Positions 1 to 43,509 of a DNA stretch of 43,509 nt are shown one piece after another; position 1 is the first letter of the stretch, and each line of letters begins with the position of its first letter. Source of the DNA: Desulfosarcina sp. (GTDB lineage Bacteria > Desulfobacterota > Desulfobacteria > Desulfobacterales > Desulfosarcinaceae); NCBI GenBank assembly GCA_014237405.1, contig JABZFO010000141.1:1-43509 (forward strand). Reading direction: 5' to 3'. The position numbers were made by a program, and so were the translations under genes. Under the pieces are notes generated by a model. It did not search any database. It was not told the DNA's origin and worked only from the letters and a program-made list of their open reading frames with translations.

Positions 1-21
1 TCAGTTTTGTCTGCCTTATGC

Positions 22-115
22 GGAGAGATGTCCGAGTTGGCTGAAGGAGCACGACTGGAAATCGTGTGTGTCGTTTATAGCGGCACCGAGGGTTCGAATC
101 CCTCTCTCTCCGCCA
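22..115 (+). tRNA. tRNA-Ser (anticodon GGA), CCA encoded
   Basis: A complete class II tRNA can be folded by eye. The acceptor stem is GGAGAGA (22-28) with TCTCTCC (105-111). The anticodon stem CACGA/TCGTG (50-54/62-66) closes a 7-nt loop with GGA at 57-59. A long variable arm lies between the anticodon and T arms, and the T arm is GAGGG-TTCGAAT-CCCTC (88-104). Discriminator G112 is followed by an encoded CCA (113-115). The long variable arm and GGA anticodon identify a serine tRNA reading UCC/UCU. It lies about 150 bp upstream of dnaX. The 149 bp between them show nothing I can name. Confidence 0.97.
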
Positions 116-264
116 CAATCTTTTTTGCCCGCCCCACCCCCTTTCCCCACATCCGTTTTTTCAGACTGCTTTTCATGACCCTGACGGACGGAACTCGGGA
201 GATGGTGGGTTGCCACCCAACGGCGCATGGGATACACTAAGGGCTCGCGCAAGGAACTGTTTAA

Positions 265-1950
265 ATGGCTTATCTGGTTTTAGCACGAAAATACCGGCCC
301 CAGACATTTGACGAAGTGGTCGGACAGGAACATGTCACCCAGACCCTGAAAAATGCCATCAGCGGTGACCGGGTGGCACACGCCATCCTGTTTTCCGGAC
401 CGCGGGGAACCGGCAAAACCACCATTGCCCGGATACTGGCCAAGGCCATGAACTGCGAATCCGGGCCGACGCCAACCCCGTGCAACACCTGCGGCTCCTG
501 CACGGATATCACGGCCGGACGCGGTGTGGATGTTTTCGAGATCGACGGCGCCTCCAACAACAGTGTGGACCAGGTCAGAGAGCTCCGGGACAACAGCCGA
601 TACATGCCGGCTCACAGCCGGTACAAGATCTACATCATCGATGAAGTTCACATGCTCAGCATCGCCGCCTTCAATGCCCTGCTCAAAACGCTGGAGGAAC
701 CGCCGGCCCATGTGATGTTTTTCTTCGCCACCACCGAGCCCCACAAAATTCCCATCACGATTCTATCCCGCTGTCAGCGTCACGACCTGAAGCGGATCGA
801 TCTTGCAGCCATTTCCCAGCAGATGGAAGCCCTCTGCCGGCAGGAAGCGGTATCCATCTCCTCCGGCAATCTGTGGGCCATTGCCCGTGAATCCGGCGGC
901 AGCATGCGAGATGCCCTGAGCATGCTGGACCAGATCCTGGCCTGCGGTGACGGCCAGGTGGACGATGAATATGTGACGAACCTGTTGGGGGGCATGGACC
1001 GTCAGGTGCTTTTCGATCTTTCCGAGGCGGTGTTTGCCAGTGATATTTCCCGAATATTGGCCGCCATCGACACCGTTTTTAAAAACGGGCAGGATTTGAA
1101 GCGGTTCTACGCGGATCTGCTGATGCATTTTCGCCACCTGATGCTGATCAAAATGGATGCCCGACCTGAAATACTGGTGGATCTATCCCCCAACGAAATT
1201 GAAACCCTGGCCAGGCAGGTGGAGGGGGTCTCCATAGCCTTTATCGATCAAGTGTTCACCCTGCTGTTCAACGCCGAGGCCAGCATCCGCCATGCTTCCC
1301 AGCCCAGGTTGGCTATCGAGATGGCCTTTTTCAAGATTCATCAGATCACACCGGCGTTGCCCATCGATTTGTTGATCGAACGGTTGGACAGCCTCTTAAA
1401 CGATCCGAATCTGAAGCCAGCGCCGGGTATCGTCGAGGCTCAATCCGCCTATGGGCGCGTCGCGACACATCCTCCGCCCGATGCGCACGGCAAGCTTATT
1501 GCGGATCGTCACACGGCTGTACCGGGACCCGCAGACAATGGCCCAAGCGCGAATTCCGATAGGGTTCGATCGGGTGACCCTGGCGTCGGCGATGATGCCT
1601 GGGGTCGGATCATCGCCATTATCGCAGAAACCAAACCGTCCATTGCTGCTGCGCTTTCCCGGTCGCAATTGGTATCCGTGTCGGAACAGGCCTTTACGGT
1701 GGCACTGCGTGACAACGACTATACCATGAACCTGGTCAAAAAGAATCTGGCCATGATTGAAGCCGTTTGCCGTGAAAATGCCGGTCGGGGGATCCATATC
1801 GACTTTTCCGGCGATAGCGCAGATGAAAATCATGCGGCAACGGCGAAACAGACGGCGAACGACATTAGACAGCAACTGCTCAATCACCCGCTGGTGGCGG
1901 ATGCAGTGGATGTTTTCAGTGGAAAAATTGAAGCGATTAAAATCAGATAG
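265..1950 (+). CDS. dnaX: DNA polymerase III subunit gamma/tau
   Basis: This is the clamp-loader ATPase subunit of the DNA polymerase III holoenzyme; it loads the beta sliding clamp at the fork. The N-terminal AAA+ module is intact: Walker A GPRGTGKT at residues 45-52, the four zinc cysteines at 64, 73, 76 and 79, Walker B IIDEVH at 124-129, and the SRC motif with its arginine finger at 168-170. The C-terminal third is less conserved, as expected for the tau part that contacts polymerase and helicase. Length 561 aa is normal for a tau-size product. I see no obvious slippery heptamer for a gamma frameshift. An AAGGA ribosome site precedes the ATG. The order dnaX-ybaB-recR is the classical one. 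Confidence 0.96.
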   Translation: MAYLVLARKYRPQTFDEVVGQEHVTQTLKNAISGDRVAHAILFSGPRGTGKTTIARILAKAMNCESGPTPTPCNTCGSCTDITAGRGVDVFEIDGASNNSVDQVRELRDNSRYMPAHSRYKIYIIDEVHMLSIAAFNALLKTLEEPPAHVMFFFATTEPHKIPITILSRCQRHDLKRIDLAAISQQMEALCRQEAVSISSGNLWAIARESGGSMRDALSMLDQILACGDGQVDDEYVTNLLGGMDRQVLFDLSEAVFASDISRILAAIDTVFKNGQDLKRFYADLLMHFRHLMLIKMDARPEILVDLSPNEIETLARQVEGVSIAFIDQVFTLLFNAEASIRHASQPRLAIEMAFFKIHQITPALPIDLLIERLDSLLNDPNLKPAPGIVEAQSAYGRVATHPPPDAHGKLIADRHTAVPGPADNGPSANSDRVRSGDPGVGDDAWGRIIAIIAETKPSIAAALSRSQLVSVSEQAFTVALRDNDYTMNLVKKNLAMIEAVCRENAGRGIHIDFSGDSADENHAATAKQTANDIRQQLLNHPLVADAVDVFSGKIEAIKIR

Positions 1951-1962
1951 GAGGGTACGCCG

Positions 1963-2274
1963 ATGAAGGGCATGGGAAACATGATGAAGCAGGCCCAGAA
2001 ACTTCAATCCAAGATGCAGCGGATGCAGGAGGAACTGGCCGGCAAAACTGTTGAGACGTCTGCCGGTGGCGGCATGATCACCGTGGTGGCCAACGGTGCC
2101 CAGCAGGTTGTCTCCATAAAGATTGAAAAGGAAGTGGTGGATCCCGATGACGTGGAGATGCTCCAGGATCTGGTCCTTGCCGCGGTCAACGACGCACTGG
2201 CCAAATCCCAGGAGATGGTTTCCGCAGAGATGGGAAAACTCACCGGCGGCATGAAGATCCCCGGCCTGATGTGA
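1963..2274 (+). CDS. ybaB: YbaB/EbfC family nucleoid-associated protein
   Basis: A 103-aa member of the YbaB/EbfC family, small dimeric DNA-binding proteins thought to shape the nucleoid and often encoded between dnaX and recR. The sequence has the family's Met/Gln-rich N-terminal helix (residues 1-25), the Gly-rich central strand region ([12 protein letters not shown], about 35-46), and the acidic [19 protein letters not shown] helix. It ends in the common PGLM. It starts 13 bp after the dnaX stop behind AGGAGG, so it is surely co-transcribed with dnaX. Length and motifs look complete. Confidence 0.94.
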
Positions 2275-2295
2275 TGGGCCGATTCATCGGATCAT

Positions 2296-2811
2296 ATGGA
2301 CTACTACCCTGGCTCGATTAAAACCCTGATCAGAAGCCTGGCCCGATTGCCGGGCATCGGCCAGAAGACCGCCGAGCGGTTGGCGATGCACATCCTCCAG
2401 CAGTCGGACGAAGATGCCCTCCAGCTTGCCAGAAGCATCGTAGACCTTAAAAAAAGGCTGCGGCTGTGCTCCCGTTGTTTCACCCTCAGTGACGATGTTC
2501 TGTGCCGGATTTGCAATGACCCTTCCCGGGAAAGTGGCCTGATCTGCGTGGTGGAACAGCCGGCCGACATGGCATCCATCGAAAAGTCCGGGGCCTTTAA
2601 GGGGCGATACCATATTCTGGGGGGCGTTCTTTCCCCCATGGATGGCATCGGCCCCGATGATATTAAAATAGCGGAGCTGGTGACCCGGGTGGAAAAAGAA
2701 GGCATCCGCGAGATCATTCTGGCCACCGGTACCAATGTGGAAGGGGAAGATCTAAAATATGTGGATCAGGTGACCCTGAAGCGCGCTATGGAGAGTCGAC
2801 ATGGGGTCTGA
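2296..2811 (+). CDS. recR: Recombination mediator RecR with an internal Toprim deletion
   Basis: RecR works with RecF/RecO to load RecA onto gapped DNA. Visible are the helix-hairpin-helix (LPGIGQKTAERLA, 18-30), the zinc finger cysteines 58, 61, 70 and 73, and the first Toprim acidic residue E87. The protein is 171 aa where the family has about 200. Residues GTNVEGE (145-151) run directly into DLKYVDQVTLKRAM. By comparison with E. coli RecR this skips 29 residues of the Toprim domain, including the highly conserved R-I-A-x-G-x-P-x-G-G segment. The junction is at about 2748/2749 and the frame is preserved. Function of a protein lacking this piece is doubtful; either a real 87-bp deletion or an assembly error. 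It overlaps the next gene by 11 bp. Confidence 0.93.
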   Translation: MDYYPGSIKTLIRSLARLPGIGQKTAERLAMHILQQSDEDALQLARSIVDLKKRLRLCSRCFTLSDDVLCRICNDPSRESGLICVVEQPADMASIEKSGAFKGRYHILGGVLSPMDGIGPDDIKIAELVTRVEKEGIREIILATGTNVEGEDLKYVDQVTLKRAMESRHGV

Positions 2812-3199
2812 TGACGACGCCTGCCAAGGGCTGTTTTCCTGCATCCTGTGCGGCGACTGCTGCAGGGGATATGGCGGCACCTACCTGTCCGGGACGGACG
2901 TCGATGCGATATCCCGCCATCTGGGGGTGGCGGCGGACCGGCTGGTGGCGTATTACACCCAACTCTCAGGTGGCAGGCGCCTGATTGCGCAAGGGGATGA
3001 CGGTTACTGCATCTTCTGGGACCAGGTCTGCACCATCCATCCGGTAAAGCCGAAAATGTGCCGGCAGTGGCCCTTCATCCACAGTATCCTGGTGGATGTG
3101 GGCAACTGGCGGGCCATGGCGGCATCCTGCCCGGGAATGAACGCCGACGCACCGGATCGGAAGATCCTCGAATGTGTGAAAAAGGCCCTACAACCGTGA
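2801..3199 (+). CDS. YkgJ-type cysteine cluster protein
   Basis: A 132-aa protein of the YkgJ family (putative zinc- or iron-binding cluster proteins, function unknown). The family pattern is clear: CILCGDCCRG near residues 15-24, then YCIFWD-x-CTIHPVKPKMCRQWPF around 69-91, and a final conserved Cys in AASCPG. The start overlaps the end of recR, implying translational coupling in the dnaX-ybaB-recR operon. There is no signal peptide. I cannot assign a substrate; a role in metal-cluster handling or oxidation is only a family-level guess. Confidence 0.82.
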   Translation: MGSDDDACQGLFSCILCGDCCRGYGGTYLSGTDVDAISRHLGVAADRLVAYYTQLSGGRRLIAQGDDGYCIFWDQVCTIHPVKPKMCRQWPFIHSILVDVGNWRAMAASCPGMNADAPDRKILECVKKALQP

Positions 3200-3214
3200 C
3201 GGCTTCCACGGTTG

Positions 3215-3490
3215 TCAACGCCATCTCTTCTCACCCACCATCTGATATACGGGGTATCCCTCTGCTTCTGCGTCGTCCCTGCATAAGATATTTTTCTCTT
3301 CCAGCCGGCGCAGTTCCCGCTCAAGGGAGGCCCGACTGCCGTTCCATTTGTCCTGCAGCGTTGTCCGGGTGATCGCTGCCCCCGTATCGGCCACTGCGCA
3401 GCACAACAGGTAGAGGGACACCGTCTCAACTTCAAGATTCATGGAAAATATTTTCTGGCTCATGGCCGGTCCAACTGAATTGCGGTTCAT
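3215..3490 (-). CDS. Small conserved-looking hypothetical protein (91 aa)
   Basis: Unrecognised small soluble protein on the minus strand, convergent with the YkgJ-like gene (15-bp gap). I choose the ATG at 3490 because GGGAG lies about 7 bp upstream on that strand; the longer open frame has no support. After MSQKIFSMNLEVETVSLYLLC the sequence reads like a small winged-helix fold: a helix with Ala-rich stretch, then RTTLQDKWNGSRASLERELRRLEEKNIL, a helix-turn-helix-like arrangement, ending in a probable wing (YPVYQMV). A DNA-binding or protein-interaction role is inference. No signal peptide or membrane segment. Confidence 0.6.
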   Translation of the reverse strand: MNRNSVGPAMSQKIFSMNLEVETVSLYLLCCAVADTGAAITRTTLQDKWNGSRASLERELRRLEEKNILCRDDAEAEGYPVYQMVGEKRWR

Positions 3491-3697
3491 TATTTTCTCC
3501 CGATTGATCACTAATCTTTTTGCCAGTATTGCCGATAAATGGAGCACACTCGGTGAGGATATGCAAGGTGTTTTCCATATGGCCCAAACGGCGCCTTGAC
3601 ACCTTGGATGAATTATGCAACAAAATGCGGATAATGCTTGATAGCTCATTTTTTTCCAGCAAAACAAACAGTTGCAAAAATTTATGGAGGCAATGCG

Positions 3698-4501
3698 ATG
3701 AACAAGAAGGCGATGTTGAGAATTCTGTTTTCCTTTTTGGTTCTGTTCACCTTCTCCGGATGCATGGAGAGCATGGTCAAACCCGAGGCAAAAACCGACA
3801 CGGGTGAAGAAATGGGGCTCCCCCCGTACAGTGGCCCTCGGGCCCGGGTTGCAGTGGCGGATTTTGAATGGAAGGTCGATGAGAGCAGCAGAACCACCAA
3901 AATCGGTTTCGGCGGCCAGACTATGACCATTTCCTCCTCGGAAAGCTCCGGATTTACCACCGGCCTGCGGGATATGCTCACTACGGCCATGGTCCAGACA
4001 AAACGGTACCGGGTGCTGGAGCGTCAGAACATAGGCTCCCTCAAGGAAGAAATGGCCCTATCCGGTTCAGGATACACCGACAAGACCGGCATCACCAAAG
4101 GCGGTGTCAAGGGCGCAGATCTTCTGGTGATGGGCGCTATCACCGGCTGGGAACCGGGCACATCGGGCGGAGGCGGCGGTCTTGGCGGCGGCGGGATGCT
4201 GGGCCAGGCCTCGGCGCTGTTTGGTGCCGTCAAAGGGGCTTACAGCAAATCCTCCATGGCCATGGACATTCGTATCGTCGACACTCACACCTCTGAGGTG
4301 CTGGCGGCCACCCGCGTGGAAGGCGTGGCCAAGGATATTAACATCGGGGGGGCGCTGGCCGGCTTCGGCGGCAGTGGCGGCATGGGCGGAGGCCTTGGCG
4401 GATATGCAAAAACGCCCATGGAAAAAGCCATCCGGACCTGCCTTTACAATGCGACCAAGTTCATCGCCGAAAACACCCCACAGGAGTACATGAAGTATTA
4501 A
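3698..4501 (+). CDS. CsgG/HfaB-like outer-membrane lipoprotein
   Basis: A 267-aa secreted lipoprotein. The ATG at 3698 follows GGAGG; the N-terminus has Lys residues, a hydrophobic stretch and the lipobox FSGC at about residues 18-21. The mature part begins with the RVAVADFEWK strand typical of CsgG-type proteins, followed by a segment that reads FTTGLRDMLTTAMVQTKRYRVLERQNIGSLKEE, the hallmark of CsgG/curli-assembly-like proteins (NTPase-like alpha/beta fold). Two Gly-rich loops (around 158-170 and 223-235) are unusual. No curli genes are nearby, so an export-pore role is not shown; it may be a periplasmic or outer-membrane assembly lipoprotein of unknown partner. It ends at a strong terminator. 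Confidence 0.75.
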   Translation: MNKKAMLRILFSFLVLFTFSGCMESMVKPEAKTDTGEEMGLPPYSGPRARVAVADFEWKVDESSRTTKIGFGGQTMTISSSESSGFTTGLRDMLTTAMVQTKRYRVLERQNIGSLKEEMALSGSGYTDKTGITKGGVKGADLLVMGAITGWEPGTSGGGGGLGGGGMLGQASALFGAVKGAYSKSSMAMDIRIVDTHTSEVLAATRVEGVAKDINIGGALAGFGGSGGMGGGLGGYAKTPMEKAIRTCLYNATKFIAENTPQEYMKY

Positions 4502-4530
4502 AAACAACGTGGACGGAATGGTTAAATAAA

Positions 4531-4571
4531 AAACCTCCCGATGGCCGTAGCGGCTGTCGGGAGGTTTTTTT
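4531..4571. terminator. Bidirectional Rho-independent terminator
   Basis: A perfect 11-bp stem AAACCTCCCGA (4531-4541) pairs with TCGGGAGGTTT (4557-4567), followed by a T run on the plus strand and mirrored by A residues before the stem, so it can act in both directions. It sits between the convergent CsgG-like gene and the universal stress protein gene. Confidence 0.9.
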
Positions 4572-4602
4572 GGGTGTGCATATCAAACTGAAACGCCGGT
4601 CT

Positions 4603-5430
4603 TCAACCGATGACCGTGTACTTTGGGCCCGCGATGAGCAGGTTGTTGGAGATGGTGGACTGGATTTTTTCCATCATGCTGCCAAACACGATGTCCCTGA
4701 TAATCCCGTGGCCATAAGCACCCAGTACGACCAGCGCATCGTGGGGAACCTCGTATAGATTGTCCTCAAAGCGGCCCTTTTCGAAAAAATTCCATTGACT
4801 CAGAACACTTTCCAGCAGTTTTCCCAAGCCCTTGTCCTGGACAATGGCCTGGTATTTAGACGGGTTGTTTTTGCCCACCTGTGTGTATATGGCAAGGCGC
4901 ATGCCCGTCACTTTGGCGATTCTGATTCCCAGTCGTAGGGCATTGACCGCATTGGCAGATCCGCCGAAAAACACGGCGATGCTCTGCCAGGGCTTGTAGA
5001 CCGGGCTGGTGATGAGCACCGGGAACCGGGCCGCCTGGATGATGCGGCGAACCCGCGGGCCGATGTAGCCCAGGCCGATCTTTGAGGAAAGATCGCTGAT
5101 GCTTCGCGGACAGCACATGAACTCGAAACTGGTGGGAATGTCAGGGAGGGTGGAGGCGGTGTAGTTTTTCGGTGTGAACAGCTCCGGCTTGATCTGGGCC
5201 TCATTCAGCAACTGCTCCACATGCGTGACGGCGATTTCCGGATCATTGAGGTACGATGGATCCAGATCCACCTGAACCACGTCATTTTCGAAATACATTA
5301 AAAATTTGGTGGATTCCGGGATGTAGACGGTTGGCAGCACGCCCATCTGTCGGCAGAAATAGATGGACTGGAGCAAAGTTTCCCTGCCCAGCGGCGTATT
5401 CCTGAATATGTGAAACAGTTTTTGTGCCAT
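4603..5430 (-). CDS. Universal stress protein (UspA-like, two-part)
   Basis: A 275-aa cytoplasmic protein with Usp folds. The C-terminal half is the clearest: SIAVFFGGSANAVNALRLGIRIAK near residue 150, then ALVVLGAYGHGIIRDIVFGSMMEKI, which matches the Usp G-x-x-G-H-x9-G-S/T nucleotide-binding pattern. The N-terminal half begins QKLFHIFRNTPLGRETLLQSIYFCRQMG, a degenerate Usp module. I take the ATG at 5430 because AGGAG lies 8 bp upstream; the GTG two codons earlier would be too close to that site. It is the last gene of a minus-strand group with the CLC channel and the HTH-IIA protein, suggesting a link to ion or stress response. Confidence 0.85.
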   Translation of the reverse strand: MAQKLFHIFRNTPLGRETLLQSIYFCRQMGVLPTVYIPESTKFLMYFENDVVQVDLDPSYLNDPEIAVTHVEQLLNEAQIKPELFTPKNYTASTLPDIPTSFEFMCCPRSISDLSSKIGLGYIGPRVRRIIQAARFPVLITSPVYKPWQSIAVFFGGSANAVNALRLGIRIAKVTGMRLAIYTQVGKNNPSKYQAIVQDKGLGKLLESVLSQWNFFEKGRFEDNLYEVPHDALVVLGAYGHGIIRDIVFGSMMEKIQSTISNNLLIAGPKYTVIG

Positions 5431-5488
5431 TTTCACTTCTCCTTTTTTCGTTCTTCAGTTCGGGCCGGTGCCGGCACGCGTTCCCCAT

Positions 5489-7219
5489 TCAATAACGGTC
5501 GGTCTGCACCATCAGTTCTTTTCTGTACTGATCCAGCAAGGTGGCTTTGGATATCATGCCCTGGAAGCGGTTGTCCGACACCACCGGCATACTGAAAATG
5601 TGGCCGTCATCCATTTTCTGTAGCACTTCGGCCAGGTCATCATGCAGGGATACCGTTTTTACATGGGTGTTCATCAGCTGGCCGGTCAGCACCGCGTGGT
5701 GCATTGCCGGGTCAAACAGGTAGGGCCGGATATCATCCAGGTGAATCATCCCCACGAATTGGCGGCTTTGCTGATCCTCCACGGGGAAGTAGTTGCGGCG
5801 AGAGGATTTGACGATATGGATGAAGTCCGCCAGGCGCATGTTGGGGTGGACACAGATACAGTCGGTTTCCAATAACTCCTGAATACTCAGGTCCGTCAGT
5901 ACCCTGGCATCGGTGCCTGGACGGAGCAGCTGGCCCCGTTTCACCAGATCTTTCAGGTAAAAAGAGGCCGGCTCCAGGTAGTGGCAGAGTGTGGTGGAAA
6001 TGGCCGAGACGACGATCAAGGGGAGGATGACCTCGTAGCCGCCGGTAATCTCAATGACCAGAAAGATGCCCGTAAGCGGTGCCTGCAGGATGCCGCTGAT
6101 GAGGCCGGCCATACCCAGCAGGGCAAAACAGCCTTCGTTCACCCAAGGCACAGAGGACCATACCGTTGCCAAGAACCGGTGAAAACTCAGCCCCACGAAT
6201 GCACCGATGACCAGACAGGGGGCAAAAATACCCCCGGAACCGCCCCATCCCAAAGTCAGTGCGGTTGCCAGAATCTTGACCAGGGCGATCACGGCCACCA
6301 GCATCAGGCCGCCCGAGAAACCGCCTTCGATGGCCGTGCGGATGGCATGATAGCCTTCGCCGAGAACATACGGGAGGAAATAACCGATGGCGCCAACCAT
6401 GCTGCCGCCAATGGCTGCGCGAACCCACAGGGGCACGGCAACACCCTTGGACACGTGATGCATGGACCGCAGCGCCCGGGTCAGCAGGATGGAGGCCGCT
6501 GCGCAAAATATGGCCAGTCCCACGCAGGCCAGGATATCGTGGAAATGGATGTTGAAGTCCCGGTGAGCAAAGACGATCTGGTTACCCTTGAGCAGGCGGC
6601 TCACCTCGGTTCCCGCCACCGCGGCAATGGCAATGGGGATGATGTTCATGGTGCTCCACTCGCCGAGAATGACCTCGATGGCGAACACCATGCCGGAAAT
6701 GGGGGCGTTGAATATGGCGGCGATGGCGCCTGCCGCACCGCATCCCACCAGCGCCACCCGCTGGCGGTCATTGAGGGAGAAGGCCTGGGCGATGTTCGAT
6801 CCAATGGCAGCTCCGCTCATCACTACCGGGGCTTCAGGTCCGGCTGATCCGCCGCTGCCGATGGTCAGGCAACTGGAGATCAGCCGGGAAAAACCGGAAC
6901 GCAGGCGCAGCAGACCACCGTATCGGGAGACAGCGTATATGACTTCGGGAACGCCGTGGCCGGCACCTTCGTTGACGATTTTTTCCAGAAACAGGGAGGA
7001 GAGGGCCGCCCCGGCTGCCGGCAGAAAGATGGCCCACCAATAAACTCGATAGTGATGAAGCCACTCCAGCATGGTTTCCAGGCTACGGTTTAAAAACAGG
7101 GCTGCCAGACCGCTGCAGATACCGACGATGATGGCGAAGATCATGAGCAGCAGCCGGTCATCGGACCTGAACAGGGACCATCTGCCCGGGTATTTCAGTT
7201 TTTCCAAAAGGCGTGTCAT
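5489..7219 (-). CDS. CLC-family chloride channel/antiporter with CBS domains
   Basis: A 576-aa inner-membrane CLC protein that moves chloride (or fluoride/other anions), probably in exchange for protons. It has the CLC core of about 10-12 membrane segments (residues about 20-430). The selectivity regions read GSGGSAGPEAPVV, with the gating glutamate retained, and GWGGSGGIFAPCLVIGA. The C-terminal region (about 450-570) carries a CBS pair: LETDCICVHPNMRLADFIHIVK and LMNTHVKTVSLHDDLAEVLQKM, likely binding a nucleotide. It lies 30 bp downstream of the HTH-IIA gene and 58 bp upstream of the Usp gene on the same strand. Which anion it carries cannot be read from sequence. Confidence 0.93.
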   Translation of the reverse strand: MTRLLEKLKYPGRWSLFRSDDRLLLMIFAIIVGICSGLAALFLNRSLETMLEWLHHYRVYWWAIFLPAAGAALSSLFLEKIVNEGAGHGVPEVIYAVSRYGGLLRLRSGFSRLISSCLTIGSGGSAGPEAPVVMSGAAIGSNIAQAFSLNDRQRVALVGCGAAGAIAAIFNAPISGMVFAIEVILGEWSTMNIIPIAIAAVAGTEVSRLLKGNQIVFAHRDFNIHFHDILACVGLAIFCAAASILLTRALRSMHHVSKGVAVPLWVRAAIGGSMVGAIGYFLPYVLGEGYHAIRTAIEGGFSGGLMLVAVIALVKILATALTLGWGGSGGIFAPCLVIGAFVGLSFHRFLATVWSSVPWVNEGCFALLGMAGLISGILQAPLTGIFLVIEITGGYEVILPLIVVSAISTTLCHYLEPASFYLKDLVKRGQLLRPGTDARVLTDLSIQELLETDCICVHPNMRLADFIHIVKSSRRNYFPVEDQQSRQFVGMIHLDDIRPYLFDPAMHHAVLTGQLMNTHVKTVSLHDDLAEVLQKMDDGHIFSMPVVSDNRFQGMISKATLLDQYRKELMVQTDRY

Positions 7220-7249
7220 AAGGTGTCGCTGCCTTCGGTTTCAGGCTGA

Positions 7250-7930
7250 TCAGATATCGTCCAGCTGTTTTTCAAATTCGGCAATACGCGAATAAAGAGC
7301 CACCGCATCGGGGTGCGCACTTAAAAAGGCCACAAATGCCCTGTCCCGGATGCAATAGGAGAGCCTGGAAAGCAGGTGCAGGTGATGTTTGACCGTCGGG
7401 CTGATCAGTAGAAAGAGAACAAACACCGGTTGGTCGTCAATGGCGTTGAAATTTACCGGCTTTTCCAGAAAACAGGTGGTGATGACCGGCGTCTCGGGTG
7501 GGCGAGGGAGCGGGTCCCTGGTGTGGGGGATGGCGATGCCATTGCCAATACCGGTGGACGCCAACCGTTCACGTTCCATCATTTTCTCAAAAAGCTCGTC
7601 CTGGATATCCTCGGAGAGAAAGTCGATGCAGTCGACTGCCGATCTCAAGGCAGTGGCTGCATCCTCTCCGGCTACCCGATGATACACTTTCCCACGGCTC
7701 ATTGCCGAAACCAGCGAGCCGAGGGTTTCGGGTATGTGATCATCTGCCTGATCGCCGCCCAGGGAAAACGATAAATTGTGGGTGGCGGCCCATTTTTCCA
7801 ATGCCGCGTGCGAAAAGGCCACATCGGCGCCGCTACGCTGGATGGGGATTCTTCCCTGGCGGATCCACCGCTCTATCGTAGATACAGGCAGAGCAAGGGC
7901 ACCGGCCACTGTTTGCATGGGTAGTTTCAT
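7250..7930 (-). CDS. Excisionase-type HTH fused to PTS IIA (PtsN-like) domain
   Basis: A 226-aa fusion. Residues 1-50 form a MerR/excisionase-type helix-turn-helix (AGALALPVSTIERWIRQGRIP). Residues 75-225 are a mannitol/fructose-type IIA domain; the phosphorylatable histidine is H136 in NGIAIPHTR. No sugar permease (IIB/IIC) is nearby, so this is more likely a regulatory PTS phosphorelay protein (like PtsN, IIA-Ntr) than a sugar transporter component. It heads the minus-strand group with the CLC and Usp genes, so control of ion flux by PTS phosphorylation is a reasonable but unproved inference. Confidence 0.87.
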   Translation of the reverse strand: MKLPMQTVAGALALPVSTIERWIRQGRIPIQRSGADVAFSHAALEKWAATHNLSFSLGGDQADDHIPETLGSLVSAMSRGKVYHRVAGEDAATALRSAVDCIDFLSEDIQDELFEKMMERERLASTGIGNGIAIPHTRDPLPRPPETPVITTCFLEKPVNFNAIDDQPVFVLFLLISPTVKHHLHLLSRLSYCIRDRAFVAFLSAHPDAVALYSRIAEFEKQLDDI

Positions 7931-8000
7931 GGCTGCATTCCGATCAAACCATTCCTGAAAATTTTAAAAACGTGAAAAATACGCTGATATTGTGGAATAA

Positions 8001-9128
8001 TCAAGGGGTCGCTTCATCTTTTTTCTGCCGAAGGGGCTGACCGGCGTGGCGGTCTATAATGGTGATGTCCCGCCTGGGAAAGGGGATTTCGATGCCGTTT
8101 TCGTCGAACAGGGTTTTTACCGTATCGGTAATGTAAGAGATCGTGTCCATGCGCCTGCGGGCATCCTTGATCCACACCCTGAGCTGAAGATCCACCGATG
8201 ATTCGCCGAAATCCCGCACCACCACCTTGGGTGCCGGTTCGGTTAAAATCCAGTCGGCCGACTGCGCCGCCTGAATGATCAGTGCCTTGGCTTTGACGAT
8301 GTCTGCATCATAGGCGACGCCGATATTGACGCGCACCCGGATGGATGAAGAGATGATCGTGTAATTGACGATGTCACGGGTCATGATTTCGTTGTTGGGG
8401 ATGATCACCACGATATTGTCCGTGGTTTTGATGCGGGTGGCGCGCAGCCCGATATCGATGACATCTCCCCACGAGGCGCTGCCGGCCGGCGCGCTCCACA
8501 CCTCGATGCGATCCCCGATCTCGAAGGGCCGGTCGATGATCAGCAGAATGCCGGCGATGAGGTTGGACAGGGTGTCTTTGGCGGCAAAACCCACGGCAAT
8601 CCCCATGACACCGGCACCGGCGATAAAGGGCATCACGTTGACGCCCAGCACGTCCAGGGCGATAACCGCTGCCGTGGCATAGACAATGGCGCCGGAAAAC
8701 TTGTTGAGCAGATCGATAACGATATTGTCCAGAGCGGTTTCCGTGCGTTCGACCAGATTACGTTCCAGGTATTCCAGGACAATGAGAAGAAAAGATTTGA
8801 CCGGTGTGGCCGCAACGACGATGAAGACGGCGTGGAATATTTTCTCGATCGCCGTCAATTGAAAAAGCCGTATCCATAATACGCCCACAAGCCATATGAG
8901 CAGAAGACCGGCCATTTTCCGCAGGATGGCGAACAACTCCTTGCGCACTTGAATGAACTTGAAATGGACGGCTTTATTTTCAAGGGTGGTCAGGATCCGT
9001 TTGACGATCAGCCACAGGAGAAAGGCGGCAAGCAGGGCCACCAAGGCTTTTGCCAGGCTGTTCGATAGGGACGCCTCGGCGCCTATAAGTGAGATGAACC
9101 GGTCGATATAGTGGGTGATGGTGTCCAT
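8001..9128 (-). CDS. MscS-family mechanosensitive ion channel
   Basis: A 375-aa inner-membrane channel that should open on membrane tension and release solutes after hypo-osmotic shock. The hydrophobic N-terminal half has about four to five membrane segments. The pore helix and following region read GAGVMGIAVGFAAKDTLSNLIAGILL (about 173-198), the MscS signature, followed by the beta domain (RPFEIGDRIEVW, GLRATRIKT, IIPNNEI) and a cytoplasmic C-terminal cage. The length is typical for medium-sized MscS homologues. It shares the strand of the HTH-IIA/CLC/Usp group, 70 bp upstream of the HTH-IIA start, and may be transcribed with it. Confidence 0.94.
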   Translation of the reverse strand: MDTITHYIDRFISLIGAEASLSNSLAKALVALLAAFLLWLIVKRILTTLENKAVHFKFIQVRKELFAILRKMAGLLLIWLVGVLWIRLFQLTAIEKIFHAVFIVVAATPVKSFLLIVLEYLERNLVERTETALDNIVIDLLNKFSGAIVYATAAVIALDVLGVNVMPFIAGAGVMGIAVGFAAKDTLSNLIAGILLIIDRPFEIGDRIEVWSAPAGSASWGDVIDIGLRATRIKTTDNIVVIIPNNEIMTRDIVNYTIISSSIRVRVNIGVAYDADIVKAKALIIQAAQSADWILTEPAPKVVVRDFGESSVDLQLRVWIKDARRRMDTISYITDTVKTLFDENGIEIPFPRRDITIIDRHAGQPLRQKKDEATP

Positions 9129-9266
9129 GGGTAACCTTTTGAAGATGGGGGCCCGTCAGTTGGTTGATGGGGTGTCCCTACCATTTTTTACGCCGGTTGT
9201 TAATGGATCGATCTTCTGCTGGTTTTCCGCCATGGTGCCAGACTGGGGTCTGGGGATGAAGTCGAA

Positions 9267-9316
9267 GGCGCCTGTCGGGAACGGCGGCAATAGGGGCCGG
9301 CTTTTCCGACAGGCGC
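9267..9316. other. Inverted repeat 3' of sdhB
   Basis: GCGCCTGTCGG (9268-9278) and CCGACAGGCGC (9306-9316) form a perfect 11-bp inverted repeat with a 27-nt loop, 33 bp beyond the sdhB stop on the transcribed minus strand. There is no T run, so it is not a textbook intrinsic terminator; it may stabilise the 3' end or assist termination. The rest of the 220-bp interval shows nothing else I can name. Confidence 0.5.
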
Positions 9317-9348
9317 AAAGACTTGAACAAATCGCTATACGCGCCTTG

Positions 9349-10113
9349 CTATATGGATCTGGAGAAGAACCCGGCGTTGAGATATTCCCGGTTCAGCCGG
9401 GCAATGTTGGTGATGGAGATCTCTTTGGGGCATTCGGCTTCGCATTCCCTTTCATTGGTGCAGTTGCCAAAACCCAGCTCATCCATGGTTCGGACCATGT
9501 TCAGGGCCCGTTTGGCCGCCTCGGGCATACCCTGAGGCAAAAGCGCCAGCTGGGAAACCTTGGCGCTGGTGAAGAGCATGGCAGAGGCGTTGGGGCACGC
9601 TGCCACGCAGGCGCCGCAGCCGATGCACTGGGCCGCATCCATGGCCAGGTCCGCCACTTCCTGGGGCACGAGAATGGCATTGGCATCCTGGGCGCCGCCG
9701 GTGTTTACGGATACGTACCCGCCGGCCTGGATAATTTTGTCCAGAGCGCTGCGGTCCACGGCAAGGTCCTTGATCGCCTTGAAGGCCATGGCCCGAAAGG
9801 GCTCGATGGCAATGGTGTCGCCGTTGTCAAAATGGCGCATGTGCAGCTGGCAGAGTGTGGTCCCCTTTTCGGCACCGTGGGCGCGGCCGTTAACCACGCA
9901 GCCGCACATGCCGCAGATGCCCTCCCGGCAGTCATGATCAAAAGCGATGGGCTCCTTGTCGTCGATCGTAAGCTGGTCGTTCACCACATCCAGCATTTCC
10001 AGAAAAGACATGTCCGTCGATATATTTTTGGCGTGGTAGGTTTCGAACCGGCCCTTATCCTTCGGTCCCTGCTGGCGCCACACTTTCAGTGTCAAATTGA
10101 TCGTCTTTGTCAC
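9349..10113 (-). CDS. sdhB: Succinate dehydrogenase/fumarate reductase iron-sulfur subunit
   Basis: A 254-aa iron-sulfur subunit that passes electrons between the flavoprotein and the membrane heme subunit. All three cluster motifs are present: [2Fe-2S] [15 protein letters not shown] with a later Cys (TLCQLH), [4Fe-4S] [12 protein letters not shown], and the last group [15 protein letters not shown] for the [3Fe-4S] cluster. The GTG start overlaps the sdhA stop codon (GTGA) and sits behind GGAGC, so the two are translationally coupled. The order C-A-B on the minus strand matches type B quinone-linked enzymes of anaerobes; the direction in vivo (succinate oxidation or fumarate reduction) is not shown. 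Confidence 0.95.
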
Positions 10114-12023
10114 TTGTAGCTCCTTTGCGTAAGTTTGACGTTCTCAAAAACCAGGGGCTCTTTGTGAAATTCAGGTTCCTGGCCGTCCCCCGTATGCTCC
10201 CATGCCGCCACATGACAGAAATTGTCATCATCCCTGAGGGCTTCGTGCTCCTCGGTTTCAAATTTTTCGTTGAAGTGTCCGCCGCACGACTCCTGACGCG
10301 CCAGTGCATCGATTATCATCAGTTCGCCGAATTCAAGGAAGTCGGCCACCCGTCCGGCGCGCTCCAGGCTTTGGTTGAAGTCGGCCGTATTTCCGGGCAC
10401 CCGCACGTTTTCCCAGAATTCGGCCCGCAGTTCCTGGATCATGGTCTGAGCCATGGCCAGGCCTTCGTTGGTTCGAGCCATGCCGCAGTAGTCCCACATG
10501 ATATGCCCCAGGGTCTTGTGAAAATCGTCCACCGTTCGTTTGCCGTCGATGGCCAGCATACGGTTGATGCCGTCGGTGACCTGCTTTTCCGATTCGTCGA
10601 AGGCTTTGTGGCCTGTGGTGACGTCCGCCTTGGGCGTGCCGGTCAGGTAGCCGCCGATGGTGTAGGGAAGTACGAAGTAGCCGTCCGCCAGGCCCTGCAT
10701 GAGCGCGCTGGCCCCCAGCCGGTTGGCGCCGTGGTCGGAAAAGTTGGCTTCGCCGAGAACAAAGAGCCCGGGAACGTTGCTCATCAGGTTGTAGTCCACC
10801 CACAGCCCCCCCATGGTGTAGTGGATGGCCGGGTAGATCATCATGGGGGCCTCATAAGGGTTCTCCGCCATGATCTTTTCATACATCTGGAACAGGTTTC
10901 CGTACTTTTTCTCGATGACGTCCCTACCGTCACGGTTGATGGCATCGGCAAAATCAAGATAGACGGCATGGCCGGTTTCGCCCACGCCCTTGCCTATGTC
11001 GCACTGCTCCTTGGCGTTTCTGGAGGCCACGTCGCGGGGGACCAGGTTGCCGAAGCTGGGGTACTTTCGCTCCAGAAAATAGTCACGCTCCGACTCGGGG
11101 ATCTGGTCCGGCTTGCGGTTGTCGCCCTGATTCTTGGGCACCCAGACCCGGCCGTCGTTTCTCAGGCTTTCGCTCATCAGGGTCAGTTTGCTCTGGTAGG
11201 TGCCGTGCACCGGGATGCAGGTGGGGTGAATCTGGGTAAAACAGGGATTGGCGAAAAATGCACCTTTTTTATAGGCACGATACGCCGCGGTCACGTTGGA
11301 GGCCATAGCGTTGGTGGAGAGGAAAAAGACGTTGCCGTAGCCGCCGGTGCACAGGACCACTGCATCGGCGGCATGGCGCTCGATCTCTCCGGAAATCAGG
11401 TTGCGGGCCACGATGCCCTTGGCGTGGCCGTCCACCACCACCACATCCAGCATCTCGCGGCGGGGGAACATCTGGACCTTGCCGGCGGCCACCTGGCGCA
11501 TCATGGCACTGTAGGCGCCCAGCAGCAGCTGCTGGCCGGTCTGGCCCCTGGCGTAAAAAGTCCGGGAAACCTGGGCGCCGCCGAAGGAGCGGTTGTCCAG
11601 CAGGCCGCCGTAATCGCGGGCAAAGGGGATACCCTGGGCCACGCACTGGTCGATGATGTCGTTGCTGACCTGGGCCAGGCGGTAGACATTGGCCTCTCTG
11701 GCCCTGAAATCGCCGCCTTTGACCGTATCGTAGAACAGCCGCCAGATGCTGTCGCCGTCGTTGGGATAATTCTTGGCGGCGTTGATGCCGCCCTGAGCCG
11801 AGATGCTGTGAGCCCGACGGGGGCTGTCCTGGATACAGAAGGTCTTCACGTTGTAGCCCAGTTCTGCTAGGGAGGCTGAGGCCGAACCTCCGGCCAGGCC
11901 GGTGCCGACGACGATAACGTCAAATTTCCGTTTATTGGCCGGATTCACCAGCTTCAATTCGAAACGGTGCCGATCCCATTTTTCTGAAATCGGTCCTCCG
12001 GGTATCTTCGCATCAAGTGCCAT
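10110..12023 (-). CDS. sdhA: Succinate dehydrogenase/fumarate reductase flavoprotein
   Basis: A 637-aa catalytic flavoprotein interconverting succinate and fumarate. The Rossmann motif [17 protein letters not shown] lies at about 38-54, and H72 in [11 protein letters not shown] is the usual site of covalent FAD attachment. Later motifs include [11 protein letters not shown] and the Ala/Gly-rich [25 protein letters not shown] (about 418-442). The length matches the non-E. coli, Bacillus/Wolinella-like group. It is flanked by sdhC (91 bp upstream) and sdhB (overlapping). Together they form Complex II, on the cytoplasmic face of the membrane. Confidence 0.96.
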
Positions 12024-12113
12024 GGTATTTCCTTTCTGGACAGGTTCGGGGCGAGCAACCCCGTTGTGTGGTTAAAGTTCGGCCGAGGCCTGGGCGTCAT
12101 GCCGGTCGGCCCA

Positions 12114-12758
12114 TCAGGCCAGCAGGAAAATGTAAATAGGCAGAAAACCGAATCCGATGCCTACCACCACGGCAAAGGCGATACTCACCGTCCGAATCAA
12201 CGGCATGTACTTGGGATGGTTGGCACCTATCGTCTGAAAGGCGCTCCAGAATCCGTGGCTCACATGGATGGCGGCGGCCACCATGGCCACAATGTATATG
12301 GCCACATAGCCGGTATTGGAAAAGGCGTTGGAAACGATGTTGAATATCGTGGTGTCCGTCTTGTCTACGAAGTGGAAGTTCATCAGGTGAAAAATGATGA
12401 AGGCCAACAAAATAGCACCGGTGTAGGGCATGGTGGCGGATCCCAGTGTTCGGCCGCCGGCGGATTTGTTTACCGCATAGCGCACCGGGCGGGCCTTCAG
12501 ATTGCTCAGAAAAAGGATCAGGCCGATGATCACGTGAACCAGAAAGAAGGTCAGCAAACCCAGTTCGGCCACTGTAACCAGCGGTCCCAGGGCGTGGAGA
12601 TGCGCGGCATAGCCGTTGAAGGCATCTTTTCCTCCATAGATGGTCAGGTTTCCTGCCAGGTGGGCTGCCAGGAAACCGCAGAAACTAAACCCCGTGATGG
12701 CCATCAACAGCTTTTTCCCGATGGATGACCCCAGTGTGCCGGTAATCCAGTTCATCAT
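12114..12758 (-). CDS. sdhC: Succinate dehydrogenase cytochrome b subunit (type B)
   Basis: A 214-aa membrane anchor with five predicted hydrophobic segments. Histidines in membrane segments that could ligate two hemes b are visible: FLAAHLAGN, FFLVHVIIG, FHLMNFH and AIHVSHGF, as in the single-subunit di-heme anchors of Wolinella and Bacillus. I start at the ATG at 12758, immediately after AAGGGGAGG; the longer frame runs back into the HD-domain gene and has no support. It is the first gene of the sdhCAB group and exchanges electrons with menaquinone. Confidence 0.92.
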   Translation of the reverse strand: MMNWITGTLGSSIGKKLLMAITGFSFCGFLAAHLAGNLTIYGGKDAFNGYAAHLHALGPLVTVAELGLLTFFLVHVIIGLILFLSNLKARPVRYAVNKSAGGRTLGSATMPYTGAILLAFIIFHLMNFHFVDKTDTTIFNIVSNAFSNTGYVAIYIVAMVAAAIHVSHGFWSAFQTIGANHPKYMPLIRTVSIAFAVVVGIGFGFLPIYIFLLA

Positions 12759-12807
12759 CGCCTCCCCTTTGAAGTGAATGCCAGAATTTTTTAATAAGTG
12801 CCAGAAC

Positions 12808-13377
12808 TTATTGTGATTTCTTGTTTTTGTCAATAAAAATCTTGAGCCACCATGAATCCCATTCAGTTTTCGCAATGTTGTCCGAAAGTTCCACGCCGGC
12901 AGGGGTTTGCAGCCGCGCCTGGACGTATCCAGCCCATTTTTCCGGTGCGGCATAGCCCATATCCGACAGTGATTTGAGATCCAGCAGAAAGGCCAGCTGG
13001 TCGGCGTCATGGGCCAGTTTGGCTTCCAGGGTCTGGCCGACGTTGAATTCGTCGAGCAGGGCGTGAATTTCCTGTCCGAATGCCAGGCCGTCGGTCATGT
13101 CGGCCACGGCCCGGTCTTCATCGGCCCGGACATACTGTTTTTGAACGGAGTTCAAGTCGCCGATCCGGGCCTCGGGCAGATCGTGTACCAGGCACATGGC
13201 CAGCAGGCGCCCCTCGTCCGCTTCCCGAACCATACGGGCCAGAGTCCAGGCGACGCACAGGACCGCAAAGGTGTGCTCGGCAACGGACTCCTTGCCCGGT
13301 CCCAGAAACTGATAGCCGGTACGGGTGACCCGCTTCAACAGCATGGCCTCGAATAAGAACTCTGCAATACGATCCAT
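12808..13377 (-). CDS. HD-domain hydrolase (YfbR/HDDC2-like 5'-nucleotidase)
   Basis: A 189-aa soluble protein with the complete HD metal site: H35 (SVAEHTF), H65-D66 with E69 and D74 (LVHDLPEARIGD), and D124 (HDADQLAF). The PEARIGD segment is characteristic of the YfbR/HDDC2 group, which removes phosphate from deoxynucleoside monophosphates. The exact substrate is inferred from family. It ends 50 bp before sdhC on the same strand. A 7-bp inverted repeat (12793-12799 with 12806-12812) overlaps its 3' end, without a terminator-like T run. Confidence 0.85.
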   Translation of the reverse strand: MDRIAEFLFEAMLLKRVTRTGYQFLGPGKESVAEHTFAVLCVAWTLARMVREADEGRLLAMCLVHDLPEARIGDLNSVQKQYVRADEDRAVADMTDGLAFGQEIHALLDEFNVGQTLEAKLAHDADQLAFLLDLKSLSDMGYAAPEKWAGYVQARLQTPAGVELSDNIAKTEWDSWWLKIFIDKNKKSQ

Positions 13378-13509
13378 AATATCTCCATTTCTGAGATGAA
13401 GCTATTTTATCCCAAGGTCACTTTGCAACTCAAATGCACACCTGTCGTTTCAACGGATCGGACGTTGTCCGCGAAGCCTTGACCGGCGGCTCTTCGAACC
13501 TCAAACTTC

Positions 13510-13536
13510 TTGACACCATCTGGTGGCTTGTATAGG
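13510..13536 (+). promoter_or_regulatory. Possible sigma70-type promoter for the tol-pal group
   Basis: TTGACA at 13510-13515 and TATAGG at 13531-13536, with a short 15-bp spacer, lie about 115 bp upstream of tolQ in the only sizable gap before that gene. The -35 is perfect; the spacer is suboptimal, so this is tentative. The rest of the 275-bp gap between the divergent HD-hydrolase gene and tolQ shows nothing else certain. Confidence 0.35.
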
Positions 13537-13652
13537 TATACGAAGTTTTTTCAGGGGTTGCGACACGTTTATATCTGCTGAGTGTACGAATGTCGATCCC
13601 CCGGCAGTGGAAGCCCCACAGAACGGTTTCATCGAATAAGGGAGAGAGTCTC

Positions 13653-14366
13653 ATGGTGCCTATCCAGATGGATTACATTCACATCATCAGTAACGCCAGC
13701 CTGATGGTGCAGTTCGTCCTGCTGCTGCTGCTTTTTTTCTCCGTGATGTCCTGGTCGATCATTATCATCAAGATCCGGTACATCCGCAAGGCCTTTAAGG
13801 AGTCGGATATCTTTATCGACTATTTCTGGAAAAGCCGGGATCTGGCCGGTGCCTTCACCAAGGCCAAACAGCTTAGCGGAAGCCCGGTTGCCCGCATCTT
13901 CAGAATCGGCTACGCCGAACTGCGCAAGCTCAACCCCAGCGGCAAACCCGGCGACGAGCTGGTTTCCGATGACAGCAGCCCCTCCCTGCGTCAGGGGTTT
14001 TCCGGCACCGATAACGTCAAGCGGGCTCTTCGACGGGCCATCAACACGGAGATGACCCGCATCACCCAGATGGTTCCGTTTCTAGCCACCACCGGCAACA
14101 CTACACCGTTCATCGGATTGTTCGGAACCGTATGGGGGATCATGAACTCTTTTCACGGTATCGGTCAGCGCGGTTCGGCCAGCCTTGCCGTTGTTGCGCC
14201 GGGTATCTCGGAAGCCCTGGTGGCCACGGCTGCCGGTCTGGCGGTGGCCATCCCCGCCGTGATCGCCTTTAACCATTTCATGCAGAAAATTCGGGTGATC
14301 GAGACGGAACTGCACAGTTTCTCCGCCGACTTTCTAAATATCCTCGACCGGGACATCCTGAGATAA
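13653..14366 (+). CDS. tolQ: Tol-Pal system proton channel subunit TolQ
   Basis: A 237-aa inner-membrane protein of the TolQ/ExbB/MotA family that, with TolR, uses the proton gradient to energise TolA. It has three membrane segments (about 15-40, 140-165 and 183-207); the last two include TGNTTPFIGLFGTVWGIMNSF and AGLAVAIPAVIAFNHF, typical of TolQ. The ATG at 13653 follows GGGAGAGAG with 7-bp spacing; the longer frame upstream has no ribosome site. First gene of tolQ-R-A-B-pal-cpoB. Confidence 0.95.
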   Translation: MVPIQMDYIHIISNASLMVQFVLLLLLFFSVMSWSIIIIKIRYIRKAFKESDIFIDYFWKSRDLAGAFTKAKQLSGSPVARIFRIGYAELRKLNPSGKPGDELVSDDSSPSLRQGFSGTDNVKRALRRAINTEMTRITQMVPFLATTGNTTPFIGLFGTVWGIMNSFHGIGQRGSASLAVVAPGISEALVATAAGLAVAIPAVIAFNHFMQKIRVIETELHSFSADFLNILDRDILR

Positions 14367-14378
14367 AAAGGAGGCAAC

Positions 14379-14819
14379 ATGGCAATCGGCAGCGGCAGTG
14401 ACCGGCTCATGTCGGATATCAATGTGACCCCTTTTGTGGACGTGATGCTGGTGCTGCTGATCATTTTCATGGTGACGGCACCCATGATGGTTCAGGGGGT
14501 CGATGTGGCTCTGCCAGAGGTGAGCGGCAAACCCATGGTGACCGAAAAGGAAAACCTCACGGTGACTATCGATCGGGAGTCCAATGTTTATATCAACGAT
14601 TTTCAGGTCCGGATGGATTTTCTCAAGGATAAGCTGAAAAAGATCCTTCAGGGAGAAACCGATCGGGAGGTCTTTTTCCGGGCGGACAAAGATGTCCCCT
14701 ACGGTGTGGTCGTTTCCGTGATGGCGGAAATCAAGGCCGCCGGTGTCGAAAAGCTGGGCATGGTCACCGATCCCTTCGACGATACAACTATCGGGAAATC
14801 ATCCGGTAAAAAGGGCTGA
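14379..14819 (+). CDS. tolR: Tol-Pal system protein TolR (ExbD family)
   Basis: A 146-aa single-span inner-membrane protein. SDINVTPFVDVMLVLLIIFMV (about 12-32) is the hallmark TolR/ExbD membrane segment with its proton-relay aspartate (FVDV). The periplasmic part has the expected VNVTIDRESNVYINDFQV-like strand pattern and a final DKDVPYGVVVSVMAEIKAAGVEKLGMVT. Preceded by AAAGGAGG. Its TGA overlaps the tolA ATG. Confidence 0.95.
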   Translation: MAIGSGSDRLMSDINVTPFVDVMLVLLIIFMVTAPMMVQGVDVALPEVSGKPMVTEKENLTVTIDRESNVYINDFQVRMDFLKDKLKKILQGETDREVFFRADKDVPYGVVVSVMAEIKAAGVEKLGMVTDPFDDTTIGKSSGKKG

Positions 14820-15700
14820 TGAAGAAAAACATCCGCGTTCCGGTTTCATTTTCCCATGATCTGCGTGATAATGGACAGACGCCGCTGTTTTACCCCGTCG
14901 TCATCTCCCTCGTCTGCCACCTGGTCTTTCTGGTGTTTTTCGTGGTTACGCCCAGTCTGCGATCTGAAAAGCCCCAGGCCCAGTCGGTGATCAACGTCAG
15001 CATGGTGACCCTCAAAAAAACGGTCACGGAAAAAGCCAAGAATTCCGCCGTTGAAAAGAAGGCCCCCAGGCTTGAAAAGCCTGAGGTGGTCAAGAAGCCG
15101 ACGGTAAAAAAACCGGCTACGGTGGTGAAAAAGGCGCCCCCGAAACCCAAAACATCCCTGAAAAAAAAGACGTTCAAGTCCACCCAGGTGGTGAAAAGCG
15201 CCATTAAACAACTGGAGGAGAAGGTGGCAGAAACGCCCGAGCCGGCCAGACCTGAACCGCTCCAGTCCGCCCTGGACCGGCTACGCAAAGAGGTGGGCAA
15301 GGTCGAGGCTGCGAAATCGGCGACATCTGACAAAAACGCCAGTGCAGAATCGGGAAAGACGGGGGCGAAGATCGGGAAATTCAATGAAGATGGAAAGAAG
15401 ACCGCCGAGTTGATAGATCTCTATCGTATTGAAATTGCATATCAAATACAGAAAAAATGGGCGTTTAACGAACAATTGGCCGGCGGCGACCACTCCCTGG
15501 TGGCGGCCATCGTTTTCAAGGTGATGCCCGACGGTGAAATCCGGGATATCTTCTTTACCGACCGGTCCGGCAATGCCTATCTGGACGAGTCGGCCTACAA
15601 GGCCATCGTGAAATCCAACCCGGTGGACAGCCACCCCAGTGGACTGGTTCAACCCTATGTGGTCATGGCCATCCGGTTCACGCCCCAGGGAATTCGGTAA
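14819..15700 (+). CDS. tolA: TolA/TonB-like energy transducer
   Basis: A 293-aa protein bridging the inner membrane and the outer-membrane Pal complex. One membrane span is near residues 22-44 (FYPVVISLVCHLVFLVFFVV). A Lys/Pro/Ala-rich stalk follows (about 60-180), then a TonB-type C-terminal domain (about 205-293: IAYQIQKKWAFNEQ, MPDGEIRDIFF, YKAIVKSNPV). Position between tolR and tolB makes TolA the natural name, although the C-terminal domain is closer to the TonB fold. The start overlaps the tolR stop (TGATG), implying coupling. Confidence 0.88.
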   Translation: MKKNIRVPVSFSHDLRDNGQTPLFYPVVISLVCHLVFLVFFVVTPSLRSEKPQAQSVINVSMVTLKKTVTEKAKNSAVEKKAPRLEKPEVVKKPTVKKPATVVKKAPPKPKTSLKKKTFKSTQVVKSAIKQLEEKVAETPEPARPEPLQSALDRLRKEVGKVEAAKSATSDKNASAESGKTGAKIGKFNEDGKKTAELIDLYRIEIAYQIQKKWAFNEQLAGGDHSLVAAIVFKVMPDGEIRDIFFTDRSGNAYLDESAYKAIVKSNPVDSHPSGLVQPYVVMAIRFTPQGIR

Positions 15701-15773
15701 CGACATCAAGGGCGCTGTGCTTGTTGGCCGGGAAAAAGACACCCGAACTCAAATCCGAGGACACCGATATATT

Positions 15774-17099
15774 ATGATTCGACACCGATTGTTGTTCGTG
15801 TTGACCCTGTTGCTCCTGCTGATACCGCTGCCATGGCCGGTGGCGGCCGAACAGTATAACTATATTGATATTTCCAATCCATTTCTTCGAAAAACCCCCA
15901 TGGCCGTGCCGATGTTTAAAGCCGCCGCCCATGACCCGACGGCCATGGCGGCGGCCAAGGCCGCATCGGAACTTCTGGTATATTATCTGGACTTTACCGG
16001 CTACTTTACCTTCAGCGACCCGGCCGCCTTCCTTGAAGACCCGCAGAAAATGGATATTACCGGATCCGGCATTCGTTACCGGAACTGGACGGCCATCGGT
16101 GCCGAGCTGCTGGTGACCGGCGGTGTGGTAATCCGGGATGGTGATGCTGAATTCGAGCTTCGACTGTTCGACACGGTCAAGGAAAAGATGATGGTGGGAA
16201 AACGGTATCGGGGAAGCTCTGATGACCTCCGTCAGGTGGCCCGGCGATTTTGCAGCGAGGTGGTGTTCGCCATCACCGGCAGCCGCGGTTTTTTCGATTC
16301 GAAAATTGCCTTTATTTCCAACGGGTCCGGTCACAAGGAAATCTATCTGTGTGAATTTGACGGCAGCAACATCAGTCGGTTCACCCGCCATAACAGCATT
16401 TCCCTGTTCCCCGACTGGTCGTCTGACGGCCGGTGGATCGCCTACACCACTTATGCAGATAAGGGGCCGAAGATTCGCATTCAACACGTGAGGGAAAAAC
16501 GGGCTTCCTGGATAAACAAGCCGGGCCTGCAGGCAGCACCGTCATGGGTTCCTGGCAGATTCGAACTGGCAGCCAGCCTCTCTTTTTCCGGCGATCAGGA
16601 AATTTATCTGTTGACCGGAAATGGGAAAATTATTAAAAGGTTGACAAGTAGTGTCGGGATCGACGTGGAACCAACGTGGTCTCCGGACGGCAAACGCATG
16701 GCGTTTGTGTCCAAACGGTCCGGTAACCCGCAGATCTATATTTACGATACCTTTACTGGCCGGGTTCAGCGCCTTACATTCGAAGGCCGATATAACACCC
16801 AGCCCAACTGGTCTCCCAAAGGAGACAGAATCGCTTATTCCGCCCTGAGAAACGGCGTCATCGATATCTTTACCATTAACCCCGACGGCGGCGAACCGAT
16901 TCAGCTCACAGAGAATCAGGGAAGTAATGAGGCACCGGCATGGTCCCCCGACGGCAGTCTTATCGCTTTTAGTTCTACGCGGGGGGGTAAAAGCAGGATC
17001 TACGTGATGACCGCTTACGGAACCGACCAGAGACGTTTGCTCACACTGCCCGGTGAGCAGACCAACCCAAAGTGGTCTCCAAATATTCTAAACCCATGA
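15774..17099 (+). CDS. tolB: Tol-Pal system periplasmic beta-propeller TolB
   Basis: A 441-aa periplasmic protein that interacts with Pal and helps keep the outer membrane attached during division. The start at 15774 gives a clean signal peptide (MIRHRLLFVLTLLLLLIPLP, with AAE as the cleavage region). An N-terminal alpha/beta domain (about 35-170) is followed by WD40-like/TolB repeats, with recurrent W-S-P-D-G motifs (for example PTWSPDGKRMAFVS, PNWSPKGDRIAYS and PAWSPDGSLIAFSS). The 74-bp tolA-tolB gap contains GAGG near 15757. Confidence 0.93.
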   Translation: MIRHRLLFVLTLLLLLIPLPWPVAAEQYNYIDISNPFLRKTPMAVPMFKAAAHDPTAMAAAKAASELLVYYLDFTGYFTFSDPAAFLEDPQKMDITGSGIRYRNWTAIGAELLVTGGVVIRDGDAEFELRLFDTVKEKMMVGKRYRGSSDDLRQVARRFCSEVVFAITGSRGFFDSKIAFISNGSGHKEIYLCEFDGSNISRFTRHNSISLFPDWSSDGRWIAYTTYADKGPKIRIQHVREKRASWINKPGLQAAPSWVPGRFELAASLSFSGDQEIYLLTGNGKIIKRLTSSVGIDVEPTWSPDGKRMAFVSKRSGNPQIYIYDTFTGRVQRLTFEGRYNTQPNWSPKGDRIAYSALRNGVIDIFTINPDGGEPIQLTENQGSNEAPAWSPDGSLIAFSSTRGGKSRIYVMTAYGTDQRRLLTLPGEQTNPKWSPNILNP

Positions 17100-17130
17100 A
17101 TCGTATCGATAACAGAAAAAGGAGGAGAAA

Positions 17131-17730
17131 ATGATGAAAAGAAAGTGGATAATTCTAGCCATGCTACTTGTTATTCCCGCCATGCTGTTTACGGTTTCCT
17201 GTGCCAAAAAGGCCGTTGTCTCAGAGCCGGCAACGACGGATACGACGGCTGCTGATGAAGCTGCAAGGCAGGCGGAACTGGAAAAGCAGAAAGAGATTGA
17301 GCGCCAGAAACAGCTGGAAGAGGAGCGCCTGGCTGCCGAACGTGCAGAGCAACTCAAAGCTGAAGCCATTGAGCGGGACCTGATGATGGCCGAGAACCGT
17401 TTCCTCAGCGAGAATGTCTATTTCGACTTCGACACCGCCACCTTGGACTACCAGGCCCAGGAACTGCTGAAACAAAAGGCCATGTGGCTGCAAAGCAATC
17501 CCGATGCCAACACTGTCATCGAAGGACATTGCGACGAGCGTGGAACCAACGCCTACAACCTGGCGTTGGGTGAACGCCGTGCCGAGAGTGCCAAAGCGTT
17601 TCTCGTGAACCTGGGAATTGACGGTTCGCGGTTGACCACCATTAGTTACGGTGAGGAGAAACCTGTTGACATGGGCCAAAATGAAGAGGCCTGGGCAAAA
17701 AACCGGCGTGCCGGTTTTGTTAAGGAGTAA
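17131..17730 (+). CDS. pal: Peptidoglycan-associated lipoprotein Pal
   Basis: A 199-aa outer-membrane lipoprotein that binds peptidoglycan. The N-terminal signal ends in the lipobox TVSC near residue 24. A charged Lys/Glu-rich coiled-coil segment (about 45-85) precedes the OmpA-like domain with [30 protein letters not shown] and YGEEKP; the Asp and Arg in these motifs bind diaminopimelate. The coiled-coil insert makes it longer than E. coli Pal. An AGGAGG site is seen just upstream. The next gene, cpoB, is 414 bp away because a repeat element lies in between. Confidence 0.95.
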
Positions 17731-17856
17731 GCTTCTTCTAATTTTCGTAGACAACCTGTGTCATCCGAACGACCAACCGGCGAATGAGTGTTTCGGTTCC
17801 GTGCAGGCTTGCTGAACCGGACATCGGGGGGTCGGCAACGCATACAACCCATATTG

Positions 17857-18022
17857 TAAGGGCCTCGGAAATAATTAGATCCACACTCTTGCTTGTCTTT
17901 TGGTCCGTCTTCGGCGTTGCGCCAAAAGTCACATATAGACAATATGCTCCCTTTGGCGCGCCTTGAAGGCGAACCAAAATCCGGCGTAATCTCTGTGGAT
18001 TTATTTTTTACCGCGACCCCTA
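17857..18022 (+). mobile_element. MITE-like element, copy 1
   Basis: A 166-bp element nearly identical to the sequence at 29463-29628 (roughly nine of ten bases by eye; the central 70 bp almost unchanged). The left end AGGGCCTCGGAAATAA and the complement of the right end AGGGGTCGCGGTAAAA form imperfect terminal inverted repeats, each flanked by TA, the target used by IS630/Tc1-mariner-type elements. An internal 7-bp hairpin pairs CTTTTGG with CCAAAAG. No reading frame: non-autonomous. It occupies most of the 414-bp pal-cpoB gap, whose remaining part contains the hairpin at 18030-18074 and nothing else I recognise. Confidence 0.85.
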
Positions 18023-18029
18023 ACCCACC

Positions 18030-18074
18030 GAATATGCAGCAATCGGCCAGGAAGTCAGCCGTTGCTGCATATTC
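18030..18074. repeat. Long perfect inverted repeat (hairpin)
   Basis: GAATATGCAGCAA-TCGGC (18030-18047) pairs with GCC-GTTGCTGCATATTC (18058-18074): 13 uninterrupted base pairs, extended past one bulge, with a 10-nt loop. It stands 8 bp after the MITE and 71 bp before cpoB. There is no T run, so it is not a standard terminator; possibly an RNA-processing or small repetitive palindromic element. Confidence 0.65.
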
Positions 18075-18144
18075 TATATGGGACTGCTTAATGCGCCGTC
18101 CGTTACGGACCGTGCGGGCCCGGCGGCATCATGGGAAGGTGATT

Positions 18145-19041
18145 ATGCAAAACAAAACCATATGGATTGGCGTAATGGCGGCAGTTTTGCTCTGCAGTTG
18201 TGCGCTTCAGGAGGACGTTTACACACTGGACCACCGCCTTTCCGCCTTGGAGCGGCGAAATCTGGAACTGGAAAAGCAGAACCGTGAACTGGAAAAACTC
18301 AACCGGGATCTGCTTCAGGCCAAAGATAACATCTCCAGCCGGGTCGAGGGGATGGACCAGACCCGTCGTGATGACGAAATGGCGCTACGGGGGCAGTATG
18401 CCGGATTGGCTGCCCAGGTGCAGCGAGTCCGGGAAGATGCGCGAATGCTTTCAGGCCGACTCGAAGAGATGGAGTACTTGCTCAACCAGAAGCTGAAGGG
18501 ATTTGAGGACAACCAGCTTAAGAACCGGGAGCGGATGGACCGCCTTGCCGAGGATCTGGCTGGCACCCGGAAGCGCATCGACATTATGGATCAGTACCTG
18601 AACCTGGAGGGTACCCAGAACCAGAAACCCACGAAATCGGCCGTGCCCGTTAAAACCGCAGCATCGCCCGCTTCAGATCAGACCCTCTATCTCGAGGGAA
18701 AAAAAGCGTTCGATGCCGGTGCGTTTGAAAAGGCGAAGAAAGTTTTTGAACAGCTGATTGCCGCCTATCCCCAATCGCCGCATGCGGACAACGCTCAGTT
18801 CTGGATCGGTGAGATTTATTACCGCGATAAGTGGTATGAAAAGGCCATCCTCGAATACCAGAAGGTGATTGAAAAATACCCGACCGGAAACAAGGTCCCG
18901 GCCGCGCTGCTGAAGCAGGGGCTCTCCTTCTTAAAAATCGGTGAAACCAACAATGCCCGTCTGGTATTTAAAGAACTGGTCGCCAAGTATCCAGAAACCA
19001 ATGAAGGCAGTATCGCCAAGAAGAAACTGGAAACGCTTTGA
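18145..19041 (+). CDS. cpoB: Tol-Pal cell division coordinator CpoB (YbgF-like)
   Basis: A 298-aa periplasmic protein that links Tol-Pal to peptidoglycan synthesis. I start at the ATG at 18145 because GGAAGGTGA precedes it and it opens a signal sequence ending in LLCSC, a possible lipobox at residue 19; the longer frame translates MITE sequence and is not real. After a long coiled coil (about 27-145, LSALERRNLELEKQ and similar) come three TPR-like repeats (YLEGKKAFDAGAFEKAKKVF, NAQFWIGEIYYRDKWYEKA, ALLKQGLSFLKIGETNNA). The TGA overlaps a small open frame. Confidence 0.9.
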   Translation: MQNKTIWIGVMAAVLLCSCALQEDVYTLDHRLSALERRNLELEKQNRELEKLNRDLLQAKDNISSRVEGMDQTRRDDEMALRGQYAGLAAQVQRVREDARMLSGRLEEMEYLLNQKLKGFEDNQLKNRERMDRLAEDLAGTRKRIDIMDQYLNLEGTQNQKPTKSAVPVKTAASPASDQTLYLEGKKAFDAGAFEKAKKVFEQLIAAYPQSPHADNAQFWIGEIYYRDKWYEKAILEYQKVIEKYPTGNKVPAALLKQGLSFLKIGETNNARLVFKELVAKYPETNEGSIAKKKLETL

Positions 19042-19148
19042 TGGCTATGCCGATACGTGCCAATTGTTCTTTAAAACGGCATGGCATCCCTGGCATTCCG
19101 GAGCCGCTCCAGTTTCGGCCCGACGCGGGATACGATAGCCGCTCATGA
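19041..19148 (+). CDS. Possible 35-aa coupled small ORF
   Basis: A short frame that starts with an ATG overlapping the cpoB stop (TGATG) and whose TGA overlaps the ruvC start (ATGA). Such double coupling is unusual for a random frame. The peptide (MAMPIRANCSLKRHGIPGIP...) matches nothing I recognise and has no signal or membrane segment. It might be a translational connector, a remnant of a larger gene, or chance. Confidence 0.35.
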   Translation: MAMPIRANCSLKRHGIPGIPEPLQFRPDAGYDSRS

Positions 19149-19627
19149 TCAAGGTGATCGGCATCGACCCCGGTCTGGCCGATACCGGCATCGGCATTGT
19201 CCACGGGAGCGGCTTGAAGGTTCACGGTTATGCCTACGGGGCCATTTCCACATCAAAAAACGAACCCGTGGCCTGCCGTCTGGAGCAGATCTATTCGAAG
19301 ATCTGCCAGGTGCTCGAAGACGAGAAACCCGACCTTATGGTCCTCGAGGATGTCTTTTCCCTTGAAAAATATCCCAAGTCCGGCATTATTTTAGGTAAGG
19401 TATGCGGGGTGCTGCTGCTGGCGGGCACCCAGTCCAGCGTTTCATTAACGGAAGTGCCGGTGCGGCAGGCCAAGCAGATTCTCACCGGAAACGGTAACGC
19501 CTCAAAGGAACAGCTGGAACGGGCGGTTCGCAATACCCTCTGTGTTCCGACACCCATCCGGCCCTTTCACGCGTCGGATGCCCTTGGACTGGCGCTCATT
19601 GGACTGTTTCGCTACCAGCAGAAATGA
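19145..19627 (+). CDS. ruvC: Holliday junction resolvase RuvC
   Basis: A 160-aa RNase H-fold endonuclease that cuts Holliday junctions as part of RuvABC. Catalytic acids are visible: D8 in IGIDPGL, E69 in MVLEDVFS, and the pair in HASDALGLAL near residues 142-146. The KQILTGNGNASKEQLERAV DNA-contact helix is typical. Length and ends look complete. It is followed by ruvA after 50 bp. Confidence 0.95.
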   Translation: MIKVIGIDPGLADTGIGIVHGSGLKVHGYAYGAISTSKNEPVACRLEQIYSKICQVLEDEKPDLMVLEDVFSLEKYPKSGIILGKVCGVLLLAGTQSSVSLTEVPVRQAKQILTGNGNASKEQLERAVRNTLCVPTPIRPFHASDALGLALIGLFRYQQK

Positions 19628-19676
19628 GCGATCGCCTCAAGAACCAAATGGTGACGGGCAACATTGTTGAGGAAAA

Positions 19677-20312
19677 ATGATCGGATACCTCGAAGGCCGG
19701 CTGATGAAAAAGGAGCCGGACCGGATTTTGCTTCTGGTGAGCCAGGTCGGATATGAGATTCTCGTGCCGGTGGTGGTGATGGAAACCCTGTCGCAAAAGG
19801 CCATCGGTGACGAAGTTTCCCTGTACATCTATTACCACCAGACCGAAAGGCAGCCCAAACCGGCGCTTATCGGATTCAGCCTGGAGGCCGAAAAAGAATT
19901 TTTCCAGTATTTCATCTCGGTGGAGGCCATTGGGCCGCTGAAGGCCGTCAAGGCAATGAACATTTCGGTGGGGGATATCGCTCACGCCATCGAAATCGGT
20001 GATGTCAAGACGTTGAAGCAGTTGAGCGGCATCGGTGATCGTACGGCCCATAAAATCGTTGCCTCCCTGCAGGGCAAGATGAATAAATTCGCACTCATTC
20101 GTCACGAGAAGGACGGTGCTCCGGCCCCGATGGATGAGGATTTCACACAAATGGTGATGGATGTCCTGGTGTCACAGCTGGGATACAAGACCACCGATGC
20201 CCGGCAGATGATCGCGGACGCCATGAAACGAAACAGCGCCATCACCACGGCGGAGCAATTGTTTGATGAAATCTATCGGGGGCAGCGGCAATTAGAAGCG
20301 GTTGCCCCCTGA
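19677..20312 (+). CDS. ruvA: Holliday junction branch-migration protein RuvA
   Basis: A 211-aa protein that binds four-way junctions as a tetramer and loads RuvB. Domain I starts MIGYLEGRLM; domain II carries two helix-hairpin-helix motifs (VEAIGPLKAVKAMNI and LSGIGDRTAHKIVASL, about 80-130). Domain III (about 155-205: MVMDVLVSQLGYKTTDARQMI) is present, and this is the part that contacts RuvB. A GAGG site precedes the ATG. The length is near that of E. coli RuvA (about 200 aa). No deletion is seen here, in contrast with ruvB. Confidence 0.94.
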   Translation: MIGYLEGRLMKKEPDRILLLVSQVGYEILVPVVVMETLSQKAIGDEVSLYIYYHQTERQPKPALIGFSLEAEKEFFQYFISVEAIGPLKAVKAMNISVGDIAHAIEIGDVKTLKQLSGIGDRTAHKIVASLQGKMNKFALIRHEKDGAPAPMDEDFTQMVMDVLVSQLGYKTTDARQMIADAMKRNSAITTAEQLFDEIYRGQRQLEAVAP

Positions 20313-20349
20313 ATTAAACCGGTTGATTGAAGATGGTTGACCCCAAACC

Positions 20350-21312
20350 ATGGACCCACTGATGCCGGATCGAATTCTTACCCACAGCTCAGATGACACG
20401 GCCATCGTCGATGGTACCATTCAGCACGATGACCGGGATCCGGACATTCTCTCCCTGCGTCCCGAACGGCTGCATGAATACGTGGGGCAGGCCGAGGTGG
20501 TGGAGACCTTGAAGATCGCCATCGAGGCGGCCAAGCTGAGGTCCGAACCTCTGGAGCACGTTATTTTTCATGGTCCGCCGGGGTTGGGCAAGACCACCCT
20601 GGCCCACATCATCGCCAATGAAATGGGCGGGGTGCTGACCGTGACGTCGGGGCCGGCGCTGGAAAAAGGGGGAGACCTGATCGGGATTCTCACGCACCTG
20701 GGAGAAGGGGATGTACTCTTCGTTGACGAAATCCACCGAACCCCCAAGACTGTGGAGGAATTTCTCTATCCGGCCATGGAAGACTTTGCCGTGGACTTTG
20801 TATTCGACAAGGGGATCCACGCTCGCAGCCACCGATACCGGCTGAAGCGTTTTACCCTGGTGGGGGCCACTACGCGGGTAGGTCTGCTCTCCGCACCGTT
20901 GCGGGACCGGTTCGGCATTTTTCGAAGTCTCGACTTTTACGGCATCGATGACCTGGTACGGATCACCACCCGGTCGGCGGCCCTGTTGGATGTGGCCATC
21001 GACGAACCCGGTGCCCTGGAACTGGCCAAGCGCTCCCGGGGCACCCCCCGGATCGTCAACCGTCTGGATGACCGGGGACTTACCCGGCTGGACCACCGCT
21101 ACCTGAAAACCATCATCGATTTTTACGGCGGCGGGCCCGTGGGCATTGAAGCCATCTCCGCCACCCTTCAGGAAGAGACCGATACCCTGGTAGATGTGGT
21201 GGAACCCTTTCTGCTGAAAATCGGCATGGTGATACGCACCTCAGCGGGGCGGCGGGTGCCCGATGCGACCTATTGCCATTTGGGCGTGTCCGTTCAGCAG
21301 AAGCTCTTTTAA
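20350..21312 (+). CDS. ruvB: Holliday junction helicase RuvB with an internal deletion
   Basis: A hexameric AAA+ motor that drives branch migration. Walker A GPPGLGKT (75-82), Walker B LFVDEIHR (123-130), sensor GATTR (172-176) and PLRDRFG with the arginine finger (183-189) are intact. [12 protein letters not shown] (228-239) then runs straight into [13 protein letters not shown], whereas RuvB relatives have about 30 further residues (R-R-V-R-D-x-A-x-V ... through the end of the small AAA+ lid domain). The protein is 320 aa with an N-terminal extension; adding 30 gives the normal about 350. The frame is kept. The junction is at about 21066/21067. The loss falls in the lid domain. Confidence 0.92.
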
Positions 21313-21364
21313 GGGCCGCGGAAAAACTAAATTGCCCCTACGATACGTGAGGAAAGCCTGACCC

Positions 21365-22558
21365 ATGGCAAAACCCGAAAAGCGATGGCAGCTTCTGCTG
21401 GTGGCTGACGACGGGCGAATCATTCCTTTCAAGCGCATCAAAGGGATTGCAGTGACGCTGGTGATCCTGCTGGTGCTTCTGGGGCTGGTATGCGCCGGCC
21501 TGGCGTGGCAGTTGACCGCGGAAAAAGTCAGGCATCGCAAGACGCTCAATCAGTTCGCGGATGCCAAACGGCAGGTGACCCTCTACAAAAGCGAACATGA
21601 ATTGATCACCGCTGAACTGGTGCTGGCCGAAGCACGCATGGAAAAAGCGGGGTTGTTGATTCCCAAGCGACAGGAGCGGATCCCGCAGCAAAAGCCCATG
21701 AAAACAGCTGATGCCGAATCGGTTTCCGATACGAAAATCGACGACGGCGAAAAAGGTCCGGAACCCTCAGCCACCGCCGATACGACGGCCAGCCCGACTG
21801 CCGCAAAACAGCCATCCGTCGCACCGGCTGCGACACCCGCGGCCAATGTGGCCCGGAAGGCTGCCCCTGAAGCAACCCTGGCTGAAGTATCCGCAGAACC
21901 GGAGAAGCCAGCGATTGCATTAGGTAATCTGGAGATGAAACACGACTCAGGAAAAAAGGTCCTCCTGGCGAGATTCCGGGTAAAAAACAACGGCCTCCGA
22001 TCTTCGCCGGTAGCGGGTCGATGCGTGGTGGTGCTTAAAAACGACTGGATGGATCCCAAGGTGTGGCTGGCCATGCCAGGCGTCACCCTGGTGGACGGCA
22101 AGCCCGACGGGGAGCGGGGACAGGCATTCAGGATCTCCAGATTCAGAGACATGGAGATCAAGGCAATGGGGCAGACGGACCCCTCATCCTTTAAAACCGC
22201 CACCGTTTATGTGTTTGATACCTCCGGTGCTCAGATTTTGGCAAAAGACTTTCCCATCGATCTTCCTGCTCCCAAGCCGGAACCAAAACCGGTGCCCCCA
22301 CCCGCCGCCGAGCCCGTGACGACCGACGTTCCGGCGGTGCCGATGGAATCGCCGCCAATTAATATACCGGTGAATCAACAGACGCCCTTTAAGGGTCCGG
22401 GAGAAGCGGCCGAGAACCTGCCAATGGCCACCTCCCCCCCGGATGCCGATACCGGGGCAGCTTCGCAGCCGGTTCCGACCCAAGCGCCGATCGATGATCC
22501 ATCGCTGATCGAAAGTGTTGAACCGGTAAAGGAGGAAGACGCCCGCGACCGATTTTAA
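21365..22558 (+). CDS. Single-span membrane protein with Pro/Ala-rich regions, unknown function
   Basis: Unrecognised 397-aa protein. The N-terminus (KRWQLLLVADDGRIIPFKRIKG) precedes one membrane span (about residues 28-50: VTLVILLVLLGLVCAGLAWQL), then a charged probable coiled coil (51-95). A Pro/Ala/Thr-rich linker (about 100-185) leads to a folded segment (190-300: NLEMKHDSGKKVLLARFRVKNNG ... FKTATVYVFDTSGAQIL) resembling a beta-rich extracytoplasmic domain. The tail (300-397) is again Pro-rich. GAGGA precedes the ATG. It directly precedes a bactofilin gene (63-bp gap), suggesting a joint role in envelope or cell-shape organisation. Confidence 0.75.
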   Translation: MAKPEKRWQLLLVADDGRIIPFKRIKGIAVTLVILLVLLGLVCAGLAWQLTAEKVRHRKTLNQFADAKRQVTLYKSEHELITAELVLAEARMEKAGLLIPKRQERIPQQKPMKTADAESVSDTKIDDGEKGPEPSATADTTASPTAAKQPSVAPAATPAANVARKAAPEATLAEVSAEPEKPAIALGNLEMKHDSGKKVLLARFRVKNNGLRSSPVAGRCVVVLKNDWMDPKVWLAMPGVTLVDGKPDGERGQAFRISRFRDMEIKAMGQTDPSSFKTATVYVFDTSGAQILAKDFPIDLPAPKPEPKPVPPPAAEPVTTDVPAVPMESPPINIPVNQQTPFKGPGEAAENLPMATSPPDADTGAASQPVPTQAPIDDPSLIESVEPVKEEDARDRF

Positions 22559-22621
22559 GGGCCGCGAATCGTCGGGCCAGTTTAATCCCATGTGTACGAC
22601 CCAGTTATCAGGAGAGCGAAT

Positions 22622-22966
22622 GTGAAGGACAATGGCAATAAGTTTTCCATCATCGACAAGGGGATGACCGTAGACGGATCCGTGGTGGGCAAGGGCAACC
22701 TGGTGGTCAAGGGCACGGTTAAAGGAACCCTCACCGGTGAAAGTGTTGTCATCAGTGAAGAGGGACACATTGCGGCAGATACCAAAACCAAGACCATGAC
22801 GGTAGGCGGCAGCTTTGAAGGCCGGGTGGAAACGTCGGGGCAGTTGGTGATTCTTGCCACGGGAAGATGCGCCGGTGAGATTATTTGTGGGGATCTGGTG
22901 GTGGAGGCCGGAGGCCGGCTGGATGCCCGTGTGACCTGCAAGGGACCCGCTCAGGGGAAAAAATAG
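22622..22966 (+). CDS. Bactofilin (DUF583)
   Basis: A 114-aa bactofilin, a self-assembling cytoskeletal protein with a right-handed beta-helix core. The repeating V/I-x-G pattern is clear: VDGSVVGKGNLVVKGTVKGTL, IAADTKTKTMTVGGSFEGRV, GRCAGEIICGDLVVEAGGRL. I choose the GTG at 22622 because GGAG lies 7 bp upstream; the longer frame has no site. The C-terminus is short. The preceding transmembrane protein is a likely partner, since bactofilins usually sit at the inner membrane. Confidence 0.87.
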   Translation: MKDNGNKFSIIDKGMTVDGSVVGKGNLVVKGTVKGTLTGESVVISEEGHIAADTKTKTMTVGGSFEGRVETSGQLVILATGRCAGEIICGDLVVEAGGRLDARVTCKGPAQGKK

Positions 22967-23013
22967 CGGCGGGGACTTGAAGGTGAGGGTGGTGCCATGG
23001 TCATACTTTTTTC

Positions 23014-23046
23014 TTGACACCTAGGGGATTATCTATTAGTAATCCC
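23014..23046 (+). promoter_or_regulatory. Promoter with overlapping palindrome for rplM-rpsI
   Basis: TTGACA (23014-23019) is followed after 17 bp by TAGTAA (23037-23042), a weak -10. A 7-bp inverted repeat, GGGATTA (23025-23031) and TAATCCC (23040-23046), overlaps the spacer and -10, so a protein bound there would block transcription. It lies about 30 bp upstream of the GTG of rplM. Confidence 0.5.
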
Positions 23047-23077
23047 TGTTTTTAAGAAACGAACAGGAGTTAAAACG

Positions 23078-23446
23078 GTGAAAAAATATACTTACAGCGC
23101 AAAAAACTCAGACAATCAGAACAAATGGTGGGTGGTTGATGCCGAGGGTGCCATCCTTGGTCGGCTGGCCTCCCGGATTGCCGCCACACTGCAAAAGATC
23201 GTGCTGACCGGCAGAAAAATGGAACAGAAAAACTACTACCGACACAGCGGCTACATCGGTGGGTTGAAGACCATTACCGCCAGAAAATTGATTGAAAAAC
23301 GACCCGAAGATGTGATCCGTTTCGCCGTCAAGGGGATGCTGCCCAAAAACAGTTTAGGCCGCAAACTGTTTCAAAAGCTCAAGGTCTACGCCGGGGATCA
23401 GCATCCCCATGAGGCTCAGCAGCCGGAAACGATGGGCCTCCAATAA
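23078..23446 (+). CDS. rplM: Ribosomal protein L13 with an internal deletion
   Basis: Large-subunit protein L13. The N-terminus (KWWVVDAEGAILGRLASRIA) and C-terminus (YYRHSGYIGGLK, VKGMLPKNSLGRK, KVYAGDQHPHEAQQPE) are clear matches. Length is 122 aa against about 142-145 normally: RIAATLQ (33-39) joins directly to KIVLTGRK, skipping about 23-24 residues that contain the near-universal G-K-H-K and T-P-H-x-D-T-G-D motifs. The gap is in frame, at about 23194/23195. L13 is an early-assembly protein needed for the 50S subunit, so this is hard to accept as biology. GTG start behind AGGAG. Confidence 0.93.
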   Translation: MKKYTYSAKNSDNQNKWWVVDAEGAILGRLASRIAATLQKIVLTGRKMEQKNYYRHSGYIGGLKTITARKLIEKRPEDVIRFAVKGMLPKNSLGRKLFQKLKVYAGDQHPHEAQQPETMGLQ

Positions 23447-23490
23447 GTGTAGGGGAAAACATAACATAGAGTCGATTACTGGGGAATTTC

Positions 23491-23886
23491 ATGGCAACAG
23501 AAAAAACAAATTACGCTACCGGAAAACGAAAGAGTGCCATCGCAAGAACATGGATAAAACCAGGCACTGGTGTCATTACCGTTAACGATCGGCCTGCGGA
23601 TGAGTATTTTACCGTGAGCACGGCCAGGACCATCCTGCGTCAGCCGCTGGCCCTGACCAATAATCTGGACACCTTCGACATTAATGTCAAAGTTCACGGT
23701 GGCGGCATTTCCGGGCAGGCGGGTGCGGTGCGTCATGGCATCACCAAGGCCCTGATCCTCTTCGATCAGGAATTGCGGCCTTCCCTTAAACGGGCCGGTT
23801 TCGTCAAACGGGACCCGAGAGAAAAAGAGAGAAAGAAATACGGGCAGAAGGGTGCCCGGGCCCGGTTCCAGTTCTCTAAACGCTAA
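23491..23886 (+). CDS. rpsI: Ribosomal protein S9
   Basis: Small-subunit protein S9, 131 aa and complete. It starts [14 protein letters not shown] (9-22), has the conserved [21 protein letters not shown] (about 68-88), and ends in the invariant basic tail with [17 protein letters not shown] that reaches the P site. It is 44 bp downstream of rplM; the pair is a standard operon. No deletion is seen in this gene. A strong terminator follows. Confidence 0.97.
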
Positions 23887-23912
23887 TATTTCCAATTCCA
23901 TCTTTCAAAAAA

Positions 23913-23942
23913 GGGAGCAGATCGTATTCTGCTCCCTTTTTG
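23913..23942. terminator. Intrinsic terminator after rpsI (bidirectional)
   Basis: GGGAGCAGA (23913-23921) pairs with TCTGCTCCC (23928-23936), with a 6-nt loop and a T run (TTTTTG) on the plus strand and an A run before the stem. It separates rpsI from the convergent M24 peptidase gene. Confidence 0.92.
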
Positions 23943-23954
23943 TGTTTGTGTCCC

Positions 23955-25154
23955 TTAAACCGATACGATCTGCTGCTCGGCATGCGTCAACTGTTCGAGA
24001 CCGCTCTGGGTTACCACATGGGTGTTTTCGATCCCGACGACCCCTTGTCCCGGAAAGATCAGCTTCGGCTCCAGTGCGATCACCATCCCTTCTTTCAGTT
24101 CTGTTTTCTGGCCGCTGGCAAGAAAGGGGAACTCATCCAGTTCCAGCCCCACGCCGTGACCGATGAACCGGATACGGTCGGTACCGGCACCCATGAAATG
24201 GTCACCCACCCCTTTTTGGGCCGCGATCTTCACGGCGGCTGTATAGAGATCGCCGGCTGCTGTGCCGGGCGTAGCCATGGCTTTGATTTGCTCCTGCAGG
24301 TCCAGCATGTGGGCATGGGCATCCACCAATGCCTGCGGGGGACGTCCGATGGCATAGATTCGCGTGTGGTCGCTGATGTAGCCCTTCCAGGCAAAAACAT
24401 AGTCCAATAGAATCGGTTCATTTCGCCGGATTTTTCTGAAACTCGGTCCCTGTGCCACGGCAGCGCTGACAGATACGCCACCGGTGGGAGAAGCCAGGTA
24501 ACTGGGCTCTGCCGCCGCCGGGCCGGCCATGAGGTGTCCATAGAACAGTTCCGCTCCCCACAGGCGCATGCGAACGATACCCTGGTGGCCCAGCCGACGG
24601 GCCTGCGCTTCCACCATGCCGGCCAGTTCGATCTCTGTCATCCCCGCTTTCAACAGGTTGGGCACCGCTTCCGCCACCTGGTCGGAAAAGGCCGCCGCCT
24701 GCCGTATCAGATTTAATTCATAATCGGACTTAACCGACCGAACTATGCGGATCGGTATGGAGATATCCCGAATGTCCACCTCGGGGAACAGCTTCTTGTA
24801 GGAAAAATAGAGGTTGGTCGGCAGTACATCCAGTTCCATGCCCATTACGGCCGGCGGTTTCAGACCGTTTTCTCGAATCAGCGGTATCAACTGTTTGGGG
24901 CTCTTCAAAGGGATGATTGCTGAAAGGGGAGATTCTTTTTTGGCTCGTTCCAGACTTTTGCGAACCATGAGCAGCGGTTGGCCCTGTGCCGGTATGTAGA
25001 GATGCGACTGCTGGATGGTCCCCGAGAAATAAAAAAGATCCGTGTTCTGCAGGATCAGGGCGCCGTCGATGCTCTCCTGAATAAGCCGTTTCTGGAGTTT
25101 TTCGATGCGGTCGTCGATTTCTGTTTTCGGTGTGGAAAAGCCTTGATCGATCAT
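23955..25154 (-). CDS. M24-family metallopeptidase (Xaa-Pro aminopeptidase-like)
   Basis: A 399-aa cytosolic metallopeptidase with the pita-bread fold. Metal ligands appear in order: D251 (LLDYVF), D262 (ISDHTR), H333 (IGHGVG), E362 (ALEPK) and E376 (GIENTH). A creatinase-type N-terminal domain (about 10-140) precedes it. The family includes Xaa-Pro peptidases and creatinases; the catalytic site favours Xaa-Pro dipeptidase or aminopeptidase activity. I place the start at 25154, since AAGGAT lies upstream, rather than at the far upstream in-frame ATG. Convergent with rpsI. Confidence 0.9.
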   Translation of the reverse strand: MIDQGFSTPKTEIDDRIEKLQKRLIQESIDGALILQNTDLFYFSGTIQQSHLYIPAQGQPLLMVRKSLERAKKESPLSAIIPLKSPKQLIPLIRENGLKPPAVMGMELDVLPTNLYFSYKKLFPEVDIRDISIPIRIVRSVKSDYELNLIRQAAAFSDQVAEAVPNLLKAGMTEIELAGMVEAQARRLGHQGIVRMRLWGAELFYGHLMAGPAAAEPSYLASPTGGVSVSAAVAQGPSFRKIRRNEPILLDYVFAWKGYISDHTRIYAIGRPPQALVDAHAHMLDLQEQIKAMATPGTAAGDLYTAAVKIAAQKGVGDHFMGAGTDRIRFIGHGVGLELDEFPFLASGQKTELKEGMVIALEPKLIFPGQGVVGIENTHVVTQSGLEQLTHAEQQIVSV

Positions 25155-25473
25155 GGGGACGTTATCCTTTCTTAAGGTTTGCGGACAGCCACCGGGCTCC
25201 AACGGCTCAAAATAAGGTGCAACACAACGCAAAGTCAAGTGCTCAGGAACAATGACAACGGTCAACGGCAACGTGGCAGAGGCGATTCTCTTCAATAATG
25301 GCAGCCACCAGCAACCATGCTCATCCTGTATATGACTATGTGGCCTGATTTCTTGAAAAGGGGGGAGCGTTGATGTATGATCCATTTTTCAATGAACATG
25401 ACCCTGTCATCTCGCTACGTTCCTGGTGATAGAGGAACGGCGGCCTGCTGGCCAACACGAAAAAAACATTGTC
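25155..25473 (+). other. Intergenic region with a possible 18-aa leader ORF
   Basis: A 319-bp divergent region between the M24 peptidase and the transporter. The one thing to note is a frame at 25373-25429 (MYDPFFNEHDPVISLRSW), preceded by GGGGGGAG. It might be a leader peptide or the start of a truncated gene; it matches nothing I know. I see no convincing promoter for the transporter genes, and the upstream part shows nothing else. Confidence 0.3.
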
Positions 25474-26499
25474 ATGACCGCTTATTTCATCCGCCGATTT
25501 TTACTGATCGTTCCCACATTTCTCGGTATCACGATACTGATTTTTGTGATCACCCGGTTTGTTCCCGGCGGCCCCATTGAGCGAATTATCGCCCAGGCCC
25601 AGCAGCAGGCTCTGGAGGGTGGGGGGACGGCCGTTTCCGAGACGGTACAGCGCCAGCCTCTGTCCGACGATCAGATCGACCTGCTGAAAAAATACTATGG
25701 GTTCGACAAGCCGGTGCTCGTCAGCTACGTCACATGGCTGGGGAAACTGGTGCGCGGCGACTTGGGCATCTCCACCCGGTACTATGACCCGGTGTGGGAG
25801 ATGATCCGGGAACGGATTCCCATTTCCCTGTATTTTGGCCTGTTGACCCTGATCGCCACTTACGGGGTCTGTATTCCTTTGGGCATTGCCAAGGCCATTC
25901 GCCACAAGAGCGCCTTTGACGACGCCTCGTCCGTTCTCGTGTTCGTGGGCTATGCCATCCCCGGGTGGGTGGCGGGCATCCTGATGATACTGGTGTTTTC
26001 CTCCCACTGGGAACTCTTTCCGCTGGGCGAACTGGTGGGTGAGAACTTCGAGACCATGTCCTTATGGGAAAAGGCCCTGGACCTGGCCTGGCACTCGATG
26101 CTGCCGCTGATGGCTTATCTGATCGGCGCCTTCAGTTTTATGACCTTTCTCATGAAAAACACCCTCATGGACAACCTGGCGGCGGACTATGTGAGAACGG
26201 CCATGGCCAAGGGGCTCACCTTCCGGCGGGCGGTTTTCGGCCATGCGCTTAGAAACAGTCTGATTCCCATTGCCACCACCTTCGGCAACAATATCAGCGT
26301 GATCCTGTCCGGCTCTTTTCTTGTGGAAAAAGTGTTCAACATCGACGGCATGGGGCTGTTGGGCTACGAATCGGTGGTTGAACGTGACTACCCAGTGGTG
26401 ATGGGCGTACTGGCCATCTCCAGCATGTTGTTTCTCGTGGGGAATATTCTGTCCGACATGTGCGTGGCCGCCGTGGATCCGCGGGTAAAATTCGAATAG
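25474..26499 (+). CDS. yejB: Peptide ABC transporter permease (YejB/OppB-like)
   Basis: A 341-aa inner-membrane permease of the Opp/Dpp/Yej class. The N-terminus YFIRRFLLIVPTFLGITILIFVITRFVPGGP is typical of YejB/OppB, with about six membrane segments. The EAA coupling loop that contacts the ATPases reads DYVRTAMAKGLTFRRAVFGHALRNSLIP (about 236-263). I choose the ATG at 25474 because it lines up with family N-termini; no strong ribosome site is seen for either this or the upstream GTG. First gene of the transporter group. Confidence 0.9.
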   Translation: MTAYFIRRFLLIVPTFLGITILIFVITRFVPGGPIERIIAQAQQQALEGGGTAVSETVQRQPLSDDQIDLLKKYYGFDKPVLVSYVTWLGKLVRGDLGISTRYYDPVWEMIRERIPISLYFGLLTLIATYGVCIPLGIAKAIRHKSAFDDASSVLVFVGYAIPGWVAGILMILVFSSHWELFPLGELVGENFETMSLWEKALDLAWHSMLPLMAYLIGAFSFMTFLMKNTLMDNLAADYVRTAMAKGLTFRRAVFGHALRNSLIPIATTFGNNISVILSGSFLVEKVFNIDGMGLLGYESVVERDYPVVMGVLAISSMLFLVGNILSDMCVAAVDPRVKFE

Positions 26500-26509
26500 C
26501 GAAACGAAG

Positions 26510-27553
26510 ATGTCCATCAGTTCCCTGACGATAAAAAAGCTCAAGCGGTTCCACGCTATCAAGCGCGGCTACTACGCCTTTGTCCTGCTGGTGGCCATGA
26601 TCCTGGCGTCTCTGGGGGCCGAACTGCTGGTCAGCAACCGCGCCCTGATCGTTCATTATCAGGATAATTGGTATTTCCCCACTTACGGGGATATCATTCC
26701 GGGGAAAGCCTTCGGGCTGGATTACGACTACGAGACGAACTATCGGGATCTGGCCGACCAATTTCAGTCGCAGAACGCCGGAAGCTGGGTGCTGATGCCG
26801 CCGGTACCTTACAGCCCTTTTGAAAATGACCTGCGCCCCGACATCCTGCCGCCGGAGCCGCCGTCGACCCAGCGCCGCCATTATCTGGGAACCGACACCT
26901 CCGGCCGGGACGTATTGGCCCGCTTGGTATACGGCTTCCGCATCGCCATTCTCTTTTCATTGGGCCTGCTGATGGCCACCTATGCGGTGGGCATCAGCAT
27001 TGGATGCGCCATGGGTTATTACGGCGGTTGGTTCGATATTCTCTTGCAGCGCATCATCGAAATCTGGTCCACGGTGCCCTTTTTATATGTGGTGATCATC
27101 ATTTCGTCCATCGCGGTGCCCAATTTTTGGTGGCTCATCGCCATCATGGTCATTTTCGGTTGGATGGGTGTGACCTGGACCATTCGAACGGTGACATACA
27201 AGGAAAAAGAACGGGACTATGTGTTGGCTGCCAAGGCCCTGGGAGCCTCGGATCTGCGGATCATTTTCCGGCACATCCTGCCCAATACCGTGTCGATTAT
27301 CGTTACCTACATTCCATTTTCCATCTCAGGCGGTATCGTGGCCCTGACCTCTCTGGATTATCTGGGGTTCGGGTTGCCGCCACCCACTCCCAGCTGGGGA
27401 GAACTGCTCCAGCAGGCCTGGGCCAACTTCAGTGCCTGGTGGATAGGGTTTTCGGTGATTGCGGCCATGGTGGTTACCCTGGTGGCGGTCACCTTTGTGG
27501 GGGAGGCGGTCCGGGAGGCCTTTGATCCGAAGATGCACACGGTGTATGAGTAA
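26510..27553 (+). CDS. yejE: Peptide ABC transporter permease (YejE/OppC-like)
   Basis: A 347-aa permease with a first membrane segment (about 20-40), a long periplasmic insert (45-125) including HYLGTDTSGRDVLARLVYGFR, and then five segments. The EAA loop is DYVLAAKALGASDLRIIFRHILPNTVS (about 237-263). The insert and LDYLGFGLPPPTPSWGELLQQ are YejE-like, as in microcin C/oligopeptide importers. It starts 10 bp after yejB. Its TAA overlaps the ATG of the binding protein gene. Confidence 0.9.
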   Translation: MSISSLTIKKLKRFHAIKRGYYAFVLLVAMILASLGAELLVSNRALIVHYQDNWYFPTYGDIIPGKAFGLDYDYETNYRDLADQFQSQNAGSWVLMPPVPYSPFENDLRPDILPPEPPSTQRRHYLGTDTSGRDVLARLVYGFRIAILFSLGLLMATYAVGISIGCAMGYYGGWFDILLQRIIEIWSTVPFLYVVIIISSIAVPNFWWLIAIMVIFGWMGVTWTIRTVTYKEKERDYVLAAKALGASDLRIIFRHILPNTVSIIVTYIPFSISGGIVALTSLDYLGFGLPPPTPSWGELLQQAWANFSAWWIGFSVIAAMVVTLVAVTFVGEAVREAFDPKMHTVYE

Positions 27554-29484
27554 TGAGTAAACCCCAGTTTAATATATCCGATTATTGCCGGAGTGTTAAG
27601 TGCTGGGGCACTTTTCTCTATATCTGTCTGACGATCGGTGTTCTCATTTTTCTTTGGGGTTGTTCCCAAGAAAAGACCGCGTCAGATGCACCCGGGTCTG
27701 AGAAGGGAGAAAAAGCGATAATTCAAGTTGCGCCGAAGCCGCCGCGTGAACCGCTGCCCGACGGCATTGTGTGGCTCACCAACGACAGCGATCCGGTGTT
27801 TGCCTCCCCTGAGGCCCAGCGGGGTGGTACCCTGCACCTGGCCCTGGAGTCATTCCCACTAACCTTTCGGGTAGTGGGGCCCGATTCCAACACCAGTTTC
27901 AGGAGCGCTATTTTGGGCAATCAGCTCGGACTCACCGGCATCCACCCCAACACGCTGAACATTATCCCGGAATTGGCCACCCACTGGGCCTACGGCAGCG
28001 ACAAGAAGACCATGTATTTCAAACTCAACCCGAAAGCCCGCTGGTCCGACGGGGTGCCGGTCACTGCCGACGATTTTGCCTATACCCTGGATTTCATGCG
28101 TTCGTCCTATATCGTGGCCCCATGGTACAACGACTACTATTCCAGCGAGATCGACCGCGTCGTCGTCTACGACGACCACACCCTGGCGGTGGTCGGCACC
28201 AAGGCCCAGCCGGATCTGCACTTGAAAATCAGCATCGGCCCCACGCCCCGCCACTTTTTCGATCCCCTGGGAGAGGATTTTATCCGCAAGACCAACTGGT
28301 CCGTTGTCCCGAACACCGGTTCCTACCAGATCGACCGCTTCAAAAAGGGGCGCTACGTGCGCTTTGCGCGAAAGGAGAACTGGTGGGGCGACGAACTTTG
28401 CTATTTCAAGCACCGGTTCAATGTGGATAAGGTGCTTTTCAAGGTGATCCGGGACCCCAACCTTCAATGGGAGTATTTTAAAAAGGGGAAGCTGGATGTC
28501 TACCCGGCGACAATTCCTCAATACTGGCATATCAAGACCCGGACCCCGGTGGTGGAAAAGGGGTATGTGCATAAAATGTGGTTTTTCAACGACACCCCCC
28601 AATCGGCCATGGGGCTTTGGATGAACCTGGACCGGGACATCTTCAAAGACATCAACCTGCGCTATGCCTTTACCCACGCGGTGAACGTGGAGAAGGTGAT
28701 CACTCAGGTATTGCGCAACGATTACTTCCGCCTGGAGAGCGCTTATGTGGGGTACGGCCCGTACACCAATTCGACCATCAAGGCCCGGCGCTATGATATC
28801 GGTAAGGTGGAAACGTACATGACCCAATCCGGCTGGCAGCGTGGCCCCGACGGCATCTGGGTGAAAAACGGTCGGCGGTACAGTGTTGAGGTGGTCTACT
28901 ACCGCGACGACCACACCCAGCGGTTGGTGGTGCTCAAGGAAGAGGCCAAAAAAGCGGGCATCGAGCTGCAACTGCTTAAACTGGACCCCTCCACGGCCTT
29001 TAAGAAGATCCTGGAAAAGCGGCATGACGTGGCCTGGCTGGGGTGGAGTACGGGGCTTAGGCCCCACTTCTGGGAGTTCTGGCACTCGGTGAACGCCCAC
29101 AAGGGGCAGACCAACAACGTTACCAACACCGATGACCCGGAAATGGACCGCCTGATCGATGCCTACCGCAACTCACTGGACGAGGCGGAGCGCATCGACC
29201 TGGCCCACCGGATCCAGGCCCGGGTTCACGATATCGGCGCCTATGTGCCCACTTTCATGGTACCCTATTTCCGGGAGGTCTACTGGCGATGGTGGCGCTT
29301 GCCCGACCCGCCGGCCACCCGTACCTCGGGAAGCCTGTTCGACGCTTTCGGCAGCAGTGACGGCGGCCTGTTCTGGTTCGATCTGGTGCTTTACGAACAG
29401 ACCCGACAGGCCATGGCCAGCAGCAATGTCTTTGAACCGGTCACCGTGGTGGACCAGACGTATAAGGGCCTCGGAAATAAATAG
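27553..29484 (+). CDS. yejA: Peptide ABC transporter substrate-binding lipoprotein (YejA-like)
   Basis: A 643-aa extracytoplasmic solute-binding protein of family 5. The N-terminal region contains a hydrophobic stretch ending in the lipobox LWGC near residue 37, so it is probably membrane-anchored. Mature sequence includes RWSDGVPVTADDFAYTLDFM (about 160-180) and NLRYAFTHAVNVEKV, typical of OppA/YejA. Size and similarity of permeases favour an oligopeptide substrate, but ligand is not shown. The last residues (KGLGNK) and the TAG stop are encoded by the MITE copy at 29463. Coupled to yejE by TAATG. Confidence 0.87.
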   Translation: MSKPQFNISDYCRSVKCWGTFLYICLTIGVLIFLWGCSQEKTASDAPGSEKGEKAIIQVAPKPPREPLPDGIVWLTNDSDPVFASPEAQRGGTLHLALESFPLTFRVVGPDSNTSFRSAILGNQLGLTGIHPNTLNIIPELATHWAYGSDKKTMYFKLNPKARWSDGVPVTADDFAYTLDFMRSSYIVAPWYNDYYSSEIDRVVVYDDHTLAVVGTKAQPDLHLKISIGPTPRHFFDPLGEDFIRKTNWSVVPNTGSYQIDRFKKGRYVRFARKENWWGDELCYFKHRFNVDKVLFKVIRDPNLQWEYFKKGKLDVYPATIPQYWHIKTRTPVVEKGYVHKMWFFNDTPQSAMGLWMNLDRDIFKDINLRYAFTHAVNVEKVITQVLRNDYFRLESAYVGYGPYTNSTIKARRYDIGKVETYMTQSGWQRGPDGIWVKNGRRYSVEVVYYRDDHTQRLVVLKEEAKKAGIELQLLKLDPSTAFKKILEKRHDVAWLGWSTGLRPHFWEFWHSVNAHKGQTNNVTNTDDPEMDRLIDAYRNSLDEAERIDLAHRIQARVHDIGAYVPTFMVPYFREVYWRWWRLPDPPATRTSGSLFDAFGSSDGGLFWFDLVLYEQTRQAMASSNVFEPVTVVDQTYKGLGNK

Positions 29485-29628
29485 ATCCACAGTCTTGCTT
29501 GTCTTTTGGCCCGTCTTCGGTGTTGCGCCAAAAGTCACATATAGACAATATGCTCCCTTTGGCGCGCCTTGAAGGCTAACCAAAATCTAAGCGCAATCTT
29601 TGTTGATTTATTTGTTTCCGCGACCCTA
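29463..29628 (+). mobile_element. MITE-like element, copy 2
   Basis: The second copy of the 166-bp element at 17857-18022, in the same orientation. Ends AGGGCCTCGGAAATAAATAG and the complement of the right end, AGGGTCGCGGAAACAAATAA, are imperfect inverted repeats flanked by TA. The internal 8-bp hairpin pairs CTTTTGGC with GCCAAAAG. It inserts at the 3' end of the binding-protein gene and fills the gap to the ATPase gene, so it may affect transcription of the two downstream ATPases. Confidence 0.85.
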
Positions 29629-29649
29629 AGCCCTGACTGGATGGTGAAC

Positions 29650-30705
29650 ATGACTGATGGATATCCCATATTAGCCGTGAATCACCTGGTGGCAGCCTTT
29701 GACACCGAGGCCGGACGAGTGCGGGCGGTGAATGACGTGAGCTTTTCGCTGGAAGCCGGAACCATTTTAGGGCTGGTGGGAGAATCCGGATGCGGCAAGA
29801 GCGTTACGGCTCTGTCCATCATGCGGCTGCTGCCCCGGCCGACTGGGATCATCGAAAGCGGTTCCATCCGGCTCAACGATACGGACCTGGTGAAACTGGC
29901 ACCGGATCAGATGCAGCGGATCCGAGGACGGCGGATAGGGATGATCTTCCAGGAACCCATGACGGCATTGAATCCGGTCCACCGCATCGGTCGGCAACTG
30001 GTGGAGGTGTTTGCATTGCATCGCCCGGACGTGGATGCCGGACAACGGGTTCAAGAGGCCGTGGCCCTGCTGTCACACGTGGGCATCCCCGAGGCCCGAG
30101 CCCGGATGGATGAATACCCCCACCAGATTTCCGGTGGCATGCGCCAGCGGGTGATGATTGCCATGGCACTGGCCGGAAAACCGGATGTGCTCATTGCCGA
30201 CGAGCCCACCACGGCTCTGGATGTGACGATCCAGGCGCAGATACTGGAATTGATTCTCGATCTGCAGAAAGAGACAGGCATGGCCGTGCTCTTCATCACC
30301 CACGCCCTGGGGGTCATCGCTCAGATCTGTCAGGACGTGGCAGTGATGTATGCCGGGCAAATTGTTGAGTCCGCGCCGGTAACCGCGCTTTTCAAGGATC
30401 CCCGGCATCCCTATACCCAGGGACTGCTGACCTCCATGCCCAGGTTGTCATCGGAAAACAAAAGCACATTGCCAATTATCCAGGGAACCGTGCCCAGCCT
30501 GTCTCAATTGCCTCCAGGGTGCCTGGGCCCGTTGTTTTTTACTGGAACATTAGGAGTGCCGATCGGTGACGGTAGCGAAAAGCGAAAGGCTGCTTCGTGT
30601 GGAAAACCTAAAGATGGTTTTTCCCATCCGCGGCGGTGTGCTGCGAAAAAGGGTGGGGCAGGTGCATGCGGTGGACGGTGTTTCGCTAACTGTGGGACGC
30701 GGTGA
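29650..30705 (+). CDS. Peptide ABC transporter ATPase (OppD/YejF-N-like), C-terminus altered by frameshift
   Basis: First ATPase of the transporter. Walker [10 protein letters not shown]-loop [10 protein letters not shown], signature SGGMRQR and Walker [13 protein letters not shown] are intact. After [14 protein letters not shown] (ending at 30522) the frame leaves the family: relatives continue R-F-x-P-R-C-P and a Cys-containing tail. The remaining sequence to 30705 reads through the start of the next gene in the wrong frame. In another frame a short tail ([14 protein letters not shown]) stops at 30567-30569, just over the GTG of the next gene, as expected for coupled ATPase genes. So about 27 codons are missing with a frameshift. 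I start at the ATG at 29650 behind GGATGG; 29641 is the alternative. Confidence 0.85.
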
Positions 30706-31627
30706 AACATTAGGGCTGGTGGGCGAATCCGGTTGCGGCAAGACCACCGTGGGTCGATGTATCCTCAGGCTTTACCAGCCCACGGAAGGGCGGGTGATCT
30801 TTGACGGAGAGGATCTGCTGAAAGCCGATTCAAAAACCCTTCGTGCGGCCCGCCGCCAGCTTCAAATGGTTTTTCAGGACCCTTTCGAATCCCTCAATTC
30901 CCGCCACACGGTGGGAGATATTATCGCCGAACCGTTCATCATCCATCGGATCGGAAGCCCCGCGGAAAGGGCGCGTTCAGTGGCCGCCCTGCTTAAGCGG
31001 GTCGGGTTGGCAGCCGATGCAGCCATCCGCTTTCCTCACGAATTTTCCGGAGGCCAGCGCCAGCGTATCGGGATTGCGCGTGCCATTGCCCTCAACCCAA
31101 AGCTGGTGGTCTGCGACGAGCCGGTATCGGCCCTGGATGTCTCCATCCAGTCCCAGATTCTCAACCTGCTGCTTGAGCTGCAAAAAGACCTGGGACTCAG
31201 CTACCTGTTCATTGCCCACGACCTGGCCGTTGTCAAGCATGTGTCAGACAATATCGCGGTCATGTACCTGGGCCGAATCGTGGAATATGCAGCTGCGGGG
31301 GTGTTTTATGAAAAGCCCCTTCACCCGTATACCCAGGCGCTGATCGCCGCCATCCCCGATCCGGACCCGGAGAAGAAAAAAGCGTCGCAGCCGATGCTGT
31401 CAGGCCGAAACGCCGGCGCTGGTGCCATTTCCGATATCAGATCCCGGCCATTTCGTTGCCTGCCACTTCGCCGGTCAGCTTGGTGGGGGCGTCGTCGATG
31501 CGCCCGGAAGCGTCCGCCGTTGAGATGGGTCTATTTGTCGGAGTGGTGCAAACCGCCAGCAGATGGTCCTTTGCAGCATTGTTGCTGCAAAAAACCAGAT
31601 CTGAAGTGCGCTTTCCAAGGGCTATGA
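30566..31627 (+). CDS. Peptide ABC transporter ATPase (OppF/YejF-C-like), C-terminus altered by frameshift
   Basis: Second ATPase. Walker [11 protein letters not shown]-loop [11 protein letters not shown], signature SGGQRQR, Walker [13 protein letters not shown] and the H-loop IAHDL are all intact. The GTG start follows AGGAG. After QPMLSG (ending at 31405) the frame is wrong. From 31407 another frame reads ETPALVPF...[16 protein letters not shown], which is the expected OppF tail, stopping at 31521-31523. About 26-28 codons with the D-V-P-S-P ... G-C-R-F-H-x-R-C-P region are absent. The annotated end at 31627 is therefore probably artificial, and it overlaps the convergent L,D-transpeptidase gene. 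Confidence 0.85.
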
Positions 31628-33180
31628 GGAGCCGTCGATCCCGCTCGTAGATGTCCTCCCTGAAATTCACCGTCTCATCCTCATCCACCCAGGCGGTAAA
31701 ATAGACCAGGTGAACCGGAATCGGACTGTCAAGCACCACGGCTTGCCGTTGCCCCTGCGCAATGGTGGCTTCCAGTCGGGCGCGATCCCACCCCTGTTCG
31801 CTTAACAGGTACTGTGCCAGCGCCAGTGGCTTTTCTACTCGAACGCATCCGGATGAAAAATTTCGTTCCTGCTGATCGAAGAGGGCTTTGCCGGGCGTGT
31901 CGTGGATGTAGACACTGTGATGGTTGGGAAACATGAACTTGACCTGTCCCAGCGCATTCAAATCAGAGGGATCCTGCCGAAAGCGGTAGGGAAAATGTCG
32001 GGTTGATATCTTCTCCCACTCAATGGTCATCGGATCCAGTTCCAAGGCCTGACGATCCCAACTGTCAAATATCCTGATGCCCTGTCTGGTCAGATAGGCC
32101 GGATCGCTGATGACCTTCGGCAGGATATCCCTGCGGGCAATCTTTCGGGGGATGTTCCAATAAGGGTTGAATTCCAGGTATGTCATCCGGTCTGACATGA
32201 TGGGTGTCTGGCGGCGTTTCTTGCCCACAATGGCGCGCATGCTGTCGATCCGTGTGTTTGCCTCAACGACGCTCAATTCAAAGGCGGGGATGTTCACCAC
32301 CAGATATCGGTCACCGAGACTGTCCGGGAACCAGCGCCAACGCTCCATGTTGAGCTGCAGTTGGCTAATCCGTTTGTCGACGGAAACGTTCAGTTCGGCT
32401 AGGGTGTGGTTGCCGACAAGTCCGTCCGCCCTTAAGCCGTGGCGGCGCTGAAACCGTTTTACGGCGGTTTCAACGATGTCGTCGTAAGCAGTATGATCCG
32501 TTGGCATGATGGTGGATAAGTCGTCCGTCATTCTCAGACGGTGTGTTAGCGCCTCCACACGGGGACCCTGGTCTCCCATCCGCAATGTGGGACCCGGTGG
32601 GATGGTCGGCCATCCTCCGGAATTATTGATTTCTGCGTACTGCCGTAAGGCCTTTCTCAAGCTTTGATACGCCTGCCCTTGGGGGTGCAGCGATTCGATA
32701 TAGGTCTCCAGTCGGTTTTCGTACAACGCCTCAGCCAGTTCGGTCGGGATGTCTCTGGCCGATGGTCTGCGCCGGGCAAGCCACTGCCGGGAAAGTGCCT
32801 CCGGCATCACCCGGCCCTGTGACAGGTGTTGCGCATACCGCAGCATCCCTTCGGTGAGAATCACATCGAATTGGATATATGGCTTCAGCCCCGACAGGGG
32901 CATCGCATCTGGAAAGGAAACCCCACCGGCCGGTATTGTTTCAAGATAGGGAAGCGGGTACCGGTTGAAAGCCAACCTTACGGTAGAATCGTACTACAGG
33001 GAGCAGTGGGTTGCTCAACGCTGTGGCAGGCCTCTTTTCGTCAAGACAAGAAATGGGCGCCAGCCATGCCTGCAGCACACGGTTAACCGGCAGTCGCGAT
33101 GCCTCCGTGGCTGCTGCTGGCGGCGATGGAAAAAGCGCGCCCATCATCAAAAAAACCGTTATGATAGTGTTGGATTTCAT
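31437..33180 (-). pseudogene. L,D-transpeptidase (YcbB/LdtD-like), broken near its N-terminus
   Basis: A periplasmic cell-wall enzyme that makes 3-3 crosslinks. The main frame (31437-32975) has a peptidoglycan-binding domain (MGDQGPRVEALTHRLRM ... AVKRFQRRHGLRADGLVG) and a YkuD catalytic domain with VYIHDTPGKALFDQQERNFSSGCVRV (His and catalytic Cys intact). The signal peptide (MKSNTIITVFLMMGALFPSP) starts at 33180 in another frame and continues to FYRKVGFQP near 32962, where the catalytic frame picks up at RYPLPYLE. A block of about 25-30 codons plus a frameshift is inferred here. If the deletion is a sequencing or assembly error the gene is intact. Confidence 0.82.
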
Positions 33181-33404
33181 TTCAATACTAAAGGGACATC
33201 AAAAACCGGACCAACTTTCCGGTTTTGTGGAAAATGGTTAAATTGTAAAAATATAAGGTGTATAGAAAAGTATGTGCTGCCGGCGGATATCCGATGGATG
33301 TTAAATTAGGAATTCTTTTTCCCAATTGTTGAGAAATACAAATCAAACCATTTGAATAATTTACGCCACCTGTCGCATCCACCCTTTCAGTCTGTAAAAA
33401 ATAC

Positions 33405-33435
33405 TTGACATCCCACTGAAGATTCTCCATATAGT
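33405..33435 (+). promoter_or_regulatory. Possible promoter for the etf-EMO-bam group
   Basis: TTGACA (33405-33410) and TATAGT (33430-33435), separated by a long 19-bp spacer, precede the palindrome at 33446. Both hexamers match well but the spacer is long, so this is tentative. The other parts of the 520-bp gap (33181-33700) hold the palindrome and the inverted-repeat element, and nothing else recognisable. Confidence 0.4.
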
Positions 33436-33445
33436 CATAAAGTAG

Positions 33446-33467
33446 CTACAATATAGTTACATTGTAG
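33446..33467. promoter_or_regulatory. Operator-like palindrome
   Basis: CTACAAT (33446-33452) and ATTGTAG (33461-33467) form a perfect 7-bp inverted repeat around 8 bp, just downstream of the putative -10. This size and layout suit a dimeric repressor such as a TetR or GntR family regulator; no regulator gene is in view. Confidence 0.55.
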
Positions 33468-33505
33468 TTTTAATCTCAAGTTACCCCGATTCAGGAAGAT
33501 TTTTT

Positions 33506-33632
33506 GTTCACGGGTTCAAAGGTTCAGGGTTCAAAGGTTAATGATTAACCGAAAATCGGAACTTAAGAAATCTATGGGCTAAAGTTGACGGAAAAATGGT
33601 AACCTTGAACGGTGAACTCTGAACCTGTGAAC
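33506..33632. repeat. Intergenic palindromic repeat element (GTTCA-rich)
   Basis: Left arm 33506-33540 and right arm 33600-33632 are imperfect inverted repeats of about 34 bp; the outer ends are GTTCACGGGTTCA and TGAACCTGTGAAC. The left arm contains an exact 13-bp direct repeat (GGGTTCAAAGGTT at 33512-33524 and 33527-33539). About 59 bp of AT-rich sequence lie between. No reading frame. It resembles small mobile or REP-like elements but I see only one copy. Confidence 0.75.
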
Positions 33633-33700
33633 GCTTACTCAGATAAATAGTCCGAACCAAAGAAACATACCAAAGAAATATAAAAGATCAGGAGGACAAA

Positions 33701-34486
33701 TTGAAAATTCTCACAACCATAAAAAAAGTAGTTGATGTGGAATTGAACATCCACGTGGAAAACGGGGCCATTGTTGAAGAAGGGCTACAGTATGTCCTGA
33801 ATGCCTGGGACGAAAATGCGGTGGAAGCCTCTGTCCAATTTAAGGAAAATAACAACGCGGAAACAACTTTGGTTAGTATCGGCGGTGGTGAAGACAATAC
33901 CAAAATCATCCGTAGAGGCTTCGCCATGGGTATTGAAAACGGGATTCAAATCGATGATCCGGTACTGGCCGAAGCGGATTCGTCTGTTACCGCCAAAGTT
34001 TTACAAAAGGTTTTTGAGGCGGGAAACTATGATCTCGTTATCAGTGGCAAACAAGCCCAAGATACGGATAGTGGCCAAACCGGAATCATATTGGCTGAGT
34101 ACTTAGGATTACCTTGTGTCAGTAATGTGATCGCCATCGAAGTAATTGACGACCAGCACATTCAAGTATCCCGATTGGGTGATGCCGGAACCGAAATTGT
34201 TGAACTGGAACTGCCCGCCGTGGTCACGGTTAGTGATAGTATTAATGAACCTCGACTGCCCCAAATGCGCGGCCTCATGATGGCAAAGAAAAAGAAGATC
34301 GATGTAATGGATCTGGCGGCACTCGGTACTTCCCATGATGAAGTCGGAGGCGCCACGCCAACATCGGAAGTTGTAGAATTTATGAAATCGAAGACGCGCA
34401 AGGCCGGGCAAAAATATGAAGGCGATGCTGCCGAAATTACCGCCCAGGTCGTCGATCTTTTGGCCAATGAAGCAAAAGTGTTATAA
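33701..34486 (+). CDS. etfB: Electron transfer flavoprotein beta subunit
   Basis: A 261-aa EtfB that takes electrons from acyl-CoA dehydrogenases. It begins MKILTTIKKVVDVELNIHV and has DLVISGKQAQDTDSGQTGIILAEYLGLP (about 109-136), the usual AMP/FAD-proximal segment, and ELPAVVTVSDSINEPRLP (about 168-185). A TTG start lies behind GGAGG. It opens the lower-GC block and precedes etfA by 27 bp. In this context it should collect electrons from the beta-oxidation-like steps after ring reduction (e.g., glutaryl-CoA or related dehydrogenases, not seen here). An electron-bifurcating role is not shown. Confidence 0.94.
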   Translation: MKILTTIKKVVDVELNIHVENGAIVEEGLQYVLNAWDENAVEASVQFKENNNAETTLVSIGGGEDNTKIIRRGFAMGIENGIQIDDPVLAEADSSVTAKVLQKVFEAGNYDLVISGKQAQDTDSGQTGIILAEYLGLPCVSNVIAIEVIDDQHIQVSRLGDAGTEIVELELPAVVTVSDSINEPRLPQMRGLMMAKKKKIDVMDLAALGTSHDEVGGATPTSEVVEFMKSKTRKAGQKYEGDAAEITAQVVDLLANEAKVL

Positions 34487-34513
34487 CCGGATATATACAA
34501 GGATAATAATATT

Positions 34514-35473
34514 ATGGCTAAAGTACTCGTAATTGCAGACATCAAACAAGGTGTACTAAAAGGCAGCACAACCGAACTTTTGTCAAAAGCCAAAGCCATC
34601 GGCGCAGAAACCGCTGTGGTGGCCATTGGCAGTAACATAGAATCTTTAATTCCCGACTTGGTAAATGCCGGTTCCGATACGCAATATATCGCCGATGATT
34701 CGGGACTGGAGTTGTTTTCAGCCGGTCCATACGCATCCTGTGTCGTCGACGCAGCCAAACAATTTGGTGCCAATCTGATTTGGTTTGGGTTTTCCGAAAG
34801 CGGCAAAGCCGTCGCTCCGAGGGTTGCAGCGCAACTGGATGCCGCGTGCGCAACTGAAATTACCGATGTGATGCTGGAAGGAGATCAAGTCGAAGTAACA
34901 AGACCCGCCATTGCAAATAAAGTGATGCAACGGGTGAAAGTCAATACCGAACAACTGGTGGCAGTCGTCAGGGCAGGCGCGTTTGAGGCGACGGAAGGAA
35001 TCACAGGAACCGAAAACGTAGTCAAACTTTCTCCTCCGGCACCTGATTTAAAGGCCGTGATCAAGGAACTCCTATCGGATGCAAGCGGTGAAATCGATCT
35101 TGCCGATGCCGACATCGTCATCTCAGTGGGGCGGGGCGCCAAGGATCAAGCCGGTGTCGATCTAGTAAGAGAACTGGCCAACGATCTAGATGCGGGTTTT
35201 GGCTCTTCCCGCGCGATGGTGGATGGTGGTTTCATGGCACATAATAAGCAAGTCGGACAAACCGGTAAAATTGTCGCACCTTCCCTTTATATGGCAATCG
35301 GTATCTCCGGAGCCATTCAGCACCTTGCGGGGATGAGCGGCTCACAAGTGATTCTGGCGGTTAATAAAGATACCGAAGCACCCATCTTCAATGTGGCTGA
35401 CTATGGTATCGTCGGAGACCTCTTCGAGGTGGTTCCGGTTCTCCGCGAAGAGATTAAAAAAATTAGAGGTTAG
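34514..35473 (+). CDS. etfA: Electron transfer flavoprotein alpha subunit
   Basis: A 319-aa EtfA. The C-terminal FAD domain is well conserved: VISVGRGAKDQAG (about 197-209), FGSSRAMVDGGF, NKQVGQTGKIVAPSLYMAIGISGAIQHLAGM (about 244-275) and ADYGIVGDLFEVVPVL. Complete. It forms a heterodimer with the upstream etfB product. The next gene, 90 bp downstream, encodes a membrane FeS oxidoreductase that is the likely electron acceptor. Confidence 0.95.
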   Translation: MAKVLVIADIKQGVLKGSTTELLSKAKAIGAETAVVAIGSNIESLIPDLVNAGSDTQYIADDSGLELFSAGPYASCVVDAAKQFGANLIWFGFSESGKAVAPRVAAQLDAACATEITDVMLEGDQVEVTRPAIANKVMQRVKVNTEQLVAVVRAGAFEATEGITGTENVVKLSPPAPDLKAVIKELLSDASGEIDLADADIVISVGRGAKDQAGVDLVRELANDLDAGFGSSRAMVDGGFMAHNKQVGQTGKIVAPSLYMAIGISGAIQHLAGMSGSQVILAVNKDTEAPIFNVADYGIVGDLFEVVPVLREEIKKIRG

Positions 35474-35563
35474 GTCCTTAGACCGCCAAATCTAATTTTG
35501 ATTGCAGCAAAATGCGGTATTCCTTTGGTTTAACACGGCTTACCATTAGTTGATGAGGCAACT

Positions 35564-37672
35564 GTGAATCCTTTATTGATGTCCCTTCTACTCATTGCCG
35601 GTCTGGCAATTTTTGGCCGTACGATGGTTCGCAAAATTCAATTGTTAAAGGCACTCGAACCCACCGATAGAGCCGATCATCTGAAGGAACGATTGATGAA
35701 TATGGTAATTCTGGCCATCGGCCAGAAACGCCTGGTCGGAAGAGCAAAAGAGAGAGGTTCGGGTGTTATGCATGCGTTTATTTTTTGGGGATTCTGTGTT
35801 TTATTGATTCGCAGCCTGACCTTATATGGAGAGGGATTTGTCGAAGGATATCACCTGCCGTTTTTGGGTGGTGATTATTTGGTCGGATATCTTTATATCG
35901 CCGTAAAAGATATCATGGAAGGGATCGTCTTATTGATGATCCTCTACGCAATTTTTCGTCGCGCCGTTCTAAAGCCAAAACGAATGCACAATACCTACGA
36001 AGCCTATCTGGTCTTGGCGATGATCGGGATCTTGATGGTGTCTGATCTGTTGTACGACGGCGCACGGTACAACTTAATTCAACTATATAACAACCCGGGA
36101 GATATCCACTACTTCAATAATCTGCAATATGGTTCCGAATTCCTTTGGACGCCGATATCGGTGGGAGCGGCCACCCTGGTTTCGGGATTGAGCGCCGAAG
36201 CCAACACCCACATCTTGGTCATTATGTTTTGGCTTCACATCTGTACGCAGCTGACATTTTTGAATATTCTTCCTACGGGCAAGCATTTTCATGTGATCAC
36301 CGCACTTCCAAACGTTTTTCTGAAAAGCCTGGGCTATCCTCATGAAAAACCGAAACTGCTGGATTTGGAAGACGAAGCCGCCTGGGAGGAAGAATCCTTA
36401 GGGATCAATCATATCCATCAACTCAATTGGAAACAGGGGCTGGACCTTTACACCTGCACCGAATGTGGACGATGCAAAGAGGTCTGCCCGACATATACCA
36501 CCGACAAACCGTTAAATTTGCATGAATTCAATGACAAACTGAAGCTTGAACTATTGGAAAATGCCGATAAAATCATCAAAAAAGCCAAGTTATCATCCAC
36601 AATCAAGCAAAGCGAAGATTCCGAACAAATTGAAAAGATCAAGGAAGAGATCACCGAGCTCAACAGCAAAAGACAATTAATTGGTGAGGTAATCGCAGAA
36701 GACACACTTTGGGCATGTACAACTTGCCGTGCCTGCGAAGAAGTTTGCCCGGTGACCATTGAACATGTGCCCAGAATTATTGCCATGAGACAGGGGCAAA
36801 CCTTGATGGCGGAGTCTTACCCCAAGGAACTGAACACGGCCCTGAAAGGGCTTGAACGGAACGGCAACCCGTGGGGAATCGGTTATGATAAACGCGCCGA
36901 TTGGGCCAAAGGGTTGGACGTCAAAATGATGGCGGACGACTCGGATGTCGATTATCTCCTTTGGGTTGGATGTGCCGGTTCATTCGATGATCGATCCAAA
37001 AAAGTATCGACAAGCCTGGTTAGAATTCTGCAAAAAGCAGGTGTCAGCTTCGCTATTTTGGGTGTGGAGGAAAAATGTACCGGCGACTTTGCCAGACGTG
37101 TTGGCAATGAAATGATGTTTCAAATGATGGCCGAGGAAAACATTGCAACGCTGAACAACTATAAAGTGAAAAAAATAATCACAGCCTGCCCGCATTGTCT
37201 CAATTCCCTGAAACATGACTATCCCCAAATGGGAGGAAATTACGATGTGATCCATCATGCCGAGTTCATCGATCAACTCGTCAAAGAAGGAAAAATCAAA
37301 CTGAAACAATCGCTGGAAGGCGCTCTGACATATCATGATCCCTGTTACCTGGGACGATATAATAACATTTACGATCAACCAAGATCTATCCTGCGATCCG
37401 TTTCTAAGGGTGGATTCAAGGAACTCGAACGGCACGGTCGGGAAAGCTTTTGTTGCGGTGCCGGTGGGGGAAGAATGTGGATGGAAGAGACCATCGGTAA
37501 AAGAATCTACCTGGAGCGTTCGGAAGAAATCGTCGGTCGGCAAGTCTCGACCGTAGCGGTTGGTTGCCCCTTCTGCCTGACGATGATCGAAGACGGGATG
37601 AAAGAGATAGGGAAGGAAGAGGCGATCAAGACAATGGATATCGCTGAGCTTGTGGGAAAAAATATGGAGTAA
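35564..37672 (+). CDS. Membrane-bound Etf:menaquinone oxidoreductase (EMO-like, HdrD/GlpC-type)
   Basis: A 702-aa integral membrane iron-sulfur protein. About six membrane segments with histidines suitable for heme b fill residues 1-250 (HAFIFWGFCVLLIRS, MFWLHICTQL). Two ferredoxin clusters follow: CTECGRCKEVC (298-308) and CTTCRACEEVC. Two CCG domains complete it: GCAGSF/EEKCTGD/CPHC and CYLGRYN/FCCGAGGGRMW/CPFC. This architecture next to etfBA is that of EMO, proposed to oxidise reduced EtfAB and reduce menaquinone in deltaproteobacteria. The assignment is by architecture and context. Confidence 0.87.
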   Translation: MNPLLMSLLLIAGLAIFGRTMVRKIQLLKALEPTDRADHLKERLMNMVILAIGQKRLVGRAKERGSGVMHAFIFWGFCVLLIRSLTLYGEGFVEGYHLPFLGGDYLVGYLYIAVKDIMEGIVLLMILYAIFRRAVLKPKRMHNTYEAYLVLAMIGILMVSDLLYDGARYNLIQLYNNPGDIHYFNNLQYGSEFLWTPISVGAATLVSGLSAEANTHILVIMFWLHICTQLTFLNILPTGKHFHVITALPNVFLKSLGYPHEKPKLLDLEDEAAWEEESLGINHIHQLNWKQGLDLYTCTECGRCKEVCPTYTTDKPLNLHEFNDKLKLELLENADKIIKKAKLSSTIKQSEDSEQIEKIKEEITELNSKRQLIGEVIAEDTLWACTTCRACEEVCPVTIEHVPRIIAMRQGQTLMAESYPKELNTALKGLERNGNPWGIGYDKRADWAKGLDVKMMADDSDVDYLLWVGCAGSFDDRSKKVSTSLVRILQKAGVSFAILGVEEKCTGDFARRVGNEMMFQMMAEENIATLNNYKVKKIITACPHCLNSLKHDYPQMGGNYDVIHHAEFIDQLVKEGKIKLKQSLEGALTYHDPCYLGRYNNIYDQPRSILRSVSKGGFKELERHGRESFCCGAGGGRMWMEETIGKRIYLERSEEIVGRQVSTVAVGCPFCLTMIEDGMKEIGKEEAIKTMDIAELVGKNME

Positions 37673-37708
37673 TGCAAGCCTTAAAGGGTTATTTAGAAGG
37701 GGAAAAAA

Positions 37709-39715
37709 ATGAGGTACGCAGAGACAGGGTTTAATTTAGAAGTTGATCTAACCCGAGGAAATATCGAGCGGGTCGCAACTGATCCAAGAGATACCGAACT
37801 TTATCTGGGGGGTCTAGGTACTAACGCCAAGATATTGTGGGATAGGGTTCCGCCTGAAGTTGAACCCTTTTCTCCTGATAATCTACTAATATTTGCCACT
37901 GGTCTTTTATGTGGCACACCTGCTACTGGTTGTAATCGTACCATTGTTTCTACCATTTCTCCTCAGACCCGGTTAATGGCATTTTCAATGATGGGCGGAT
38001 TTTGGGCACCTGAATTGAAATATGCCGGTTATGACAAAGTGATCCTTCGTGGCAAGTCCTCCGATCTGGTATATTTGTGGATAAACAATGACAAAGTAGA
38101 AATACGTGATGCCTCTCATTTGCAGGGTAAAGGCGCCATTGAAACTGCAGAACTTATTCGGCACGAGTTGGAGGAGCCGAAAGCCCAGGTTGCTGCTATT
38201 GGCCTGGCCGGTGAAAACAGGGTCTATTATGCTTCCATCGAGCAGGGCAGGTCCAGTGCCAGCCGCGGCGGAATAGGCGCCGTTATGGGAGATAAAGGGG
38301 TAAAGGCGATAGTTGTTCGCGGAACAAAGGACATCAATGTTGCCCAACCAGCTGAATATTTAGAGCTTTGCAACGAAGTGCTGGAATATATAAAATTCCG
38401 GGAGAAAAATCCGATTCCGGGGGTAATACCCATTTTAGCCGTACTTGGGTCACCGCAGGAGATGGCAATCCACAATGAGCAGTGGCACACCGAAAATTTC
38501 ATGTGGGGAAATTCCCGCACCCGCAGAAAAGGGTTTTGGACCGAGGAAATTGCAGAGGCGTGGAAGGAGACTTTAGAAAGTTCGCGGACGCGGTTAATAA
38601 GTTGCTATAACTGTCCGCTGAAATGCGGGGCAACAATTTCCATGCCGGGACTTCCAACATACATGATGAAATGTTTCTCGAAACTGACGTATACCATGGC
38701 GGCATTTTCAGATCTGGATTTTGGTTTCAGAATCGCCCAACGTGCTACAGAGTATGGAGTGGACGGATACTCAACACCGCAAGTTATGGCCTTTGCCCTT
38801 GAACTTTACGAAAACGGCATTTTAACAGACGATGATTTTCCGGGAATGCCGTCCGATAGCGAGGGGAGATTTTTCTGGCTACTTGACAGAATTGTTCGGC
38901 GGGAAGGGATAGGAGATGTTTTGGCCAATGGTACCTATTGGGCGGCCAAAGAGATTGGTAACGGCGCAGATGAATATGCGCATAATAATATTAAGAAACA
39001 GGAGCAGCTTCCGCTCAAGCTGTCAATGCTGAATCCCATTTATTTTCTTATGTACTGTACCGGCGAGAAGATAAACATTACCCAGATTGAAGGGCAGTTC
39101 CCCCAGGCGCCTTTTCCTAAAAGAGAGCATAGAGAAAAATTTGTAAAGGACTGGTTCCAGGTTCCTGATGAAAAGTTTAAGCGATATTTTATGGACTGGG
39201 AACTTCGCGGAGAAAACTCAAATCCCTATTACCCAACTGTTGAAATGACTTGTGATATTGTGGACTGGCAAGAGATGATGCACTACATTGATGACGCCCT
39301 CGGGATGTGCGCCGGTTTGTCATCATTCCACCTGAAGCCTCCGTATCATATACACAATTTCCCGAAATTTATCTCATCAGGGGCCGGGTTCGATATGGAT
39401 GAAGCCAAACTAACGCAAGCAGCCAAGAGGTACCGAACTTTGGTTAGAGCCATTAATATAAGAAGAGGCATGAGGAGAAAAGATGAGAAGCCGCCAGAGG
39501 ACCATTGGAAGAAAAGATTTCCCGAGCTTGAAGCTGAGCTCTTAGATGCGTATTACAAATTTAAGGGTTGGAATAATCAGGGTATTCCTACTAAAGCGTC
39601 CTTACATGAATTGGATATGGATTACGTGAGCGAAGACTTTCTAGAGAGGGGGATCTTGACGGATAGTGAAGATGCTTCTGCAAAAGAGGCTTCGGCGGAA
39701 AATGAAAAAAAATAG
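37709..39715 (+). CDS. bamB: Class II benzoyl-CoA reductase, tungsten subunit BamB
   Basis: A 668-aa aldehyde:ferredoxin oxidoreductase-family protein holding bis-pterin tungsten; in BamBC it reduces benzoyl-CoA to cyclohexa-1,5-diene-1-carboxyl-CoA without ATP. The sequence is close to Geobacter BamB as I recall it (MRYAETGFNLEVDLTRGNIE, GLGTNAKILWDRVPPEV). E251, H255 and H260 (EMAIHNEQWH) and C322 fall exactly at the numbered zinc ligands reported for BamB. ISCYNCPLKCG (C299, C302, C306) binds the FeS cluster, with a late Cys in MCAGLSS. AAGGGG precedes the ATG. First gene of bamBCDE, 36 bp after the EMO gene. Confidence 0.93.
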   Translation: MRYAETGFNLEVDLTRGNIERVATDPRDTELYLGGLGTNAKILWDRVPPEVEPFSPDNLLIFATGLLCGTPATGCNRTIVSTISPQTRLMAFSMMGGFWAPELKYAGYDKVILRGKSSDLVYLWINNDKVEIRDASHLQGKGAIETAELIRHELEEPKAQVAAIGLAGENRVYYASIEQGRSSASRGGIGAVMGDKGVKAIVVRGTKDINVAQPAEYLELCNEVLEYIKFREKNPIPGVIPILAVLGSPQEMAIHNEQWHTENFMWGNSRTRRKGFWTEEIAEAWKETLESSRTRLISCYNCPLKCGATISMPGLPTYMMKCFSKLTYTMAAFSDLDFGFRIAQRATEYGVDGYSTPQVMAFALELYENGILTDDDFPGMPSDSEGRFFWLLDRIVRREGIGDVLANGTYWAAKEIGNGADEYAHNNIKKQEQLPLKLSMLNPIYFLMYCTGEKINITQIEGQFPQAPFPKREHREKFVKDWFQVPDEKFKRYFMDWELRGENSNPYYPTVEMTCDIVDWQEMMHYIDDALGMCAGLSSFHLKPPYHIHNFPKFISSGAGFDMDEAKLTQAAKRYRTLVRAINIRRGMRRKDEKPPEDHWKKRFPELEAELLDAYYKFKGWNNQGIPTKASLHELDMDYVSEDFLERGILTDSEDASAKEASAENEKK

Positions 39716-39732
39716 AGTGGAGGGCGAGAACC

Positions 39733-40191
39733 TTGACTGGTAATAAAACTGATAAAAAAAAGAAAATAATTAAAACAATAAAAATTGATGTTGATAAATG
39801 CAATGGTTGCCGGGCATGTGAGGTAATTTGCTCCGCCTTTCACGCTACGCCAAAATATAGCAGCAATAATCCGGCGAGGTCTCGTATTCGGGTGATTCTT
39901 GATCCACTAAGAGATGTATATGTTCCTGTATACGCGGGTGAGTATACTGTAGCCGAATGTGCCGGCAGAGACAAATACACGATTGGCGGAAAGGAATACG
40001 ATGAGTGTGCCTTCTGCAGGGCTTCCTGCCCATCCAGAGACATTTTCAAAGAACCCGATTCCGGTCTCCCTTTAAAATGCGATATGTGTGAAAGCGATCC
40101 GCCATTAGAAGAACCCATGTGTGTTCAGTGGTGCTTAGCTGGCCTGGAGAAGTTAATGGATACCGTTGCCCGAATGTCAGAGAAGGGCTAA
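39733..40191 (+). CDS. bamC: Benzoyl-CoA reductase ferredoxin subunit BamC
   Basis: A 152-aa polyferredoxin that carries electrons to BamB. Clusters: CNGCRACEVIC (23-33), CAFCRASC (about 96-103) with C in ECAGRD, and CDMCESDPP...MCVQWC in the C-terminal part, in the arrangement of DMSO-reductase-type electron-transfer subunits with three [4Fe-4S] clusters. TTG start behind GGAGGG, 17 bp after bamB. The Lys-rich N-terminus is not a signal peptide. Confidence 0.9.
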   Translation: MTGNKTDKKKKIIKTIKIDVDKCNGCRACEVICSAFHATPKYSSNNPARSRIRVILDPLRDVYVPVYAGEYTVAECAGRDKYTIGGKEYDECAFCRASCPSRDIFKEPDSGLPLKCDMCESDPPLEEPMCVQWCLAGLEKLMDTVARMSEKG

Positions 40192-40218
40192 AGCGAAAAA
40201 AGAGGATTAATAAAGACA

Positions 40219-41370
40219 GTGGAGACAGTAGCCCCCTTCATAGAAGTAATAGATGAGATAAAAGAGGCCGGTGGAGAAGTATTTAATTTATGCTTTCAGT
40301 GCGGATTGTGCGATGCTGTTTGTCCGTGGAACAAGGTTCGACCCTTTAGCATGCGCAAAATAATCCGGGAAGCTACATTCGGTTTGACTGAGATAGACGG
40401 TGAAGATATATGGCGTTGTACGACCTGCGGAAAATGTACTCAGCAGTGTCCCAGGGGAGTAAAACAGATAGAAATTGGGGTATCCTTACGCAGGGTTGCT
40501 TCGGAATATGAGGTTTTTCCTGCTTCTGTCCGTTCTGCTCGTACCGCAAGAGCAAGTCTGATTTCTGAAGGCAACCCCTTGCAGGGAGAACGAAAAAAGC
40601 GGGCTGACTGGGCAAAAGATCTGTCTGTGAAAACGTACACCGAGGGGATGGAAGCGTTGTATTTTGTCGGTTGCTATCTTAGTTATGACCCAAGAATGAA
40701 AAAGGTAGCGACTGCAACTGCCAATATCCTGAACAAAGCAGGGGTAAAATTTGGGATCCTGGGTGATAAAGAAAGCTGCTGCGGAGAAAGCATCCGCAAG
40801 ACAGGCAGTGAAGAAGTATTCAAAAACCTGGCCAAGGAAAATATCAAAACGTTTATTGATAACGGGGTACGAAAAATCATTGTATCTTCTCCTCATTGTT
40901 ACCACACCTTTAAAAACGAATATCCCGAATTTATGGTAAACTTTGAGGTCGTTTATATTTCCCAGTATATATTGGAACTCATCAACGAGGGAAGACTTGA
41001 ACTCACAGGTGAATTTGCAAAGAAAGTTACTTATCATGACCCATGTTATCTGGGGCGGCATAATGACATATATGATGAACCCCGCGAAGCTTTAAAGAAG
41101 ATACCTGGTTTGGAACTTGTTGAAATGACTGATTCGCGTAAAAATAGTCTCTGTTGCGGAGGGGGCGGGGGCAGGATTTGGATGGACACTCCAAAGGAAG
41201 ATAGATTCTCCGACCTTAGATTGGAACAAGCCAATGAGGTTGGAGCTCAAGTGCTGGTTACTTCCTGCCCATACTGCATTACCAATTTTGAGGAGAGCAG
41301 GCTAAACCTGGAGTATGAAGACATCCTGGAGATTAAGGACATCACGGAGATTGTCAATGATATGCTTTGA
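40219..41370 (+). CDS. bamD: HdrD/HdrB-like iron-sulfur subunit BamD
   Basis: A 383-aa soluble FeS protein. Two [4Fe-4S] sites, CFQCGLCDAVC and CTTCGKCTQQC, are followed by two CCG domains: FVGCYLSYDPR/ESCCGES/SPHCYHTF and CYLGRHNDIYDE/LCCGGGGGRIWMD/CPYC. In heterodisulfide reductases such domains bind the noncubane cluster. Here it should work with BamE in passing electrons to BamBC. It shares extensive architecture with the C-terminal half of the EMO protein upstream, suggesting an ancestral duplication. GTG start behind AGAGGA. Confidence 0.88.
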   Translation: METVAPFIEVIDEIKEAGGEVFNLCFQCGLCDAVCPWNKVRPFSMRKIIREATFGLTEIDGEDIWRCTTCGKCTQQCPRGVKQIEIGVSLRRVASEYEVFPASVRSARTARASLISEGNPLQGERKKRADWAKDLSVKTYTEGMEALYFVGCYLSYDPRMKKVATATANILNKAGVKFGILGDKESCCGESIRKTGSEEVFKNLAKENIKTFIDNGVRKIIVSSPHCYHTFKNEYPEFMVNFEVVYISQYILELINEGRLELTGEFAKKVTYHDPCYLGRHNDIYDEPREALKKIPGLELVEMTDSRKNSLCCGGGGGRIWMDTPKEDRFSDLRLEQANEVGAQVLVTSCPYCITNFEESRLNLEYEDILEIKDITEIVNDML

Positions 41371-41393
41371 AACCACTTCTAGAGAAGTGGTTT
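41370..41393. other. Perfect hairpin at the bamD-bamE junction
   Basis: AAACCACTTC (41370-41379) pairs with GAAGTGGTTT (41384-41393) around a TAGA loop: 10 bp without mismatch. It overlaps the last base of the bamD stop codon and precedes bamE by 53 bp. No long T run follows (GGTTT), so it may be a weak terminator/attenuator or an mRNA-processing site rather than a full terminator. Confidence 0.65.
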
Positions 41394-41446
41394 GGTTTAA
41401 ATCCGAATACTACAGACCCCAAAAAAATATGATGAGGAGATAGAAA

Positions 41447-43509
41447 GTGGGAAACGAAGTATTGCCAATAGAAAAAATTCAACAATATTCTAAAAGTTTT
41501 GGAGATAGTAATTTTGGAGACATATTGGTTGTTGGTGGAGGGGTCAGCGGTATTCAAGCCTCTCTTGACCTTGCCACCGCTGGTTTTAAGGTTTACCTGG
41601 TTGAGAAAACGCCGAGTATTGGCGGGCATATGGCCCAGCTTGACAAGACCTTTCCTACCAATGACTGCTCCATGTGAATTCTTTCACCCAAACTGGTCGA
41701 GGTCGGCCGGCATCCAAATATAGAGGTTCTGACACTTACTGAAGTTGACGGCGTAGAAGGGGAAGCAGGAAACTTTAAGGCAACCCTGATCAAGAAGCCC
41801 AGATACATTATAGAAGAAAAATGCACCGGTTGCACGACCTGTGTAGAATACTGTCCGGTTCAATACCCTGATCAATTTAATCAGGAAATATCGACGAATA
41901 AAGCCGTCCATGTATATTTCTCTCAAGCAATTCCACTTATCTCATATATTGATGAAAGCTGTCTTTTCCTTAAAGAGCAAAAATGTGATATTTGCAGAGG
42001 AGTATGTAAGAATAACGCCATAGATTTCAACCAAACGGAGGAGAAGGTAGAAGTAAATGTAGGGGCGATAATTCTGTCCTACGGCATTGAGCCATTTGAT
42101 CCTAAGGTGAAAGATGAATATTGCTACGGAAAGATGCAGAACGTGGTAACCAGTATGGACTATGAAAGGCTATTATCCTCCACCGGGCCATACGAAGGAG
42201 AGGTACTGCGTGCTTCCGACAAGAAGCATCCCCATAAAATAGCCTGGATTCAATGCGTCGGTTCCAGACGGGTAACCGAAGGAGAGAACAGCTATTGTTC
42301 AGGCGTATGCTGCACCTATACCCAGAAACAGGTGATTTTGACAAAAGATCATGAAGCAGAAGCCGAATGTACCATATTCCATAACGATGTTCGTTCCTTT
42401 GGCAAGGATTTTGAACGATACTACCAGAGAGCAGAACAACTTCCAGGGGTTGAATTCATTAGAAGCTACGCATCAATAGCAAGAGAGATCCCGGAAAGCA
42501 AAAATGTAGTCGTAAGATACGCGACTTTCGACGATGGCGTAAAAGAAAAAGAATTCGATATGGTGGTATTATCCGTTGGATTGAATCCTCCTGCGGATCA
42601 TGAGGGGTTGGCAGATAAGTTCGGAATCGAGCTTAATTCACACGGATTCTGTAAAGCAAGTAATGAAAATCCAATAGAGACCACCAGGCCTGGAATCTTT
42701 GTAGCTGGAGCCTTCCAAGGTCCTACAGATATCCCCGAGTCGGTTTTTACCGCCAGCGGGGCCGGCGCTCAATGTGGCGAATTCCTTGATTACAGACGAG
42801 GGAAGCTGGCCAAAGAAAGGATATACCCCCCGGAAAGGGATGTCTCCACAGAAGAGCCAAGGATAGGCGTTTTTGTGTGTCATTGTGGGGCTAATATCGG
42901 AAGGGTGGTAGATGTTCCTTCCACAGTTGAATATGTCTTAACCTTACCCAATGTTGTCTATGCCCAGGAACAGCTATTTTCATGTGCTACTAATTCTGCC
43001 CAGGAAATAACAGACCTGGCAACGGAAAAAGGGCTCAATCGAGTGGTTATCGCGGCCTGTTCCCCCAGGACCCTTGAACCGTTATTCCGGGACACCCTTC
43101 GGGAGGCGGGACTTAATCAATATTACTGTGAGATGGCAAATATTAGGGAACATTGCTCCTGGGTCCATTCTAAGGAAAAGGAAGAGGCCACTGAAAAGGC
43201 AAAGGATATCATCCGGATGTCGGTGGCACGAGCTCGCCATTTGGAGCCATTACAGGAATTTGATCTGCCGGTAAACAAGGCGGCGTTGGTGGTTGGTGGA
43301 GGTATAGCCGGCATGACTTGTGCGCTCTCCATAGCTAACCAGGGACATGAGGTACAACTGGTGGAAAAGGATAAAGACTTAGGAGGAATGGCGCGGCGAC
43401 TTCCCACCACCCTGGAAGGAATGGATGTTCAAGCATATCTGAATGATGTGATACGCGAGGTTTATAATAACCCCTTGATACATGTATCCCATGAAGCCAC
43501 CATCACAGA
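41447..43509 (+). CDS. bamE: HdrA-like selenoprotein BamE (internal UGA = Sec77), partial at window end
   Basis: An FAD and FeS electron-bifurcation protein of the HdrA type. FAD motif VVGGGVSG at 28-35. At residue 77 (TGA, 41675-41677) the frame [23 protein letters not shown] continues unbroken to the window edge; HdrA relatives carry Cys at this site. After it come [11 protein letters not shown] (about 120-130), [36 protein letters not shown] and a second FAD motif VVGGGIAG. No other stop occurs in the remaining 611 codons. A SECIS-like hairpin follows the TGA. GTG start behind GAGGAGA. An annotation that stops at the TGA would produce a false 76-aa protein. The C-terminus lies outside the window. 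Confidence 0.92.
41693..41710 (+). promoter_or_regulatory. SECIS-like element in bamE
   Basis: CTGGTC (41693-41698) pairs with GGCCGG (41705-41710), including two G-U pairs, around the loop GAGGUC, which contains the AGGUC core seen in the E. coli fdhF SECIS loop. The loop begins 22 nt after the UGA, within the usual bacterial range. It would recruit SelB-Sec-tRNA. Confidence 0.75.

Follow-up and report, generated by a model that had tools for sequence, protein, structure and literature searches.

The window analysed here, a stretch of 43,509 nt of Desulfosarcina sp. DNA, ends in a run of plus-strand genes (Table 1), in which the order bamBCDE is preceded by etfB-like and etfA-like genes and a gene for an Fe-S oxidoreductase. 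Compared with solved structures, the product of bamB matched the benzoyl-CoA reductase subunit BamB (4z3w) with 1260 bits; the next match, an aldehyde oxidoreductase, reached 209 bits. This match, together with the presence of bamBCD upstream, identifies the interrupted gene at the end of the window as the bamE gene for a benzoyl-CoA reductase of class II, the ATP-independent tungsten enzymes, and thus confirms the type of cluster to which the first-pass annotation of this DNA had assigned it. Searching the whole window with Rfam at gathering thresholds returned nothing but one tRNA.

The contig belongs to a draft genome of 201 contigs (92% complete, 4.8% contamination). In 600-nt segments, GC content drops at about 33.2 kb, just 5′ of the etf-bam genes, from 0.53-0.60 (30-33.3 kb) to 0.38-0.53; it is 0.38 in the segment that starts at 33.3 kb and 0.41-0.53 beyond 33.6 kb. 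The host genome may have acquired the bam cluster. We rejected the idea that this low-GC end is misbinned DNA: the dnaX, tol and ruvB genes of the same contig sit in blocks of GC 0.54-0.57, and nothing obvious marks the contig as wrongly binned.

Table 1. Features of the bam locus (window coordinates).
Feature	Position	Strand	Basis
etfB-like (bamO-like)	33701..34486	+	Pfam ETF
etfA-like (bamP-like)	34514..35473	+	Pfam ETF_alpha
Fe-S oxidoreductase (CCG, Fer4), possible ETF partner	35564..37672	+	Pfam; NCBIfam below equivalog cut-offs
bamB, tungsten active-site subunit	37709..39715	+	4z3w, E 0, 1260 bits over residues 1-651
bamC, Fe-S protein	39733..40191	+	Weak sub-cut-off Pfam Fer4; between bamB and bamD
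bamD, HdrC/HdrB-like, two CCG stretches	40219..41370	+	Pfam CCG, Fer4; position
Probable ribosome binding site AGGAG	41435..41439	+	Sequence, 7 nt 5′ of GTG
bamE, predicted selenoprotein gene, HdrA-like electron-transfer subunit of class II benzoyl-CoA reductase	41447..43509	+	3′ part missing at contig end
TGA codon 77, predicted selenocysteine, CxxU motif DCSMU	41675..41677	+	Aligned to Cys of HdrA 8rvu; comparative rows; sel genes
Predicted SECIS hairpin, stem CUGGUC/GGCCGG, loop GAGGUC (alternatively 7 pairs, loop AGGU)	41693..41710	+	Synonymous-site invariance in TGA loci only; helix conservation

The bamE frame starts at a GTG and, apart from a single TGA in frame with it, stays open through 687 visible codons until window and contig (C75) end together; the rest of BamE lies beyond this point. 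In an alignment with the methanogen HdrA 8rvu, this TGA is matched to the second Cys of DCSMC and occupies the second position of a CxxC motif. Thus, both observations from which the first-pass annotation had started, one TGA in an otherwise open frame and its location at a site where HdrA relatives carry Cys, hold, as does the assignment to an HdrA-like family, given that the read-through product matches both 8rvu and the HdrA2 profile NF040770. The profile scores (708 bits against a cut-off of 1100 for NF040770, and 527 against 1400 for NF041778) are those of an incomplete protein and fall below the curated HdrA cut-offs, and we therefore call BamE HdrA-like and do not file it as HdrA. A second Rossmann motif lies at residues 615-651, with the downstream remainder past the contig end; complete BamE frames of relatives have about 1,033-1,084 residues.

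If the TGA were a true stop, the part downstream of it would be made as a separate protein from an internal start, and an internal GTG frame does exist at 42107 under the standard code. However, the TGA lies within the flavin domain, whose GGGVSG dinucleotide motif is encoded 5′ and whose remainder is encoded 3′ of it, and residues 26-443 align with HdrA 8rvu across this domain in one piece. A plain stop would, moreover, have no need of the conserved hairpin described below, and we regard termination at this codon as very unlikely. The sequence 3′ of the TGA is also under purifying selection. Over the 100 codons past it, each of six comparisons gave more synonymous changes (23 to 40) than replacements (14 to 20), these replacements being commoner (14-20 per 100 codons) than those before the TGA (1-5 per 50).

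We searched 60 genomes (the host's own and others of its genus, family and order) with a 155-residue piece of the protein, taking as BamE-like all rows with E below 1e-75. Among the matches listed, 34 rows were BamE-like, and 26 of them, from 25 genomes with the host included, had one TGA; in the 24 other genomes the TGA stood at the identical column in 25 of 25 listed rows. This recurrence bears on whether a cysteine-type bamE in the host was disabled by mutation or misread during sequencing or assembly, as the draft state of the genome and the position of the gene at a contig end might suggest. The same column in 25 other rows from 24 other genomes, the purifying selection on the downstream sequence and, among the matches listed, the near confinement of the full helix (see below) to TGA loci make such an accident extremely improbable. 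The remaining 8 of the 34 listed rows had no TGA and came from four genomes, each of which also has a TGA copy. Sec and Cys BamE genes were seen together in G007 (Desulfosarcina cetonica; L071, L082, L088-L090), G001, G004 and G024, where they could represent isoforms that do and do not depend on selenium, or could differ in substrate. A 6.6-kb contig binned as Bathyarchaeota (L128) also carries a TGA bamE with a bacterial-type hairpin inside the gene, and is probably misbinned bacterial DNA.

Bacterial SECIS elements are hairpins located shortly downstream within the coding region, with a G early in the loop. The hairpin with loop GAGGUC pointed out in the first-pass annotation is present inside the coding region of bamE, its stem beginning 15 nt past the TGA, and gains comparative support as a conserved element. 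When the 61 nt from the TGA were folded alone, their stability equalled that of shuffles (z 0.04), and the case for the hairpin thus rests on comparison between loci. We read the site in 150 loci, of which 70 came from the genome searches and 80 were named loci from a peptide-pattern search, the latter biased because one of its two patterns includes the Cys and is blind to TGA genes. One locus without the site (L178) was dropped, giving 149 loci (78 TGA and 71 TGC/TGT), and removal of identical 66-mers left 75 TGA and 68 Cys-codon loci (all counts among the matches listed).

Among the matches listed, every distinct TGA locus that encodes the peptide PKLVEVGRH (57 of 57) uses the same 20 nt, CTGGTCGAGGTCGGCCGGCA, and the 11 Cys loci with this peptide use 11 different nucleotide sequences. 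All six stem pairs were found in 72 of 75 distinct TGA loci versus 4 of 68 distinct Cys loci, and within BamE in 54 of 54 versus 3 of 34; the mean energy of the 24 nt was -10.0 kcal/mol in the 75 TGA loci versus -2.7 kcal/mol in the 68 Cys loci (all among the matches listed). The three TGA loci without the six-pair helix (L092, L190 and L193) each fold another hairpin. Diverged or shifted hairpins were seen in these three and in L109-L111, all TGA HdrA genes. In TGA loci, the paired fraction was 0.98 in register and 0.02-0.53 with the 3′ arm slid by 1 to 3 nt; the Cys loci also pair more in register (0.62 versus 0.33-0.50 slid), indicating that the protein sequence itself accounts for part of the pairing.

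The host genome has a second HdrA gene (L222/L023; contig C23 at about 38.9 kb, minus strand), with a TGA at the same column and a near-identical hairpin. A pattern derived from these two known sites matched bamE and the C23 gene, and those two only, in a scan of the genome; the same pattern reversed gave zero matches in the genome, and viral contigs scanned for a TGA with the exact hairpin yielded none. Many of the TGA loci are closely related, and the Sec BamE rows could be a single clade (see below), so that the invariance of the 20 nt might be put down to codon bias or recent common descent and not to an RNA element. Nevertheless, the identical 20 nt recur in a second HdrA family, which is separated by Cys lineages, the codons flanking the hairpin (positions 1-4 and 13-21) vary within the same TGA loci, and the helix has undergone pair-preserving changes (C-G to A-U in two loci and U-G to U-A in six). 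We therefore consider bias or descent a very improbable source of the 20 nt; on this comparative evidence, the hairpin is a conserved RNA element of TGA loci.

The genome also holds the sel genes on whose presence the first-pass annotation had made its reading depend. We found selA (contig C165, 528 bits), selB (C93, 367 bits), selD (C8, 375 bits; with one TGA of its own) and selC, the tRNA-Sec (C168, 75.4 bits, anticodon TCA), all over curated cut-offs. GC content is 0.55-0.60 around the selA, selB and selD loci and 0.48 around tRNA-Sec. From the frame, the hairpin and this machinery we infer, with a probability of about 0.96, that UGA codon 77 of bamE is decoded as selenocysteine. With the SECIS hairpin downstream as the signal, SelB and tRNA-Sec would read the UGA, yielding one read-through BamE with Sec77 as the second member of a CxxU motif in the HdrA flavin domain; judged by its relatives, this protein would have about 1,040 residues.

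Work on W/Se class II benzoyl-CoA reductases exists, and a 2004 study by Peters et al. reportedly concerned selenocysteine proteins in the benzoate metabolism of Desulfococcus multivorans. A selenocysteine BamE is already published for this species, and the host gene adds another example. The available text of PMC5109826 gives BamE (dmul_C24500/10) of D. multivorans DSM 2059 among five UGA/SECIS genes, and places the bam cluster at 2.74 Mb, an hdrA with TGA at 0.32 Mb and one without at 3.25 Mb. In the genome sequence (G039) we found bamE with a TGA at 2.746 Mb; of two HdrA genes, the one at 0.32 Mb has a TGA and the one at 3.25 Mb lacks it. Since that text gives no residue number, the identity of the site rests on the genome sequence of D. 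multivorans: it is the same gene with the same TGA column and nearly the same hairpin, the fifth helix pair being U-A in D. multivorans (VDRH) and U-G in the host (VGRH). The two proteins, from different organisms, are 81% identical over residues 14-687, the host gene being incomplete.

Beyond BamE, selenocysteine HdrA proteins form a well-established family, which had been reported by 2006 from Deltaproteobacteria, Clostridia and methanogens (PMC1794560 and PMC13188914). The CxxU motif is common to this family (NF040770) and host BamE. BamE differs from the family in the length of its relatives noted above, in its tie to BamBCD and in the score, with the incomplete host protein reaching 708 of 1100 bits. 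The methanogen HdrA structures 8rvu and 5odc, whose flavin domain aligns to BamE residues 26-443 with DCSMC matching DCSMU, have Cys and not Sec, are shorter (659 and 654 residues) and have different partners.

In a BamE tree of 85 rows (four short rows dropped), the best topology required five Sec/Cys changes, of which the starred branches force two. A topology with Sec BamE as one clade was not rejected by the AU test (p 0.457), and for this reason we do not claim repeated gain of Sec in BamE. The two forms differ at a further position. At site+9, among the matches listed, an extra Cys was present in 34 of 34 distinct Cys-form BamE versus 0 of 54 Sec forms, of which 51 have Val and 3 have Ala there. 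The hairpin places a partial constraint on this position of BamE, but three Sec HdrA genes of another family (L109-L111) carry Cys at site+9, which indicates that an RNA signal does not forbid Cys.

Class II reductase clusters of the Geobacter type (L170 and L172, from MAGs named Geobacter) have the same order, bamBCDEF, as here, but combine a Cys BamE (CSMCIESPKFNEC) with a TGA in bamF, whereas the host has a TGA in both genes. Host bamF (L220) lies at the start of contig C170 (172-852), with its in-frame TGA in CHWUAYG, the CxxU motif of MvhD. Its product is 83% identical to BamF of L124 over residues 1-120, and the BamF relatives L124 and L172 match Pfam FlpD. The first 6 kb of C170 have a GC content of 0.47, close to the value for the window's bam end, and a stretch of bamE is lost in the gap between the two contigs; a bamG-like frame was seen by eye 3′ of bamF. 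BamF of D. multivorans (L221, minus strand, 6955) likewise has an in-frame TGA in CHWU, and is not named among the five selenocysteine genes in the available text of PMC5109826. MvhD-like genes with one TGA each were also seen on contigs that carry other HdrA genes (L218, C23:34220-34606; L219, C60:7031-7429).

We paired the BamE and BamF codons in 77 clusters, excluding duplicate loci (L163 and L168) and clusters without a reached or fetched BamF. Among the matches listed, 46 clusters had Sec in both proteins, 0 in BamE only, 15 in BamF only and 16 in neither (Fisher p 2e-8 for the association); an earlier, smaller count, also among the matches listed, gave 24, 0, 13 and 13, respectively. On the tree, the independent BamE/BamF pairs number two on starred branches and four on all branches, too few for a sign test at 0.05. 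Because the independent events are few, we treat the association as a pattern and not as a result; ancestry could explain it. As with BamE, the Cys and Sec forms of BamF differ next to the site: among the matches listed, Cys-form BamF has NWCC in 15 of 16 cases and NWCS in the remaining one, and in all 59 tabulated Sec forms Sec is followed by Ala, Gly or Val. The available text of PMC1794560, from Zhang and Gladyshev's group, lists an FrhD selenoprotein for G. metallireducens, which we infer to be BamF, and that of a 2026 paper links bamF of Geotalea daltonii to selenite via ligand prediction and expression (PMC13119186). A description of the BamE/BamF pairing was not found in the open-access literature searched.

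In methanogens, according to the available text of PMC6019823, the [2Fe-2S] cluster of MvhD donates electrons to the bifurcating HdrA flavin. As BamF corresponds to MvhD and BamE to HdrA, both selenocysteines probably lie on an electron route of this type. By analogy, they might sit on the route into the flavin and Fe-S centres of BamE and adjust its potential or rate, a proposal that we find plausible, if somewhat short of probable. A more specific arrangement, which we hold only as a speculative and rather unlikely option, would make them an ordered coupled pair on the donor (BamF) and acceptor (BamE) sides of one electron step, with Sec in BamE only where BamF has Sec, and with the accessory Cys (site+9 in BamE, site+1 in BamF) dropped in the Sec forms. 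If the ordered pair is real, selenium would replace a two-cysteine arrangement and set electron entry into the bifurcating flavin, and in genomes with both types one isoform would depend on selenium and the other would not.

The strict synonymous conservation of the hairpin provides a simple DNA signature for most such selenoprotein genes. Under standard annotation, bamE and bamF would come out as split or truncated genes, so that work on metagenomes can easily miss the dependence of anaerobic aromatic degradation on selenium. The BamE/BamF pairing and the extra cysteines offer a testable handle on the role of selenium in a complex that presumably works by flavin-based bifurcation.
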